Of a DNA stretch of 64,000 nucleotides, positions 1 to 64,000 are shown one piece after another (the first letter of the stretch is position 1; every line of letters starts with the position of its first letter). Origin of the DNA: Ignavibacteriales bacterium (lineage in GTDB: Bacteria; Bacteroidota; Ignavibacteria; UBA10030). Where the stretch lies: the NCBI GenBank assembly GCA_026390575.1, contig JAPLFR010000008.1, positions 124,001 to 188,000 on the forward strand. The letters are read 5' to 3'. The notes below the pieces were generated by a model. It saw only the letters and a list, made by a program, of their open reading frames with translations. It searched no databases and had not been told where the DNA came from. Both the position numbers and the translations under genes were made by a program.

Positions 1-314
1 TTTAATTTACATACTTGGCTTGATGTAACTAAATAGAGTTGACGGATATTTTATAATTTTGTTTCAGTATTGAATATTTTCTTGAGCGAATAGTTGAATC
101 TATACTTCCAAAATGAAATCTTTAAAACCTATTGCGAAACAAATGAATAATTTAAATGATAGAAATATATACTGCTCAAGAAATATTTTTCACTTCGCTT
201 GCCTCAAATCTCTATGGAATATAATAAATATTAAAACGTCCTATATCGGCAATTAAAGATCTACTCTTTAACAAATATGTTTAAAAGAACCCTGTCAATT
301 ATATAACAAAATCT
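1..314. other. AT-rich non-coding stretch at the window edge
   Basis: No open frame of coding quality is seen here. It lies downstream of the minus-strand aminopeptidase gene, so it probably holds the 3' untranslated region. The only structure noticed is an imperfect inverted repeat, with arms at 73-87 and 174-188 (core CTTGAGC / GCTCAAG followed by A/T runs) about 86 bases apart. It has no clear terminator architecture. The part left of base 1 is not visible. Confidence 0.4.
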
Positions 315-2360
315 TTACTTAAGAAGCACCATTTTCCTTTGAATCTGCACACTCCCCGTATTCAAACGGTAGAAATATATTCCGCTCGCCATAATATGTG
401 GATTCCATTGGTACTCATAGACTCCGGAATATTGTTTTGCATCTACAAGCGTTGTGACCTCACGTCCCAGGATGTCGTAGATCTTAAGAACAACCTGTTC
501 CTGTCTTGGAATCTGGTATACAATAGTGGTTGTGGAGTTGAATGGGTTGGGATAGTTTTGTTCTAACAGGTAAATAGATGGAGGCCGATCGTTTTCACTA
601 AACAAAAATTTCAATATCCAGCCCTCGGGATCGAGAAACACGACGGAAGGCTTTACAGGATATGGAATAGTAAAATTCTGTTGCTGTGCATTGTTAAATA
701 CTATGATCGTCGTATCATGTCCGTTCGCAGAAATACGAATATCGATAGGCATTGTATAAAATGAAGGAGTAGTTCCAATCGTCGTCTGATTGATGGTAAG
801 TAAAATGAAAGAAGAGTCACCCAATGAATTCCACGTCCACGCATAGCTGTAATCGGGAAACCTATCGCCATAAAGCCACTCTTGAAAGAAGAACGCAAGG
901 CTTTTCCCCGCAACTGTTTCGCACACAGTTTGAAAATCCTTCATTGTGGCGCTGGAATATTTTAGTTTTGGATCGTTGGCATAAGTATAGACCGAAAGGA
1001 AAAATATGCTATCTCCCAATACATGTCGAAGCATATGCAACACAGTAGCTCCTTTCGAATATATTCTTTGTGGATTGAAAAGATTGAGGACACTAGACGT
1101 ATCGGGAATTCCAATAGCACCATGCGCTAACTTTGCTTGATCGAGCTGTGAGTTCATATATGTCCAGTACGATGTAACCCCGTACTGTCGTTCGCGATAG
1201 AGCGCCGAAGAGTACTGTGCAAAACCTTCGTTGAGCCATAGATCCGACCACGTTTGGCATGTAATCATATCTCCAAACCATTGATGAGCAAGCTCATGTG
1301 AAAGTACATCTTCGTTAAATGATGTAAGAGAAGTCATGGTTTGATGTTCCATAGAACTGCCACCGCTAATTTCCGAATGACCATATTTTTCTTTATTAAA
1401 TGGATACAGTCCAAAAAGGTTTGAATAAATCTCCAGCATATGAACCACATGCGGGAGATTTTGGCGGGCAGTCGAGTCATGTTCGGGAAGAACGTAGTTC
1501 AGAATTTCCATGGAATCAGTGGCGGAATACCTAAACCAATTGGAAAACTGAGTATAGTTCGTGATTGCAACTGAGATGAGATATGAAGCGATAGGGTAAC
1601 GCTCTTTCCAATGGTGAGTCGATGTTCCATTTCCATTGTTTACAACCGAGACGAGCGTACCTTCTGAACCGACCTTCAACGTTGAATCGCAAGTGACAAT
1701 GATATCTGCGGAATCGGCTTTATCGCTCGGATCATCTTTACAGGGCCACCAGTCTTTTGCTCCATAGGGTTCGCTGAGAGAGTACACCCAGGGTACGCCT
1801 GAGTGAGAATCAAACATGAAACTTCCGAATCCCGTTGCAAGGGGAGCACCCTCGTAAAAAACATCAACCGAAAGTACTTCTCCGGATGTAAAAGTACGAG
1901 CAAGTGAAATGTCGAAAGAATTGTCGTTGTGAGCAACAGATGTAGTATGTCCATCCACCAGCACAGAATCTACTTGCATTCGATTCACAAGGTCAAGTGT
2001 AAGAATACTTGCACTGTCTCTGCAGATTCCTTTGATCGTAACTTTTCCTTTGAGAGAATTCGATTGGGTAAAGATATTTAATGCGAGACGATAATACGTT
2101 ACATCGAACCAGGTACTTGCAGCTGTCTCCGTCAACATGAAAGAGCGTTTCTGAAACGCGAGATTTGCACCATAAAAAATACTATTTACGATTTGTTCAT
2201 GCTCCAAACTATTGAATGATGCCTGCGCCTCTACATTAACATGGACAATCAACAGCAAAAAGATTAATACATCAAATATCACTGTTATGCAATGATACTT
2301 TTTCAATTTATAGTTTGATGTAAAGAGTGATTGCATAACAAGCTGATTCCAATGCAACAT
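315..2360 (-). CDS. Secreted M1-family zinc aminopeptidase with T9SS sorting domain
   Basis: The protein has 681 residues. The M1 (gluzincin) signature is visible: HELAH at residues 355-359 and the third zinc ligand, Glu378, in NEGFA, 19 residues after the second histidine. The exopeptidase loop reads GSSMEH rather than the textbook GAMEN, as in other secreted M1-like enzymes of this lineage. A hydrophobic segment before VEAQA (about residues 25-46) looks like a signal peptide, so the true start may lie downstream of 2360; no good Shine-Dalgarno site marks any candidate. The last 80 or so residues carry NYPNPFN, ILGREV and GIYFYRL, the type A T9SS C-terminal domain, so export through T9SS to the cell surface is expected. 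It probably cleaves peptides for nutrition. The gene is monocistronic by position. Confidence 0.88.
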   Translation of the reverse strand: MLHWNQLVMQSLFTSNYKLKKYHCITVIFDVLIFLLLIVHVNVEAQASFNSLEHEQIVNSIFYGANLAFQKRSFMLTETAASTWFDVTYYRLALNIFTQSNSLKGKVTIKGICRDSASILTLDLVNRMQVDSVLVDGHTTSVAHNDNSFDISLARTFTSGEVLSVDVFYEGAPLATGFGSFMFDSHSGVPWVYSLSEPYGAKDWWPCKDDPSDKADSADIIVTCDSTLKVGSEGTLVSVVNNGNGTSTHHWKERYPIASYLISVAITNYTQFSNWFRYSATDSMEILNYVLPEHDSTARQNLPHVVHMLEIYSNLFGLYPFNKEKYGHSEISGGSSMEHQTMTSLTSFNEDVLSHELAHQWFGDMITCQTWSDLWLNEGFAQYSSALYRERQYGVTSYWTYMNSQLDQAKLAHGAIGIPDTSSVLNLFNPQRIYSKGATVLHMLRHVLGDSIFFLSVYTYANDPKLKYSSATMKDFQTVCETVAGKSLAFFFQEWLYGDRFPDYSYAWTWNSLGDSSFILLTINQTTIGTTPSFYTMPIDIRISANGHDTTIIVFNNAQQQNFTIPYPVKPSVVFLDPEGWILKFLFSENDRPPSIYLLEQNYPNPFNSTTTIVYQIPRQEQVVLKIYDILGREVTTLVDAKQYSGVYEYQWNPHIMASGIYFYRLNTGSVQIQRKMVLLK

Positions 2361-2444
2361 GGAAATGCAAAGCGGGATTCATAGCGCAAAATCATTTGAT
2401 GATAAAATCTCAAAACGGGAAATAAATAAAGTACTTGGAATACA

Positions 2445-2801
2445 TCATTCGGTTTTTCCATGAGAGTAACGAATCACGTCCACTTTTTCAAGCGTAACCA
2501 TTGCACCACCTCCTGAAGATTCAATCATCTCATTGACGAAAGGCATGAATGATTTAATCTTTTCCTCTGTGTCAATAATTTCTATGACAATAGGTAAATC
2601 TTCAGAGAGGCGCAATAATTTAGCAGAATGAATGTAGCGGCTGTTCGCTCCGAATCCTTCAACACCGCGCAAAACCGTCGTACCAGCGATACCATGTTCG
2701 CGTGCCGAAAGAACAATCGCTTCGAAAAGTGAGTTGTGATGCACCTTGTCTGATTCACCGATGAAAATCCGTAAAAGTGTTCCTTCGCCCGAAAGTTTCA
2801 T
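2445..2801 (-). CDS. DUF190 family protein
   Basis: This 118-residue protein matches the DUF190 family: a small alpha/beta fold resembling PII regulators, starting with a GEGTLLRIFIGESD strand-turn and containing HGIAGTTVLRGVEGFG in the middle. The gene lies 10 bp downstream of crcB on the same strand. DUF190 genes are often found beside crcB, so a regulatory or accessory role for the fluoride channel is inferred; no biochemical activity can be read from the sequence. Length is normal for the family. Confidence 0.85.
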   Translation of the reverse strand: MKLSGEGTLLRIFIGESDKVHHNSLFEAIVLSAREHGIAGTTVLRGVEGFGANSRYIHSAKLLRLSEDLPIVIEIIDTEEKIKSFMPFVNEMIESSGGGAMVTLEKVDVIRYSHGKTE

Positions 2802-2811
2802 TCATAATCTC

Positions 2812-3189
2812 CTAGAATAATCGACCAATGAACATACCAAGAGTTGTTGCTGCCAAACAACCGAGTACAGAGGCGGCAATGTTGAGAGAAGCAAGAAAAA
2901 TTTCGGCATCTCGAAGTAACGCTACAGTTTCATAACTGAATGAAGAAAAAGTAGTGAATCCGCCGAGAATTCCAATTGCAAGAAAGACTCTCAGTGAAGG
3001 TTCGGAAAGAAAACGTTCTTCCATAAGTGTCATAAGCAAACCAATGGCGAAGCACCCTGTAATATTGACAATAAGATTACCATAAGGAAAATCAGCTGGA
3101 AGGAAACGATACACTGCGCCTGAAAGATAATAACGTGCAGACGCTCCGATGCCGCCGCCGAAAAATACGAGGAAGTAGTTTCTAAGCAT
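2812..3189 (-). CDS. crcB: Fluoride ion channel CrcB/Fluc
   Basis: This 125-residue protein has four hydrophobic segments. It carries the Fluc hallmarks: GNLIVNITGCF with the pore asparagine, and GGFTTFSSFSYE with the phenylalanine/threonine-serine track that lines the fluoride path and the central sodium site. Fluc proteins work as antiparallel dimers in the inner membrane and let fluoride leave the cell. The gene heads a two-gene unit with the DUF190 gene. The roughly 90 bp upstream was read on the minus strand for a fluoride riboswitch and none was recognised. Confidence 0.92.
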   Translation of the reverse strand: MLRNYFLVFFGGGIGASARYYLSGAVYRFLPADFPYGNLIVNITGCFAIGLLMTLMEERFLSEPSLRVFLAIGILGGFTTFSSFSYETVALLRDAEIFLASLNIAASVLGCLAATTLGMFIGRLF

Positions 3190-3282
3190 TGATTAACGGT
3201 GATTTGTTGGTTGTAAGTAAAAATATTCCTTCAGTCGGTTGCGAATTCATAGTTCCGAATTACGAGTTAGAGATTTTAAATT

Positions 3283-4266
3283 TCACAGCCAACCTTTGTC
3301 TTTATACCAGCGAAAAGTTTTATTCACTCCATCATAAATGGATGTTGATGTTTGGAATCCAATGTGTTCCTGAATTTTTCGCGGATCGCAGACCCAATGC
3401 GTTTGCAGAAGATCACGCGCCTTTTCGATGTTCAGTACGGCAGGATTCTTGCTCAAAAACGCAACAAATTGCATAATACCTGCCATCGAATATACTAATC
3501 CTTTTGGCAGACGTATCTGAATAGTTCGTTTGTGTACAAAAGTAGCAAGATAATCGATGATGGAAGAGAAAGTAAAAATTGTCGGATCGGCGATATTGTA
3601 TGTTTCGCCAACGGTTCTATCATCGAACGTCGCACGGATAATTCCTTTTGCCAAGTCAGGAGCATAGACAAGACTGAGCGTTTTTGCTGATGAACCGAGT
3701 ATGGGCTTTAACCCATGATTGACCCATTTGAATATTTCCAAAATATCCGTATCGCGCGGCCCGAAAACTGCAGGAGGGCGGATGATGACAATAGGCAGTT
3801 TAGATGAATAATTCTTACAGAGACGTTCAGCTTCTAACTTTGACTTGCCGTACGCAGTGATAGGATGACAATGCGATGTTTCAGTGAGAGGAATGCCGCT
3901 CGAACTCGGTCCTACCGCAGTGAGACTGCTTATGTAACAAAACTTCTTTAGATTCTTCAGTCGGCTTGCTGCTAAAAGGAGATTATTGGTCGTTGTAGCG
4001 TTTCCTGTATAGAAATCACTCTGGTGTTTGGCCTTCGTAATCCCTGCAATGTGAATGATATATTCTGAACCCTCAAGACATTTTAAAATCGAAGCAGAAT
4101 TCAATAAATCGCACTCTACCAAATCAACAGGCAGGCCTTGAAGCCATCTCAAATTTGTTTGATACGGACGGATGAGACAACGGACGTGAAAACCTTCCGC
4201 AATCAATTGCTCAACGGTGTGGCTTCCGATAAAACCGGTTCCTCCGGTCACAAAAACAGTACGAAT
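3283..4266 (-). CDS. Extended SDR (NAD-dependent epimerase/dehydratase-like), candidate ceramide-pathway ketoreductase (CerR-like)
   Basis: The Rossmann fingerprint TGGTGFIGSH lies at the N terminus, and the catalytic pair YGKSK is at about residue 157. Length (about 327) fits extended SDRs. No ATG is in frame at the start. A strong Shine-Dalgarno, GAGGAG, sits 7 bases before an ATT codon (4266-4264), giving IRTVFVTGGTGF, the usual spacing from the start to the glycine motif. The alternative GTG at 4251 would begin at the glycine motif itself, 20 bases from the ribosome site, so the ATT start is preferred. The gene diverges from the serine palmitoyltransferase-like gene. In Caulobacter and Bacteroides an extended SDR reduces 3-ketosphinganine or 3-ketoceramide; that role is inferred here from the neighbours. 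A general sugar-nucleotide epimerase cannot be excluded. Confidence 0.75.
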   Translation of the reverse strand: MRTVFVTGGTGFIGSHTVEQLIAEGFHVRCLIRPYQTNLRWLQGLPVDLVECDLLNSASILKCLEGSEYIIHIAGITKAKHQSDFYTGNATTTNNLLLAASRLKNLKKFCYISSLTAVGPSSSGIPLTETSHCHPITAYGKSKLEAERLCKNYSSKLPIVIIRPPAVFGPRDTDILEIFKWVNHGLKPILGSSAKTLSLVYAPDLAKGIIRATFDDRTVGETYNIADPTIFTFSSIIDYLATFVHKRTIQIRLPKGLVYSMAGIMQFVAFLSKNPAVLNIEKARDLLQTHWVCDPRKIQEHIGFQTSTSIYDGVNKTFRWYKDKGWL

Positions 4267-4294
4267 CGTTTTTCTCCTCGAGTTTGGGCGTTCA

Positions 4295-4323
4295 TTGACT
4301 TTCTTTGCTTATTAAACTATATT
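4295..4323 (+). promoter_or_regulatory. Sigma70-like promoter for the serine palmitoyltransferase-like gene
   Basis: A TTGACT box (4295-4300), a 17-base spacer and TATATT (4318-4323) lie in the 125-bp divergent intergenic region. Transcription would start near 4330 and read into the gene at 4392. The match is close to consensus. Confidence 0.6.
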
Positions 4324-4334
4324 CAAAAAAGTAC

Positions 4335-4356
4335 AAAGAAGCAAAAAGGCTTCTTT
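4335..4356 (+). other. Stem-loop at the predicted 5' end of the lipid-gene mRNA
   Basis: A perfect 8-bp inverted repeat, AAAGAAGC (4335-4342) and GCTTCTTT (4349-4356), encloses a 6-base loop just after the predicted transcription start. It is followed by CTGCAA rather than a T run, so it is more likely a 5'-stabilising hairpin or a protein site than a terminator. Confidence 0.45.
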
Positions 4357-4391
4357 CTGCAATCATTTTACTATTTTCCTAGGAGAATTCA

Positions 4392-5606
4392 TTGGATCTT
4401 TTTGAGAAGTGTTGGAGTTTTACGCGCGCAGATGAAGTAAAGGCACAAGGATGTTATCCTTATTTTCATGCGATCGAAGAAAGTGAAGGTCCTGTTGTTC
4501 AGATTGAAGGTCGTAAAGTGATTATGGCCGGATCCAACAACTATCTTGGATTGACGGCACACCCAAAAGTGAAAGAGGCGGCAATTGCGGCGGTGAAAAA
4601 GTACGGCACCGGCTGTTCCGGTTCAAGGTATTTAACCGGTACACTTGATTTGCATGTTGAGTTAGAGCGACGCCTTGCAAACTTTATGGGCCGAGAAGCA
4701 TGCTTACTTTTCAGCACCGGATATCAAACAGGACAAGGAATTATTCCGACACTCGTTGGACGCGGTGAATATGTTGTTTCGGATAAAGATAACCACGCCA
4801 GTATTGTTGCAGGAACTCTCATCGCAGCAGGAATGGCATCCTATGATTCGAAAGAAGGGAACTCTGTCGTTCGATACAAACACAACGATATGGCACATTT
4901 GGAGCACGTGCTTTCACAACTGCCTGCTGAATCGGCAAAACTTATCGTGAGCGACGGTGTCTTTAGTACATCGGGCGAGATTGTCAATTTGCCGGATATG
5001 GTGAAGGTTGCACATAAGCACAATGCGCGTGTCATGATTGACGATGCACACGCTGTTGGTGTCATTGGCAAAGGCGGTCGGGGAACGGCAAGCCATTATG
5101 GTCTTGTAAAGGAAACCGACCTGACGATGGGAACTTTCAGCAAAACATTTGCATCGCTGGGGGGATTTGTCGTTGGTGAACACAAGGTCATTGACTATCT
5201 AAAACACAGCGCACCGGCTCTTATTTTCAGCGCAAGCCCAACACCTGCATCCGTGGCGTCAGCAATGGCGGCACTTGATATTCTCGAAGCTGAACCTGAG
5301 CGAGTAGCTAAATTGATGTGTAATGCGCGCACAATGCGTGCCGGATTAAAAGCACTGGGATACCGTGTCAGCGAACACGATACAGCTGTTGTCTCCGTTA
5401 TTATCGGCGATACAGAAAAAGTTTTGATGATGTGGAAAACGCTCTTTGAAGAAGGAGTGTTCGTGAATGCGTTCATTCGTCCTGGTGTACCTCCGGGAAT
5501 GGAAATGCTTCGTACAAGTTATATGGCAACGCATGAGAAAAAACATCTCGATAAAATACTTGAAGTGTTCGCAAGTGTCGGTAAAAAGTTTGGTGTCATC
5601 AACTAA
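4392..5606 (+). CDS. Alpha-oxoamine synthase, serine palmitoyltransferase-like
   Basis: This is a 404-residue fold-type I PLP enzyme. Visible family marks are SNNYLGLT near the N terminus, [15 protein letters not shown] with the PLP-stacking His135, DDAHAVG, and the Schiff-base Lys251 in [12 protein letters not shown]. The family (KBL, BioF, HemA, SPT) condenses an amino acid with an acyl thioester. YPYF near the N terminus and YKHNDM resemble bacterial serine palmitoyltransferases more than BioF, and the flanking SDR and acyltransferase support a sphingolipid role: L-serine plus a long-chain acyl thioester to 3-ketosphinganine. Translation starts at TTG, chosen for the AGGAG site 6 bases upstream. 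BioF or KBL remain alternatives; no other biotin or threonine genes are nearby. Confidence 0.82.
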
Positions 5607-5640
5607 AATGCTGTACGCTTTTTTATTCATTGAAGAATGC

Positions 5641-5676
5641 AAGCCGCGGTTGTAACCCAGCTGCGGTTTTATTTTG
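5641..5676 (+). terminator. Intrinsic terminator-like hairpin between the two lipid genes
   Basis: Arms AAGCCGC (5641-5647) and GCGGTTT (5663-5669) pair over 7 bp with one G-U, and the loop contains a small GGTT/AACC stem. The 3' side runs into TTTTATTTTG. It could reduce transcription into the downstream acyltransferase gene. Confidence 0.5.
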
Positions 5677-5700
5677 TCTTATTTGTCAATGGGGTTCTCC

Positions 5701-6819
5701 ATGGATGGATTAATCATTAGGCCGATTGCATCGAAACATGATGTGAATTCATTTATCCGTTTTCTCTGGAAGATTTATAAAAATTATCCGGCGTGGGTAC
5801 CTCCGTTGATGATGGATCGAAAGAAGTTAATGGATCGAGAAAAAAATCCGTTTTACAAGCACAGTGATGCGGAATTTTATCTCGCCGAACATGAAGGCGA
5901 AGTAGTCGGCAGAATTGGTGCAATTGTCAATCATAACCACAACAAAGAGCACGGCGAAAATATTGGATTCTTTGGTTTTTTTGAATGCATCAACGATCAG
6001 ACAGTAGCAAATGCGCTCTTCGATAAAGCGAAGGAATATTTGCTCGCTCATGGTGTTACATCGATGCGCGGACCAGCGAATCCATCGGTGAATGATGAAT
6101 ATGGATTACTCGTTGAGGGTTTCGATGTAAGTCCAACGGTTATGATGACATACAATCCGCCGTATTATGTTGAATTGATTGAGAAATACGGATTCCGAAA
6201 AGCAAAAGATCTCTATGCGTATTTACTTGATCAGAAAAAAATATATACGGATCGATTTAATCGAGCCCATGAACTTGTGAAGAAGCGGCATAATCTTGTT
6301 TTTAGAACTTTCAATGTTAAAAAGTTTGCCGAAGAAGTCGAGAAAGTAAAAGAAGTGTATAACAAAGCGTGGGCAAAAAATTGGGGTGCGGTTCCGATGA
6401 CCGATGAAGAAATGGATGCACTTGCGGCGGATCTTAAACCCGTTATCGTCCCTGAACTTGTCATCTTTGCTGAGAAGGACGGTAAGACTATTGGATTTTC
6501 GCTTGCACTGCCGGATATTAATGTTCCACTGAAGCATAACAAGAATGGTTACATCCTGCCCGGGTTATATCATCTTCTCACGAAGAAAAAAGAAATCGAC
6601 CTGGTGCGTGTTATAGTCCTGGGGGTTCTACCGGAATATCTTTATACAGGAGCTGGAGGCGCATTGTTTTATGAGACTGGTGCTAACGCAAAGAAACTTG
6701 GCTATGGATATGGTGAAGCGAGTTGGATTCTTGAAGATAACGAACGTATGACAAAATCAGCAGAAGCGATGCTTGGTATCATAAACAAACGCTATCGGAT
6801 TTATGAGATAAATTTGTAA
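5701..6819 (+). CDS. GNAT-fold N-acyltransferase of the BcerS/YghO-like family, candidate bacterial ceramide synthase
   Basis: The protein has 372 residues from the ATG at 5701; in-frame starts at 5674 (TTG) and 5689 (ATG) also exist, none with a good ribosome site. Recognisable family stretches are the N-terminal IRPIASKHDVNSFIRF, WVPPL, EKNPFYKHSD, GRIGAIVNHNHN, FFGFFE, NPSVNDEYGLLV and YNPPYY. They identify the roughly 370-380-residue GNAT-like family that includes the Caulobacter ceramide synthase bCerS. That enzyme N-acylates the sphingoid base. The gene lies 94 bp downstream of the serine palmitoyltransferase-like gene, with a terminator-like hairpin between. The family assignment is firm from the motifs; the ceramide substrate is inferred from the neighbourhood. 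Confidence 0.78.
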   Translation: MDGLIIRPIASKHDVNSFIRFLWKIYKNYPAWVPPLMMDRKKLMDREKNPFYKHSDAEFYLAEHEGEVVGRIGAIVNHNHNKEHGENIGFFGFFECINDQTVANALFDKAKEYLLAHGVTSMRGPANPSVNDEYGLLVEGFDVSPTVMMTYNPPYYVELIEKYGFRKAKDLYAYLLDQKKIYTDRFNRAHELVKKRHNLVFRTFNVKKFAEEVEKVKEVYNKAWAKNWGAVPMTDEEMDALAADLKPVIVPELVIFAEKDGKTIGFSLALPDINVPLKHNKNGYILPGLYHLLTKKKEIDLVRVIVLGVLPEYLYTGAGGALFYETGANAKKLGYGYGEASWILEDNERMTKSAEAMLGIINKRYRIYEINL

Positions 6820-6893
6820 ATTTAATGATAAATGCAAAATCAATAATGAAAAACTGAATACTGAGAACACTATAACACAAATCGGGAAGAAAT

Positions 6894-7814
6894 ATGCCAG
6901 TCAAAAAAGTTGAAAAAATATGGATGAATGGAGAACTCGTCAATTGGGATGATGCGAAGATTCATGTACTTTCTCACGTTGTGCATTACGCCTCGAGTTG
7001 GTTTGAAGGGATTCGTTGTTACGACACAAAAAAAGGACCAATGATATTTCGTCTTCATGCGCACCTTCGGCGGTTATATGATTCTGCAAAAATATATCGG
7101 ACAGAAGTTCCTTATACTGAATTGGAGATAACGGAAGCAATTAAAAAGACCATTCTTGCAAATAAACTCAGGGCGTGTTATATACGACCAATTGTATACC
7201 GAGGATACGGCGACGTTGGCGTGAATCCGCTGGGCTGTCCAGTGGATGTTTCAATTGCCGTGTGGGAATGGGGCGCTTATCTGGGAGCGGAAGCCTTAGA
7301 GAAGGGAATCGATGTCTGTGTTTCTTCGTGGAGGCGTCCAGCGCCTAATACATTTGCAACAATGGCTAAATCCAGCGGTAATTATTTGAACTCGCAGTCA
7401 ATTAAATTGGAAGCACTCGCAAATGGTTATGTGGAAGGCATTGCCCTCGATATTCAGGGCAGTGTCAGTGAAGGAAGCGGCGAGAATATCTTCGTGATTC
7501 GTGATAAGACGATCTATACACCTCCGTTTGGGTCTTCAATTTTACCGGGGATTACGCGTGATTCGGTGATTATATTGGCAAAAGAACTTGGTTATACGAT
7601 AATTGAGATGGCAATTCCGAGAGAGATGCTGTATATTGCCGATGAAGTGTTCTTTAGCGGAACGGCAGCAGAGATAACGCCGATTCGTTCTATAGATAAA
7701 ATTGTTATCGGCGCAGGTCATGCTGGACCAGTGACAAAGAAACTTCAAAATGCATTTTTTAAGATTATCCAAAGCGGAAAAGACAAGCATAGTTGGTTAA
7801 TGCCTGTTCGATAA
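6894..7814 (+). CDS. ilvE: Branched-chain amino acid aminotransferase
   Basis: This 306-residue fold-type IV PLP enzyme has WFEGIRCY near the N terminus, RLHAHLRRL, the PLP lysine Lys159 in [17 protein letters not shown], and GITRDSVI for phosphate binding. It catalyses reversible transamination of leucine, isoleucine and valine with 2-oxoglutarate. Length is normal. A GGGAAG ribosome site precedes the ATG. The gene begins about 75 bp after the acyltransferase, and the next gene starts 20 bp after its stop, so it may lead a unit with the two small regulatory proteins downstream. Confidence 0.93.
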
Positions 7815-7834
7815 ACCAATCTGGAGTAACGACG

Positions 7835-8440
7835 ATGGCACCTTCAAAATCTAGTTCTGATAGCGCGGTTTGGAAAAACTTATTTTCTCAACGTGTTATC
7901 CGCGAAGGCACGACAGAAGAAGTTTTAAGCAAGGTTCCTGCATTTGCCAATCTTGCACCCCGCGACTTGAAAGAAGTAGCAGCGATTGTCCACAAACGTG
8001 AATACCGGGCTGGAGAGCCGGTATTCTATCAAGGTGATCCGGGGCTTGGAATGTATATTGTGCAGGATGGAGAAGTGTCTATAGCGATTTTAGGGAAAGA
8101 TGGAAATGAACAAGAACTTGCTGTCCTGGGAGATGGAGATTTTTTCGGCGAGCTTGCACTGTTAGATGAATCGCCGCGCTCTGCGAACGCCATTTGCAAA
8201 ACAGATTGCACGCTGATAGGTTTCTTCCGTCCGGATCTCTTTGAATTAATCGATAAAAAAAATACGTTAGGAATAAAAATTGTACTGAAGCTGGCAGAAA
8301 TTGTTGCGCAGAGGTTACGCCAAACCGACAAAGAACTTTCAAAAGTGAAGAGTCAATTAGAGCGACTTCAAACACGAGACGAAAGGGATTCCTATGTCAA
8401 CAAAAAAAGTCAAGCCAAGGAAGAAAGCCCCGGCACATAA
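7835..8440 (+). CDS. Cyclic nucleotide-binding domain protein without a DNA-binding domain
   Basis: The protein has 201 residues from the ATG at 7835, which has GGAG 8 bases upstream; a longer in-frame start at 7793 overlaps ilvE and is less likely. A single CRP-type cNMP-binding domain occupies about residues 35-155, with the phosphate-binding cassette FFGELALLDESPRSA including the conserved Glu and Arg. The charged C-terminal tail has no helix-turn-helix, so it is not a CRP-type regulator as it stands. It probably senses cAMP or a related ligand and acts on a partner protein. The 3' end overlaps the next gene by 47 bp in another frame, which suggests coupled expression. Confidence 0.8.
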   Translation: MAPSKSSSDSAVWKNLFSQRVIREGTTEEVLSKVPAFANLAPRDLKEVAAIVHKREYRAGEPVFYQGDPGLGMYIVQDGEVSIAILGKDGNEQELAVLGDGDFFGELALLDESPRSANAICKTDCTLIGFFRPDLFELIDKKNTLGIKIVLKLAEIVAQRLRQTDKELSKVKSQLERLQTRDERDSYVNKKSQAKEESPGT

Positions 8441-8927
8441 AGTTAAACCAGTTCACCAACCATCCATTCATATTCAGCGTATTCTTGTGCCAATCGATTT
8501 TTCTGAGCATTCCAAGAATGCATTGAAATACGCTATTCCTTTTGCAGAGAAATTTAAAGCATCCATCGACCTCATCTACGTTGTGGAACCCACAATCTAC
8601 CCTGCTGATTTTAGTTTTGGACAAATAGGATTTCCAAATGTTGAAGAGGAACTGCGCACACGCGGCAGTGATGAATTAGAGAATCTCATAACAAAGGAAA
8701 TTGCGGGTAAAGTGGTTTCACGAAAAATTGTGCGGACTGGAAAACCTTTTTACGAAATCAATCAGTATGCTTTGGAAGAAAACATTAGTCTTATTATCAT
8801 TGCGACGCACGGACATTCAGGTATGGAGCAGATTCTTTTCGGCAGCACGGCAGAAAAGGTTGTGAGGAAAGCTCCATGCCCGGTGCTCGTGGTGAGATCT
8901 GGTGAGCATGAATTTGTAAAAGTTTAA
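8394..8927 (+). CDS. Universal stress protein (UspA family)
   Basis: This 177-residue protein has a lysine-rich N-terminal extension of about 27 residues, then the Usp fold beginning ILVPIDFSEHSKNALKYA. The nucleotide-binding motif G-2X-G-9X-G(S/T) is intact (GHSGMEQILFGST), so the ATP-binding type is expected. The start overlaps the cyclic-nucleotide protein by 47 bp. The role in stress survival is inferred from the family. Confidence 0.88.
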   Translation: MSTKKVKPRKKAPAHKVKPVHQPSIHIQRILVPIDFSEHSKNALKYAIPFAEKFKASIDLIYVVEPTIYPADFSFGQIGFPNVEEELRTRGSDELENLITKEIAGKVVSRKIVRTGKPFYEINQYALEENISLIIIATHGHSGMEQILFGSTAEKVVRKAPCPVLVVRSGEHEFVKV

Positions 8928-9177
8928 GGAGTTATTTTAGAACAAAAAGGGCGGGCGGGAGAAAGGAAATAGACACGACTGTAGCACACTGAACGAAGTC
9001 GAATATTATTTAGTGTTTTGTCCCCACTGACATGGGTGTTAATATATTAGAGGATATATAAAATGTTCTTCGCATCATCAAACTGCATTTTCATTCCCTC
9101 GAACAGTTTTTCCTTACAGGGTGAATTGTTTTCTAAAGTGTAAAAAGGACAGAGTATTTTTCAGAAAGGAGGACTTT

Positions 9178-10482
9178 ATGATATCCCCGACCTGTCATTC
9201 TATTCTGAAATATTTTTGTATTATTGTTCTCGAAAATATCATCCAGTTACAATTTCTTCAAGCGCAATGGGTATCGCAAATCGGTTATACACCGGAAAAT
9301 CTTGTAGATATTGTTATGCTCGACTCCTTGAAAGTCATTGCGATCGGTGATAGAAATGGAATTCTCCGAACGATCGACGCCGGCTCGACCTGGATTAACC
9401 AGACTATTGCCTTGAGCGCCATATTTCATTGGAATAGGATTTCTTTTTTCGATACTTCAAACGGTGCAATTGTTGGTGACCATCGGCTGATGACGACCAC
9501 TGACGGAGGTCTCCAATGGCAGATACGGACGGTTCCGACACAAACTCAATCGTGCCTTAGTGTTATGCAGACCGGACCCGCAGGCATATGTGTTGGCACC
9601 GATTCCGGTTGGGTGTACAGTACATCAGATACCGGCAAAACTTGGATTTCTGAGAAAATCAGTACATGGCCGATTCGCACATTCTTTGCATGGCGTGATT
9701 CGACTTTTCTAGGCTTCTCGAAATATGCACTTACACCTTATTCACTTTGCACACAATATGTGATTCCATCTCCTTCATGGAGCGAAGAAATATTACCGTT
9801 CTTCCGGGGGCTTGGATCGGAAGCATTTGATGCGGGGTTTTGTCATGGGGGCGGGTCGGGATTTATTGTCGGTGTATTTGGCGACCTTTGGTCACAACCT
9901 GCAATTGTTCGAAAATTAACGACCGATACTGCTTGGTACAGTATTTCAACAAGCATTATGGGCAATGGACCATTATATGGTATTTCAACTCCTTCAGCCA
10001 ATGTAATATATGTCTGCGGCAGCGGCGGCAGGATCTATAAATCGACAAATGGCGGAGACGCATGGACAAAACTTGAAGTACCGACAACACGGAATCTGCA
10101 TGCAATCTATTTTTATGATGAAAAACATGGTTTCGCTGTCGGCGATTCGGGCACAATTCTTTATACATCCAACGGCGGGGAGATTACAGTTGGAGTTAAA
10201 AAAAATGAAATAATTCCGTCAGAATTTGCATTGAATCAAAACTATCCCAATCCCTTTAATCCGACCACAACGATTGAATTCTCTATAGGGAAATCGAGTT
10301 ATACATCGTTGCGAATATACAACGTTCATGGAAGAGAAGTGGCAACGCTTGTGATCGGATCATTGTCTGCCGGAACTCACTCGGTAGTATGGGATGCATC
10401 GAAGTGTGCGAGCGGGATCTATTGTTATCGGCTGCAAACTGGCAGCTTTATAGAAACTAAAAAGCTCATCTTGTTGAGATGA
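9178..10482 (+). CDS. Secreted Ycf48-like beta-propeller protein with T9SS sorting domain
   Basis: The ATG at 9178 is chosen because AAAGGAGG lies just upstream; the longer frame from 9121 has no such site. The N-terminal hydrophobic segment is a signal peptide ending near LQAQ. The body consists of repeated blades with D.G.TW patterns (IDAGSTW, TTDGGLQW, TSDTGKTW, STNGGDAW) like Ycf48/BNR-type propellers. The last 80 or so residues contain NYPNPFNPTTTIEF, VHGREV and GIYCYRL, the T9SS type A domain. Expected location is the cell surface or medium. No catalytic site is visible; a binding or adhesive role is possible. The preceding 250 bp contains no gene. Confidence 0.82.
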   Translation: MISPTCHSILKYFCIIVLENIIQLQFLQAQWVSQIGYTPENLVDIVMLDSLKVIAIGDRNGILRTIDAGSTWINQTIALSAIFHWNRISFFDTSNGAIVGDHRLMTTTDGGLQWQIRTVPTQTQSCLSVMQTGPAGICVGTDSGWVYSTSDTGKTWISEKISTWPIRTFFAWRDSTFLGFSKYALTPYSLCTQYVIPSPSWSEEILPFFRGLGSEAFDAGFCHGGGSGFIVGVFGDLWSQPAIVRKLTTDTAWYSISTSIMGNGPLYGISTPSANVIYVCGSGGRIYKSTNGGDAWTKLEVPTTRNLHAIYFYDEKHGFAVGDSGTILYTSNGGEITVGVKKNEIIPSEFALNQNYPNPFNPTTTIEFSIGKSSYTSLRIYNVHGREVATLVIGSLSAGTHSVVWDASKCASGIYCYRLQTGSFIETKKLILLR

Positions 10483-10832
10483 GAACACATCGCGACATGC
10501 TAAATACTGTCATGATTCTTTTGTAAAGGCACGACACCGTCGTATTCTGATGAACAATAGCTTTAAAATGTGACGTTTTTATTCTGTACGATTTCTTCCT
10601 TTTCTAACCTTGCGCACAAACTTTCAACACTCATACTATATTCAAAAGGGATATCTTATGAGGATTCGATTCTGAAAAACAAGGATATCATTCTGCTTAG
10701 CAGAATCAGATTGAGCTATAGCGTATAACACACCGCAAAAATTAATCTTAATTTCAGTATATTATTTAATACAATGTTTCATTTGGTGAAATGGTAGATA
10801 AAATAGTCTCGATACTTTAATAGGAATATTCT
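10483..10832. other. Intergenic region, 350 bp, no gene recognised
   Basis: No coding frame, tRNA or clear promoter was recognised. One perfect hairpin is present: ATTCTGC (10690-10696), a TTA loop, and GCAGAAT (10700-10706), without a T tail. The tract is AT-rich like the dapF-like gene that follows and may mark the left edge of a transferred segment. Confidence 0.4.
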
Positions 10833-11696
10833 ATGGAAATGAACCATTTTGTGAAATCTCATGGATTAGGAAATGAATATGTCGTATTTGATTCAGAATA
10901 TATTAATTTTCAGATAAACGAATCGAATATCAAAAAAATATGTAATGTACATTTTGGTATTGGCTCCGACGGTATCCTGCTTAAAATCCCGAGCAATAAA
11001 GCTGATTTTGGATTGAAAATATATAATCCGGATGGCAGTGAAGCTGAAAAAAGCGGAAATGGGTTAAGAATATTCTCTAAATTCTTATATGATTATAAGT
11101 GGAGTAAAAATAAAAAATTTACAATAGAAACAAAAGGTGGAATCGTTCATGCATCTGTTATAGAATCACTCAATGACAGAGCAAAAATTATTACAATTGA
11201 CATGGGTAAAGCTATTTTCGATAGCAAATCAATACCCGTCCTCAATAATAAACCCGAGTGTATAGATGAAATATTAACTCTTGAGGATGCTGTATTTTCC
11301 ATCAATTGTGTTTCTGTCGGTAATCCTCATTGCGTGATTTTAAGAGATACACTTGATATCGATCAGATTAAAAAATACGGTCCACAAATAGAAAACAATA
11401 AAATTTTTCCTCATAGAATAAACGTCCAATTTGCAAAGGTACTTAATGAGAAGGAAGTTGAAATACTAATATGGGAAAGAGGCGCCGGTTTTACTCTTGC
11501 TTCCGGAAGTTCTTCATGCGCTGTTGCTTCTGTTCTCTATAAAAAAGGATTGATTCAATCGGATGTAACAATAAGAATGCTGGGCGGCACGCTTACTATT
11601 GGCATTGATAAATCATGGAATTTGCAAATGACCGGTGAAGTAAAACAAATTGCGGAAGGAAATCTTAGTGCAGATTTTCTAAATGAACTACAATAA
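10833..11696 (+). CDS. Diaminopimelate epimerase homologue with serine in place of both catalytic cysteines
   Basis: This 287-residue protein is clearly of the DapF fold: it starts with HGLGNEYVVFD, and has FGIGSDG, NPDGSEAEKSGNGLRIF, SVGNPHCVI and ERGAGFTLASGSSSCA. In known DapF enzymes two cysteines (CGNG and ACGSG) act as acid and base. Here the matching residues are Ser74 and Ser224 (codons AGC and TCC), while the conserved His and Glu of the site are kept. The family converts LL- to meso-diaminopimelate, and the next gene encodes a DapL-like aminotransferase, the step before. Either this is a naturally serine-based epimerase or it has another substrate. Base composition is visibly more AT-rich than the genes before it. 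Confidence 0.8.
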   Translation: MEMNHFVKSHGLGNEYVVFDSEYINFQINESNIKKICNVHFGIGSDGILLKIPSNKADFGLKIYNPDGSEAEKSGNGLRIFSKFLYDYKWSKNKKFTIETKGGIVHASVIESLNDRAKIITIDMGKAIFDSKSIPVLNNKPECIDEILTLEDAVFSINCVSVGNPHCVILRDTLDIDQIKKYGPQIENNKIFPHRINVQFAKVLNEKEVEILIWERGAGFTLASGSSSCAVASVLYKKGLIQSDVTIRMLGGTLTIGIDKSWNLQMTGEVKQIAEGNLSADFLNELQ

Positions 11697-11790
11697 CATT
11701 ACTGCTGCACCTAACTGTGGCTGTTACCAATGATCGGCGTACAACACATTGAACTATGAATCTATGTACACAAGAAGATGAGGAGTAAAC

Positions 11791-13023
11791 ATGAACTTCT
11801 TTGATAATAAAATAGCTGAAAGACTTGGCGGACAAAAATTCGGGAAATCTACAGAAATATATAAATTTGAACTTATTAAAAGAGCAAAAGCTGCAGCAAA
11901 GAAAGAACATCCTGACATACCCTTAATCGATATGGGTGTCGGGGAACCTGATTGGCCTGCTGACCCGCTTGTAGTTCAGACACTATCACAGGAAGCAGGA
12001 AAACCGGAAAATCGATGGTACGCGGATAACGGAATTCAAGAATTCCAGGAAGCAGCTGCTCAGTATCTCAATCAAGTCTATGGCATTACAGGACTGAATC
12101 CAACAGAGCATATAGTCCATGGAATCGGTTCAAAGCCTATGCTTGCGATCCTGCCGATTTGCTTTATTAATCCTGGCGATATTCTCCTCACAACAATTCC
12201 AGGGTATCCGGTGACTGCCACCTATACAAAATATTTGGGCGGGGAAGTTTATAATCTTCCATTGCTGGAATCAAATTCATTTCTGCCGGATTTGGGATCA
12301 ATTCCAAGGCCGATTCTCAAAAAGTCAAAAGCCATGTATCTAAATTATCCAAATAATCCAACCGGTGCAACTGCAACCTCGGAATTTTTTAAGAACGTTG
12401 TTGACTTTGCTGATCGTCATGGAATTGTAGTTATCCACGATGCTCCTTACAGTGCGTTGACATTTGATGGTTATAAACCGCTCAGTTTTTTATCTGTTGA
12501 TGGAGCGATGGATGTTGGAGTTGAGGTCCATTCATTATCTAAAGCGTTCAATATGACGGGCTGGAGAATAGGTTTTATTTGCGGTAATCCTAAAGCTGTC
12601 AAAGCGTACGCCACTGTGAAAGACAATACTGATTCAGGACAGTTTAGGGCTATTCAAAAAGCGGCAATCACCGCACTGTCCAATACGCGTATTACTGAAA
12701 AAACAGTTGAGAAATATTCAAGAAGATTCAATTTACTTGTAAAGGCATTAGCTGATTCAGGATTTGATGCAAAAAAACCAAAGGGATCTTTTTATTGTTA
12801 TGTCAAAGCACCAAAAGGAACTGAACAAGGAGATACTTTTAAAACTGCTTCGGAATTTTCAGATTTCTTAATTCGGAAAGCTCTCATATCAACAGTACCA
12901 TGGGATGACGCCGGTGCATACATTCGTTTCTCTGTAACATTTGAAGCCGATTCACTTGAAAAGGAAATTGAAGTCCTTGAGGAATTGAAGAATAGAATGA
13001 AAAGAATAGGACTGATTTTTTAA
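11791..13023 (+). CDS. dapL: LL-diaminopimelate aminotransferase-like PLP enzyme
   Basis: This 410-residue class I/II aminotransferase has MGVGEPDWPADP, NYPNNPTGA, HDAPYS, the PLP Lys251 in VHSLSKAFNMTGWRIGF, and DNTDSGQFRAIQKA. The last two are characteristic of LL-diaminopimelate aminotransferases, which make LL-DAP directly from tetrahydrodipicolinate and glutamate. A GAGGAG site precedes the ATG. Together with the upstream DapF homologue it forms a two-gene lysine/peptidoglycan-precursor unit. Other class I aminotransferases share much of this pattern, so the substrate is probable rather than proven. Confidence 0.78.
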   Translation: MNFFDNKIAERLGGQKFGKSTEIYKFELIKRAKAAAKKEHPDIPLIDMGVGEPDWPADPLVVQTLSQEAGKPENRWYADNGIQEFQEAAAQYLNQVYGITGLNPTEHIVHGIGSKPMLAILPICFINPGDILLTTIPGYPVTATYTKYLGGEVYNLPLLESNSFLPDLGSIPRPILKKSKAMYLNYPNNPTGATATSEFFKNVVDFADRHGIVVIHDAPYSALTFDGYKPLSFLSVDGAMDVGVEVHSLSKAFNMTGWRIGFICGNPKAVKAYATVKDNTDSGQFRAIQKAAITALSNTRITEKTVEKYSRRFNLLVKALADSGFDAKKPKGSFYCYVKAPKGTEQGDTFKTASEFSDFLIRKALISTVPWDDAGAYIRFSVTFEADSLEKEIEVLEELKNRMKRIGLIF

Positions 13024-13100
13024 GGATCACCTCCGGAAGACAGCAAGTTATTTAATCTAACAATTCGCTCTTGACCACGATTAAGTTTTCATCCAAATAG

Positions 13101-13379
13101 AAACGGACAGTAAGAGAAGCGGACTATAGACAAGATGGTCAAAGAGTAATATATTTAGCACAAGACAATGGCGCTGGTTTTGATATGAAATATGTAAACA
13201 AGCTTTTTGGTGTATTCCAACGTTTATACAGTGAGAGAGAATTCGAAGGAACTGGAGTTGGTTTGGCAATAGTGAAGCGATTAATTAATCATCATGGCGG
13301 AGAAGTCTGGGCAGAAAGTCAAATGGATAATGGTGCTGTATTGTACTTTACAGTTTCAAACAAAGGAGGCATACTTTGA
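13101..13379 (+). pseudogene. 3' remnant of a sensor histidine kinase (HATPase domain only)
   Basis: The open frame begins directly after a TAG at 13098-13100 and encodes about 92 residues. The kinase ATP-binding boxes are clear: DNGAGFD (G1/N-G1 region), the F box GVFQRL, and [13 protein letters not shown] (G2). The start of the HATPase domain, the dimerisation/phosphoacceptor helices and any sensor domain are missing, and nothing resembling them lies upstream. The resemblance is to phytochrome-type kinases that pair with Rcp-like regulators. The TGA overlaps the TTG start of the response regulator. A short protein from the ATG at 13185 is possible but would lack the phosphoacceptor. It looks like a truncation scar at the right edge of the dapF/dapL segment. 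Confidence 0.75.
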
Positions 13380-13819
13380 ATTATCAAAATGTTGTAGATA
13401 TTTTGTTAGTGGAGGATAATCCGAGGGATACGGAGTTAACGATCCGAGCGCTCAATAAACATAATAGTACCAGCCGGATTATTGTGCTTGAGGATGGGGC
13501 GGAAGCTCTTGACTATATTTTCTGCAGAGGTAAATACGCTGACCGTGTGATCACCAATCAACCGAAAGTAATATTGCTCGATTTGAAACTGCCCAAGGTT
13601 GATGGACTCGAAACTCTCAAGATAATCAAATCGGATGAACGGACGAAAATGATTCCGATTGTCATGGTGACTTCATCAAAACAAGATTCGGATATGAAGG
13701 CTGCATATAAATACGGCGCCAATAGTTATGTTGTGAAACCAGTGGACTTTAATACATTCGTAGAAGCTATGAGTCATCTTGTCCTTTACTGGTTGTTGGT
13801 TAATCAATCGTCGAGTTAA
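13376..13819 (+). CDS. Single-domain response regulator (Rcp1-like)
   Basis: This 147-residue receiver domain has the acidic pair in LLVEDNP, the phosphoacceptor Asp69 in ILLDLKLP, Thr/Ser in MVTSSK and Lys in VVKPVDF. There is no output domain. Start is TTG with AAAGGAGG upstream, and TTGA overlaps the stop of the kinase remnant, a typical coupled arrangement. In the Rcp family such regulators receive phosphate from a phytochrome-type kinase and pass it on. Since its neighbouring kinase is broken, it must rely on another kinase or be decaying. All key residues are intact. Confidence 0.88.
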
Positions 13820-14187
13820 CGTGAAAAATTCTGGTGTCACACAGTTATGGAGAACAGAGAAGTAAAAATTATTATATGAACGAACCTGCTCATATTCTCA
13901 CTAATGTTCTTGATCGGATAGGGAATAACTTCGTCTAACTCCCTAGAAGTCATATCGTGAAAACAGATCGTCGTGCGCCGATTTCAGTTGTTGTTCCGAT
14001 CAAAAACCAGTTATACCTGCCTAGAGAATTAACCATACATTAATACTGTTCATATTCTAGAATGTCCGGAAGTAATTCCTGACATTCTAGGAACTGCATC
14101 ATTGATACTATCTCCCGTTGTCTGAGTTCACCAGTACATTAAAAAGGAAGGTTGCACGTGCAGAATAAATACTGTGAAGATGGGTGG
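13820..14187. other. Intergenic region between convergent genes, 368 bp
   Basis: No gene is recognised. The stretch separates the response regulator (plus) from the polyprenyl synthase (minus). It contains the long hairpin at 14057-14090, described separately, and a short GCACGTGC palindrome near 14154. Confidence 0.4.
14057..14090. repeat. Long perfect hairpin between convergent genes
   Basis: CTAGAATGTC (14057-14066) and GACATTCTAG (14081-14090) form a perfect 10-bp stem. Inside it GGAA and TTCC pair again around GTAA after one mismatch, giving a nearly continuous 15-position helix. There is no T run on either side, so a standard intrinsic terminator is not supported. It may be a protein-binding palindrome, a remnant of a mobile element, or a structure that ends both converging transcripts by another route. 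Confidence 0.55.
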
Positions 14188-15183
14188 CTAACTGCTTCTT
14201 TCTAAAACGAAGCTGATAAAATGAAGAAGTGATTGCTTAACAGGAGAATCAGGAAAGGAAACGAGTGAGTGAGCCGCACGTGCAGCAAATTCTTCTGCCT
14301 TTCTTGATGAATATTCAATGCCGTTATTTGCACGAACGAAGTCCAATACCCATGCAATTTCTTTTTGCCGCGCACCTTTTTTTACATATCGTAATGCCTG
14401 CGTCGCTTCGTGCCGATTGCTGTTTTGAAGTGCATAGATGAGAGGAAGAGTGAGTTTCTTTTCTTTAATATCGCTGCCGGTGGATTTTCCAAGTATGCTT
14501 TTTCGTCCAAGGTAATCTAATAAATCATCTCGTATCTGAAATGCCAATCCAACATTCTCACCGTACGCTTTTAGCAAATTTCTTTTTTCTTGATCGTGTG
14601 TAGTGCTTGCCGCCCCAATATCTGTGCATGCAGAAAAAAGAGATCCTGTTTTATCGCTGATGATCTTGGTATATGTTTCCTCATCAATATTGAGCTGGCG
14701 GCTCTTTTGAATCTGAAGCAATTCTCCTTCACTCATCCGCTTGACCGCAAGCGATGTCGAATCCAAAAAGTAATGATCGTTGTATTGTAAGGATAACAAC
14801 AATCCGCGTGAGAGAAGGTAATCGCCCATCAAGACAGCAATTTTATTTTTCCAGACAGCGTTGATGGATGCAAGTCCGCGACGTGTATCGGCGTCATCCA
14901 CAACGTCATCGTGAACGAGTGTAGCTGTATGGAGAAGCTCAATAAGTGTCGCAGCACGGTATGTGCTTTCGTTAATCTCACCGCATAACTTTGCGCTCAG
15001 CATCACTAATAACGGACGGACGCGTTTCCCTTTTTGTCGCAGAAGATAACGTGTAACAACATCTACAAGCGCGACTTGTGAACGCATCGCGTCCCTGAAG
15101 ACACTGTCAAATTTCTTCAGTTCTTTCTCAACTGGTCTACGAATTGTATCGAGTGAACGATCAGATGAGCGCAAAATACTCAT
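14188..15183 (-). CDS. Polyprenyl diphosphate synthase
   Basis: This 331-residue trans-prenyltransferase has the first aspartate-rich motif LVHDDVVDDADTRRG, the second motif FQIRDDLLDYLG, and KTGSLF between them. It chains isopentenyl diphosphate onto an allylic starter to make the long side chain of quinones. Chain length (hepta, octa or nona) cannot be told from the motif. The start overlaps the tatC stop by 4 bp (ATGA), so the two are translationally coupled. It is the last gene of the minus-strand run. Confidence 0.92.
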   Translation of the reverse strand: MSILRSSDRSLDTIRRPVEKELKKFDSVFRDAMRSQVALVDVVTRYLLRQKGKRVRPLLVMLSAKLCGEINESTYRAATLIELLHTATLVHDDVVDDADTRRGLASINAVWKNKIAVLMGDYLLSRGLLLSLQYNDHYFLDSTSLAVKRMSEGELLQIQKSRQLNIDEETYTKIISDKTGSLFSACTDIGAASTTHDQEKRNLLKAYGENVGLAFQIRDDLLDYLGRKSILGKSTGSDIKEKKLTLPLIYALQNSNRHEATQALRYVKKGARQKEIAWVLDFVRANNGIEYSSRKAEEFAARAAHSLVSFPDSPVKQSLLHFISFVLERSS

Positions 15184-15974
15184 ACTATATTTTCCGTTGA
15201 TGGAGTTTTTTTCTTCTGGGCAAACTTGGAGACAAAAATGCTGACTTCATAAAGAAAGAACATCGGTAAAGCAAGTAGTGTTTGCGTAACCATATCAGGT
15301 GTCGGTGTCACGACGGCGGAAATAATAAGGATAACAACGATAGCATGCCGGCGGTATTTCCGCATGAATGCAGGAGTAAGCATTCCCATCTTCGAGAGGA
15401 AGTATGAAATCATCGGCAATTCAAAGACAAGGCCGGCGCCAAGCAATAAAGCCAGCATAAAGCTGACATATTGATCGAGCGCTACATGCAATTCAATGTT
15501 CTGTGTGCCGAAGGTTGAAAAGAATGTCAGTGCGGCGGGAAGCAATACGTAATATCCAAATGCTATGCCGGTGAAGAAACAGAGAGATGTGAAGAATACA
15601 ATACGCGAAATATACTGCCGTTCTTTTGGAAGCAATCCCGGAGCAACAAATTTCCAAAGACAATAAATTGTATATGGCATACTGAGAATAACGCCGCAGA
15701 TAAGAATTGCTTCCATGTAAAGCATGACAATACCGTATGGCGAAAGCACCTGTGCTTTTAATCCGACCGATCGAAGAGGGCTGAGAAGAAGGGTCTGTAC
15801 GATGAAATCAGCAAAGAAGATGCACAATGCGGTACCAACAAGAATACCGATAACCATTTTGATGATTTGCTTGCGCAGTTCTTCGAGGTGATCGAGAAAT
15901 GACATTTCACGTTCTTTGGAAATGTTACTGGCAGATTTAAATATTTTCTCGATTATGGCTTGTGTAATACTCAT
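15180..15974 (-). CDS. tatC: Twin-arginine translocase subunit TatC
   Basis: This 264-residue protein has six hydrophobic segments. The family signature is the cytoplasmic MSFLDHLEELRKQ near residue 24, with YIVLL/FGYYVLLPAALTFF and FELPMISYFL later. A cytoplasmic N-terminal extension of about 20 residues precedes it. TatC recognises twin-arginine signal peptides and forms the folded-protein translocon with TatA/TatB, which are not in this window. The gene begins 9 bp after glyA. Confidence 0.93.
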   Translation of the reverse strand: MSITQAIIEKIFKSASNISKEREMSFLDHLEELRKQIIKMVIGILVGTALCIFFADFIVQTLLLSPLRSVGLKAQVLSPYGIVMLYMEAILICGVILSMPYTIYCLWKFVAPGLLPKERQYISRIVFFTSLCFFTGIAFGYYVLLPAALTFFSTFGTQNIELHVALDQYVSFMLALLLGAGLVFELPMISYFLSKMGMLTPAFMRKYRRHAIVVILIISAVVTPTPDMVTQTLLALPMFFLYEVSIFVSKFAQKKKTPSTENIV

Positions 15975-15983
15975 GCAACGCCG

Positions 15984-17279
15984 CTAAATCATTTCAGGAT
16001 ACAGAGGAAATCCTTCACAAAATGTTTTTACTTCTTCGCTAACCTGTTTTAATAATTTTATATCCGTCCGATTATTGAGGACGCGGTCCATAAATTCCGC
16101 AATAACTTCCATTTCAGGTTCTTTCATTCCGCGTGTTGTAATGGCAGGTGTACCAATACGAATACCGCTTGTGATGAGGGGTGATTTATCATCAAATGGA
16201 ACTGCGTTTTTATTCACTGTTATACCGGCAAGATCAAGAGCTTCCTGCGATTCCTTACCGTTCAGGTCTTTGTTACGGAGGTCGATAAGCATCAGATGAT
16301 TATCTGTCCCGCCGGAAATAATATTGTAGCCGCGCTTGGTTAATGATGCAGCGAACGCATGGGCATTTTTAATAATTTGCTCTGCATACGTGCGATATTG
16401 CGGCTGAAGATTCTCGTTAAATGCGACGGCTTTTGCAGCAATAACGTGCATCAGCGGGCCGCCTTGAATGCCTGGAATGACCATCGAATCAATAAGCTCC
16501 GACATCATCTTTCTTCTGCCGGATTTTGCCGCTACGTGTCCAAATGGATTCTCGTAATCTTTACCGATCATAATCATTCCACCGCGCGGGCCGCGAAGTG
16601 TTTTATGGGTCGTTGTCGTGACGACGTGGCAATACGGAAGAGGATCATTGTGCAGTTTTGCCGCAACTAATCCTGCGGGATGAGCAATATCAGCAAAGAG
16701 GAATGCACCCACTTTATCCGCGATTTCACGGAATGTCTTGTAATCGATGTTGCGCGAATAGGCGCTTGCACCGACTGTAATCATTTTTGGTTTTCCACGT
16801 TTCGCTTTTTCTTCAACATCATTATAATCTATGCGGCCTGTTTCTTTTGAAACACCATAAGCGGAGAAATTATATAATTGTCCGGAAAAGTTTACGGGAG
16901 AACCATGAGTCAGGTGTCCGCCGTGGGAAAGATTCATACCAAGGACGGCATCTCCCGGCTTGATGAATGAAAAATAAACAGCCATATTCGCCTGTGATCC
17001 GGAATGCGGCTGGACATTGACATATTCAGCGCCGAATAATTTCTTGGCACGATCGCGCGCCAGATTCTCTGCAATATCGATATATTCGCATCCGCCGTAA
17101 TAGCGCTTGGCTGGATATCCTTCCGCATATTTGTTTGTCAGAACGCTGCCCAATGCTTCAAGCACAGCCGGGCTCACAAAGTTTTCTGATGCGATGAGTT
17201 CGAGCTTGGAATTTTGTCTGTGAACTTCGCCTTGAATAGCAGCGAATACTTCCGGATCAGATATTTTGAGGTTATTCAT
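15984..17279 (-). CDS. glyA: Serine hydroxymethyltransferase
   Basis: This 431-residue enzyme has the conserved [34 protein letters not shown], and the PLP lysine in [14 protein letters not shown]. It interconverts serine and glycine and charges tetrahydrofolate with a one-carbon unit. It lies 53 bp downstream of rpiB and 9 bp before tatC in the minus-strand run. Serine made or used here is also the substrate of the lipid module earlier in the window, but that link is only metabolic. Confidence 0.96.
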
Positions 17280-17332
17280 AGTGAGATTGATTTAGAAAAT
17301 GGTTGTTCCACTGAATACTGATGAGTTAAATT

Positions 17333-17773
17333 TTATAAACCTGTAAGAGAGTGAATCTTTTGAATTCGATTTATATGCCGTTCTCCACCGCTAAAGGGAG
17401 TTGTTAAAAACGTCTTTACAATTTCTGTTGCTGTTTCCCAAGGTGTGATGCGTGCACCTAAACACAGGATGTTGGCGTCATTATGCGCACGTGAAAGTTT
17501 TGCTGATGCAGACGATTCGCAAACAGCGGCACGGATTCCGCTGTGCTTGTTAGCGACAATGGACATACCGATGCCAGTTCCGCAGATTAAAATACCACGC
17601 TGGAATTTGCCTGAAGCGACCGCCTTAGAAACTGCGTGCGCAAAATCAGGATAATCAACAGAATCTAAAGAAGAAGTACCGAAATCCTCATAAGGCTTTC
17701 CAATTTCATCTAGAAGTTTTTTCAAACGTTCTTTGTAGTCAAAACCCGCATGGTCGCTGCCGAGCGCAATCAT
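17333..17773 (-). CDS. rpiB: Ribose-5-phosphate isomerase B
   Basis: The 146-residue protein has the RpiB signatures GSDHAGFDYK at the N terminus and GILICGTGIGMSIVANK, which holds the catalytic cysteine and the anion hole, followed by HNDANILCLGAR. It interconverts ribose-5-phosphate and ribulose-5-phosphate in the pentose phosphate pathway. The gene starts 5 bp after the outer-membrane protein gene, so it is co-transcribed with it. Confidence 0.95.
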   Translation of the reverse strand: MIALGSDHAGFDYKERLKKLLDEIGKPYEDFGTSSLDSVDYPDFAHAVSKAVASGKFQRGILICGTGIGMSIVANKHSGIRAAVCESSASAKLSRAHNDANILCLGARITPWETATEIVKTFLTTPFSGGERHINRIQKIHSLTGL

Positions 17774-17778
17774 AGATA

Positions 17779-19017
17779 CTATTCCTCATCAAATCGTAGA
17801 AACCATATTTCATTTGCAGATACTGCAACTGAAAGACGAACGAACGTGTCCTTCTGCAAATAATTATCTGTACTGCCGCGCACACCTATTTGTAATCCAA
17901 TATTGAGCTGCGATTCCGGTCCCATCGGAAATCCAAGACCTCCGCTGACAAGAAACTCATTGATTCCGATACCATTGATTTGGTAATAGGTCGAGTTATA
18001 AGCAAGTCCGGCGCGGTAGACAATACGTTTCCAAAAAGTATCTGCCTCTTTCGCCGGAAGCGTTTCGAAACCGAAACTCGCACGTAAAGAATTCCGAAGC
18101 TCAGTAGGATGTATCCCGAAATTTTGTACACTTCCCCAATTCTCGGTCACGATATCTCCAAGAAAGCGATAACGATTCTGTAACAAATAAGAGAGTCCGA
18201 ATCCTGTAGATAGGGGAATGTCGGCAGTTCCATTTTGATTCGTTGTGTCGCCTTCTGAATAAATCCTCTTAATATTCGCATCAAGTGAACTTGCAGCTCT
18301 CAAGGTGAACCCAAGAGACAAGTTATGGAGCGAGGGAAGGTTGAGAAGTTGATCTACCCCTTCATAAATAGCACCCAAAGTGAATGTGAAACCGGAATAA
18401 TAAGTAGCACGGTCGAAAGTAAGAGAAGTCAAATAGGTACTATTGAAAGAAGTCGTTTGATACTGGTGTGTACGTCCATACATATAATCGAAGCGTGCGC
18501 CGATGTGAAGCGTTGATAATGGAGAAGCAGAAAGTCCTAATCCTATAGACGAGAGACCTCCACTGCCATAAAACGTTTTATCTTGCTGCGATTGTGTCAA
18601 AGAGTCGAAGAGGGAAGAAGTAATGCCATAACTCACCGTGCTGAAAGGAGCGAATTCGGCAGACATGACAATTCCGTTTTCTCTTGAAATTGGGAAAGCA
18701 AACGCTAATCCTTGAAATCCACCTGTGGAATAGAATGAAGAACCGGTTTCGTCTTTTGATAAAAAATTATTGTATTCAAATCCTGCAGAAAATCTGGTAT
18801 AAGAAATACGCGCTAAGCCTGCCGGATTTAATCCATTAATAAATCCGTCGTCTAGTAAAGCAATTCCTGTGCCACTCATAGCATACGTTCGACTGTCGCC
18901 ATTACGCAGGATATCACCAAAACCATACCGAGAAAAAGAAGAGCCGCCGGCAAATGTGATGGATTGAGATGCGACGATTGAAATAATCAAAAATATTTTT
19001 ATTTTGGAATTATTCAT
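17779..19017 (-). CDS. Outer-membrane beta-barrel protein of unknown function
   Basis: The protein has about 412 residues from the ATG at 19017; a TTG two codons earlier is possible. A signal peptide is clear (KIKIFLIISIVASQSITFAGG). The rest alternates aromatic and polar residues in barrel strands, and the N-terminal part GDSRTYAMSGTGIALLDDGFINGLNPAGLA resembles the start of PorV/OmpP1-type proteins: a plug-like segment where each genome copy reports many barrels in this lineage. The C terminus is an F-rich strand. It is preceded by a lipoprotein gene in the same unit (about 15 bp away), hinting at an outer-membrane pair. Substrate is unknown; it is not clearly PorV itself. Confidence 0.68.
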   Translation of the reverse strand: MNNSKIKIFLIISIVASQSITFAGGSSFSRYGFGDILRNGDSRTYAMSGTGIALLDDGFINGLNPAGLARISYTRFSAGFEYNNFLSKDETGSSFYSTGGFQGLAFAFPISRENGIVMSAEFAPFSTVSYGITSSLFDSLTQSQQDKTFYGSGGLSSIGLGLSASPLSTLHIGARFDYMYGRTHQYQTTSFNSTYLTSLTFDRATYYSGFTFTLGAIYEGVDQLLNLPSLHNLSLGFTLRAASSLDANIKRIYSEGDTTNQNGTADIPLSTGFGLSYLLQNRYRFLGDIVTENWGSVQNFGIHPTELRNSLRASFGFETLPAKEADTFWKRIVYRAGLAYNSTYYQINGIGINEFLVSGGLGFPMGPESQLNIGLQIGVRGSTDNYLQKDTFVRLSVAVSANEIWFLRFDEE

Positions 19018-19031
19018 AATCAATAAACATG

Positions 19032-20237
19032 TTAACGTTGGATAGAATAAGTAATTATGAGTCTAGGTTTCAATTTTTTATCTGAGAGAGCACCATACAA
19101 TGCATGTAAATCAAAAGACCCGCTCTCAGAGTAGCCGCTCAAAGCTATCTTTCGTATTGAAGCATTATTCAGCATGCGAACCGCAATTTGTCTTATTTCA
19201 AACGAATAAAATGGATGACCAGAACTATCAGTCGAGAGCTGACTCATTCCATAAGCCCCTCCATCACTTTTATCGTTCGTTCCTACAGAAAGCGCATATA
19301 ATGAATCGTGAGCAAAAGGAGTAAATTGAGCGGAGGATTGAGGAACGTTTAACGTTACCTGCAGAACCGCACGGTAAACCGATGCAGGCCATGGAGTGGA
19401 AATACTGTCGAACGATACAAATCCTCGGTAGGAAATACCGTTTTGAACATAAATCAAAGTATTATCCATTATGAGACTTGCTTGATTAACTGTCGAAACA
19501 TATTTGGAAATCCCAACTTTATGAGAATAGCCCACAGTATTGCCATTTGTATCTTGGTACGTAATGTACAGTGTCGGCTGATACGATGTATCAGATGCAT
19601 TGAATGAATAAAATCCTTTGATAATATTTGAATTCGTTGGACGAAAGAGAAGACCATCATTGAGATCCGTAGTATCTGTGTTGGTTGAGAACCACTCCCG
19701 AAGCATTGTCGTATCAAGAATATGTATTGTCATCGACCCGGTGTCTCCGACCGGAAATATTGTCGGGATAGAAAGAGGAGAGCTGTTATAATAAACACCA
19801 TGCACACTATTGACACTATTCAAATTGAGTGAATCATAGGTTAATGAATCAGTAAGGAAAAGATTAGACATTGCTCGATACGCGTCAAACGATAGTGGTG
19901 CTAACGAATCGCCGAAATGATATACGCCTTTCAGCCGAATTGTTGCACTTGTAATTTTCTTCCCGATCAGGGAATCAGGCCACCCATAAAACTTTAGGCA
20001 AGTCCATGCTTGATATGTTTTATACTTGCCAAGCATGAATCGGTCAATTGATGACGTATATATGAGATTCTGAGTTGAGGCATGATCTGTAGCATATAAT
20101 GTATCGACATGAACAACACCAAAGTCTTCTTTGTTCTGCGAACCCCTGCCAACAGAATTTGGAGTGTCGTTGCAGCCATTGAGGAGGAATAGCATCGATG
20201 CAATACCAAGGAGGAGAATAAAACGAAACACCTTCAA
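19032..20237 (-). CDS. Surface lipoprotein with DNRLRE-like region
   Basis: The start TTG at 20237 is chosen because AAAGGA lies upstream and because it gives a compact lipoprotein signal, KVFRFILLLGIASMLFLLNG followed by the lipidated Cys; the longer frame to 20306 adds an unlikely N terminus. The mature part, about 380 residues, has no enzyme motif. Around residues 45-200 it resembles DNRLRE-type beta-sandwich modules (LKFYGWPDSLIGKKITSATIRLKG without its exact consensus). It lies just before the outer-membrane barrel gene. Function is unknown. Confidence 0.62.
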   Translation of the reverse strand: MKVFRFILLLGIASMLFLLNGCNDTPNSVGRGSQNKEDFGVVHVDTLYATDHASTQNLIYTSSIDRFMLGKYKTYQAWTCLKFYGWPDSLIGKKITSATIRLKGVYHFGDSLAPLSFDAYRAMSNLFLTDSLTYDSLNLNSVNSVHGVYYNSSPLSIPTIFPVGDTGSMTIHILDTTMLREWFSTNTDTTDLNDGLLFRPTNSNIIKGFYSFNASDTSYQPTLYITYQDTNGNTVGYSHKVGISKYVSTVNQASLIMDNTLIYVQNGISYRGFVSFDSISTPWPASVYRAVLQVTLNVPQSSAQFTPFAHDSLYALSVGTNDKSDGGAYGMSQLSTDSSGHPFYSFEIRQIAVRMLNNASIRKIALSGYSESGSFDLHALYGALSDKKLKPRLIITYSIQR

Positions 20238-20277
20238 TTCACAATATCCTTTATCTATTTCGAGTGCGATGAAAGAT

Positions 20278-20304
20278 GAGAAAAAGAAAGTCTCCATCAG
20301 AGAC
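20278..20304 (-). terminator. Weak intrinsic terminator downstream of glgA
   Basis: Read on the minus strand, GTCTC-TGATG-GAGAC forms a 5-bp hairpin (20304-20290) followed by TTTCTTTTTCTC. The stem is short, so it would separate glgA from the lipoprotein gene only partly. Confidence 0.35.
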
Positions 20305-20384
20305 ATTCTGGACGGTGGAGGCGAGCAGGTTCCGCGTTGTTCCTGCGGTCACGGGCAGACAAATAAATCCAACGTCATTTAGGT

Positions 20385-21872
20385 TTATACATTATGTTTT
20401 AAAAGGTCTTTGTAGAGGTTGATGTACTTCCGTGCGGAATTTTCCCATGAAAAATTGCACATCATGCCATTGCGCATTATTCGTTTCCATTCTTCGGGTT
20501 GCTGGAAGACCTTAAGCGCTCGCTGAATCACCTTCATTAATTCTTTCGATTCGTATTTTTCAAATTTAAATCCGGTTCCTTTTCCATTACCGGTATAATC
20601 TTCAACTGTATCATCTAATCCGCCGGTTGCACGGACAATGGGAACCGTGCCATAACGCATACTATACATCTGGTTTAATCCGCATGGTTCGTACTTAGAC
20701 GGCATAAGAAACATATCCGTTCCCGATTCAATCATATGCGCTAATTCATTATCATAGCCAATGAATACAAAAATGCGTTTTGGATACTTTTTTTGGAGAG
20801 CTTCTGCCTTCTTTTCATAGTCTCTTTCACCTGCAACAAGCATGACGATCTGAACATCAAGCTTAATGACATCTTCGATAATATCAAAGACTAAATCAAA
20901 TCCTTTCTGGTCAGCGAGGCGGCTAATCATCCCGATGACAGGCCGGTCTTCGGAGAATTCCATCTCCAATTTCGTAAGTAATGCTCGTTTATTATCGACC
21001 TTGGCTTCAATAGACTTACTATCAAATTTTCGGAAACTGAATTCATCGGTGGCGGGATCCCAGATTTGGTAATCAATACCATTAAGAATTCCGCTTAAAT
21101 CTTTTCTTCGTGACGTCAGCAAGCCATTGAGCCCGGCGCCGATTTCAGGAGACTTGCAAATTTCGTCAGCATACTTTTCGCTGACTGTTGTAATAGCATC
21201 GGAGAAAAAGATGCCCGTCTTAAGAAAGTTAAAATTACCATACGCTTCAACGCCATTAGGATTAAACAGCTCTGCCGGCAAGTTCGATTTTACAAATGAT
21301 TCCTGCGGAAAGGCGCCTTGATAACCCATATTATGTATGGTGAAAACTGTCTTCATTGATTTGAAAAACGGATCTGCCATGCACATGGTCTTGAGGTATG
21401 CAGGTATTAAGCCCGACTGCCAATCGTTGCAATGGATGATGTCTGGCTGCCATCCCAGCCGTTTCAATGTCTCTATCACACCTCGGCAGAAGAAGATAAA
21501 CCGTTCGTCGTTGTCTTTATAGTCTTTCTTTGTCGTTGGACTTTGGTAAATACCATCGCGACCATAGTATGTAGCATTGTCGAGAAAATAAACCTGAACC
21601 TTTTCTTTCAAATTGTTGATGAAAGAAGACTTGACGTTACCGAGTTCAACAGTGCTTCCTACCGGAATCGGAATCTCGTGCAAACGTATTATATCATGTA
21701 ATCGAAATTTCCGCTCACCGATAAAACGGTATCTCGGCATCATGATACGGATCTCGTGTCCGAGATCTTTGATTGCTTTCGGAAGGGCACCAGACACGTC
21801 AGCAAGCCCGCCGGTTTTAGCAAATGGATATACTTCGCTCGAAACAAATAGAATATTAAGTGGTCTAGACAT
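20385..21872 (-). CDS. glgA: Glycogen synthase (ADP-glucose type)
   Basis: This 495-residue GT5 enzyme has the N-terminal ADP-glucose motif KTGGLADVSGALPKAI, HNMGYQG, NGIDYQIWDPATD, and the C-terminal EPCGLNQMYSMRYGT acceptor/active-site stretch. It extends alpha-1,4-glucan from ADP-glucose. Length matches the family. It is the first gene of the minus-strand run, about 150 bp upstream of the lipoprotein gene, and diverges from porU. The 166 bp between its start and the plus-strand promoter at 22039 shows no gene. Confidence 0.95.
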   Translation of the reverse strand: MSRPLNILFVSSEVYPFAKTGGLADVSGALPKAIKDLGHEIRIMMPRYRFIGERKFRLHDIIRLHEIPIPVGSTVELGNVKSSFINNLKEKVQVYFLDNATYYGRDGIYQSPTTKKDYKDNDERFIFFCRGVIETLKRLGWQPDIIHCNDWQSGLIPAYLKTMCMADPFFKSMKTVFTIHNMGYQGAFPQESFVKSNLPAELFNPNGVEAYGNFNFLKTGIFFSDAITTVSEKYADEICKSPEIGAGLNGLLTSRRKDLSGILNGIDYQIWDPATDEFSFRKFDSKSIEAKVDNKRALLTKLEMEFSEDRPVIGMISRLADQKGFDLVFDIIEDVIKLDVQIVMLVAGERDYEKKAEALQKKYPKRIFVFIGYDNELAHMIESGTDMFLMPSKYEPCGLNQMYSMRYGTVPIVRATGGLDDTVEDYTGNGKGTGFKFEKYESKELMKVIQRALKVFQQPEEWKRIMRNGMMCNFSWENSARKYINLYKDLLKHNV

Positions 21873-22038
21873 ATCACCTAAATAAAGTTAAAGTAATTTG
21901 TAATCTAAATTTAGCGAAAAATTGCCAGAACTGCAAAACAAAATGGACGAGAATTTTATATTTGAAATTTATCCAAATCCTAGAACATGCATCTTGTCTG
22001 CAAGAGAGTTGTTTATGCCTTTTCCGGAACTCAATTGC

Positions 22039-22067
22039 TTGACAATCTACATTCCATTCGTTATATT
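22039..22067 (+). promoter_or_regulatory. Near-consensus sigma70 promoter
   Basis: TTGACA (22039-22044), a 17-base spacer and TATATT (22062-22067). This is the best promoter match in the window. Transcription would begin near 22074, about 190 bases before the porU start codon, and produce the structured RNA described next. Confidence 0.75.
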
Positions 22068-22073
22068 TTAACA

Positions 22074-22264
22074 ACAAAAGAAGAATTTGAACGGAGATTG
22101 TATCGAAGACTTGGTAAAGGTTTGTTCCTAAAGTAATTTGCTGTATTTGCTGCTCTAGGAATATTGTTCAAAGCATAAACCTTTTTCAAGTTCGGCTGAC
22201 AATCTCTAATAGAAAAGTTTAGCCGAACGAGAAAGTATATTTTCTCTCGTTTGGCTTTTTTTTT
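22074..22264 (+). ncRNA. Highly folded RNA of about 190 nt upstream of porU (small RNA or attenuator leader)
   Basis: From the promoter at 22039 the transcript folds into a rod. GGAGATTGT (22093-22101) pairs with ACAATCTCT (22199-22207), one G-U. A 7/7 internal loop follows. ACTTGGTAAAGGTTT (22109-22123) pairs with AAACCTTTTTCAAGT (22177-22191), with one U-U mismatch and one G-U. TTCCTA (22125-22130) pairs with TAGGAA (22156-22161), with a 15-base bulge on the 3' side. The apical loop holds two TTTGCTG repeats. An alternative stem GTTCGGCT (22190-22197) with AGCCGAAC (22221-22228) would break both the rod base and the terminator. The size and rod shape recall 6S RNA, but the central-bubble geometry is not convincing. 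It is not a riboswitch class I recognise. Confidence 0.55.
22221..22264 (+). terminator. Intrinsic terminator abutting the porU start codon
   Basis: AGCCGAACGAGA (22221-22232) pairs with TCTCGTTTGGCT (22245-22256) over 12 positions with one G-U, followed by nine T residues (22256-22264). The porU ATG is the next base. The left arm is shared with the alternative stem GTTCGGCT/AGCCGAAC, so a terminator/antiterminator choice is possible. Confidence 0.8.
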
Positions 22265-25200
22265 ATGAAAAACATTTTTGCATTTATACTCTTAGTGTGC
22301 ATCGGACCGATAACGGGTGCAGCGCAGCCGTTGACAGAAATCCGAATTGTCAGTGAAGATCAACACTCAGTTGTTCTTGAATTTACACCGCACTTCACTA
22401 CAGAGCACGTGATTGGAATTCATGGCGGTGTTTTTACACGGTTTTGTTTCTTTGAGAGCCAAACAACATTTGATTCAACGGGACAGGCAGATTTCTCGCG
22501 GAATATTCCATTGCTCTTTCCATCGACACAATATTCAATCCATGTGCTTGGGAGTGAATTCCAAATTAAAGATTCGATAAAACTTTTGCCGAAGCCCACG
22601 ATAAAATCCTTAAAAGATTTCGGAATAAGTGAAAGCTACGACGACACGAAGTTCATCCAAGTTGCACGATCGTTATCACAAAGTGCGCTTGCTGAAGTTG
22701 CGCGTGTCGGTAAAACAAGTCTTGGGTGTATGGGAATACTGATATTTCGCCCCATTCAAGTGATAGATAGAGAAAAAGTAAGAATGTACTCGCGTATTGT
22801 TGTACGACTGGAATTTAAAGATGTGTTACCGGATGGTATGCATTCTACCTGCTTTCTTCGAGGAGAATTACCGCAGAAAGCACAACTTTCCAAAATGGGT
22901 CAAACCAGTTTTCGTAAAACAACTGCGGGCAATTCTCCATTTGCACAGGGAGATTGGTATCGAATCGATGTGACAGATGCGGGTATGTATAAATTGGATT
23001 ATGACTACTTACGTAAGTTGAATATTTCACTGAGTGATATCAATTCAATTCGTTTATTTGGAAATGGTGGTTTGGTACTTCCGGATAACAATACAGACCC
23101 GAGGCCGGACTCATTAGTGGAAATTCCGCGCCTTGTTGTACGAAAAAATAGCGTCGGTGCCGACACGGCGGATTATATCGTTTTTTATGGACGAGGAGTG
23201 AAGGGATGGCGCTACAATGCAAACACCAAGAAATTTCGGCATTATATTAATCCATACACTGAAAAGAATTGTTATTTCTTTACCGTGAGTCAAGGAACAG
23301 TAGGAAGGCAGATGGATTCAATTGTTTCTGTAAATCGGAATTCGACATCAATACAATATTTTCAAGAAAAAATATTTAAAGAGGAAGAAATCAATAATCT
23401 TAGAAATTCTGGCAGAAGATGGTTTGGCAAAGAATTTACAAGTCGAGACGATATGGACACATATTATAATTCTCTACAGGGAATCGTCTCGAATACACAA
23501 ATCAATTATGTCTTCAACTTTGCTCGTCGTTCACCCACGCAAGATGTATTGAATATATTTGAGAACGGCAGCGCTCTTACACAAAGATCGATGGGGGCAA
23601 CAAGCATGGGGGATGGCGAGACAGAACCATGGGCAAACGATCTCACTTTTTCTGCGACCGGAATATTGCCTCAGACCAATACGAACGCGAGCAGTGTAGT
23701 CAAAATTCAAGTAACGGCCAATGATGAAAGTTCAAGTACTTGGTTAGATTGGATGGAAATTTTTTACCAACGGAAATTTGAAGCTTTGAACGACGCTCTT
23801 TTATTCACAACATCGGATGCCGCAGGATCATTGCAATACAGTGTAAAAAATCTTTCTTCAGAAGTCCGTGCTTTCGATGTGACAGGTCATGATAATGTTA
23901 AGCAAATAATAGGATTGACTCAGGCAGGTGATTCGTGCACATTGCAACTCCAGCAGACTGCGGGAAATGTACGTGAGATTGCTGTCGTCGGTACAAACGG
24001 GTATAAAATTCCCGTGGCGGGGACAAAAGTCGATAAATTTATTCTCAATAACAATCTTCAAGAAAATAATCTTCACGATTTTCAAGAACAAATTGATTTC
24101 ATTATTATTTCTCCGATCGAATTTATCTCTGAAGCTAACAGATTAAAAGAATATCGCCAAGTACACGATAGCTTACATACACTCGTGGTGGACATTCAGC
24201 AAATCTTTAACGAATTCTCCGGTGGTCTTCCGGATCCGTTGTCAGTGCGGGAATTTTTGAAATATACTCAAGACAATTGGGTGAATCCGCAGCCACGATA
24301 TGTCTTGCTGTTTGGTGATGGATATTTCGACTATAAAAATAAAATCACACCTCGTAATTGGATCCCTCCCTACGAACCGGAAGAATCTTTCGCAACAGTC
24401 AATTCATACCCATGCGATGACCAATTTATTATGTTTGGTTCTTCAAATTCCTATGCGCTTGCAATCGGACGGCTTCCGGTGCGTACTCTTAAAGATGCTT
24501 CAATAGTAGTAGATAAAATAATTTCTTATGAAACAACTTCCCCATTAGACCCATGGCGAAATAGAATGACATTTGTTGCAGATGATGGAAAAAAAGGTAT
24601 AGAAGGGGATGACGGCTCACTGTATACCGATCATTCAGAAGAATTATCTAAAACAAGTGCGCTCCAGAGTTATGAAATAAACAAAATTTATATTGTTGAA
24701 TATACTACCGTGAATAGCGCGGATGGCCGCAGGAAGCCGGATGCAAATAAAGCAATTGTTAATGCATTAAATTCGGGAACGATCATTACTAATTATATCG
24801 GTCATGGCAATAACCGGTTGTGGGCGCATGAATCAATCTTTACACGAGAAGTTGAACTGCCGCAGCTTTTCAATAAAGAACGATTAAGTTTTGTTGTCAC
24901 GGCAACGTGCAGCTTTGGATGGTATGATAATCCAACGGAAGTGAGCGCAGGAGAACAATTGGTCACCATGGAACAAGGCGGTGCTATTGCTGATTTTACA
25001 GCAGCGCGAGTAGTTTATGATGGTTATAATTTTGATCTGGATAAATCCTTGTTTAATTATCTCTTACAAAAAAATTCCGATGGACAGAATCCAAGATTAG
25101 GTGATGCGTGTCTTTTGGCAAAATCGAATAATTCGGATCAAAACAATACCAACAAATTTCATCTTTTCGGCGATCCTACCGTTCGCCTGATAATGCCAAA

Positions 25201-26269
25201 GAATGAGGCTACCGTTGATAGTGTAAACGGATTCAGCATAGTAACAAATGATACAATTAAGATTAAGTCCCTGGGGCGTGCACGTATTGCAGGTACCGTG
25301 AAACAAAACAATAGATTGATGTCTTCATTCAATGGCATAGGCACAATCCAACTTTTTGATTCACAAAAAGATATATCCATCGTGGATGGAGTTGTTTATA
25401 ATAATCTTTTCCAATTCAAAGTAACTGGCAGCTTGTTGTATCGTGGCGATGTCTCTATCACGAATGGACGCTATGAAGCGATTATTCCTATTCCCAAAGA
25501 CGTAACGATTGGAAAAAACGCACGGATTTCAATGTACGCCTGGAACAGTCAAACGGATGGAACTGGAAGCACCGAACAGGTAATGATTGACGGCGTAGAT
25601 ACAACGATAGCTAAAGATACAGTAGGGCCGGTTCTAGCGGTGTATCTGGATACGATATCATTTCATCCTGGTGGGATAGTGAAAAGCAATCCGATTATTA
25701 TTGTGCAGCTTGATGATGAAAGCGGTATTAACGTATCGACTGTTGGAGTAGGACATCAATTATCAGCAACTTTAAGTAACCCAGAGCGGACATTCGACCT
25801 TTCCAATTTTTATCGCAGCAGTCTTGATACGTACAAAAAAGGAGAAGTGCGTTATCCATTGCGTGATCTGAGCGACGGTAAATATACATTACGCGTGAAA
25901 GCGTGGGACATTCAGAACAATTCATCGGAAACTGAGACTTTTTTTGAGGTTCACACTGCTGACGACTTTGGATTGCTCAATGTTGTGAATTATCCAAATC
26001 CGTTTTCAAATTCGACAACGTTCACATTCCAACGCACCTCATCCGATCCGATAGATGTTGATGTAAAAATTTATTCAGTTGCAGGCCGTTTAATTGGAAT
26101 TATCCATGTGCAAAATGTTGCGGAGAGCTTTGTGAGAATACCATGGGATGGAAAAGATAATGATGGAAGTGCTCTTGCCAATGGAATCTATTTCTATAAA
26201 TTAATTGTGCACGATAAAGTCGGACAACGCTCCAACGAAACAATCGGTAAGCTTGCTGTCATGCGATAA
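22265..26269 (+). CDS. porU: T9SS sortase PorU (C25-family cysteine peptidase)
   Basis: This 1334-residue protein starts with a signal peptide (KNIFAFILLVCIGPITGAAQ). The C25 (gingipain-type) catalytic pair is visible: His847 in YIGHGN and Cys882 in TATCSFGWYDNP. A long N-terminal beta region precedes it, and the C terminus has YPNPFSNSTTFTF and NGIYFYKL. PorU sits on the outer membrane, removes the C-terminal signal from T9SS cargo and attaches the cargo to the surface. The gene for its partner PorV follows. The ATG comes straight after the terminator T run, so no Shine-Dalgarno site exists; expression needs readthrough plus an unusual translation start, or another promoter. An upstream start is not available in frame. 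Confidence 0.88.
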   Translation: MKNIFAFILLVCIGPITGAAQPLTEIRIVSEDQHSVVLEFTPHFTTEHVIGIHGGVFTRFCFFESQTTFDSTGQADFSRNIPLLFPSTQYSIHVLGSEFQIKDSIKLLPKPTIKSLKDFGISESYDDTKFIQVARSLSQSALAEVARVGKTSLGCMGILIFRPIQVIDREKVRMYSRIVVRLEFKDVLPDGMHSTCFLRGELPQKAQLSKMGQTSFRKTTAGNSPFAQGDWYRIDVTDAGMYKLDYDYLRKLNISLSDINSIRLFGNGGLVLPDNNTDPRPDSLVEIPRLVVRKNSVGADTADYIVFYGRGVKGWRYNANTKKFRHYINPYTEKNCYFFTVSQGTVGRQMDSIVSVNRNSTSIQYFQEKIFKEEEINNLRNSGRRWFGKEFTSRDDMDTYYNSLQGIVSNTQINYVFNFARRSPTQDVLNIFENGSALTQRSMGATSMGDGETEPWANDLTFSATGILPQTNTNASSVVKIQVTANDESSSTWLDWMEIFYQRKFEALNDALLFTTSDAAGSLQYSVKNLSSEVRAFDVTGHDNVKQIIGLTQAGDSCTLQLQQTAGNVREIAVVGTNGYKIPVAGTKVDKFILNNNLQENNLHDFQEQIDFIIISPIEFISEANRLKEYRQVHDSLHTLVVDIQQIFNEFSGGLPDPLSVREFLKYTQDNWVNPQPRYVLLFGDGYFDYKNKITPRNWIPPYEPEESFATVNSYPCDDQFIMFGSSNSYALAIGRLPVRTLKDASIVVDKIISYETTSPLDPWRNRMTFVADDGKKGIEGDDGSLYTDHSEELSKTSALQSYEINKIYIVEYTTVNSADGRRKPDANKAIVNALNSGTIITNYIGHGNNRLWAHESIFTREVELPQLFNKERLSFVVTATCSFGWYDNPTEVSAGEQLVTMEQGGAIADFTAARVVYDGYNFDLDKSLFNYLLQKNSDGQNPRLGDACLLAKSNNSDQNNTNKFHLFGDPTVRLIMPKNEATVDSVNGFSIVTNDTIKIKSLGRARIAGTVKQNNRLMSSFNGIGTIQLFDSQKDISIVDGVVYNNLFQFKVTGSLLYRGDVSITNGRYEAIIPIPKDVTIGKNARISMYAWNSQTDGTGSTEQVMIDGVDTTIAKDTVGPVLAVYLDTISFHPGGIVKSNPIIIVQLDDESGINVSTVGVGHQLSATLSNPERTFDLSNFYRSSLDTYKKGEVRYPLRDLSDGKYTLRVKAWDIQNNSSETETFFEVHTADDFGLLNVVNYPNPFSNSTTFTFQRTSSDPIDVDVKIYSVAGRLIGIIHVQNVAESFVRIPWDGKDNDGSALANGIYFYKLIVHDKVGQRSNETIGKLAVMR

Positions 26270-26400
26270 TCCATTGATAGCAAACTCACGTGAAACAAAT
26301 ACATAGTAGAACATGTGCATCTCAAATTAAATTCATGCTTGTTACTCACGCTGGTCAGAAAATATATCAGCATTCATTATTCTTAGGAGGATTACACGTT

Positions 26401-27516
26401 ATGATAAAAAAAATGATTTTTGTAATGGTCGTCGTAGGAATTTGTGTTCCAGAGATCATGCGGGCACAAACCACGCAAACAACAGCAGTACCATTCTTAC
26501 TCATTGTGCCGGATTCAAGAGCAAGCGGAATGGGAGAGGTTGGTGTAGCGTTGGCGGATAACGCATGGGCTACATTTTGGAATCCAGCCGGACTTGCCTT
26601 CCAAAAAGGTTCTGAGCTTGCAATGACCCACACAAATTGGCTCCCTGGTTTGGGATTATCAGATATCTGGATTGCTCATCTCGCATACAAACAACCGGTT
26701 GAAGATTTAGACGGAATAGTAGGCGCTCAATTAACGTATCTCAATCTTGGTGAGTTTAATAGGACGAGCAATTCACCAGAAGTAATCGGTACATTTACAG
26801 GATATGAGATGGCTGTTGCCGCAACATATAGCACAAAGCTTACCGAACAATTGGGTATTGGCACAAGCGCCAGAATTATCTATTCTCATCTTGCAGATCA
26901 AGGAGCCGGACAAGAGAAGGGAAGCGGAACTTCGACAGGATTTTGTTTCGATGTTGGATTAATGTATCGTCCGGCCGTCTTGCGCATTCCTTTAACAGGT
27001 ATTGATCTCGGTAAGAGCATTAGTTTTGGTGTGAATATTGCGAATATTGGTCCTAAGATGTCGTATGTCGACAGAGCGCAAGCAGATCCTTTACCGATGA
27101 ATCTTCGTCTTGGGATGGCATACAAAATTATTGAAAGTGATTACAATAATATGACTGCCACTGTAGATGTAAACCGATTATTAGTAAATCGATATGGAAC
27201 TTCGTCAGATGAATTCTACAAAGCATTCTTTACGACTTGGTCAAGCGGCAATATCAGTGAACAAATACGCCGTTTCGATGCAGGGGCTGGGTTGGAATAT
27301 TGGTATGGTTCACCGAGGCTCATTGGACTACGGGCTGGATATTTCTATGAGGATCCGAGAGAAGGGAATCGAAAGTTCATGACGTTCGGCGCCGGTCTTC
27401 GATATGATCTCTATGCATTTGATTTTGGATACCTGAGCGCTTTTGAAGGTCAGCATCCGCTGGACGGAACATTACGCCTGACCCTTTCCATCGGCTGGGG
27501 CGGTGATGAGAACTAA
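26401..27516 (+). CDS. porV: T9SS outer-membrane protein PorV
   Basis: The ATG at 26401 follows TTAGGAGG and gives a signal peptide (KKMIFVMVVVGICVPEIMRAQ); the longer frame from 26290 is not needed. The mature N terminus contains FLLIVPDSRASGMGEVGVAL and FWNPAGLAF, the diagnostic start of the PorV/PorQ FadL-like 14-strand barrel family. PorV shuttles T9SS cargo from the translocon to the PorU attachment complex. It lies about 130 bp downstream of porU. Confidence 0.9.
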   Translation: MIKKMIFVMVVVGICVPEIMRAQTTQTTAVPFLLIVPDSRASGMGEVGVALADNAWATFWNPAGLAFQKGSELAMTHTNWLPGLGLSDIWIAHLAYKQPVEDLDGIVGAQLTYLNLGEFNRTSNSPEVIGTFTGYEMAVAATYSTKLTEQLGIGTSARIIYSHLADQGAGQEKGSGTSTGFCFDVGLMYRPAVLRIPLTGIDLGKSISFGVNIANIGPKMSYVDRAQADPLPMNLRLGMAYKIIESDYNNMTATVDVNRLLVNRYGTSSDEFYKAFFTTWSSGNISEQIRRFDAGAGLEYWYGSPRLIGLRAGYFYEDPREGNRKFMTFGAGLRYDLYAFDFGYLSAFEGQHPLDGTLRLTLSIGWGGDEN

Positions 27517-27589
27517 GAATTTCTTGAATACGTCTGATCTGTAAAAAATAGCTACTTAAAAAGTACCCATAACGATTGGAGTTCGATTC

Positions 27590-30500
27590 ATGCGAGCATG
27601 GGCAATGTGTATGTTGCTCCTCATAAGCAATTATTTAGTTGCACAAAAACGAAATGAGTTCTCGCAGCCGCTGAGAAAACTCGCGAGTGTCAGGCAGGTA
27701 CACACGACCACAATAACGCCGCGGGACACCGTCCGCATGCTCGCTATTATGGTAGAATTTAAAAAAGATGCTTTTGAACAAACGACAGGAGATGGTACAT
27801 TTCAAACCTCTGGTTCTTCTAAGCAAATTGATCCGCCGCCGCATGATTCGTTGTATTTCCAAAACAAGATTCAGTTTGTCAGAAATTATTTCAAGAGGGT
27901 GTCAAACGGAAAACTTACTCTCATCGGCAATGTGTACGGTCAGAACAGACGCATAACGCTTTCGAAACCGATGAAGTTTTACTCGCCTCCGACATTCACG
28001 AACGATAATAAGGAGCTTGCTGATCTGGCACAAGAGAGCTGGCAGATTGCAGATTCCCTCTATCCGGAAATCAATTTTTCACAGTACAATATATTTGTCA
28101 TTTTTCATGCGGGGGTTGGACGGGATATTGAATTAGTCCCCAACTATACTCCGTTTGATATTCCCTCATTGTACTTGGATTCAACTGCATTTGCAGCTGC
28201 ATTGAGACAATCATCGTTCCAGGGTTTTGTCCATGGTGTTATCAAAAATACAATTATTTTACCGGAGACTGAATCCCGCGACGTTCTTACAGGTTTTGGC
28301 ACGACGCTACTTCAATTAAGCATCAACGGATTGTTTGCTGCTTCGGTAGGAAGTTATTTAGGGTTGCCGGATTTATTCAATACGAAAACGGGAAGTTCCG
28401 GTATCGGACAGTTTGGATTGATGGATGGCGCAGCGATCTTTGCATACAGCGGACTCTTTCCACCGGAGCCAAGCGCATGGGAAAAGATGTTTTTAGGATG
28501 GGTTACACCGATCATTATTGGAAATTCCACAACTCTATCCGTGCCGGCAGTCGGATTAAAATATCCAATGCAGCAAGACACAGTCTATAAGATTCCTATA
28601 ACGTCATCGGAATATTTCATCGTAGAAAACAGAAATAGAAATCCCAAAGGGACGGGTGTCGATGTCAAGATTGCGGATGCGAACGGGGATACCCTCTGGC
28701 GTCATTTTGACCAGGATACTCCGGGCTTCAATACGTATACCGATAGCCTCATCAGCGGATCTATCGTCGATGTCAGCAACTTTGATTGGGCGCTCGTCGG
28801 CTATACCGACACGACTCATGAAAATGATGGAGGCGGAATACTTATCTGGCACATTGACGAAAGTGTCATTCAAGCGGGATTAAGTACTAATTCCGTTAAC
28901 ACGAATCCGAATCACCGAGGCGTCGATTTGGAAGAGGCTGACGGTGCAAAAGATATCGGCCTGTCGGAACCAGGCTCCGGACCAGAAAACGGAAGCCCGT
29001 TAGATTGCTGGTTTGCAGAAAATAATGCAACGCCTTATAAAAATATCTTTGATCAGAAATCTTTTCCGAATAGCAATAGCTTTTCTGCTGCTGCAAGTGT
29101 AGTGACTCTGAAGAATTTTAGTGTACGGTCACCACGCATGACACTCACAGTGGAATTTGGAAACCTGGTGTTTCAGCGGGATTCTTTGATGCGCCGAGCA
29201 TTTAAAAACACGGTTGTGACATCATTCCCGACTTCAACAAAAAATCATCTCTATCTTCCGACAAGCAATGGAATTTATGCGCTCCAAAACAATGGACAAA
29301 GTTTATTAGGAGATCCGACAGGTATCTTAGTACCATCTGAAACTGCCAATGGCATTGCCGTATATCAGCAAACGGACAGTGAAATTGCAGCCTGCGTTCA
29401 GGATAGCACGATTAACATTTTTCATCTTACTTCACTCAACAATCAAGGTGTATATGATAGTGTGCAACGGTTTGCACACACAATAAATCAAAGGTTTACG
29501 ACATCACCATGTTTTGCAGCAAGAAATATCTATATATCGATTCTTGTTGGAACATATTCAGGGAAAGTGTTTGAGTTTAATGTCAACGGAGATTTAATTT
29601 CTCAGCGTTCCGTGGCAAATGCACCAATATCTTCCCTTGCTCTCTTGCCAACGCCTTCACTATCGAAGCCTGAAGAATATTTTTGTACTTCCGGCAATAA
29701 GATTTATAGCGAACACGACTCGATAGCGTTGCCCGCTTCACAAGACGGCTGGATGCTTGCGGCGGCCGTATCACGAAAAGGAAATTATCTCATCTCAGCA
29801 GAAAAGAATGGCAACAGAATAATCTCTTTTGATCAATCCTTATCCCTGAAGAATTATGAAATCAGTATTCCGGGTTCTGGAATTCAAGAGCTTGCTATAG
29901 CTGATATTGATGGAGATGGGGAAAAAGACGCTATAATCCAATCCGTAAATTCTCTCTCAGTAATTAATCGCATCGGTTCTATGCTTGACGGTTTCCCAAT
30001 CCAAGCACGAAACGGCTTGGAATTTACAGGAACACCGCTTGTCGTGGATTTCAACGGCGATGCCAAACAAGAAGTTATTCTCCTGACAAATGATGGCGAG
30101 ATGTGGGTGTACGATCGAAACGGAAAATTATTATCGGGTTTCCCTGTGGAAGTAACTTCTCCGGGAAAAGCATTTCCCATGGCTTATACAAGTCCATCTA
30201 ACAAATTGGGTATAGCCATTCTTTCCGAAAACGGTTCATTCGATGCATACCTTACTTCGAGCTCGGCAACATCAGCCTCGTTAACGTGGTGGCAGCATTT
30301 GGGAGATGAGCGGCACAGCAACGCGGAGGTGAGTGTTTCACCATTTATTTCAGCGAGTATAGAATTCTTTCCAAAGTCACGCGTATATAACTGGCCGAAT
30401 CCTGTTTATGGCCAATCAACACAAATTCGGTACTTTACAGCTGAGGATGCGAATGTCACGATCACCATTCTTGACCTTTCAGGTGTGAAGATAACAGAAT

Positions 30501-30646
30501 TGACAGGGCAAGGAACGGCAGGAATGGACAATGAAGTAACATGGAATGTCTCGAATATTCAGAGCGGAGTCTATCTTGCTCGCGTTGATGCGCGTGGTGT
30601 AACCAAGAGTGAAGTAGTGTTTATCAAGATAGCCGTGGTGAAATAA
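27590..30646 (+). CDS. Large T9SS cargo protein with an inactive M6 (InhA-like) metalloprotease domain
   Basis: This 1018-residue protein has a signal peptide and, through about residue 500, the layout of M6/InhA-like proteases: the IMVEFKKD strand, QFVRNYFKRVSNGKL, LGLPDLFN, GQFGLMDG and SAWEKMFLGW. At the place of the zinc motif HEFGH the sequence reads A251-S-V-G-S255, so both histidines and the glutamate are lost and the domain should not be proteolytic. Residues 580-900 form a beta-propeller with an FG-GAP-like DIDGDGEKDAI. A T9SS sorting domain (WPNPVYGQST, SGVYLARV) ends it. It probably works on the surface as a binding or structural protein, not as a protease. Confidence 0.75.
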   Translation: MRAWAMCMLLLISNYLVAQKRNEFSQPLRKLASVRQVHTTTITPRDTVRMLAIMVEFKKDAFEQTTGDGTFQTSGSSKQIDPPPHDSLYFQNKIQFVRNYFKRVSNGKLTLIGNVYGQNRRITLSKPMKFYSPPTFTNDNKELADLAQESWQIADSLYPEINFSQYNIFVIFHAGVGRDIELVPNYTPFDIPSLYLDSTAFAAALRQSSFQGFVHGVIKNTIILPETESRDVLTGFGTTLLQLSINGLFAASVGSYLGLPDLFNTKTGSSGIGQFGLMDGAAIFAYSGLFPPEPSAWEKMFLGWVTPIIIGNSTTLSVPAVGLKYPMQQDTVYKIPITSSEYFIVENRNRNPKGTGVDVKIADANGDTLWRHFDQDTPGFNTYTDSLISGSIVDVSNFDWALVGYTDTTHENDGGGILIWHIDESVIQAGLSTNSVNTNPNHRGVDLEEADGAKDIGLSEPGSGPENGSPLDCWFAENNATPYKNIFDQKSFPNSNSFSAAASVVTLKNFSVRSPRMTLTVEFGNLVFQRDSLMRRAFKNTVVTSFPTSTKNHLYLPTSNGIYALQNNGQSLLGDPTGILVPSETANGIAVYQQTDSEIAACVQDSTINIFHLTSLNNQGVYDSVQRFAHTINQRFTTSPCFAARNIYISILVGTYSGKVFEFNVNGDLISQRSVANAPISSLALLPTPSLSKPEEYFCTSGNKIYSEHDSIALPASQDGWMLAAAVSRKGNYLISAEKNGNRIISFDQSLSLKNYEISIPGSGIQELAIADIDGDGEKDAIIQSVNSLSVINRIGSMLDGFPIQARNGLEFTGTPLVVDFNGDAKQEVILLTNDGEMWVYDRNGKLLSGFPVEVTSPGKAFPMAYTSPSNKLGIAILSENGSFDAYLTSSSATSASLTWWQHLGDERHSNAEVSVSPFISASIEFFPKSRVYNWPNPVYGQSTQIRYFTAEDANVTITILDLSGVKITELTGQGTAGMDNEVTWNVSNIQSGVYLARVDARGVTKSEVVFIKIAVVK

Positions 30647-30689
30647 AGTACGTTTTTCTAGGCGTGATTTTAAATAAAAGCGAGGGTGA

Positions 30690-33600
30690 TTGAAGCAGGT
30701 TTTATTTTTGATACTCATATGTAATGTTGTTACATCTTCGATAACTGTCTCTCAGGAGGATTACAATCATCCTGAATTAGATTGGAAAACGATTGAGACG
30801 GAACATTTTCTCGTTCATTTCCATAATGGTGCAGAACGGACGGGACGCGAAGTAGCAACCATCGCTGAAAGCGTTTATGGCCCCGTTACTTCCATGTACG
30901 ACCACGAACCGGATCAGAAAGTCAGTTTTATCATTCGTGATCACGACGATTACTCGAACGGCGGGGCATATTTCTTTGATAATAAAATTGTCATCTATGC
31001 ACCTGCATTAGATTTTGAATTGCGCGGTACTCATCCCTGGTTGTGGAGTGTGGTAACGCACGAGTTTACACATATCATTCAAATTCAAACAACCATGAAG
31101 TTCGGCAGGAAGGTACCGGGATTTTATTTCCAATGGCTTGGATATGAAAAAGAAAGTCGCCCGGATGTCCTCTATGGGTATCCCAATGTTATTGTTTCAT
31201 ATCCTTTAGCAGGATTTGTTATCCCGCCCTGGTTTGCTGAAGGTGTTGCTCAGTACAGCAATCCAGATCTGGGATATGATACCTGGGATTCTCATCGTGA
31301 TATGATCTTACGGATGTATATGATAGATGGAAACCCGCTCACTTGGAATGAGATGGCGTTCTTCGGTAAAAATAGTCTCGGAAATGAATCTGTATACAAT
31401 GCCGGATTCTCTCTCGTAGGATATATCGGGCAGAAATACGGCCCTGATAAACTTCAAGCAATATCGAGACAACTCTCTGCTCCTTTTCGCATTACCATCG
31501 ACGGTGCACTGGAAGCGGTCCTTGGAAAAACCGGAAACCAGCTTTATGAAGAATGGAAGACAGAAAAGACAACGGTATACAGACATCTTGCAGACTCTCT
31601 GAATCCAACGCGAAAAGATGGAGAAATTATTGAAAAGGAAGGATTCGGGAATTTCTATCCTGTCTTCTCGCCGGATGGTTCCAAAATTGCATACGTTTCA
31701 AATAAAGAGACAGATCGTTGGGGCAGCAGAATTTATCTGTATGACGTTGCAACGAAAACTTCAAAATTGATGCTGCCGGAAGCGCCATCATCACTGATCC
31801 GCTCGTCTCTTTCATTTTCTCCCGACAATAAATGTATCTACTATGCACAAATTACCCGGGAGAATCCTCATTGGTCGGGGTACAGCGATTTGTTCCGATT
31901 CGATTTTTCGAAAGAGAAGGAAGAGCGGTTAACTTATGGACTGCGGGCAATGAATCCAAAATTTTCGGTCGATGGAAAAAAACTTGTTTTTACGACCGAT
32001 GGTGACGGCACGCTCAACATTGGTGTCTGCGATGCCGATGGAAAGAACATAACCCGTTTGACACATTTCCAAAATGGAGAACAGGTGTATACTCCCGGGT
32101 GGTCAAAAGACAGCAAAACAATTGCATTCGGATATTCCACAGCTCATAATCAATCCATCGCACTTATCGATTCAAACGGGAACAATTTCCGTGAATTGAT
32201 TCACACGGGCGATTGTCGTAATCCTTTCTTTGCTTCAGATACAACACTCTTCTATTCGTGGGATCGGGGCGGAATTTTTAACATCTATTCGCTTGATCTG
32301 CGCACAAAGTCCGAACAGCAAATTACAAATGTTCTCGGCAGCGCCTTTCTTCCCACAGTCAATAACAAAGGGGATGTCGCATACGTTACGTATACCTCCA
32401 GCGGATATAAAATTGCACTGCTTCGACAGGATATGACCAGTGTTCCAGTACCATTAGTTTCAGGAAAGGACACAGCAGGAGAGTCGTTCAATACACAGAT
32501 TTCTTACAGACGCATCATCGAGATGAAACAGGGAGAGGAGGCATCGCCGGCACGCAGTGTGCATTCGCTCTCGGAAAACAAATCCATGCTTCAAGCAAGA
32601 CCCTATCGTTCAGTCTTCACCAGCCTCTCCATTATTCCGCTGCTTCGGATCGACACGTATAATAAAAACAGCAGCGGACTTGATGTTGTGAAGCCGGGAT
32701 TCTATTTTACTTCTTCCGATGTGTTAGATAAATTAAGTATTTTCGGCGGCGCCGATATAAATAGAAAATTAGAAAGAGATCTTTTTTTGGTACTCCAATA
32801 TAGCGGCCGTTTGCCCATCCTGTATCAATTAGGATTGGACCCGACAGCCTCGCTTGAAGTTTACAATATTACCCGAACACGGAATGTGTCTTTTTCATTT
32901 CCGGGCAATCCGGATCCCTTGTATTTTGACGCTGATGTCACTTATAATCTTTCAGAATTCGATTTTTCACTCAAACAAAAAATGTTTTCGGAATATTGCG
33001 ATGTAAAATTGAATTATTCATTGAGCCGGTTCAGTCAGGATTTTGGAAGTTGGTTTTATCAAATTCCGGGCGATCCAAAAAATAACCAGGTAATTCCTGG
33101 TACAGGATCAACGTATTTTATCGGCAATAGCTTCTCCCTCCAGTTGAGATATGATGGTATTCTTCCTTCCTTGGATAAAGACATCAATCCGGTCGGGAGA
33201 TCTTTCTCGATGAAATATTTTCTTGAGATGGACAAGTTTAATCCAACAGATTCTACTTCGACATCCGGAGGGTTTCGAGTTCCTGTCTACACGAAGTACA
33301 ATATTTCGAGATTTGAACTGGCGTGGAATGAACACCTTGCTCTACCTTTTCCGCGGCACACGATTTCGTTCACAGTAAATGCCTCCGGCATATTGGGACC
33401 TCCTCTTGACGAGTTTTTCGATTACTATGCAGGCGGGTTCATTGGAATGCGCGGTTATTCATTTTATGCGCTCGGTGGAAATAAAACAGTGACACTGAAC
33501 GCAACATATAGATTCCCGATTGCCACTCAATTAGATTTTCGAGTTCTTCAAATTTATTTTTCCAAACTCTACGGTTCCGTATTTTACGATATAGGAAATG

Positions 33601-33857
33601 CATGGCCTCGTGAAACGGCATCTGATAATTTTTGGAAGCAGGATGCCGGTTTCGAACTCCGGCTTGAAACATTTTCCTTCTATGCCTATCCAACACGCAT
33701 CTTTTTTTCAGGTGCGTATGGTTTAGATCAATTTTCTCGGAATGTCCAGGATATCAATACCACTACAGTCACGTACGGCCACGAATGGCGTTTCTATTTG
33801 GGCGTGTTGTTTGGATTTGAATTAAACGACATCATGCCCCGGCAATTAATGAGGTAA
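30690..33857 (+). CDS. Metallopeptidase (MA clan) fused to TolB-like propeller and BamA-type barrel
   Basis: This 1055-residue protein starts at TTG after GAGGGTGA. Three parts follow a short signal peptide. Residues 25-290 form a gluzincin-like peptidase with HEFTH at 124-128 and WFAEGVAQY for the third ligand. Residues 310-590 form a TolB/PD40 propeller with FSPDGSKIAYVS and FSVDGKKLVFTT. From 640 to the end is a bacterial surface antigen barrel with GGFIGMRGY, LGGN, and an aromatic final strand. The last part would anchor it in the outer membrane. A plausible role is surface peptidase or envelope maintenance; the family's activity is not established to my knowledge. It lies 43 bp after the M6-like gene. 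Confidence 0.75.
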   Translation: MKQVLFLILICNVVTSSITVSQEDYNHPELDWKTIETEHFLVHFHNGAERTGREVATIAESVYGPVTSMYDHEPDQKVSFIIRDHDDYSNGGAYFFDNKIVIYAPALDFELRGTHPWLWSVVTHEFTHIIQIQTTMKFGRKVPGFYFQWLGYEKESRPDVLYGYPNVIVSYPLAGFVIPPWFAEGVAQYSNPDLGYDTWDSHRDMILRMYMIDGNPLTWNEMAFFGKNSLGNESVYNAGFSLVGYIGQKYGPDKLQAISRQLSAPFRITIDGALEAVLGKTGNQLYEEWKTEKTTVYRHLADSLNPTRKDGEIIEKEGFGNFYPVFSPDGSKIAYVSNKETDRWGSRIYLYDVATKTSKLMLPEAPSSLIRSSLSFSPDNKCIYYAQITRENPHWSGYSDLFRFDFSKEKEERLTYGLRAMNPKFSVDGKKLVFTTDGDGTLNIGVCDADGKNITRLTHFQNGEQVYTPGWSKDSKTIAFGYSTAHNQSIALIDSNGNNFRELIHTGDCRNPFFASDTTLFYSWDRGGIFNIYSLDLRTKSEQQITNVLGSAFLPTVNNKGDVAYVTYTSSGYKIALLRQDMTSVPVPLVSGKDTAGESFNTQISYRRIIEMKQGEEASPARSVHSLSENKSMLQARPYRSVFTSLSIIPLLRIDTYNKNSSGLDVVKPGFYFTSSDVLDKLSIFGGADINRKLERDLFLVLQYSGRLPILYQLGLDPTASLEVYNITRTRNVSFSFPGNPDPLYFDADVTYNLSEFDFSLKQKMFSEYCDVKLNYSLSRFSQDFGSWFYQIPGDPKNNQVIPGTGSTYFIGNSFSLQLRYDGILPSLDKDINPVGRSFSMKYFLEMDKFNPTDSTSTSGGFRVPVYTKYNISRFELAWNEHLALPFPRHTISFTVNASGILGPPLDEFFDYYAGGFIGMRGYSFYALGGNKTVTLNATYRFPIATQLDFRVLQIYFSKLYGSVFYDIGNAWPRETASDNFWKQDAGFELRLETFSFYAYPTRIFFSGAYGLDQFSRNVQDINTTTVTYGHEWRFYLGVLFGFELNDIMPRQLMR

Positions 33858-33859
33858 TC

Positions 33860-34783
33860 ATGAAATATCGAATTTTAATAACCGGACTCTTAGCGCTATT
33901 TATCACAACCATTTCTCTCAGCCAATATCTTCATCTCCCGACATATAAATCCAGCAAAACATTCCTCACGGGGAATTTACAAAATGATTTCGTTATGCAA
34001 GAAAATCAGATGAAAGATATCGATGGTTCTGATTCCAATGGTAATTTGGTTGCGAAGAATAAGTATTTTCCGTTAGCTGCCGGATTGTTTTCGGCTGTTA
34101 TACCAGGCGTAGGACAATTCTATACGAAAAGTTACTGGCAAAGTGCGGCTTTTTTTGGTGCAGAAGTTTTAACGTGGGTTATCTATGCTGCGTATGAAAA
34201 AAAAGGTGATCGGCAGACAGATGCGTTCCAAAACTATGCGGATGAACACTGGTCGGTTGTGCAGTATGCTGATTGGATCAATATAAACTTTGGCAGAACA
34301 ATCAATATCAATCAGGATCTGAGTCTTCATTCCTGGGAAAGAGTTAATTGGGATGAATTAAATACCGTTGAGGAACAGATAGCACAGACCGATCCGCCGA
34401 CAGGCTTTACGCATAAACTTGCGCCGTACAGTGATCAGCAGTATTATGAAATGATTGGAAAATATTCACAGTTTGGCGGTGGATGGGATGATGCAACCGC
34501 ATATACAAAAGCCGATGTCATTGCAAATAACGGGATCGGTAATGTCTCTCCGCGATTTATAGAATACAGTAATATGAGAGGTGAAGCAAACAGCTTTTAC
34601 AATATTGCCACCACTGTCTCGTATGTTATCGTTGCGAATCACGTTTTCAGCGCGCTTGAAGCAGCTTTGAATGCCTCTAAGATTAATCATAGGATTCAAT
34701 TGCAGGGGCATGTTCAATCAAGAAGAATTTATGGAAACCTAATAGAGTTTGTGCCGACGCTTCAAGTTAAATATGAATTGTAG
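33860..34783 (+). CDS. DUF5683-like membrane-associated protein
   Basis: This 307-residue protein has a signal peptide-like N terminus ending near LSQ. The motif PLAAGLFSAVIPGVGQFYTKSYW with the following hydrophobic helix matches the DUF5683/TM2-like pattern common in this lineage. A second hydrophobic segment near residues 245-265 is followed by ASKINHRIQ. No enzyme motif is visible. The start is only 2 bp after the stop of the barrel fusion protein, so the two are co-translated and may work together in the envelope. Confidence 0.6.
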   Translation: MKYRILITGLLALFITTISLSQYLHLPTYKSSKTFLTGNLQNDFVMQENQMKDIDGSDSNGNLVAKNKYFPLAAGLFSAVIPGVGQFYTKSYWQSAAFFGAEVLTWVIYAAYEKKGDRQTDAFQNYADEHWSVVQYADWININFGRTININQDLSLHSWERVNWDELNTVEEQIAQTDPPTGFTHKLAPYSDQQYYEMIGKYSQFGGGWDDATAYTKADVIANNGIGNVSPRFIEYSNMRGEANSFYNIATTVSYVIVANHVFSALEAALNASKINHRIQLQGHVQSRRIYGNLIEFVPTLQVKYEL

Positions 34784-34869
34784 AATTCTGCCAGCTTGAT
34801 TCGAATGGATTTGTTTCATAAATTGCTGATGAAGTGCTCAATTTGTAATTTGTTATAGGGTTTACTCTT

Positions 34870-34907
34870 CCCGCCTTTGTGCCCGAGCACTTTTGCACTG
34901 CGGCGGG
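34870..34907 (+). repeat. GC-rich hairpin before the HIT gene
   Basis: CCCGCC (34870-34875) pairs with GGCGGG (34902-34907), with inner GTGC/GCAC stems. It is not followed by a T run. It may end the envelope transcript or be a repeated palindromic element; no second copy was noticed in the window. Confidence 0.4.
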
Positions 34908-34945
34908 CAAATAATCATTACTATTCTTTATTCACTGGTCTTAAG

Positions 34946-35488
34946 ATGAAGCGTCTTTTTTCCCCTTGGCGTTCAGCGTATATTCAAACGTTCAGTGAGA
35001 CAAAAAAATCACATGGATGCCTTTTTTGTACCATGCTGAAAGAGACGTCAGATGATGAGAACCTTATAGTATTGCGTGGAAAATTTTGCTTTGTTGTCCT
35101 TAATAAATTCCCTTATAACAGCGGCCATTTGATGGTTGTGCCGTACCGGCATACTTCTCGCTTTGCAAAGCTTTCCAGTGAAGAACATGGAGAGATTATG
35201 ATGGTAACTGGGAAATGCATCAAAGCGCTTGAAAGAACTTCCAAACCGCAAGGATTTAACTTCGGTGCTAATTTAGGTAGAACCGCAGGTGCGGGTATTG
35301 ATAAGCACATACATTTCCACCTTGTTCCTCGTTGGGATGGTGACACAAATTTCATGCCCGTCATTGGTGATGTTAAAATTGTGTCAGAAGAAATTCAAAA
35401 TTTGCATTGTAAGCTTAAAAATCTATTGTCCTCATCTCATCGGATGAAGAACAAGAATGCGCAGATTCAAAAATATTCAAAATCATAA
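34946..35488 (+). CDS. HIT-domain nucleotide hydrolase/transferase
   Basis: The protein has 180 residues from the ATG at 34946; the frame is open to 34877 but the N terminus MKRLFSPWRSAYI is typical for the family. A C-F-C-T zinc-like motif follows (GCLFC). The histidine triad is HIHFHLVPRW, the core of the HIT fold. Related proteins act on Ap4A or other nucleoside phosphates. The exact substrate is unknown. It precedes the polysaccharide locus but is probably not part of it. Confidence 0.87.
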   Translation: MKRLFSPWRSAYIQTFSETKKSHGCLFCTMLKETSDDENLIVLRGKFCFVVLNKFPYNSGHLMVVPYRHTSRFAKLSSEEHGEIMMVTGKCIKALERTSKPQGFNFGANLGRTAGAGIDKHIHFHLVPRWDGDTNFMPVIGDVKIVSEEIQNLHCKLKNLLSSSHRMKNKNAQIQKYSKS

Positions 35489-35545
35489 ATCAAATGACTG
35501 CGAATCTCTCCTTCAATGTATGTACAGATGCCAAAGGGATCTGCA

Positions 35546-37930
35546 ATGAATAAACACAATATTACATTCTGCTTAATTGTATCCATATGGCTAGCGGGCA
35601 CCGGAGTTCGCTTAGTAGCTCAAACGAAAACTCAGGCTGAATCTGCCCTTCAGCGTTTAACACCGGAAGAGATTGACCGTAAGTTGAAAGAACTTGGAAT
35701 ATCGAAGGAAGAGGCGATTAATCGGGCTTCTGCATTAAATATTAATCTTGAAGATTATCTTAGGAATATGCAAACGGTACCCGGTGAAACTCCGACTCCA
35801 GGTGTTACCGACACGACGCGAGTTGCACCACCGGTATCGGTTGCGCGAGGTGAAGTCACAATTCAAAAGAAAGACACACTACCGGTTCCCGGATTTGAAG
35901 GAAGAATTCCATTAATCCTTCGACCGTTTGGGTATAATATCTTTCAGTATTCAGCATCGACATTCCAACCGGTTGTGAATGTAGCAACGCCTCCGTCTTA
36001 TGTTCTTGGACCCGGTGACGAGGTTACGATCTCAATGTGGGGCGAAACCAAATTGAATTTTCAAATACCGGTTAATAGAGAAGGAAGTATTGTCATTCCT
36101 GATGTCGGCCCCATCCATGCAAGCGGTATGACCATCCAGCAGCTTCGGGACAAGATGTTACGGCGCATGAGTGCTGTCTACTCGAGCCTTCACAATGGAG
36201 AATCGGGAGCGACTTCTTTCTTGGATGTATCTCTCGGCAAACTGAGAACTCTTCAGATATTTGTCCTTGGAGAAGCGCAGAAACCCGGTGGATATTCACT
36301 TTCATCGTTGTCCACAGCGCTTCATGCATTATACCTTTCTGGCGGGCCGACCATGAATGGATCCCTTCGAAACATCCAGATCGTACGTGGAGGAAAGATC
36401 TTTGAAACGTTAGATTTCTATGATTATGCATTACGTCCGGATAAGTCGAAGGATATTCGTTTACAGGATGGGGATATTGTGTTTATAAAACCGGCGGGCA
36501 AGCGGGTTGCTCTTGTAGGATTTGTAGTACGACCCGCAATTTATGAGTTGAGTGAATCAGAAAAATTTGGCGATGTTATTGGGTTTGCAGGTGGATTACG
36601 ATTTAACGCTTACATCGATCGGACGCATATTGAACGGATGATACCATTTAATGAACGTAAAGAGTATACTCACAATTTTTTAGACTTTGATCTTCGGTTT
36701 ACCTCGCATCAGGAGCTCGAAACCAGTAAATTCGAGATGCAGGATGGAGACGTAGTGACAGTGTTTAAGGTGGATACCATACCGGAAAATCGCGTGACGA
36801 TTACAGGAAGTGTAAAAAAACCTGGTATCTTTGAGCTCAAACCGGGGATGCGTATCAAGGATTTAATCATGGAAGCAGATAGTTTAGATCGAAACACATT
36901 CTCTGAACAGGGGATGCTATTTCGATTGCTGCCCAACCTTCGTCATGAAGTAATTTCTTTTAATCCACGGCTTGCACTAGTGAACGACATCCATAATAAC
37001 GTAGAGTTGAAAAATGAGGATTCAGTTGCCTTATATAAGGAAAGTCTATTCTTTCCTGAACATTCTGTAAGTGTGGGGGGCTCTGTCAGGTCTCAAGGCC
37101 AATATCCGCGGAGAGATAGTATGACGATAGCAGATCTCATTGTGATGGCAGGAGGTCTGACTGAGGGTGCATCGAGTCAGGGCTGGGAGCTGGCTCGTTT
37201 AGACACAAGTGTAATCGGAGCACTGAGCCTGGTGAAGCAGTTTAATGTTTCAGAGAATTATTGGGAAGATGACTTTTGCAAGCACTTTGTCCTTCATGAT
37301 TTCGATCATCTCATGATTCCTTCAAATCCGAAATATAATACACAACGGGTTGTAGGTATCTGGGGCTATGTTTTGTATCCGGGTGCGTATGCTCTGCAAA
37401 ATGAAGGGGAAAAACTATCCAGTATCATTAGGCGTGCGGGAGGATTGAGGCCTGGAGCGTATCTAGAAGGTTCAAGTTTGTTTCGAAAATGGAAAAATGC
37501 TGGGTTGGTATCTATTGATTTTGTGAAAGCTCTTGCTGATACGCAATCACTTGATAATATAACCGTTTTACATGAAGACTCGATCAATATTTCCCCTTTA
37601 CAGGATTTAATTTACATTCGGGGTGAAGTTTTCATGCCTGCTGCTGTTGCTCACAAGCAAGGTGCAAGTCTCAGTTACTACCTCGGCCAGGCCGGCGGAT
37701 TGAAAGAGACTGGTGATGAAGACAGGGTCTATGTGACACTGCCGAATGGAAAGAAATGGGAACAGGGATGGTTCATCCTTCCTAGTCCGGAGATCCCTGG
37801 CGGCACAATCATCAGTGTTCCAAGGAAAATTGAAAGAGAGGACAAAACATTGTCAATTGTCACAAGCTGGGCAACTATTATGGCAAGTTTGGCGACAATG
37901 ATGATAGCAATCGTGCAAGTAACAAAATAG
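35546..37930 (+). CDS. Polysaccharide export protein with repeated SLBB domains (Wza-like)
   Basis: The protein has 794 residues from the ATG at 35546, which has AAAGGG 7 bases upstream; an upstream ATG at 35516 lacks this. A signal peptide ends near LVAQ. The Poly_export domain is marked by YVLGPGDEVTISMWGE and INREGSIVIPDVG. Several SLBB beta-grasp modules follow (VLGEAQKPGGYSL, ITGSVKKPGIFEL, VGGSVRSQGQYPRR, IWGYVLYPGAYAL, IRGEVFMPAAV). A hydrophobic helix lies at the C terminus. It should form the outer-membrane exit for the polysaccharide. It is more than twice the length of Wza because of the extra SLBB repeats. Confidence 0.9.
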   Translation: MNKHNITFCLIVSIWLAGTGVRLVAQTKTQAESALQRLTPEEIDRKLKELGISKEEAINRASALNINLEDYLRNMQTVPGETPTPGVTDTTRVAPPVSVARGEVTIQKKDTLPVPGFEGRIPLILRPFGYNIFQYSASTFQPVVNVATPPSYVLGPGDEVTISMWGETKLNFQIPVNREGSIVIPDVGPIHASGMTIQQLRDKMLRRMSAVYSSLHNGESGATSFLDVSLGKLRTLQIFVLGEAQKPGGYSLSSLSTALHALYLSGGPTMNGSLRNIQIVRGGKIFETLDFYDYALRPDKSKDIRLQDGDIVFIKPAGKRVALVGFVVRPAIYELSESEKFGDVIGFAGGLRFNAYIDRTHIERMIPFNERKEYTHNFLDFDLRFTSHQELETSKFEMQDGDVVTVFKVDTIPENRVTITGSVKKPGIFELKPGMRIKDLIMEADSLDRNTFSEQGMLFRLLPNLRHEVISFNPRLALVNDIHNNVELKNEDSVALYKESLFFPEHSVSVGGSVRSQGQYPRRDSMTIADLIVMAGGLTEGASSQGWELARLDTSVIGALSLVKQFNVSENYWEDDFCKHFVLHDFDHLMIPSNPKYNTQRVVGIWGYVLYPGAYALQNEGEKLSSIIRRAGGLRPGAYLEGSSLFRKWKNAGLVSIDFVKALADTQSLDNITVLHEDSINISPLQDLIYIRGEVFMPAAVAHKQGASLSYYLGQAGGLKETGDEDRVYVTLPNGKKWEQGWFILPSPEIPGGTIISVPRKIEREDKTLSIVTSWATIMASLATMMIAIVQVTK

Positions 37931-37946
37931 AGACGAGAGATATCGG

Positions 37947-37997
37947 ATGAATGATCGGATCATTATTGATGAAATATTTAATGAAGAAGAATATTGA
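37947..37997 (+). CDS. Possible 16-residue leader peptide before the Wzz-like gene
   Basis: The ATG at 37947 gives an acidic 16-residue peptide (MNDRIIIDEIFNEEEY) whose TGA overlaps a TTG that could start the next gene (TTGA). A GAGAGA site precedes it. This may be a coupling peptide or chance; nothing else supports it. Confidence 0.2.
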   Translation: MNDRIIIDEIFNEEEY

Positions 37998-38005
37998 AAG
38001 CAACT

Positions 38006-39034
38006 ATGGAAGAAAAGAACGAAGAATTACCAAAATCTTTTGTTGATGTACTCGCGGATTTTATCATTAAGATTAAACCTTCTATCGCTTTACTCTGGAG
38101 CAAGCGGAAACAGCTTGTGTTGGTAAATGGCGGAGTAGGAATCATTACAATTATCATTCTGTATTTTCTTGTAAATCCATATTATCAAAGTACAGTCACG
38201 ATCCTTCCTGATTTTGGCAATAAGAGCTCTGATATGCTTGGACAGTTCTCCGGACTTGCTGCGATGGCCGGAGTGAATGTTGGGGGAGATGTATCGACGC
38301 AAATCTATCAAAACCTCATTATGAGTGAAACTGTATTGAGTGAGGTGATCTATCGTAAGTATGAAACAAAAGAATATGATAAACCCGTTAATTTGGTAGA
38401 ATATTTCGATATCAAACCAGACAAGTCCCTTCCTGATACTCTGCAAAATAGAAAAATGTTTTTAAAAATGTATGAAATGTTGATCAAAGGAAATATATCT
38501 ATAAGCTATGAACTTAAAACCAAAATTCTTACAATGGTTGTGGAAATGCCGGAGTCTAAACTCTCTGCAGATGTAGCAAATACCTTAGTAATCTCGCTCG
38601 ATAAATACGTAAGAACACAAAGGAAATCTTTTGCAACCGAGCAAAGAAAATATCTTGTTTCTAGAGTTCAACAGATCAAAGATACTTTGACATCGAGTGA
38701 AGATGCTTTGAAATCTTTTAGAGAGAAAAATAGACAAATAGCACAGTCTCCAGAGTTATTGCTAGAGCAAAGTAGATTGATGCGGAATGTCGAAATTCAG
38801 CAAACAATTTTTATTGAACTAACAAAGCAGCTTGAACTTGTGAAGTTGGCAGAAGTAAAAGATGTACCAGTGGTGAATGTTAGGGAATATGCTAAGGATC
38901 CGGTTGTTAAGACAGGTCCGAAACGGGTGATGACACTGGCTCTCATTCTCTTCTTCTCGTTCCTGTGCTCTGCCGGATGGATGATAGGAAGAGAAAAGGT
39001 GCATGATACGATTGAGAAGATTAAGAAGGGATAA
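38006..39034 (+). CDS. Wzz-type chain-length determinant / polysaccharide co-polymerase
   Basis: The protein has about 342 residues from the ATG at 38006; a TTG at 37994 is an alternative start overlapping the leader stop. An N-terminal membrane helix (VNGGVGIITIIILYFLV) is followed by a long periplasmic part with coiled-coil character (ALKSFREKNRQIAQSPELL) and a C-terminal helix (VMTLALILFFSFLCSAGWMIG). This is the Wzz/PCP layout. There is no cytoplasmic BY-kinase domain, so it is a PCP-1/2b type, not a Wzc. It would set polymer length together with Wzy. Confidence 0.85.
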   Translation: MEEKNEELPKSFVDVLADFIIKIKPSIALLWSKRKQLVLVNGGVGIITIIILYFLVNPYYQSTVTILPDFGNKSSDMLGQFSGLAAMAGVNVGGDVSTQIYQNLIMSETVLSEVIYRKYETKEYDKPVNLVEYFDIKPDKSLPDTLQNRKMFLKMYEMLIKGNISISYELKTKILTMVVEMPESKLSADVANTLVISLDKYVRTQRKSFATEQRKYLVSRVQQIKDTLTSSEDALKSFREKNRQIAQSPELLLEQSRLMRNVEIQQTIFIELTKQLELVKLAEVKDVPVVNVREYAKDPVVKTGPKRVMTLALILFFSFLCSAGWMIGREKVHDTIEKIKKG

Positions 39035-39102
39035 GTAATAAACTGATGGGATTTGGAAAATAAATAGAGCACAAAATAATTAGTCGGGGGTAGGTGTAAG
39101 GA

Positions 39103-40404
39103 ATGAAAGAAATATTACTAAAAAAAATTGAATCAAAAGATTTCACAGTCGGTGTGGTGGGGATGGGATATGTAGGTCTTCCATTGATCTTATGCTTTAT
39201 AGAAAAAGGTTTTAGAGCAATTGGCATAGATATTGACAAGAAGAAAATTGATACTATCAGAAATGGGAAGTCGTATATCAAGCATATACCAGAAGAACGA
39301 ATCCTGAAAGCGATTAATTCGAACCTCTTTATACCTACAACTGATTTTTCCAAAGTAGCTGATTGCGATGCGATTCTCATAGCAGTTCCTACACCTCTCA
39401 ATAAGAATCGTGAACCGGATATGGAATACATTGTTAAAACATGTGAATCGGTGTATCCTCATATTCGGAAAGGACAACTCATTGTATTGGAATCTTCAAC
39501 ATATCCAGGGACTACTGAGGAGGTTGTTGTCCCGATATTAGAAAAAAGCGGATTGAGAGTTGATAGAGATTTCTATGTCGGATATTCACCAGAAAGAGAA
39601 GACCCGAATAATCGCGATTATCGCACAGAAACTATTCCGAAAGTAGTAGGTGCCACTTCTTTGGATGGATTGGCGGTTGCTGAGAAGATATATCAACAAA
39701 TCGTTGTAAAGACTGTCCCAGTATCCTCAACTCGGGTTGCTGAAGCAACGAAGCTCATGGAAAATATTTTCAGAAGCGTAAATATTGCTTTGGTGAACGA
39801 ATTAAAAGTAACATTTATGAAAATGGGAATCGATATCTGGGAAGTAATTGATGCGGCAAAAACAAAACCGTTTGGGTATATGCCATTCTATCCCGGACCG
39901 GGGCTTGGCGGGCATTGCATCCCTATTGATCCGTTCTATCTCACTTGGAAAGCGAGGGAGTATGGCGTCAATACTCGTTTTATTGAATTAGCCGGTGAAA
40001 TTAATACTTCTATGCCTGATTTTGTCGTAAGTCGAGTGATGGATGTGTTGAATGAATTTGGCAAATCTCTTAAAGGCTCTAAAATATTAATGCTTGGTTT
40101 GGCATACAAGGCGAATGTGGATGATGATCGTGAATCGCCAAGTTATTTTTTAATGGAAAAATTAGAAAAAAAGGGTGCAATAGTTGAATATAATGACCCG
40201 TTCATACCGGTTATTAAGCCGACTCGGGAACACCCTCAGTTTATAGGCAAAAAATCTGTAGATATATCGAAAGATTATGATCTGATTTTAATTACCACAG
40301 CGCATGATATTTATAAGACCATGGATTTGTTATCGCTTAATATACCTATCGTTGATACACGTAATTTAATACATACGGTTTCTTCACTCGTTCATAAAGC
40401 ATAA
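39103..40404 (+). CDS. UDP-N-acetylhexosamine 6-dehydrogenase (WbpA/WecC-like)
   Basis: The 433-residue protein has the N-terminal Rossmann motif VGVVGMGYVGLPL and the catalytic cysteine in GPGLGGHCIPIDPFYL, followed by the C-terminal UDP-binding domain beginning MLGLAYKANVDD. The longer GLGGHCIPIDPFYLTWKA stretch matches the WbpA group. The reaction is two-step NAD oxidation of a UDP-HexNAc to the uronic acid. A TAAGGA site precedes the ATG. With the next gene (2-epimerase) the product could be UDP-GlcNAcA or UDP-ManNAcA. Confidence 0.92.
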   Translation: MKEILLKKIESKDFTVGVVGMGYVGLPLILCFIEKGFRAIGIDIDKKKIDTIRNGKSYIKHIPEERILKAINSNLFIPTTDFSKVADCDAILIAVPTPLNKNREPDMEYIVKTCESVYPHIRKGQLIVLESSTYPGTTEEVVVPILEKSGLRVDRDFYVGYSPEREDPNNRDYRTETIPKVVGATSLDGLAVAEKIYQQIVVKTVPVSSTRVAEATKLMENIFRSVNIALVNELKVTFMKMGIDIWEVIDAAKTKPFGYMPFYPGPGLGGHCIPIDPFYLTWKAREYGVNTRFIELAGEINTSMPDFVVSRVMDVLNEFGKSLKGSKILMLGLAYKANVDDDRESPSYFLMEKLEKKGAIVEYNDPFIPVIKPTREHPQFIGKKSVDISKDYDLILITTAHDIYKTMDLLSLNIPIVDTRNLIHTVSSLVHKA

Positions 40405-40408
40405 ATCA

Positions 40409-41503
40409 TTGAAAACAATAATTTCTGTTGTTGGAGCGCGGCCAAACTTTATGAAGGCAGCTCCAATCTATAAAGAATTGCTTTCACATCGTCATGAAGT
40501 CAGGCATATACTATGCCACACCGGGCAGCATTACGATGAAAAAATGTCAAAGGTGTTTTTTAATGAATTGGATTTGCCGAAACCAGATTTTTATCTCGGT
40601 GTCGGTTCGGGAACTCACGCCGAACAGACAGCTGGAGTAATGGTTGGATTTGAGAAAGTAGTGCTCGAAGAGAAGCCCGACCTTATCATTGTGTACGGCG
40701 ATGTAAATTCAACTGTCGCATGTAGTCTCGTGGCGTCTAAACTAAACATTAAGCTAGCACATGTGGAATCTGGATTACGCAGTCATGATCGGACTATGCC
40801 AGAAGAGATAAATAGGATTATAACGGATACACTTTCGGATTATTTATTTGTTACAGAGTCGTCAGGTATAGAAAATTTACTACATGAAGGAATTAATAAA
40901 GAAAAAATTCATTTTGTTGGCAATGTTATGATTGACAGTCTTTTGCATTATCTCCCAAAGATAGCATGCTCGCCTATATTCACTACACTGGGTATTAAAA
41001 AAGATGAATTTATTCTTGTGACTCTGCACAGACCGAGCAATGTTGATTCAAAAAATAATTTGGAAACAATCCTTAACACTTTGAATATTCTCTCACAGAA
41101 ATATCCTGTTGTATTTCCGATGCATCCGCGGACAAAAAAAAATATCAATGAATATGAATTAAATAGTTTGATTTCTAACAATATCATTGTAACTGATCCG
41201 TTGGGCTACATAGATTTCCTTGCATTAATGAACTTCGCGAAACTTGTGATTACTGATAGCGGAGGCATTCAGGAAGAATGCACATTCTTAAAAGTGCAAT
41301 GCCTGACAGCAAGAGAAAATACTGAACGCCCGATCACGGTCGAAGTTGGGACAAACCATTTGCTCGGCACTGACTGGAAAAAAATACAAGTTATTGCAAA
41401 AGAAATACTAAACGGAAAAATAAAAATGGGGACAATTCCAGAATTATGGGATGGCCATGCAAGTGAAAGAATTGTAGATATCTTACTTCCCCCAAAAATT
41501 TAA
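40409..41503 (+). CDS. wecB: UDP-N-acetylglucosamine 2-epimerase
   Basis: This 364-residue protein has the WecB signature VVGARPNFMKAAP, HTGQHYD, VYGDVNST, HVESGLRS, and TDSGGIQEE. It converts UDP-GlcNAc to UDP-ManNAc. It starts at TTG, 4 bases after the stop of the dehydrogenase gene. In the locus it feeds either UDP-ManNAcA or later 3-amino sugars. Confidence 0.93.
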   Translation: MKTIISVVGARPNFMKAAPIYKELLSHRHEVRHILCHTGQHYDEKMSKVFFNELDLPKPDFYLGVGSGTHAEQTAGVMVGFEKVVLEEKPDLIIVYGDVNSTVACSLVASKLNIKLAHVESGLRSHDRTMPEEINRIITDTLSDYLFVTESSGIENLLHEGINKEKIHFVGNVMIDSLLHYLPKIACSPIFTTLGIKKDEFILVTLHRPSNVDSKNNLETILNTLNILSQKYPVVFPMHPRTKKNINEYELNSLISNNIIVTDPLGYIDFLALMNFAKLVITDSGGIQEECTFLKVQCLTARENTERPITVEVGTNHLLGTDWKKIQVIAKEILNGKIKMGTIPELWDGHASERIVDILLPPKI

Positions 41504-41517
41504 TTACAAACTAGACT

Positions 41518-43653
41518 ATGAAACAAGCAATCATAAAAAAAGGTAAAGTATTCGCTGAACAAATGCCCGCCCCTGTCGTTTCAAAGGGGAGTGTTCTTAT
41601 TAAAGTAGTTAATAGTTGCATATCTGCAGGCACTGAAATGAGTGGTGTTGTTGAAAGTGGGAAATCACTTATTACGAGAGCTATGGAACAACCCTCAAAT
41701 GTTTCAAAAGCAATTAGCATGATTCGATCAGATGGAATTGCCAGATCATATAAGAAAATTATGGGCAAACTGGATTCCGGTCATCCGACAGGATATTCCA
41801 TCTCGGGAATTGTCATCGGTGTTGGTGAGAGGACAACACGTTTTAGAGTCGGCGACAAAATTGCGGCAGCGGGCGCCGGATTGGCGAATCATGCTGAATA
41901 TGTTGATGTACCAGAACAATTAGTAATGCATATTCCGGCAAATCTCGGATTTTTAGAAGCATCTACGGTAACTTTGGGCGGTATAGCGATGCAAGGAGTT
42001 CGCCGGGCAAATATCGCGATCGGAGAGTACTGTGTCGTTATCGGGGCTGGTATTCTTGGTTTGCTTTCAGTGCAGATACTTCGTCATTCGGGAGTGCGTG
42101 TAATCGTCGTCGATATCGACTCGGTACGCCTGGATGTTGCTAGAGAGATCGGGGCTGAGATCGTCATCAATTCCAAAAAAGAAGACCCAGTAAAAGTGGT
42201 TGAGAATTATACGGGTGGATTCGGTGCTGATGCAGTTCTCTTTACCGCATCGACAACCAGTAGTGAACCGCTTTCTCAAGCATTCCAAATGTGCAAGAAA
42301 AAGGGACGTGTCGTTCTTGTTGGGGTCGTAGGTATGACGATTAATAGGGAAGACATGTATGCGAAAGAACTAGATTTTTTGATCTCTACTTCATACGGTC
42401 CAGGTCGATATGATAAAAATTATGAAGACAAGGGATTGGATTATCCTTATGCATATATCCGGTGGACAGAAAATCGGAACATGGAAGAATATCTGCGCCT
42501 TATTCATACCGGAGCGATTAAGCTTGAAAAACTAATTAGTCGGATTTTTCCAATTGAAGAAGTGACGAAAGCATTTGAATCGCTAAAAAGTTCCGTTCAA
42601 CGTCCCTTGATGGTAATTTTGGAATACGGAGAACCGGAAGAATCCGAATTGGTAGAGTATCTCCATCATGAGAGAAAAGTACAGACAGGCATTGTGGAGG
42701 TGAAGAATGATATTGTCAATGTTGCCCTCGTAGGTGTTGGCAGTTTCGCAACGGGAATGCATTTGCCGAATATGAAAAAACTGAAGGAAAAGTATCGACT
42801 GTATGCTGTTCTGGACCGCGTTGGCCATAGGTCTAAGACTATCGCCGAGCAATATAAGGCGGCGTTTGCCACTACGAATTATGCTGATGTCCTCAACGAC
42901 CCCAATATCGATCTGATATTTATCTCAACTCAGCATGATTCTCACGCTGAATTGGCACTACAGGCACTACAAGCTGGAAAAAATGTCTTTGTGGAAAAAC
43001 CGTTAGCGACTAACCAGAAGGATCTTGATAAAATCAAAGCCTTTTACAGCAATAAAGATATAGTCAAACCCTTACTGCTAGTCGGTTTCAATCGGCGATT
43101 TAGCAGATATGCCTGTGAAATAAAAAAACATATCGATAAACGAATAAATCCAATGGTGATCCGCTATCGCATGAATGCAGGATACATCCCTCTCGATCAT
43201 TGGGTGCATGAACACGGCGGTCGAATTGTGGGCGAAGCGTGTCATATTATTGACCTGATGACATATTTTATTGGAACGAAAGTCGTTAGTATAAGTGTCG
43301 AATCGATGACACCGAAAACGTCGAAGTACAGCAGCAGTGATAATAAATCAATCATCTTGAAATACGACGAAGGATCGATCTGCACCATTGATTATTTTGC
43401 CATCGGGAGTCGGGAGATCCCCAAAGAATTTATGGAAATTCATTTTGATGAAAAAACAATCATCATGAATGATTATAAATCATTGATCGGTCATGGTCTG
43501 ACATTGAATCCAATTTCAACATCAATTAGTGAAAAAGGTCATTTAGAAGAATTGGATATTCTTTATCAAACGCTTAAGCAATCTAGTCCTTGGCCTATTG
43601 AATTATGGGATATGATTCAGACGATGGAAATCACTTTCGCTGTTGCTCCATAA
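41518..43653 (+). CDS. Two-domain oxidoreductase: zinc-type alcohol dehydrogenase fused to Gfo/Idh/MocA
   Basis: This 711-residue protein has an N-terminal MDR part (residues 1-360) with VIGAGILGLLSVQ and VGVVGM around the nucleotide site. It lacks the usual catalytic GHE zinc motif (SGIVIGVG appears where GHE would be). The C-terminal part (from about 395) begins VNVALVGVGSFATGMHLP and has VEKPLA, the Gfo/Idh/MocA signature. Such fusions are typical in exopolysaccharide loci alongside heparinase-like proteins, as here. It probably oxidises a sugar nucleotide; which half is active is not clear. Confidence 0.82.
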   Translation: MKQAIIKKGKVFAEQMPAPVVSKGSVLIKVVNSCISAGTEMSGVVESGKSLITRAMEQPSNVSKAISMIRSDGIARSYKKIMGKLDSGHPTGYSISGIVIGVGERTTRFRVGDKIAAAGAGLANHAEYVDVPEQLVMHIPANLGFLEASTVTLGGIAMQGVRRANIAIGEYCVVIGAGILGLLSVQILRHSGVRVIVVDIDSVRLDVAREIGAEIVINSKKEDPVKVVENYTGGFGADAVLFTASTTSSEPLSQAFQMCKKKGRVVLVGVVGMTINREDMYAKELDFLISTSYGPGRYDKNYEDKGLDYPYAYIRWTENRNMEEYLRLIHTGAIKLEKLISRIFPIEEVTKAFESLKSSVQRPLMVILEYGEPEESELVEYLHHERKVQTGIVEVKNDIVNVALVGVGSFATGMHLPNMKKLKEKYRLYAVLDRVGHRSKTIAEQYKAAFATTNYADVLNDPNIDLIFISTQHDSHAELALQALQAGKNVFVEKPLATNQKDLDKIKAFYSNKDIVKPLLLVGFNRRFSRYACEIKKHIDKRINPMVIRYRMNAGYIPLDHWVHEHGGRIVGEACHIIDLMTYFIGTKVVSISVESMTPKTSKYSSSDNKSIILKYDEGSICTIDYFAIGSREIPKEFMEIHFDEKTIIMNDYKSLIGHGLTLNPISTSISEKGHLEELDILYQTLKQSSPWPIELWDMIQTMEITFAVAP

Positions 43654-43703
43654 AACTAACTGAAATAGACATAACGGAAATTCTACGCACAGATCATCGC
43701 AAA

Positions 43704-44939
43704 ATGAGAACAACAAAAATTCTCTTTTTAGGATCATTTCCTCCACCGTTTGGAGGTATTGCCTCGCATCTTTATGATCTCTTTAAGGTGTTTGCTGATG
43801 CAAAACGCGATTTTTATGTATTTGATATATACCAGAGGGACCTTTCGAATGATGAAGGTTATCTCCACTTGCGTTCACAGAAGAGAAGGGGAAAATTATT
43901 CTCTCATCTCTCTTCGCTGTTCTGCTTCGTACGGTACCTCAATAGATTTACTATAGTCCTTTTTCAGACGGTGAAATTCTATGGAAAAGGGGACCAAGAA
44001 TTTCTCTTTCCATTCAAGGTAGTCCTCACACTTATCGAACTCATTAAAACTATCCGAAATGATGGTATCACCACTCTCTCCGCCTATCATACATTTCCAG
44101 AAGGGATGTACGCATATTTTATAAGAAAGTATTTTTTTACTGAGATTTGTTATTCTGTGACTGTGTTTGGTGAACTTCAGGCGGATACCATTCATATTTC
44201 AAAACATGAAAAGTTATACAATCAAATATTGAAAAATGCCAACATTTTGATGGCATCAAGTCAATATTGTGGAAGTGGTGTAGAAAAGGTCGGACTCTCG
44301 ACAGCGAAAGTTTCCGTTATTCCGTATGGCATAGATATCGATCATTTTAAACGGACTATTCCCTATGAAGAAACTAAATCAAAGCGGAAGATTTTGTTCG
44401 TCGGTCATATAAATGTGCGAATGGGGCTGGAATGTTTGTTGAATGCGTTGGCTATTCTGAAAAAGAAAAGCATTGAAACAAATGTTATAATTGTTGGTAA
44501 TGATCATGGGTTCCTTTCAGAATTTACGAAGTTGGTGAATACTTTTGGGCTTGTAGATAATATTTCGATACAAAAAAACGTTTCATACAATGCACTGCGT
44601 ACTATTTATGATGAATCGTATCTTTATGTAAATACGGCAAATACCAAATTGCCCTGTATGGGATTGTCCATGAAAGAGGCGATGGCTTCAGAATTACCCG
44701 TGATCGCATCAAATGCCGGTGGAATTCCAGAAGCAGTAGTTATCGGGGAGACAGGTTACATCTTTCCGGCAGATGATGCGATTGAGTTAGCGAAATATAT
44801 TGAGTTGACGCTCACGAATTTTGAATTATCAAAAAAGATGGGAAAGTCAGGAAGAAGAAGGGCGGAAGAAATCTTTGATAAGAATAAAACAAGCCAGAAT
44901 ATTTTAGATATATTAAATATGATGGAAAAAAACTTATGA
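43704..44939 (+). CDS. Glycosyltransferase family 4
   Basis: The protein has 411 residues from the ATG at 43704; the upstream part of the open frame overlaps the previous gene and lacks homology. The N-terminal LFLGSFPPPFGGIASHL and the C-terminal ESYLYVNTANTKLPCMGLS, EAMASELPVIASNAGGIPEAV mark a GT-B retaining enzyme with the EX7E-type donor site (PF00534). It adds one sugar in the repeat unit. The stop overlaps the next start (ATGA). Confidence 0.9.
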   Translation: MRTTKILFLGSFPPPFGGIASHLYDLFKVFADAKRDFYVFDIYQRDLSNDEGYLHLRSQKRRGKLFSHLSSLFCFVRYLNRFTIVLFQTVKFYGKGDQEFLFPFKVVLTLIELIKTIRNDGITTLSAYHTFPEGMYAYFIRKYFFTEICYSVTVFGELQADTIHISKHEKLYNQILKNANILMASSQYCGSGVEKVGLSTAKVSVIPYGIDIDHFKRTIPYEETKSKRKILFVGHINVRMGLECLLNALAILKKKSIETNVIIVGNDHGFLSEFTKLVNTFGLVDNISIQKNVSYNALRTIYDESYLYVNTANTKLPCMGLSMKEAMASELPVIASNAGGIPEAVVIGETGYIFPADDAIELAKYIELTLTNFELSKKMGKSGRRRAEEIFDKNKTSQNILDILNMMEKNL

Positions 44940-46045
44940 CAACCCACCAAATTGTACCTCTCATTGAACCCTATTTGGGAAAGAATGCTCGTCTTTATGT
45001 CTCCGAATGTATTGATAGCAACTGGATTAGTTCAAGAGGGCATTTCATTCCTGATTTTGAAGACGCATTTGCAAAATTTATCGGAACAAAATACGCTGTT
45101 GCTGTGTCAAACGGAACGGTCGCAATTCATTTGGCGCTTGTCAGTCTGGGTATCAAGGAGGGGGACGAAGTCATTGTTCCCGACCTAACATTTGCCGCTA
45201 CCATTAATGCAGTGCTGCATGCACACGCCACTCCAGTAATCGTTGATATTGATCGTGATACATGGAATATTTCACCTGAAAAGATTATTGAAGTCATCAC
45301 GACAAAAACGAAAGCTATCATCCCTGTTCACTTATATGGTTATCCGTGCAATATGGATGAAATTATGAAAATCGGTGAAAAGTATAATCTGAAAATTATT
45401 GAAGATGCTGCAGAAGCTCATGGCGCTGAATTCGACGGAAAGAAGGTTGGTAGTTTTGGTGTAGTTGGAACGTTCAGTTTTTATGGAAATAAAATAATCA
45501 CTACTGGAGAAGGTGGAATCTGTGTGACGGATGATAATCATCTTTATGAGAAGATGATCATTTTACGTGACCATGGAATGAACCGTCAGAATAAATATCA
45601 ATATGATGTAGTGGGGTACAATTATCGAATGACGAATCCTCAAGCGGCGATGGGATTTGCGCAGCTCGAAGAGATCAATGAGATAATTACCCAGCGCAAT
45701 CTTATCAAGAGTTGGTATGACACTGAATTTAAAAAAAATAAATTAATCACATTACGGAAGGATACGAAAAAGGTTGAATCGGTTAACTGGCTATTCACCT
45801 GTTTGATAGAAAACCGTGATGAGGTGATCAAGAAATTGGCTTTGAATTACATTGAAACTCGTCCCATGTTCTATCCGCTTCATCAAATGGAGATTTATAA
45901 AAGATATTCAAAGAACATTTGTATTAATTCAAGTGAAATATCCCTTAAAGGGATCAGCTTACCAACCTACTTTAAGATTCCCTATTCTTATGTGGAACGC
46001 GTGTGTCATTCACTTCTAGCCGAGGAAAAATCCTATGCCTGCTGA
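44936..46045 (+). CDS. DegT/DnrJ/EryC1-family aminotransferase
   Basis: This 369-residue fold-type I PLP enzyme has FAATINAVLHA, EDAAEAHGAEF, the PLP lysine in SFYGNKIITTGEGG, and YNYRMTNPQAA. The family makes amino sugars from keto sugar nucleotides. With the dehydrogenase (WbpA-like) and the Gfo/Idh/MocA domain it could form a WbpA/B/E-type route to a 2,3-diamino uronic acid. It is coupled to the GT gene by ATGA and overlaps the methyltransferase by 11 bp. Confidence 0.93.
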   Translation: MTTHQIVPLIEPYLGKNARLYVSECIDSNWISSRGHFIPDFEDAFAKFIGTKYAVAVSNGTVAIHLALVSLGIKEGDEVIVPDLTFAATINAVLHAHATPVIVDIDRDTWNISPEKIIEVITTKTKAIIPVHLYGYPCNMDEIMKIGEKYNLKIIEDAAEAHGAEFDGKKVGSFGVVGTFSFYGNKIITTGEGGICVTDDNHLYEKMIILRDHGMNRQNKYQYDVVGYNYRMTNPQAAMGFAQLEEINEIITQRNLIKSWYDTEFKKNKLITLRKDTKKVESVNWLFTCLIENRDEVIKKLALNYIETRPMFYPLHQMEIYKRYSKNICINSSEISLKGISLPTYFKIPYSYVERVCHSLLAEEKSYAC

Positions 46046-46691
46046 ACCGTTTAAATTTGACGGTGTATTAGATGAATGGAAGAGCAATCAAATTCTCCGC
46101 TTCTGTAATAAATCAGCACTCGACATAGGGTGTAATACAGGTGAACTTGTTTCTTTTTTGAATTCACGGAATATTTATACTGAAGGTTTAGATTCCAATC
46201 AAGAATTTATTTACGCTGCTCGAAAAAAATATTCAACACTTCATTTTAACTGTGGAAGCGATTTATCGATTTTTAAAGATAATCAATTTGAGAGTGTCAT
46301 CGCATGGAATGTGATAGAGCATATCCATGATGATCTTGATGCTCTCCATCAAATGGTGCGCATAGCGTCTCACAATGTGATCCTATCAATTCCCAAAGAA
46401 GATGAATTATCCTTGCCTGATTCTCGCGTCACTTATCGACCGTACGTCGATCCGACTCATAAACATTACTATACTCGAGATATCCTCCTGTCCATGGTTT
46501 CGCAGATAGGCCCGTATATTACTTATTTTGAGGATACAACTCGTGTCCGGCCGCTTCTAGCATATCAGAAAATTGGTATACCGCGGTGGCTCTGTGCATC
46601 ACTGGATACACTGTTCTGGAAATTTGGCTCCCAAAAGGAATTATTTCATGCTAACATCATGATGGTGGTGGAAAAAAAATATAGAGCTTGA
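46035..46691 (+). CDS. SAM-dependent methyltransferase (class I)
   Basis: This 218-residue protein has the SAM motif ALDIGCNTGELVSFL, the acidic residue in GLDSNQEFI, and IAWNVIEHIHDDLDAL for motif IV. It probably methylates a sugar or an intermediate of the polymer. It overlaps the aminotransferase gene by 11 bp. Confidence 0.85.
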   Translation: MPAEPFKFDGVLDEWKSNQILRFCNKSALDIGCNTGELVSFLNSRNIYTEGLDSNQEFIYAARKKYSTLHFNCGSDLSIFKDNQFESVIAWNVIEHIHDDLDALHQMVRIASHNVILSIPKEDELSLPDSRVTYRPYVDPTHKHYYTRDILLSMVSQIGPYITYFEDTTRVRPLLAYQKIGIPRWLCASLDTLFWKFGSQKELFHANIMMVVEKKYRA

Positions 46692-46737
46692 TTTTTTATT
46701 ATAACAATGATAGACAAACGGCTGAGAGTGTACAAGA

Positions 46738-48204
46738 TTGCTACATCAGTTAAAATCAATTTCAAAAGAGACAATTATTTATGGGGTGGGCGGTGCAGCA
46801 GGGAGCATCGTTTCATTTTTATTATTGCCGTTGTATACGAAATTCCTCACGCCGGAAGATTACGGGTATCTTGCAATTTTTTCTGTGTTTCAGTCTATCA
46901 TTGAAATTACCGCCGTCTTTGGTCTAAGCTCTGGGTTGTTTCGCTATTACCTGATGGCGAAGGACGAAGCTGAACAACGGATGGTCATGAACACTTGCTT
47001 TTGGACTCAAACTCTTTTTATTATCGTTCTCGCCGCGATCACGCTTCCAATGGTAAGCCAGTTCTCTCAGGTTCTTTTCGGCAGCACTAAATATTCGTAC
47101 TTATTTACAATGGTTACAGCCACAGGTCTTTTGTCTGCCTTTGGAAGCTTCATTTTTTCGTTCATGCGGGCGAAAAGGAAACCGGTTTTTTTTGCTTTCG
47201 CGCAAATTGTTAAGGTGACACTCCTAACACTTACGAATGTCTATTTTGTCGCCGTACTCCACTGGAATTATTCCGGGATCATTATCGGAAATCTTACCGT
47301 GCTAATCGTTATCACGGTGATTGTACTTGGATGGTTCTCCAGATTCATTGGCTTTTCTTTTTCCGCGGTCATTTTAAAAAAACTTTTCGTTTTCATCAGT
47401 CCTATCTATGTTGTAAACTTGTTTTTCCTCCTTCTCAATCTCTCTGACCGCTTCTTTCTGAATCATTTTCTTACTCCAACGGAAGTTGGCCTTTATTCCT
47501 ACGGGAATAAGATCGGGTCAATCGTGATGATCGGAGTTGTTACTCCGTTTTCAACTGCCATCGTGCCATACGCCCTGTCTATTGCGAAAGAGGATCACTT
47601 TAAAAAAACATTCTCTAAGATCATCAAGTATTTCCTTCTGATTCTCATATATCTTTCCATGTGTATTTTTTACTTTTCGAAGGAGATCGTCTTAGCGGTA
47701 TCGAATGCATCCTATGTCGACGCGAGTGGCATCGTTGGCCCCATCCTTCTCTCAAGTATCTTTTACGGACTCTATTATAATTTGAGCATTGCCATCGATA
47801 TAGTGGAAAAAACGTACCTCGCAACTATCGTTGTAGTAACGGGTGCCGTTGTCAGCATCAGTCTCAACTACAGTACGATACCGTTTCTCGGGATGTATGG
47901 ATCAGCGCTTGCCAGCTGTGTTTCAAATGGTGTTCTTCTCTTATTCATGTATTATTATTGTCAGAAATACTTTTACATTCATTACGAAGTGAATGCTTTT
48001 CTAAGAGTGATTGGTATTATCATATTCTATTCCATTTTTTATTTCATTCTCCCCGGAATTGGCATTCAGGATGTAATGACTATTTTAATCAAAGTTGCAT
48101 TGTGTATTTTATTTCCATTTCTCTTATATGTTTTTCGGGTTTTTGATGAGGATGAAAGAAAATATGCTAAAAAATATCTACATAGTAGAATACCTATATT
48201 TTAA
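46738..48204 (+). CDS. Wzx-type oligosaccharide flippase
   Basis: This 488-residue polytopic membrane protein starts with TIIYGVGGAAGSIVSFLLLPLYTKFLTPEDYGYL, the typical first helix and loop of the RfbX/MVF family, with about 12-14 hydrophobic segments. It moves lipid-linked repeat units across the inner membrane. The start is TTG; no ATG is nearby in frame. Confidence 0.9.
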   Translation: MLHQLKSISKETIIYGVGGAAGSIVSFLLLPLYTKFLTPEDYGYLAIFSVFQSIIEITAVFGLSSGLFRYYLMAKDEAEQRMVMNTCFWTQTLFIIVLAAITLPMVSQFSQVLFGSTKYSYLFTMVTATGLLSAFGSFIFSFMRAKRKPVFFAFAQIVKVTLLTLTNVYFVAVLHWNYSGIIIGNLTVLIVITVIVLGWFSRFIGFSFSAVILKKLFVFISPIYVVNLFFLLLNLSDRFFLNHFLTPTEVGLYSYGNKIGSIVMIGVVTPFSTAIVPYALSIAKEDHFKKTFSKIIKYFLLILIYLSMCIFYFSKEIVLAVSNASYVDASGIVGPILLSSIFYGLYYNLSIAIDIVEKTYLATIVVVTGAVVSISLNYSTIPFLGMYGSALASCVSNGVLLLFMYYYCQKYFYIHYEVNAFLRVIGIIIFYSIFYFILPGIGIQDVMTILIKVALCILFPFLLYVFRVFDEDERKYAKKYLHSRIPIF

Positions 48205-48268
48205 GCATTCATCCAATGGGTATTAAAAGTTTTATTTTTACATTTATAGAAGATCCAAGGATTACAAT

Positions 48269-50170
48269 ATGTGTGGCATAGTAGGAGCACTCACGTTCCA
48301 AGATAGTTCTTTCAAAATATCGGAAGATTATCTCGTCACGATGAGAGATACAATGGTATGTCGCGGGCCTGATGGCGGTGGAATATGGATCGCAATGGAT
48401 GGATCAATAGGATTCGGCCACCGTCGTCTGTCGATCATCGATATGTCTGTTGCCGCCTCACAGCCAATGAGTAATCAGGATGGTACACTTTGGATCACGT
48501 ATAATGGTGAAATTTATAACCATGCCGATCTCCGCAAGGAATTGGAAGCAACAAACAAGTATCGTTGGAAGACAGATCATTCTGATACGGAAGTAATTTT
48601 GCATGCATACGAAGAATGGGGAGATAAATGTATTAACAAGTTTCGCGGAATGTTTGCCTTTGCATTATGGAATGCGAACAACGAAGAGCTATGGCTTGTC
48701 CGTGATCGCATCGGTGTGAAACCACTTTATTACAGTGTCCATCATAATCGGATTACATTTGCATCGGAAATAAAGGCTCTATTAAAGGATCCGGATCAGA
48801 AGAAATCAGTAAATGAAGAAGCTTTTTATCATTACTTATCGTTCCTAACGTCTCCAGCGCCTATGACAATGTTTGAGGGAATTCAAAAATTAGAGGCAGG
48901 TTCTTGGCTCAAGATTAATCGCGATGGCAACATAATAAAAATTAAATATTGGGACGTCCTCGATCATCAGACTGACTTAGCTGGTTTTTCTGAAGACGAG
49001 ATTGCATCAATGATTCTTGATGAACTTAGTACATCAGTCAAACTTCGCAAGGTAAGTGATGTACCGGTAGGTGTGTTTCTTTCAGGAGGCATCGATTCCA
49101 GCACTAATGCAGCTCTTTTTTCTGAAGGTGAAAAGAGTGAAATAAAAACATTTACTATTGGATACGACGGCAATTATGAAACCGCACGCAATGAAACGGA
49201 ATATGCCAAAACGATGGCATATCGAGTCGGCGCACAGTACTACGAACATCTATTAACAGTTAAAGATCTTATCGATTTTATACCAACTATGGTGTATTTG
49301 CAGGATGAACCGATCGCTGATCCGATCTGTGTACCGATTTATTACGTTTCCAAATTAGCAAGAACTAATGGAGTCATTGTTTGTCAATTAGGCGAAGGAG
49401 CCGACGAATTATTTATAGGATATTCTGGTTGGAAAAAGATATTGTTTTTACAAAAGTGTGTTTCGCGGTTTTCGAAGATTATAAAGAAATTGCTTATGTT
49501 AGGGATACAGTTATTCGGAAAGCAAGATACTTTATATTATGAATTTCTCCGTCGCGATTGCGAAAACATACCGATGTTTTGGAGCGGTGCGGAAGCATTT
49601 TCTGAAACACACAAAAAACGAATCATTTCCATGCGCCTGCAAAAAAAGTTTGAACATCGTACTTCCTGGGAAGCTATACAGCCAATATGGAATGTCTTTA
49701 AGGAAAAATCGAAGGACAAATCCAATTGTCAATGGATGAGTTACATAGATCTCAATTTGCGATTACCTGAACTACTTTTGATGAGAGTAGACAAAATGGC
49801 TATGGGCGTCAGTCTTGAGGGTAGGGTGCCTTTCCTCGATCATAAATTTGTCGAACTGGCCATGAGTATTCCGGATTCCTTGAAGATGAAGAATGGAATA
49901 CTGAAGTATATGCTGAAAAAAGCCGTAAAGGGTCTGATCCCGGAGGAGTTGATATCTAGAAAAAAACAAGGTTTCAGCGTACCAATTTATGAATGGATGT
50001 CCCAGCAGCTTGGCGAGAAGGCTAAAAAAGAATTAACTGAATTTTGCGATCAGACTGATTTTCTCGATAAAGCAGAAGTTATGCAGTTGCTTGAACATGG
50101 AAAAGAAACAGAGATATGGTGTTTGCTAAATTTTGCACTCTGGTGGAAACAGTATATTCATAATTCTTAG
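48269..50170 (+). CDS. Asparagine synthase (glutamine-hydrolysing)-like amidotransferase
   Basis: This 633-residue protein begins MCGIVGAL, exposing the N-terminal nucleophile Cys2, with RLSIIDMS, NGEIYNH, and FASEIKAL of the class II glutaminase domain. The synthetase half has the PP-loop GVFLSGGIDSS and KMAMGVSLEGRVPFLDH. In polysaccharide loci such AsnB-like proteins amidate uronic acids (WbpS-like). That fits the WbpA-type dehydrogenase here. General asparagine synthase is the alternative. Confidence 0.9.
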   Translation: MCGIVGALTFQDSSFKISEDYLVTMRDTMVCRGPDGGGIWIAMDGSIGFGHRRLSIIDMSVAASQPMSNQDGTLWITYNGEIYNHADLRKELEATNKYRWKTDHSDTEVILHAYEEWGDKCINKFRGMFAFALWNANNEELWLVRDRIGVKPLYYSVHHNRITFASEIKALLKDPDQKKSVNEEAFYHYLSFLTSPAPMTMFEGIQKLEAGSWLKINRDGNIIKIKYWDVLDHQTDLAGFSEDEIASMILDELSTSVKLRKVSDVPVGVFLSGGIDSSTNAALFSEGEKSEIKTFTIGYDGNYETARNETEYAKTMAYRVGAQYYEHLLTVKDLIDFIPTMVYLQDEPIADPICVPIYYVSKLARTNGVIVCQLGEGADELFIGYSGWKKILFLQKCVSRFSKIIKKLLMLGIQLFGKQDTLYYEFLRRDCENIPMFWSGAEAFSETHKKRIISMRLQKKFEHRTSWEAIQPIWNVFKEKSKDKSNCQWMSYIDLNLRLPELLLMRVDKMAMGVSLEGRVPFLDHKFVELAMSIPDSLKMKNGILKYMLKKAVKGLIPEELISRKKQGFSVPIYEWMSQQLGEKAKKELTEFCDQTDFLDKAEVMQLLEHGKETEIWCLLNFALWWKQYIHNS

Positions 50171-50295
50171 TCAGGTGTATCGAAGAGTTCGGTGCAAAGC
50201 AAATGCGAATATGATTTGGAATATTCGAAGCTTCGCATGGATGTGAATAGTATTCTTGAGAATACAATTATTAAAAAGTGTGAAAGACAGATAAA

Positions 50296-51888
50296 TTGAG
50301 AAGATTGGTCATACTAAAAGGAACATCGAAGCCCTACCATAAGCTTGACAATGAAATACTGATCCTATTCAAAGATCTCAAGAATGAAATTAAAGAAGGT
50401 CACTTCATTACACATATTGTACATTATCGAAGTGTCCAATTAATTACATACAAAAAAGAGACATTGACGAATCCTCTCTTGACTATGATTTTGCTGAGGG
50501 CGCTTAGTATCGGTTCATGCAGTATTGCTGATGAGTTCGGCCGACGTGAGGATGTGACGTGGTGGAGAATTACTAGACAAGCTAAAACTGCGTTTATCGA
50601 ATATTTCAAAATCAGAACGTATTTACGAGGGATCAAACAAGAGATCAGTTCCTTAGAGGTGACGCCTGAGAAAGCAATCAAGGTTTCCTTAGATCTTAGA
50701 AGAAACCCAATCTATTTGAGGACCGATCTTTGGTTCGGAGTACATTCCGGCGGTTCAGTAGGCCATATTGCTGGAGTTTTAAATCGACTGAATCTTTTTT
50801 CTGGAAAACCATTATTCTTCTCTACAGATACCATACCTACTGTTGATAAAAGCATTGAGACACATATCGTTCTTCCGCAGAAAATATTTTGGGATTATTC
50901 TGAAATGCCCAGCTTTACTCTGACAAAAGAAGTAGTGAGCGCAATAGAGAAGAAATGTCCGGAAAATAGTATTTCATTTATTTACCAGAGATACAGCCTC
51001 AATAATTATGCAGGCGTTAAACTATCGAACACTTTTCGCATTCCATTTGTGCTTGAGTATAATGGCTCAGAAATATGGATAAGCCGAAATTGGTTGAAAT
51101 CATTGAAGTATGAAACGCTCTCAGAGAGAATAGAAATGTTAAATTTGAAGAGCGCCGATATTATTGTTGTTGTCAGCGATGTCATGAAAAAAGAACTGAA
51201 ACAGCGAGGGATCAATGATACAAAGATATTGGTGAATCCTAATGGAGTTGATCCTGATAAGTATTCTCCCAACATTGACGGCGGTGCTGTGCGTACGACA
51301 TTTGGATTGATGGATAAATTCGTAGTAGGATTCATTGGTACCTTTGGCCCATGGCACGGTGCGGAAATATTGGTGGATGCGGGAAACGAATTGTTAACTA
51401 TGAATCCCGAGTATTGCCGAAAAGTTCATTTTCTCTTTATAGGCGACGGAAGTTCCCGAAGACAATGTGAAAATATGGTGAATACCGCATATAGGAATAA
51501 TTTTACCTTTACCGGCTTGGTTCCTCAGGATCAAGGTCCGCAGTATCTTGCAGCTTGTAATGTTCTGGTCGCCCCTCATGTGCAAAATCCCGACGGTACA
51601 AAATTTTTTGGAAGTCCTACAAAACTTTTTGAATATATGTCAATGGGTAAGCCCATTATTGCAAGCAGATTAGAACAGATCGGTGAAGTACTCGAGCATA
51701 ATAAAACGGCAATATTAATAGAATCAGGAAATATAAGCCAACTTGTTCATGGATTGGAATTGCTTATGTGTCAGCCCGAGTTATGCAGAATTCTGGGAAT
51801 GAATGCACGAGAAGAAGCTCTATTGCATTACACATGGGATAAACATGTAAAAAAGACCATTGATGCGCTTACGTATGTTCTACACTAA
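50296..51888 (+). CDS. Glycosyltransferase family 4 with a long N-terminal extension
   Basis: This 530-residue protein starts at TTG. About 160 residues at the N terminus have no visible motif. The GT-B part begins near WFGVHSGGSVGHIAGVL; the C-terminal domain has FGPWHGAEIL, FIGDGSSRRQCE and SPTKLFEYMSMGKPIIAS with the EX7E-like site. The extension makes it longer than usual for GT4. It overlaps the heparinase-like gene by up to 29 bp. Confidence 0.83.
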   Translation: MRRLVILKGTSKPYHKLDNEILILFKDLKNEIKEGHFITHIVHYRSVQLITYKKETLTNPLLTMILLRALSIGSCSIADEFGRREDVTWWRITRQAKTAFIEYFKIRTYLRGIKQEISSLEVTPEKAIKVSLDLRRNPIYLRTDLWFGVHSGGSVGHIAGVLNRLNLFSGKPLFFSTDTIPTVDKSIETHIVLPQKIFWDYSEMPSFTLTKEVVSAIEKKCPENSISFIYQRYSLNNYAGVKLSNTFRIPFVLEYNGSEIWISRNWLKSLKYETLSERIEMLNLKSADIIVVVSDVMKKELKQRGINDTKILVNPNGVDPDKYSPNIDGGAVRTTFGLMDKFVVGFIGTFGPWHGAEILVDAGNELLTMNPEYCRKVHFLFIGDGSSRRQCENMVNTAYRNNFTFTGLVPQDQGPQYLAACNVLVAPHVQNPDGTKFFGSPTKLFEYMSMGKPIIASRLEQIGEVLEHNKTAILIESGNISQLVHGLELLMCQPELCRILGMNAREEALLHYTWDKHVKKTIDALTYVLH

Positions 51889-54079
51889 GAAATATTTTAA
51901 AAATATTATTTCTACTCCTCCTCACCTTCTTTTTCAACGGGCAGCTTTAAAATATAATAGATTTGTTCAGCAGAAAAAGGTGAGGGAAAGAGATTTACAT
52001 TTCGCGACAAGAGTTCAAACAGATCTATTACCAGCACAACCACTTCTTTTAAAGACTGCTGAACTGGATACATCTTTACTAGACAAAAATGTATGTTTGT
52101 ATTTGGCAAGTATGTACTCCAAACACAAATTTGATCTTTTGGGAAGCGGATGGGTAAAAAATAGTTACACATCTCAAGCAGCCGGACTTGAAGGATATCG
52201 TTATGAAATGAATGTACCCATCGATGATTTTGATCCAAGCGGTGCATGGTTGAGCAAGATTCTCTTGCAGCCTCATGTGGATTCCGGTAAGAAGATATGG
52301 AACTATATCGAAGGCACTTATGAACCTATCGATTGGCAAAAAGATTATAAAAGCGGCTATCGTTGGAATAACAAAAGATGGTATAAAGATGTTCGGTACG
52401 GCAACATTATGGGGGCAGATGTGAAGGTTCCATGGGAACTGGCACGACTACAGCACTTACCTCAAATGGCAATCTTTGCAATGGCGCTGCCAGAAAGACG
52501 AGATCAACTATTAAGGGAATTCAAAAATCAAATCTTAGATTTTGTTGCTACAAATCCTCCACGGATGGGCGTTAACTGGGTAAGCACCATGGATGTAAGT
52601 ATCAGAGCCGCCAATATGCTGATATCGTTTGAAATGTTTTCTCAGCTTGCTCCTGCGGGAATGATTGATTTAGAGTTTAACAAAATATTTGTTAATTCAA
52701 TCTATGAACACGGCCTGTTTATTGCGAGTAATCTAGAATGGTCGAGACATATTACATCTAATCACTATCTATCCAATATTGTCGGCTTATTATTTATCGC
52801 TGCATTTCTGGACCGGAGTCCACTCGTTGATTGTTGGTTAGGTTTCTCTATTCAAGAAATAATTTCCGAATACAAAAAGCAGTTTTACACCGATGGCGGA
52901 AATTATGAGTCATCGACATCCTATCATCGGCTCAGTGGAGAAATGATCGTCTATGCTACCGCACTTATTCTTGGATTGAGCGCAGAAAAGAAAAGGGCTC
53001 TTCAGGAATATGATTCACACTTGTGGAATTCTATTCCAAAACTCAATGACTCTCAGTGCCAAAGTTATTTTACGGAGAGAGAAGAGTTGTTACCTGAATG
53101 GTATTGCCATAAATTATTCCGTACACTTAATTTTACATTAGATATAACAAAGCCTAATGGCAATATCCCTCAAATAGGAGATAATGACAGCGGAAGATTT
53201 TTTCGATTGTCGCCCAATGGATCTCTGTTGAAAGAACATGAAGCAAAGAAGAAATACAAAAACTTAAGCGCTGTATCTTTAACAGACAAAAGCTATTGGG
53301 ATGAAAACGATCTAAATCATGCAACTTTTATTTCAGCGGGCAGCGCTCTCTACAGGACGGAAATATTTCAATCAGCCGAATCTAAATATCCATTGGAATA
53401 TTCAATAGTGAGTTCATTAGCGAAGCATAATTTTTTTAAAGATATTGATCAGGAACCAAAACAACATTCAAGGATCTACAACGCGAATGACTCCTTCATC
53501 TCATCAGCGACAATGCCTTGCGTATCCCAAGAAATCATTAAGCCTACACGGAAAAGCAAAACCTCTTTAATTTCACAATTACGATTGATTTGTTATAAAG
53601 ATTCTGGAATATATATTTATAAGGCCGATAGATTATATCTTTGTATCTATCTTGTTCCAAAGGGACAGGAGGGATTCGCTGGGCACAATCATAATGATAT
53701 TGGATCATTTGAACTCAGCATTGACGATGAAGATATTAACATAGATCCCGGTACGTATATTTATACACCTTTGCCGATTAAAAGGAATCTTTTTCGGTCG
53801 ATTCGATATCATAGTGTGCCGGTAGTTGAGGGAAGAGAACAATATATTTTCGACAATGATAATGTTTTTCTAATGAGAGGGAATGTCTCGGTCCAAATAT
53901 TGCGGTCTGATGAAACAGAATTTTCATTTATAATATCATACGCTTCGATACACATCGTACGTTCATTTATATTTAAGGATGATTGCCTTAAAATTACGGA
54001 TAGATGTAATAAACCTTTTTGCAGTCAGATGAATAAATTCCAATTGTATTCCAACGGATATGGGAAAAGAATTAATTGA
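51860..54079 (+). CDS. Heparinase II/III-like (alginate lyase-type) polysaccharide lyase
   Basis: This protein has up to 739 residues; the ATG at 51875 is an equally good start and overlaps the previous gene less. An alpha-toroid N-terminal region (YSTSYHRLSGEMIVYA, NGNIPQIGDNDSGRF) precedes the Hepar_II_III beta-sandwich with GHNHNDIGSFEL and DPGTYIYT, which holds the catalytic His/Asn set. No signal peptide is obvious. Such genes are common inside exopolysaccharide loci, where they trim or edit the polymer. It lies downstream of the AsnB and GT genes. Confidence 0.85.
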   Translation: MMRLRMFYTKKYFKNIISTPPHLLFQRAALKYNRFVQQKKVRERDLHFATRVQTDLLPAQPLLLKTAELDTSLLDKNVCLYLASMYSKHKFDLLGSGWVKNSYTSQAAGLEGYRYEMNVPIDDFDPSGAWLSKILLQPHVDSGKKIWNYIEGTYEPIDWQKDYKSGYRWNNKRWYKDVRYGNIMGADVKVPWELARLQHLPQMAIFAMALPERRDQLLREFKNQILDFVATNPPRMGVNWVSTMDVSIRAANMLISFEMFSQLAPAGMIDLEFNKIFVNSIYEHGLFIASNLEWSRHITSNHYLSNIVGLLFIAAFLDRSPLVDCWLGFSIQEIISEYKKQFYTDGGNYESSTSYHRLSGEMIVYATALILGLSAEKKRALQEYDSHLWNSIPKLNDSQCQSYFTEREELLPEWYCHKLFRTLNFTLDITKPNGNIPQIGDNDSGRFFRLSPNGSLLKEHEAKKKYKNLSAVSLTDKSYWDENDLNHATFISAGSALYRTEIFQSAESKYPLEYSIVSSLAKHNFFKDIDQEPKQHSRIYNANDSFISSATMPCVSQEIIKPTRKSKTSLISQLRLICYKDSGIYIYKADRLYLCIYLVPKGQEGFAGHNHNDIGSFELSIDDEDINIDPGTYIYTPLPIKRNLFRSIRYHSVPVVEGREQYIFDNDNVFLMRGNVSVQILRSDETEFSFIISYASIHIVRSFIFKDDCLKITDRCNKPFCSQMNKFQLYSNGYGKRIN

Positions 54080-54097
54080 TTTAATAGAACAACGAAA

Positions 54098-55525
54098 ATG
54101 AATTTTATTTTGGCGCTTATATTGTTGATAGTGATTATCTTTGCCTACAGACAGAATACCGTTCGATCTCTTTTTTTATTTATAGTTCTTTTATTGCTGC
54201 TTCCATTGGCATCACGGCTTAGTTTTCTCACTTCCTGGCAGATTGGCCAATCTGATTATGTCTTATCATTGTATAGCTGGCTCGGATTAGCTTTTTTCCT
54301 GCTCTATTTTAAACGTTTGCTATCACATCTGAAACGTTTTAACAACTTTCTTTACTCGATATTTATCTTATATAGTATCATTTTATTTCTCCAGTTTGTT
54401 AATCCCCTCAATTATACAATTCAAGAAAGAGTCTGGGGTTTGAGAGATATTGCAGCGTGGATAGGCTTTGTCAGCGCCTATATCGTGTGGATTGAAAAAA
54501 GGCCGATTTATCAGATTGACCAAGATAATATTTTTAAAGGCATATTCATATTAGCAATTATTGCAACTCTTTATTCAATGTATCAGGTGTTCTTTGGATT
54601 CACTTCTATGGATGAAACATTTCTCAAATATCATGGATTTGCCATTGATAACGAAGCACAACCATTCAACTGGTCCATTATGCTTGATGGCCGCCCGCGT
54701 TTTCTTCAGACGAGTTTTCTTTCAAACAAATATCTTATTCAGGTGTATCTATTATTATACCTTGTCGTTTTCCGGAAGACAATGAAGTATAAAATCTTGG
54801 GATATATTTTCGGCGTAATTCTTATTCTCGGTTTAACCATAAATCTTGAACGCTCTCCCATCATGTTGATTATTATTTCTATAGTTTTAACCAATATTTT
54901 AACGTATCTAATATCAGAAAATAAAATGAAGAAGGTGCTTGTTTCAGTCGCAAGTATTGTCGTAGTGGTTTCGATCTTTCTTTCATTGGTTAGTGGTCCA
55001 TGGCTCAATGAATTGGCAGAATCAAATATTATTACAAAAAGATTCGTTAATATAACAAATTATGAAAGTGACCCAGCGTTTTACGGTAGGATTGTTTGGT
55101 GGATAGAAATATATATTCCTAGAATTATTTCCAATCCTCTGGGATATGGTTTAGGATCAACGAGTGACCGAGATCCGGAAATTATAGCAGACCTTCGTCC
55201 ACCTCCGCACAATTTCTATATTTATTATGCCTATGAAATCGGACTCATAGGATTGTTCATTTTTCTTCTTATTATCTTTTATATGATCTATCATTCTCTG
55301 AAAATGAAGAAGGGAAAACCCATAGGTGAACAATTAATTATCACATATTTTGTTTCAGTGGTTATCGTAAATCTCGCAGAAGGAGTCGCTAATATTCCAT
55401 TTTATGAGAACGATATCGTTCTCTCAAGTTATATAATCGCAATGTATTTGGCTTATCAGTTCAAATTAATAAATAGAGGCAATGAAGATGCATCGATTCT
55501 TCATAAGACTCCTGTGTTAATATAA
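54098..55525 (+). CDS. Wzy-type O-antigen/exopolysaccharide polymerase
   Basis: This 475-residue protein has about ten or more hydrophobic segments and the Wzy_C/O-antigen ligase motif near PPPHNFYIYYAYEIGLIGLFIF, with a periplasmic loop before it. It joins repeat units at the periplasmic side. The assignment polymerase versus ligase rests on the locus context (Wzx, Wzz present). Confidence 0.83.
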   Translation: MNFILALILLIVIIFAYRQNTVRSLFLFIVLLLLLPLASRLSFLTSWQIGQSDYVLSLYSWLGLAFFLLYFKRLLSHLKRFNNFLYSIFILYSIILFLQFVNPLNYTIQERVWGLRDIAAWIGFVSAYIVWIEKRPIYQIDQDNIFKGIFILAIIATLYSMYQVFFGFTSMDETFLKYHGFAIDNEAQPFNWSIMLDGRPRFLQTSFLSNKYLIQVYLLLYLVVFRKTMKYKILGYIFGVILILGLTINLERSPIMLIIISIVLTNILTYLISENKMKKVLVSVASIVVVVSIFLSLVSGPWLNELAESNIITKRFVNITNYESDPAFYGRIVWWIEIYIPRIISNPLGYGLGSTSDRDPEIIADLRPPPHNFYIYYAYEIGLIGLFIFLLIIFYMIYHSLKMKKGKPIGEQLIITYFVSVVIVNLAEGVANIPFYENDIVLSSYIIAMYLAYQFKLINRGNEDASILHKTPVLI

Positions 55526-55554
55526 TATATCGTTCATGGTTCGTATTCAGTATT

Positions 55555-56835
55555 ATGAAAAAATTGTTTTTTATCTCTTACAATTTTCCTCCGTTTTCTT
55601 CTGGAGGTGTTATTCGGGCGCATTCATTTGTTAAATATCTCCCCAAAAACGGGATCATACCATTTGTATTATCTGCAAGCTTAGATGATGTTCCTGAAGG
55701 TAGAAAGGATAATTCATTTCTTCCGCAATATGATCCGTCAGTCCAGATATTTCGAACAAAAGGGCAACATTTTTTCGAGAAATTTATATTTAATCCTTAC
55801 GCCTTCCGTCCTGGTCTGACAAATAAAGGATCCTTAAAAGGCAAATTACTTAAAATAGTTAAAAAGATGATTTTCCCGGATCCGGAAATATACTGGCTGT
55901 TGCCAGCCATGGTTTTGGGGAACCGGATTATAAAAAAATATAAATGTTCAATCATATTCGTTACTGCTCCACCGCATAGTACAATGATCGCTGCGTACCT
56001 TCTCTCTGTTTTCCATCGTATTCCCCTCATTATTGATTTACGGGATGATTGGGTTGGGAATCCATTTTATACGAGAACAGTTGTTGGTAAATTAGTTGCG
56101 GAGCTGTTGGAAAAAGTAATAGTACGCCGAGCACAATCTGTTATAACGGTCACAAAAATATCGTACGATTTATTGGTGCAAAGACATAACAAATATCAAA
56201 AAAAGATCGAACTGATACCAAACGGATATGATCCAGAATATATCAAACCAGTTCAACCACGAAGAAGAAAAAATATTGTCTTTCATTATGGCGGCACTTT
56301 AACAAGAAACAGAGATCCCCGTACGTTTTTAAGAGCTGCAAGTGAATATTGTGCCGAACACAAACTAAATTCCGATGACATTAGTTTTGAATTTGTTGGT
56401 AATGTGGTGGATCCTGAATTCTTGCCATCACTTCAAAGCTCCGAATTATTCCGAATAATTCCAAATATGGAATATGTGACCTATCAGAGACATATCTCAG
56501 AAAATGTTGATATTATCCTCATCTTTCAGAGTAAAACAGACGGCGGGGAGACTGCTATCCCAGGTAAACTGTACGATGCGATTATACGTCAGAAACCGAT
56601 TCTCAGCATAACGGAAGGCGGAGCGGTCGATGATTTTTTAAAAACATATCCAACAGCAGCAACAACTTCTATTACAGATATACAGGAAATTAAAAATTCA
56701 ATCGACCTTGTAATCGGTTATTGTGGAACAAAAGGACAAATGGATACATTGCCGAGTAAGGAATTTTCACGGATAGAACAAACCAAAAGACTGGCTCATT
56801 TAGTCATGATGAATCCTCAAACGAGGAAACTTTGA
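55555..56835 (+). CDS. Glycosyltransferase (GT-B, family 4-like)
   Basis: This 426-residue protein has FISYNFPPFSSGGVIRAH at the N terminus and a typical FVTAPPHSTMIAAYLLS segment, LIIDLRDDWVGNP, and a C-terminal IPGKLYDAIIRQKPILSI donor region. Its stop overlaps the TTG start of the next gene (TTGA). Confidence 0.87.
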   Translation: MKKLFFISYNFPPFSSGGVIRAHSFVKYLPKNGIIPFVLSASLDDVPEGRKDNSFLPQYDPSVQIFRTKGQHFFEKFIFNPYAFRPGLTNKGSLKGKLLKIVKKMIFPDPEIYWLLPAMVLGNRIIKKYKCSIIFVTAPPHSTMIAAYLLSVFHRIPLIIDLRDDWVGNPFYTRTVVGKLVAELLEKVIVRRAQSVITVTKISYDLLVQRHNKYQKKIELIPNGYDPEYIKPVQPRRRKNIVFHYGGTLTRNRDPRTFLRAASEYCAEHKLNSDDISFEFVGNVVDPEFLPSLQSSELFRIIPNMEYVTYQRHISENVDIILIFQSKTDGGETAIPGKLYDAIIRQKPILSITEGGAVDDFLKTYPTAATTSITDIQEIKNSIDLVIGYCGTKGQMDTLPSKEFSRIEQTKRLAHLVMMNPQTRKL

Positions 56836-57959
56836 TAATCGGTTTTGATGCGAAATGGTTTTTTGATGGACATCCAAGTGGTAAGCGTATCACTCAGAAT
56901 ATTGTTGCGGCATTTGCCGAGCTAAATCTTATCCATGAGGTGGTGATATTTTTAGATAAGAAATATCAACGTTGTTCCATCCGTAATCCAAAACCGAATA
57001 TTCGATATGTTTATATTTGGGCAGGGAATAATTTGTTATCGAATCTATTCATTTTACCTTTTCATGCAAAAAAAGAAAGAATTGATGTATTATTTTCCAA
57101 TAATTTTTCTCCGATTAGTGGAAGATATATGCGTGTGACTTGGATATTGGATGTCATCTTTAAATCGCATCCTAATTACTTTACACTGAAGGAACGGTTT
57201 TATTTTTCCTTTATCAAACCCCTTGCCTTAGCCGCAGATCATCTTTGTACTATCTCTTTTTCAGAAAAAAAAAGGATGCTCAAATATGGGTTTAGTTCGA
57301 CATCAGATAATATTGATGTAATTTATTTAGGCATAGAGAATAAATTTAAATCAAAAGAAAATCATGACCGCGCTTATTTAGAATTTGTAAAAAAAGAATA
57401 TGGATTACCTGAACGATTTTTGCTTTATGTCGGACGACTTAATCAGCGGAAAAACCTTGATAGTCTCTTAAAAGCTTATGCTTTTCTTGAAAACTCACCG
57501 GAGCTAATTCCGCTTGTTCTTGCTGGGTCTCCTGATTGGAAAATGTTCGATATCAACAAGATTTTAGAAGAATTGAATATTAAAAACAAAGTAATACTCA
57601 CCGGATTTGTTGATGACGAGTATCTTCCGGCTATCTATGCTCTAGCTACGGTGTTTTGTTATGTTTCCTATGAAGAAGGATTTGGTTTACCACCGTTGGA
57701 ATCGATGGCCTCTGGCATTCCGGTGATAGCCTCGAATTCTTCTTCATTGCCTGAAATCTGTGGTGATGCAGCAATATATGTTGATCCGCATGATGTAAAA
57801 GATATTGCTCGTGGTATTAAAGAATATTTAACGAATCAAAATTTATGCGATGAGATGAAGAAACGAGGATTGTTTCAAGCATCAAAATATAAATGGGAAT
57901 ATTCTGCTTTGAAAATTATTGAGTTAGCGAATAGCATATTTAAGAAGAAGCTGCATTAA
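56832..57959 (+). CDS. Glycosyltransferase family 4
   Basis: This 375-residue protein starts at TTG, overlapping the previous stop. GFDAKWFFDG at the N terminus, then FLLYVGRLNQRKNLDSLL and SYEEGFGLPPLESMASGIPVIASNSSSLPE, the EX7E motif of GT4. Close to mannosyl- or rhamnosyl-transferases of O-antigen loci; the donor is unknown. Confidence 0.92.
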   Translation: MIIGFDAKWFFDGHPSGKRITQNIVAAFAELNLIHEVVIFLDKKYQRCSIRNPKPNIRYVYIWAGNNLLSNLFILPFHAKKERIDVLFSNNFSPISGRYMRVTWILDVIFKSHPNYFTLKERFYFSFIKPLALAADHLCTISFSEKKRMLKYGFSSTSDNIDVIYLGIENKFKSKENHDRAYLEFVKKEYGLPERFLLYVGRLNQRKNLDSLLKAYAFLENSPELIPLVLAGSPDWKMFDINKILEELNIKNKVILTGFVDDEYLPAIYALATVFCYVSYEEGFGLPPLESMASGIPVIASNSSSLPEICGDAAIYVDPHDVKDIARGIKEYLTNQNLCDEMKKRGLFQASKYKWEYSALKIIELANSIFKKKLH

Positions 57960-58095
57960 TACGATTGTAAACATTTTTGTACACTAAAGGTTGCGGCAAT
58001 TCATGGCGGACAATTCAAGCATAGATATCCCTATCTATCGTATTTTGACGCGATGTCTGTATTTGGACAACAGATTCTCCCATCCATTACGCAAA

Positions 58096-59460
58096 ATGAA
58101 TAAAATACTAATATTCATGTCGATATTGCTTATGCGGGGGTCTGCGTCCGCTGATTGGATTAATGTTACTCAAGCTCCTTATTTTGTACGACCTAATGAT
58201 TCCGTATCATGTGAAAGAGCAATACAAAGCGCTATTGACACTGCTTACAGTAAAGGGGGAGGGTTTGTATATATCCCAAAAGGATATTATTTGATCTCTG
58301 CCAAGATTATTGTAAAGGAAAATGTCTCATTATTAGGTGATGGTGAATTATCTGAACTTAGGGTGAAAGACGGTACGTCCTTATCTAATTTCGGGCCCTA
58401 TCCCCGCATGATTGAACTAGAACAAAAAACATCCCTTGAAAAGCTATACTTCAATGGGAATAAAGCATCTTCATCTCCTCCTGCGATTTGGGGTATTCTT
58501 GCATATGGTCCCGGACTTGGATATGTTCAAATACGAAATTGCAGAGTTAGCAATTTTAAGCTTGCTGCCGTGGTAGTTGCAAATACGGAATATTTTACGT
58601 TAGATAATAATATTATTTCCGATAATGATCGTGATGCATTTTACGGTTCAGGAAATTATATGACAATTACAAATAATGTAATAAAAAACAATATCGAGGA
58701 TTACGGCATTGCAATTGAAACTAATGAAGCATATTCAGCCCCACATCATGATATTCTCATTTCCGGGAACGTTATTGAGAATTGCAAAGTCGGAGTTGGA
58801 TTATCTCAAAAGTACGATGACAAGACTCCTGTAGGTTATAGATATGGCCCAACGAAAACAGTCATTTATAATAATAGAATTTCCAACACCTATGAAAATG
58901 GAATATTTATTGGTGATGCAAGCCCAAATGATATTCCAAAGGAATATTCAGCAAATGGTATTTTAGTAGATGGAAATATTTTATATGATTGCGGCGGTTG
59001 TAATCAACTTGTTGGGGCAGGCATTGTCTGCTCAAGGTCCTACAAAATAACAATTAGTAATAATACTATAGATCGAAGTAATTCTGAAGTACATACTAAA
59101 TGGGGGATTATAATATCAAATTCAGATACAATATCGTTATCAAACAATAATGTTTCAAGGGCTCAACAGCATGACATATTTGTCATAAATGGCAAATTCA
59201 TTTCTATCGTATATAATACTATTAAGGATGCCTTATCCGCAGGTTTGTATTTTATAAATAGTACCCATGTTACTATGATCGGGAACAACGTCAAGAGCAA
59301 TACTACTGCAATGATGTTTGAATCCGGTTCAAACTTTGTAATTTTTGATAATTCGTTCAGCCTAAACAAACATATTATTTACCCAGCCATATCTTGGCCG
59401 GAATTTAGCCAACCATCAAAAAGTACGGAACTAAGTTTAAATAATTATATAGGCAATTAG
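58096..59460 (+). CDS. Secreted right-handed beta-helix protein (pectate lyase-like)
   Basis: The ATG at 58096 is chosen because a signal peptide (NKILIFMSILLMRGSASADW) starts there; the frame is open to 57991. A Pectate_lyase_3-type entry, IQSAIDTAYSKGGGFVYIPKGYY, is followed by many N-asparagine-rich coils (FTLDNNIISDND, MTITNNVIKNN, ILVDGNILYDCGG) of a beta-helix. Such proteins in polysaccharide loci are lyases or epimerases acting on the polymer. No catalytic residue could be assigned. It has no T9SS domain, so it is probably periplasmic. Confidence 0.75.
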   Translation: MNKILIFMSILLMRGSASADWINVTQAPYFVRPNDSVSCERAIQSAIDTAYSKGGGFVYIPKGYYLISAKIIVKENVSLLGDGELSELRVKDGTSLSNFGPYPRMIELEQKTSLEKLYFNGNKASSSPPAIWGILAYGPGLGYVQIRNCRVSNFKLAAVVVANTEYFTLDNNIISDNDRDAFYGSGNYMTITNNVIKNNIEDYGIAIETNEAYSAPHHDILISGNVIENCKVGVGLSQKYDDKTPVGYRYGPTKTVIYNNRISNTYENGIFIGDASPNDIPKEYSANGILVDGNILYDCGGCNQLVGAGIVCSRSYKITISNNTIDRSNSEVHTKWGIIISNSDTISLSNNNVSRAQQHDIFVINGKFISIVYNTIKDALSAGLYFINSTHVTMIGNNVKSNTTAMMFESGSNFVIFDNSFSLNKHIIYPAISWPEFSQPSKSTELSLNNYIGN

Positions 59461-59494
59461 AATTCCATTTAAAGTTGACCAATATAACGACAAT

Positions 59495-60595
59495 ATGAAA
59501 ATAGCAATTCTTGGAACTCGCGGTTATCCTTATGTCTATAGTGGTTATGAAACATTTGTAGCAGAATTAGCTCCAAGACTTGTAGCGCGAGGACATACTT
59601 TGACAGTTTATTGTCATCGTGGGCTATTTAAGAGTTTTCCAAAAATTGTCCATGGAGTACGATTGCTATATATTCCTTCTGTTAATTCAAAAATACTAAG
59701 TCAATTAACAAATTCATTTCTTTCTACTCTTGACGCATGTTGCAGAAACAATGATGTTCTATTTTATGTCAACTCGGCCAATGGTCCTTTTGGCATCATA
59801 ACCAAAATATTTAAGAAGCGAACAGCAATAAATGTCGATGGTTTAGAATGGCTGCGTCCTAAATGGAAAGGGCTTGGCGCTAAGTACTTCTACACAGCAT
59901 CCAAACTTGCCACAAAGTATTTTGATGTTGTTGTCTCAGATTCAGAGCGGATGGCAGAAATTTATGAAAAGGAATTTGGGGCGGCAAGCGTTGTCATTGC
60001 ATATGGTGAAAATCTCTCCAACAGCCAGAAACCGGAATTACTGCAAAAATATGGTTTAGCTTCTGGTGATTATTATCTTATTGTGGGAAGATTGATCCCT
60101 GATAACAATTCAGCTATTATTGCCGAAGGATTTAAACAATCTAAGACGAAAAGAAAACTTGTAATTGTTGGTGATGTCCCATACAAAGATATATATGCAG
60201 AGTCAGTAAAACAAATAAAGGATTCCCGGATTGTTTTTACCGGCTACGTGCGAGATGCAGAGATGCTTAGTGAGTTGTATTGCAATGCTTACGCCTATAT
60301 ACACGGCCACGAATTTGGCGGAACAAATCCGACGCTTCTCAAAGCTCTTGCTAGTGGTTGTTGTGTGTTTGCCTTAGATACTGTTTTTAGTCGTGAAGTG
60401 TTAAACAACACGGAACATGGAATTTATTTTTCAAAAGATACGGTTGAAATATCTCAGCTTATCGACAAAATAGATAATGATGAATCAACTGTTCAGGTGT
60501 TCCGCGATAAGGCAAGAAGGCGAATAACAGAACGATATACATGGGAGAAGATTACGGATCAATACGAATCCTTGTTTAAAAAAATGGTTGATTAA
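59495..60595 (+). CDS. DUF1972-type glycosyltransferase
   Basis: This 366-residue protein begins MKIAILGTRGYPYVYSGYETFVAELA, diagnostic for the DUF1972 N-terminal domain found on rhamnosyl- and related transferases, with a GT1/GT4-type C-terminal domain (YLIVGRLIPDNNSAIIAEGF, HGHEFGGTNPTLLKALASG). It closes the polysaccharide gene run. Confidence 0.9.
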   Translation: MKIAILGTRGYPYVYSGYETFVAELAPRLVARGHTLTVYCHRGLFKSFPKIVHGVRLLYIPSVNSKILSQLTNSFLSTLDACCRNNDVLFYVNSANGPFGIITKIFKKRTAINVDGLEWLRPKWKGLGAKYFYTASKLATKYFDVVVSDSERMAEIYEKEFGAASVVIAYGENLSNSQKPELLQKYGLASGDYYLIVGRLIPDNNSAIIAEGFKQSKTKRKLVIVGDVPYKDIYAESVKQIKDSRIVFTGYVRDAEMLSELYCNAYAYIHGHEFGGTNPTLLKALASGCCVFALDTVFSREVLNNTEHGIYFSKDTVEISQLIDKIDNDESTVQVFRDKARRRITERYTWEKITDQYESLFKKMVD

Positions 60596-61012
60596 AGCGA
60601 AGACAATCTGCTTAACTACAAGAAAGGGGTTTTCTTCCCCAGCAATACAGTAGCAGGTTTGTAATGACGAAAAAGAAGGAGAACACAATACTGCACATCC
60701 ATTTTTCAGTGCGAGGAGACTACCTGCACAAGGAAAAGAGAGATTGCTTTTCTCAACTACGTCGGGAGAAGCAATGGCGAGCGTGAAATAAAGGGATATT
60801 AAATCCTGCCCTTGAGGGTAACTTCATGTGTTTTGTTACTGTCGGAAAAATTAGCGGTAGAAATTATTTCCTGATGCTAACAAACATAGTCTCCTAAAGC
60901 CCTACGGTAATATTTGCTATGTCCGCTAATGACTATTACAAATACTATAATGAAAAATAATATCGGTGATCAATCATGCTTTTGAATATTTATTTTTGAT
61001 ATTATACTTAGA
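60596..61012. other. Intergenic region, 417 bp
   Basis: No gene, tRNA or known RNA element was recognised. Small hairpins occur: GGGG-TTTTCTT-CCCC at 60626-60640 and a CCCTTGAGGG palindrome near 60814. An A/T-rich stretch before 61013 (TTGAAT near 60982, TATACT near 61003) could serve as a weak promoter for the next gene. The region separates the polysaccharide locus from the large secreted protein. Confidence 0.4.
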
Positions 61013-64000
61013 ATGTCATCAGTATTAAGAATTGCTATATGTCTCCTCTTTGTTTTGGGCACTGCTAAGTCGCAAGAAATTACTCTGCTTCAACCAACGG
61101 ACGGATTAAAACACCAGAATTCACGATCAGTGACATTTCGATGGGAAGGCAACTACGAATACTATCGTCTTTTAATAGGAAAGAATATTGAGTCTTTAAG
61201 TTTACACGGCGATAAAATTACCATCCCTGAATACACTGTATCCGAATTAGATACAAATCAGATTTACTATTGGCGGATTATTGGTTTTAATAATGCCCAA
61301 ATTGACACAAGTATGGTAATTAGTTTCTCAACGGACGATGCAATACTGAAAATAACAAAATCATACATTACTGATAATACCGTAAAGATAGATTCCGCAC
61401 TTATCGACCTACTTCCCAGTAAAACTGCAATAGTACTTGTCGATTTTGTGAAACAAACGCTCCCTCCTGACAGCATTCTAAGTCCCGCTATGCAAAATGC
61501 GATAGAGTTAATAGAATCCTCTCGGCGTCATGGAATATTAGTGATACATGTGATTCATGATTACGATTATTATGTGAAGCCTAAAAAAGGTGAGATTGTT
61601 GTTAAGAGTGATCCGATTCATTGGAAAGGTCAAGTATTTAAAGTTATTGATGATAATGTAAATTTACAGTTACTATATGATGATCCTGGAATTGAATCAT
61701 ATTTAAAGAGTGTTGGTATTAATAATCTGTTATACTTTGGATTTTCACCCTCAGAATGTGTTCTGTGGTCTCGTTACAATAGTGTTTATAATGTTCATAA
61801 AAGGAATCCTGATATTTTCAACACTGTTTTGGTGTCTGATTGCAGCGAAACAGATAGCTCTCAATATGAGTGGACTCTGGACATCTTTAGAGAACGATAT
61901 AGTCTGACCAATCTGTCCGAAGTAGCAAAAGCTCTTGGTGATTCGATTAATGTTAAAAAACTTATATTAGAAAATAAAAGTGATTACAACAATAATTTTA
62001 ATGGAAACATCGGTTCCGATATCAGAAAAAACACGGCAATAATAGTATTGAACTTGTCCAATGAATATCTGGAAAAAAATTCTGCTTCAACTCAGAGGTA
62101 CGAAGCATCTATTCAATTAACAAAAGGCCTTATCAGCTTTGCACGGGTTTATCAATTGCCGATCGTATTCATAAATAATTATTCGCAAGGCAATTTAGGC
62201 ATTACTCCTGAACCAGGTGATATTTCTATCTTTGGTAATTCTTTTAAAGATGAACAATTATTATGGAATTATCTTAATGACTTTGGTATTCAAGATATGA
62301 TTGTTACCGGAGTGATATCAGACAAATCTTCACTATTTCCAATGTCTGACCCAGGCTCCTTAACATTTCACCGGAACGGCGGGTATTTCGCAGAAGATAA
62401 GAGTTGGAGAACATTTTTTCTTGAGGATTGTATTTACGCTGATACTATACAATTCAATTTATCGAGTGATACTATAAAGGCGATTTATTTACATCTTGCC
62501 ACCGGAGATGGATTATCTGTTGATCAATATAAAACCTCAATGTTCTCAATCCTAAGACATAACACTAATAAGCTTCCTTCGATTATACCCATTCCAAATC
62601 AAGTTGCTGTTGAAGATAATATTTTTGAATATCATGTTAGTGCTTTTGATCCAGACAGTGCTCAAGATAATGATTATGTTACTTTTAGACTGGTCCACAA
62701 ACCAAGTTGGCTCAGCATTGACAGAATTACGGGAACCATTAGTGGTACTCCACTAATATATAATCTCTATGATACAGTGGTTGTAGTAGAAGCGCTTGAT
62801 CAATATAGTGGTGTCACATATCAACAATTTTCAATTTCAATTACTCATGTAAACCATATTCCCGAGATTGTCTCAATCGGAAGTTTTGTTGCACAAGAAG
62901 ACTCGCTCTATACTTATCAGGTGAGGACTGAAGACCCTGATACACTCGTTGGAGATGTGCTTACCTATTCGCTGACTAAAAAGCCAAGCTGGTTGAGTAT
63001 TCATAGCGGCACAGGGTTGATCAGTGGAATACCGCGCGGACACAATGTTGGAGATACATTGGTGACGGTACGTGTGGCCGACGGTAAAGGTGGAATTGCT
63101 AGTCAGGCGTATCCTATTTCTGTCCGCCATACTAATCACGCACCGGTGTTTGTGACCCAAGTGGACACGACAGCAATAGAAGATTCACTCTATGTCTACA
63201 CAGTCAGAGCCAGCGATCAGGATAGTGTGTTATTTGGAGATATCGTTCGATATCGTTTATCCGTGAAACCGAAGTGGCTGCGGATTGATAGTGTAAGCGG
63301 AGTGATCACGGGTACACCTGCAGGGATGCAGGCGCGAGACACTGTTGTAGATATTCAGGCTATTGATAACAAGGGAGGAATAGGAGAGCAGAGCTTTACA
63401 TTGCATGTGCAGCACGTGAATCATCCACCGGTTATCACAAGTTTGCCCGATACGGTTGCCTCTGAAGATTCTCTGTACACATATCATATAAAAGCATCTG
63501 ATCCTGATGTAGTATTTTTCGGAGATTCACTTCGGATTAAAAATATCATTCTTCCATTATGGCTAAAAATTTACGGGGATAGTTTGGTTGCGGGAACACC
63601 CGGATGGCTAAATGTCGGAGATACACTTGCAGCATTTGTACTGAGTGACGGCCGGGGAGGAGAGATTTTACAAAATTGGGTAATACGTATCTTTCATATA
63701 AATCACAAGCCAATAGTCGGCAGCCTCCTTTTCCCACAGCCTGAGGATACAATTATATTGAAGGAACCGCCAGTTCCAATTAAGTTTGTTTGGAACAGTG
63801 CAAAAGATAAAGATATCGTCGATACGTTACACTACATCATTACCATTCAAGGGCCTGGATTAGATACAACAATTGCAGGTATCAAAGATACTATGGTATC
63901 GATGACATTTATGAAGAGATTAAAACAATCATCGCGATATAGATGGTGGATCGAGGTCAACGACGGTTATGCGACTGTTGCTTCTTATGACACCAATAAG
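61013..64000 (+). CDS. Large secreted protein with two isochorismatase-like domains and cadherin/He_PIG-like repeats (partial, runs off the window)
   Basis: The frame is open from the ATG at 61013 to the last base, 996 codons without a stop. After a signal peptide (about 21 residues, ending AKSQ) and a fibronectin-like segment, residues 137-275 look like an isochorismatase/cysteine hydrolase domain: AIVLVDF with Asp144, EIVVKSDPIHW with Lys198 and FSPSECVLW with Cys249, spaced as in the family's D/K/C triad. A second copy at about 340-470 has AIIVLNLSN (Asn347 for Asp) and SDKSSLF (no Cys), so it is degenerate. Four repeats of about 94 residues follow, then a fibronectin-like start. No C-terminal sorting domain can be seen because the gene is cut. 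Confidence 0.7.
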   Translation, partial: MSSVLRIAICLLFVLGTAKSQEITLLQPTDGLKHQNSRSVTFRWEGNYEYYRLLIGKNIESLSLHGDKITIPEYTVSELDTNQIYYWRIIGFNNAQIDTSMVISFSTDDAILKITKSYITDNTVKIDSALIDLLPSKTAIVLVDFVKQTLPPDSILSPAMQNAIELIESSRRHGILVIHVIHDYDYYVKPKKGEIVVKSDPIHWKGQVFKVIDDNVNLQLLYDDPGIESYLKSVGINNLLYFGFSPSECVLWSRYNSVYNVHKRNPDIFNTVLVSDCSETDSSQYEWTLDIFRERYSLTNLSEVAKALGDSINVKKLILENKSDYNNNFNGNIGSDIRKNTAIIVLNLSNEYLEKNSASTQRYEASIQLTKGLISFARVYQLPIVFINNYSQGNLGITPEPGDISIFGNSFKDEQLLWNYLNDFGIQDMIVTGVISDKSSLFPMSDPGSLTFHRNGGYFAEDKSWRTFFLEDCIYADTIQFNLSSDTIKAIYLHLATGDGLSVDQYKTSMFSILRHNTNKLPSIIPIPNQVAVEDNIFEYHVSAFDPDSAQDNDYVTFRLVHKPSWLSIDRITGTISGTPLIYNLYDTVVVVEALDQYSGVTYQQFSISITHVNHIPEIVSIGSFVAQEDSLYTYQVRTEDPDTLVGDVLTYSLTKKPSWLSIHSGTGLISGIPRGHNVGDTLVTVRVADGKGGIASQAYPISVRHTNHAPVFVTQVDTTAIEDSLYVYTVRASDQDSVLFGDIVRYRLSVKPKWLRIDSVSGVITGTPAGMQARDTVVDIQAIDNKGGIGEQSFTLHVQHVNHPPVITSLPDTVASEDSLYTYHIKASDPDVVFFGDSLRIKNIILPLWLKIYGDSLVAGTPGWLNVGDTLAAFVLSDGRGGEILQNWVIRIFHINHKPIVGSLLFPQPEDTIILKEPPVPIKFVWNSAKDKDIVDTLHYIITIQGPGLDTTIAGIKDTMVSMTFMKRLKQSSRYRWWIEVNDGYATVASYDTNK
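62569..63701 (+). repeat. Four tandem repeats of about 94 codons (He_PIG/cadherin-like)
   Basis: Repeat units start near residues 519, 613, 707 and 802 of the secreted protein. Each has an NH.P start, EDSLYTY, a D.D acidic site, a KPSWLSI core, TG.ISGTP and a G-D-T.V strand. The unit DNA has diverged, so this is an old protein repeat, not a recent DNA duplication. Acidic positions suggest calcium binding, by analogy with cadherin-like modules. Confidence 0.75.

Follow-up and report, generated by a model that had tools for sequence, protein, structure and literature searches.

The window analyzed here, a 64,000-nucleotide stretch of an Ignavibacteriales contig, contains a leader followed on the same strand by the genes for the type IX secretion system (T9SS) sortase PorU, for PorV and for a T9SS-dependent M6-like protein, in this order, while the gene upstream of the leader is a divergent glgA (Table 1). 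Judging from the sequence, porU and porV are probably co-transcribed, and the GTG at 26290 is probably too early to be the porV start. An earlier reading of the same DNA, made from the sequence only, had stated that porU lacks a ribosome-binding site of its own; this holds but is ordinary in Bacteroidota, which as a rule lack Shine-Dalgarno sequences (PMC9723704). In a Flavobacterium transcriptome, osmotic pressure was found to induce porU and a porU promoter is listed (PMC9723704). As a side observation, a signal-peptide-like stretch (MIKKMIFVMVVVG) starts about 37 residues into the porV open reading frame.

Table 1. Features of the porU leader, the genes that follow it and the second copies of the element.
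Feature	Position	Strand	Basis or remark
Promoter TTGACA-17-TATATT	22039–22067	+	11/12 consensus matches; conserved ahead of porU
-35 hexamer TTGACA	22039–22044
-10 hexamer TATATT	22062–22067		spacer of 17 nt
Rod	22093–22207	+	predicted fold; 25 family and 62 order/class sequences show covariation
P1 of rod	22093–22101/22199–22207
Small inner helix of rod	22103–22106/22192–22195
P2 of rod	22109–22114/22186–22191
P2b of rod	22116–22123/22177–22184
P3 of rod	22125–22130/22156–22161
Near-invariant 5' strand of rod core	22110–22122	+	consensus UUGUUAAAGGUU, here CUUGGUAAAGGUU
Shared (switching) strand	22181–22197	+	pairs within rod, or as antiterminator (22181–22187 and 22190–22197) with 22221–22235
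Intrinsic terminator	22221–22264	+	12-bp stem 22221–22232/22245–22256, T run 22256–22264 (nine T); sequence and predicted fold
porU, type IX secretion system sortase	22265–26269	+	NF033707 T9SS_sortase 963 bits (cutoff 420); PF01364
porV	26290–27516	+	NF033710 T9SS_OM_PorV 264.5 bits (cutoff 250); 20-bp gap after porU
Second copies	L164:268–380; L209–L215, L217, L218		shorter leader, changed letters, ahead of PorV2-like gene

Given that shuffled DNA yields about ten looser promoter matches per 4 kb, a single-site promoter match is weak evidence by itself. The near-perfect sigma70 promoter of the sequence-only reading is nevertheless borne out by its homologues, as a TTGAC/TATATT-like promoter lies upstream of 62 of 66 elements, with the hexamers spaced by exactly 17 nt in 61 of them, whereas shuffled upstream DNA used as a control scores 10/66. 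Transcription of the leader would begin at about 22074.

The rod-like fold reported earlier was likewise recovered. The leader has a minimum free energy (MFE) of -56.5 kcal/mol (z = -4.7), a stability not reached in any of 200 shuffles, and the predicted rod takes up about 115 nt of it. Covariance modelling and a search for compensatory changes, both proposed with the earlier reading, revealed conserved pairing across the porU upstream regions: in an alignment of 62 sequences, 87.6% of cells are paired, 32 of 41 pairs change on both sides, and there are 452 double-change cells, where shuffles give 163 and slid controls no more than 123; these counts are biased upwards by the fitting of this alignment to the structure. 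The effect size and the family-level result leave little doubt about the covariation of the predicted structure. Variation is unevenly spread along the rod. The core (UUGUUAAAGGUU/AACCUUUAACAA) is nearly invariant, with its A-A-A-G-G pairs constant in 57–61 of the 62 aligned sequences, and an internal-loop motif, UAUCGA/UAUAG, is conserved; the outer helix P1 is free to change its letters, with compensation, and the apical part differs widely in both length and sequence. The two TTTGCTG repeats pointed out in the earlier reading are both present (22137–22143 and 22146–22152) but are incidental, since they are not conserved even inside the genus. Antisense model matches at the same site stem from the near-palindromic rod.

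After the rod stands the terminator, which the sequence-only reading had described as a 12-position hairpin with nine T residues beside the porU start; its 12 pairs are found, and its T run ends at 22264, directly abutting the ATG (22265–22267). A terminator scanner with an 8-nt loop limit overlooked it. Within the 62-sequence alignment, 93% of the cells of the terminator helix are paired and 10 of its 12 pairs have changed on both sides. The alternative pairing with the terminator left arm, also noticed earlier, is exact, GTTCGGCT at 22190–22197 being complementary to AGCCGAAC at 22221–22228, and longer than claimed, as seven further pairs between 22181–22187 and 22229–22235 bring it to 15 bp; the rod 3' strand is thereby matched to the terminator 5' arm plus the loop. 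Over 66 sequences the mean energy of this duplex is -16.2 kcal/mol for cognate strands, -11.7 kcal/mol for swapped and -8.3 kcal/mol for shuffled ones, and none of 5000 permutations reaches the observed energy sum, a test inflated by the relatedness of the sequences. The antiterminator columns are paired in 83% of cells versus 30–49% when slid, and the pairing is kept despite letter differences between families (ACAAGCC/GGCUUGU, ACCUUUAAC/GUUGAAGGU, AGACCUUU/AAAGGUCU), with a weak antiterminator in a few members (such as loci L135, L143 and L152). Taken by itself, the antiterminator shows modest column covariation, with 11 both-side cells compared with 5.6 in shuffles, among related and hence not independent sequences. 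With this reservation about the columns, the comparison indicates that a mutually exclusive antiterminator is conserved among porU leaders, and the low variation of the rod core may be due in part to this three-strand constraint.

The distribution of the element follows porU closely. A DNA similarity search located it in five congeners and in one further genus, a covariance model of seven sequences in 29 of 32 family genomes, and rebuilt models, first of 25 and later of 62 sequences, in 31 of the 32 and through the order. In 55 of the 56 order genomes in which both were located, the element shares its contig and strand with porU and directly precedes it, the sole exception being a match on a different contig in a genome that is 62% complete. 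Over the order, the median gap to porU is 5 nt, with some values estimated by extrapolation from where the porU match begins. Genomes carry at most one copy before porU, and many have a single copy overall; a short pattern search across the order mainly recovered known porU leaders. Beyond the order, sequence-verified members stand ahead of porU in the class families f9, f12, f13, f17 and f20. Weak model matches in families f10, f14, f21, f24 and f25, which have no porU downstream, were rejected as chance, and none of 23 more distant Bacteroidota porU loci yielded the element. A phylum-wide search, its matches judged by score and length only, gave nothing convincing beyond the class, and a phage search gave chance matches only.

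In ten family genomes, weaker model matches were found upstream of PorV2-like genes. Among the PorV2-like proteins, the single one tested scored best with NF052325 PorVQ2, although under the curated cutoff (E 9e-69), and it shares 62–71% identity with the other nine. These ten leaders keep the three-strand logic, most of them with altered letters (GUUAGAG / CUCUAAC / GUUAGAG). Two of the ten were left out of a comparison between porU and porV2 leaders, one whose terminator was mislocated by the scoring script and one that had no porU partner in the comparison; in all eight pairs compared, either rod strand pairs better with the terminator of its own leader than with the terminator of its counterpart in that genome. 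The remaining weak extra matches in these searches are mostly lone terminators and were not accepted as copies of the element.

Taken as a whole, these features very probably describe a transcription attenuator acting in cis, whichever the sign of its signal. A hairpin beside the ATG could instead act on translation initiation or on the stability of the mRNA, not on termination, and in most of the family it ends 8–14 nt upstream of the ATG, in the space that an initiating ribosome would occupy. Nearly all members, however, pair a GC-containing stem with a U run, the hallmark of an intrinsic terminator, and the estimated gap to porU reaches tens of nucleotides in other families, which a start-blocking hairpin could not tolerate, so that we hold this account to be highly improbable. 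It is also quite improbable that the terminated RNA of about 190 nt acts in trans as a small RNA, 6S-like or other, whose place before porU is historical. Its own strong promoter and terminator, its rod shape, its size and its low copy number would suit such a molecule, but the short gap to the porU start has been held across the order, the antiterminator pairing, needless for a free small RNA, has been retained, and the second copy is likewise tied to a T9SS gene.

The 6S part of that proposal was examined separately. The leader resembles 6S RNA (RF00013) in its size and long rod and differs from it in having neither a model match nor a large central bubble and in being fixed to porU. The RF00013 model has no match in the window or elsewhere in the same genome, and its matches in 12 relatives, only three of them above the Rfam cutoff, all lie away from the porU leader. 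A 6S identity was accordingly rejected, and of the two readings first offered for this DNA, a 6S-like discrete small RNA or a new leader controlling the T9SS sortase, the latter is the one supported, by its exclusive attenuator pairing, its conservation in family, order and class, its covariation and its fixed position. The 6S RNA of the host lineage seems to be poorly covered by the Rfam model. The search of Rfam for 6S and riboswitch families suggested with that reading returned no match for the leader: Rfam 15 (4227 models) gave chance-level matches only against the window, even at permissive E-values, and chance matches only against the porU loci of 15 relatives, while matches at the porV2 and class loci were limited to a tRNA and one below threshold. 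Nor did inspection of the leaders by eye show a conserved start codon and open reading frame of the kind expected for a leader peptide. The best reading is that the element represents an RNA family missing from Rfam and a putative new cis-regulatory attenuator for type IX secretion genes.

Predicted energetics bear on how such an attenuator might work. The MFE fold includes the terminator in all 66 leaders, and rod and terminator together are much more stable than the antiterminator, so that switching would require an outside factor. When the terminator 3' arm is absent, as in a truncated transcript, 58 of 66 leaders form the antiterminator if the rod 5' strand is blocked, versus 16 if this strand is free; because the MFE of full-length transcripts with the 5' strand blocked favors it in just 18 of 66, the antiterminator would have to win by the order of transcription. 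Given these numbers (66/66 for the terminator, 58/66 against 16/66 for the antiterminator), we prefer default termination relieved by a factor that holds the 5' strand. In the default OFF state, the leader would fold into the rod and sequester its 3' strand, the terminator hairpin would then form, and RNA polymerase would halt at the porU start codon. In the ON state, the conserved 5' strand (UUGUUAAAGGUU) would be kept unpaired, with a trans-acting protein or RNA as the likeliest agent, the 3' strand, once free, would pair with the terminator 5' arm and loop and block the terminator, and porU, probably together with porV, would be transcribed. We infer termination and read-through, the direction of the switch and the trans-acting signal from the sequence comparisons, and consider this full version, a default-OFF attenuator of a new RNA family relieved in trans on the rod 5' strand, to be the probable one.

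The opposite signal sign would apply to an OFF-type riboswitch, in which a small molecule would stabilize the rod, at the UAUCGA/UAUAG loop or in the apical part, and thereby cause termination, the antiterminator forming when no ligand is bound. A shared-strand design is typical of classical OFF transcriptional riboswitches, and the anatomy of the leader is the same; the conserved loop motif, the near-invariant core and the 16 of 66 truncated transcripts that form the antiterminator with a free 5' strand also speak for a riboswitch. Set against this, the rod alone already has a stability of -30 to -39 kcal/mol, for which a ligand seems superfluous in reaching the OFF state, the variable apical part leaves no compact conserved aptamer core, and the regulated genes, porU and porV2, encode secretion parts rather than metabolic functions. 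We therefore regard a riboswitch as unlikely.

The proposed attenuator shares features with several known systems. As in the OFF riboswitches SAM-I and purine, the 3' strand is common to an upstream helix and to an antiterminator overlapping the terminator 5' arm, and the terminator is placed just ahead of the gene; unlike them, the porU leader has no compact conserved aptamer or Rfam match and would regulate secretion genes, not metabolic ones. Antitermination of the BglG/SacY type is similar to our proposal in its default termination and in a trans factor that selects between exclusive structures. In BglG systems the protein-bound hairpin (RAT) itself overlaps the terminator, whereas the conserved rod of the porU leader does not overlap the terminator stem in the 62-sequence alignment; the blocked element would here be the rod 5' strand, and the antiterminator a separate third pairing. 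Transcription of T9SS component genes is also regulated by PorXY-SigP in Porphyromonas gingivalis, at promoters and through an ECF sigma factor, without an RNA leader; the down-regulated genes that the consulted passages name do not include porU (PMC4800418).

If true, our proposal would place an RNA-level control point for type IX secretion at porU, mirrored by a sister copy ahead of porV2, and would add to a poorly studied bacterial group a broadly distributed RNA family absent from Rfam. The literature searched, which included few subscription papers, holds no description of an RNA leader for porU or the T9SS, and such absence is no proof. It can be speculated that the leader senses, for instance, secretion load or surface assembly. 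More tentatively still, as a possibility that we would not yet call probable, the attenuator may define a dedicated T9SS regulon, in which an RNA-binding factor or signal reporting secretion status controls porU (with porV) and porV2 across much of the class in the Bacteroidota/Ignavibacteriota group.

Two departures from the common architecture were observed among the homologues. In family f20 (L160:250–403), a T run follows the outer helix of the rod and a separate CCGAA terminator was not recognized, so that the arrangement may be a one-hairpin variant. At family f5 loci (L118, L120, L123, L125 and others), a T run (GTTGCTTTTTT) forms the end of the rod, ahead of a second terminator. The leaders of family f5 may, to judge by their sequences, carry two terminators in tandem.
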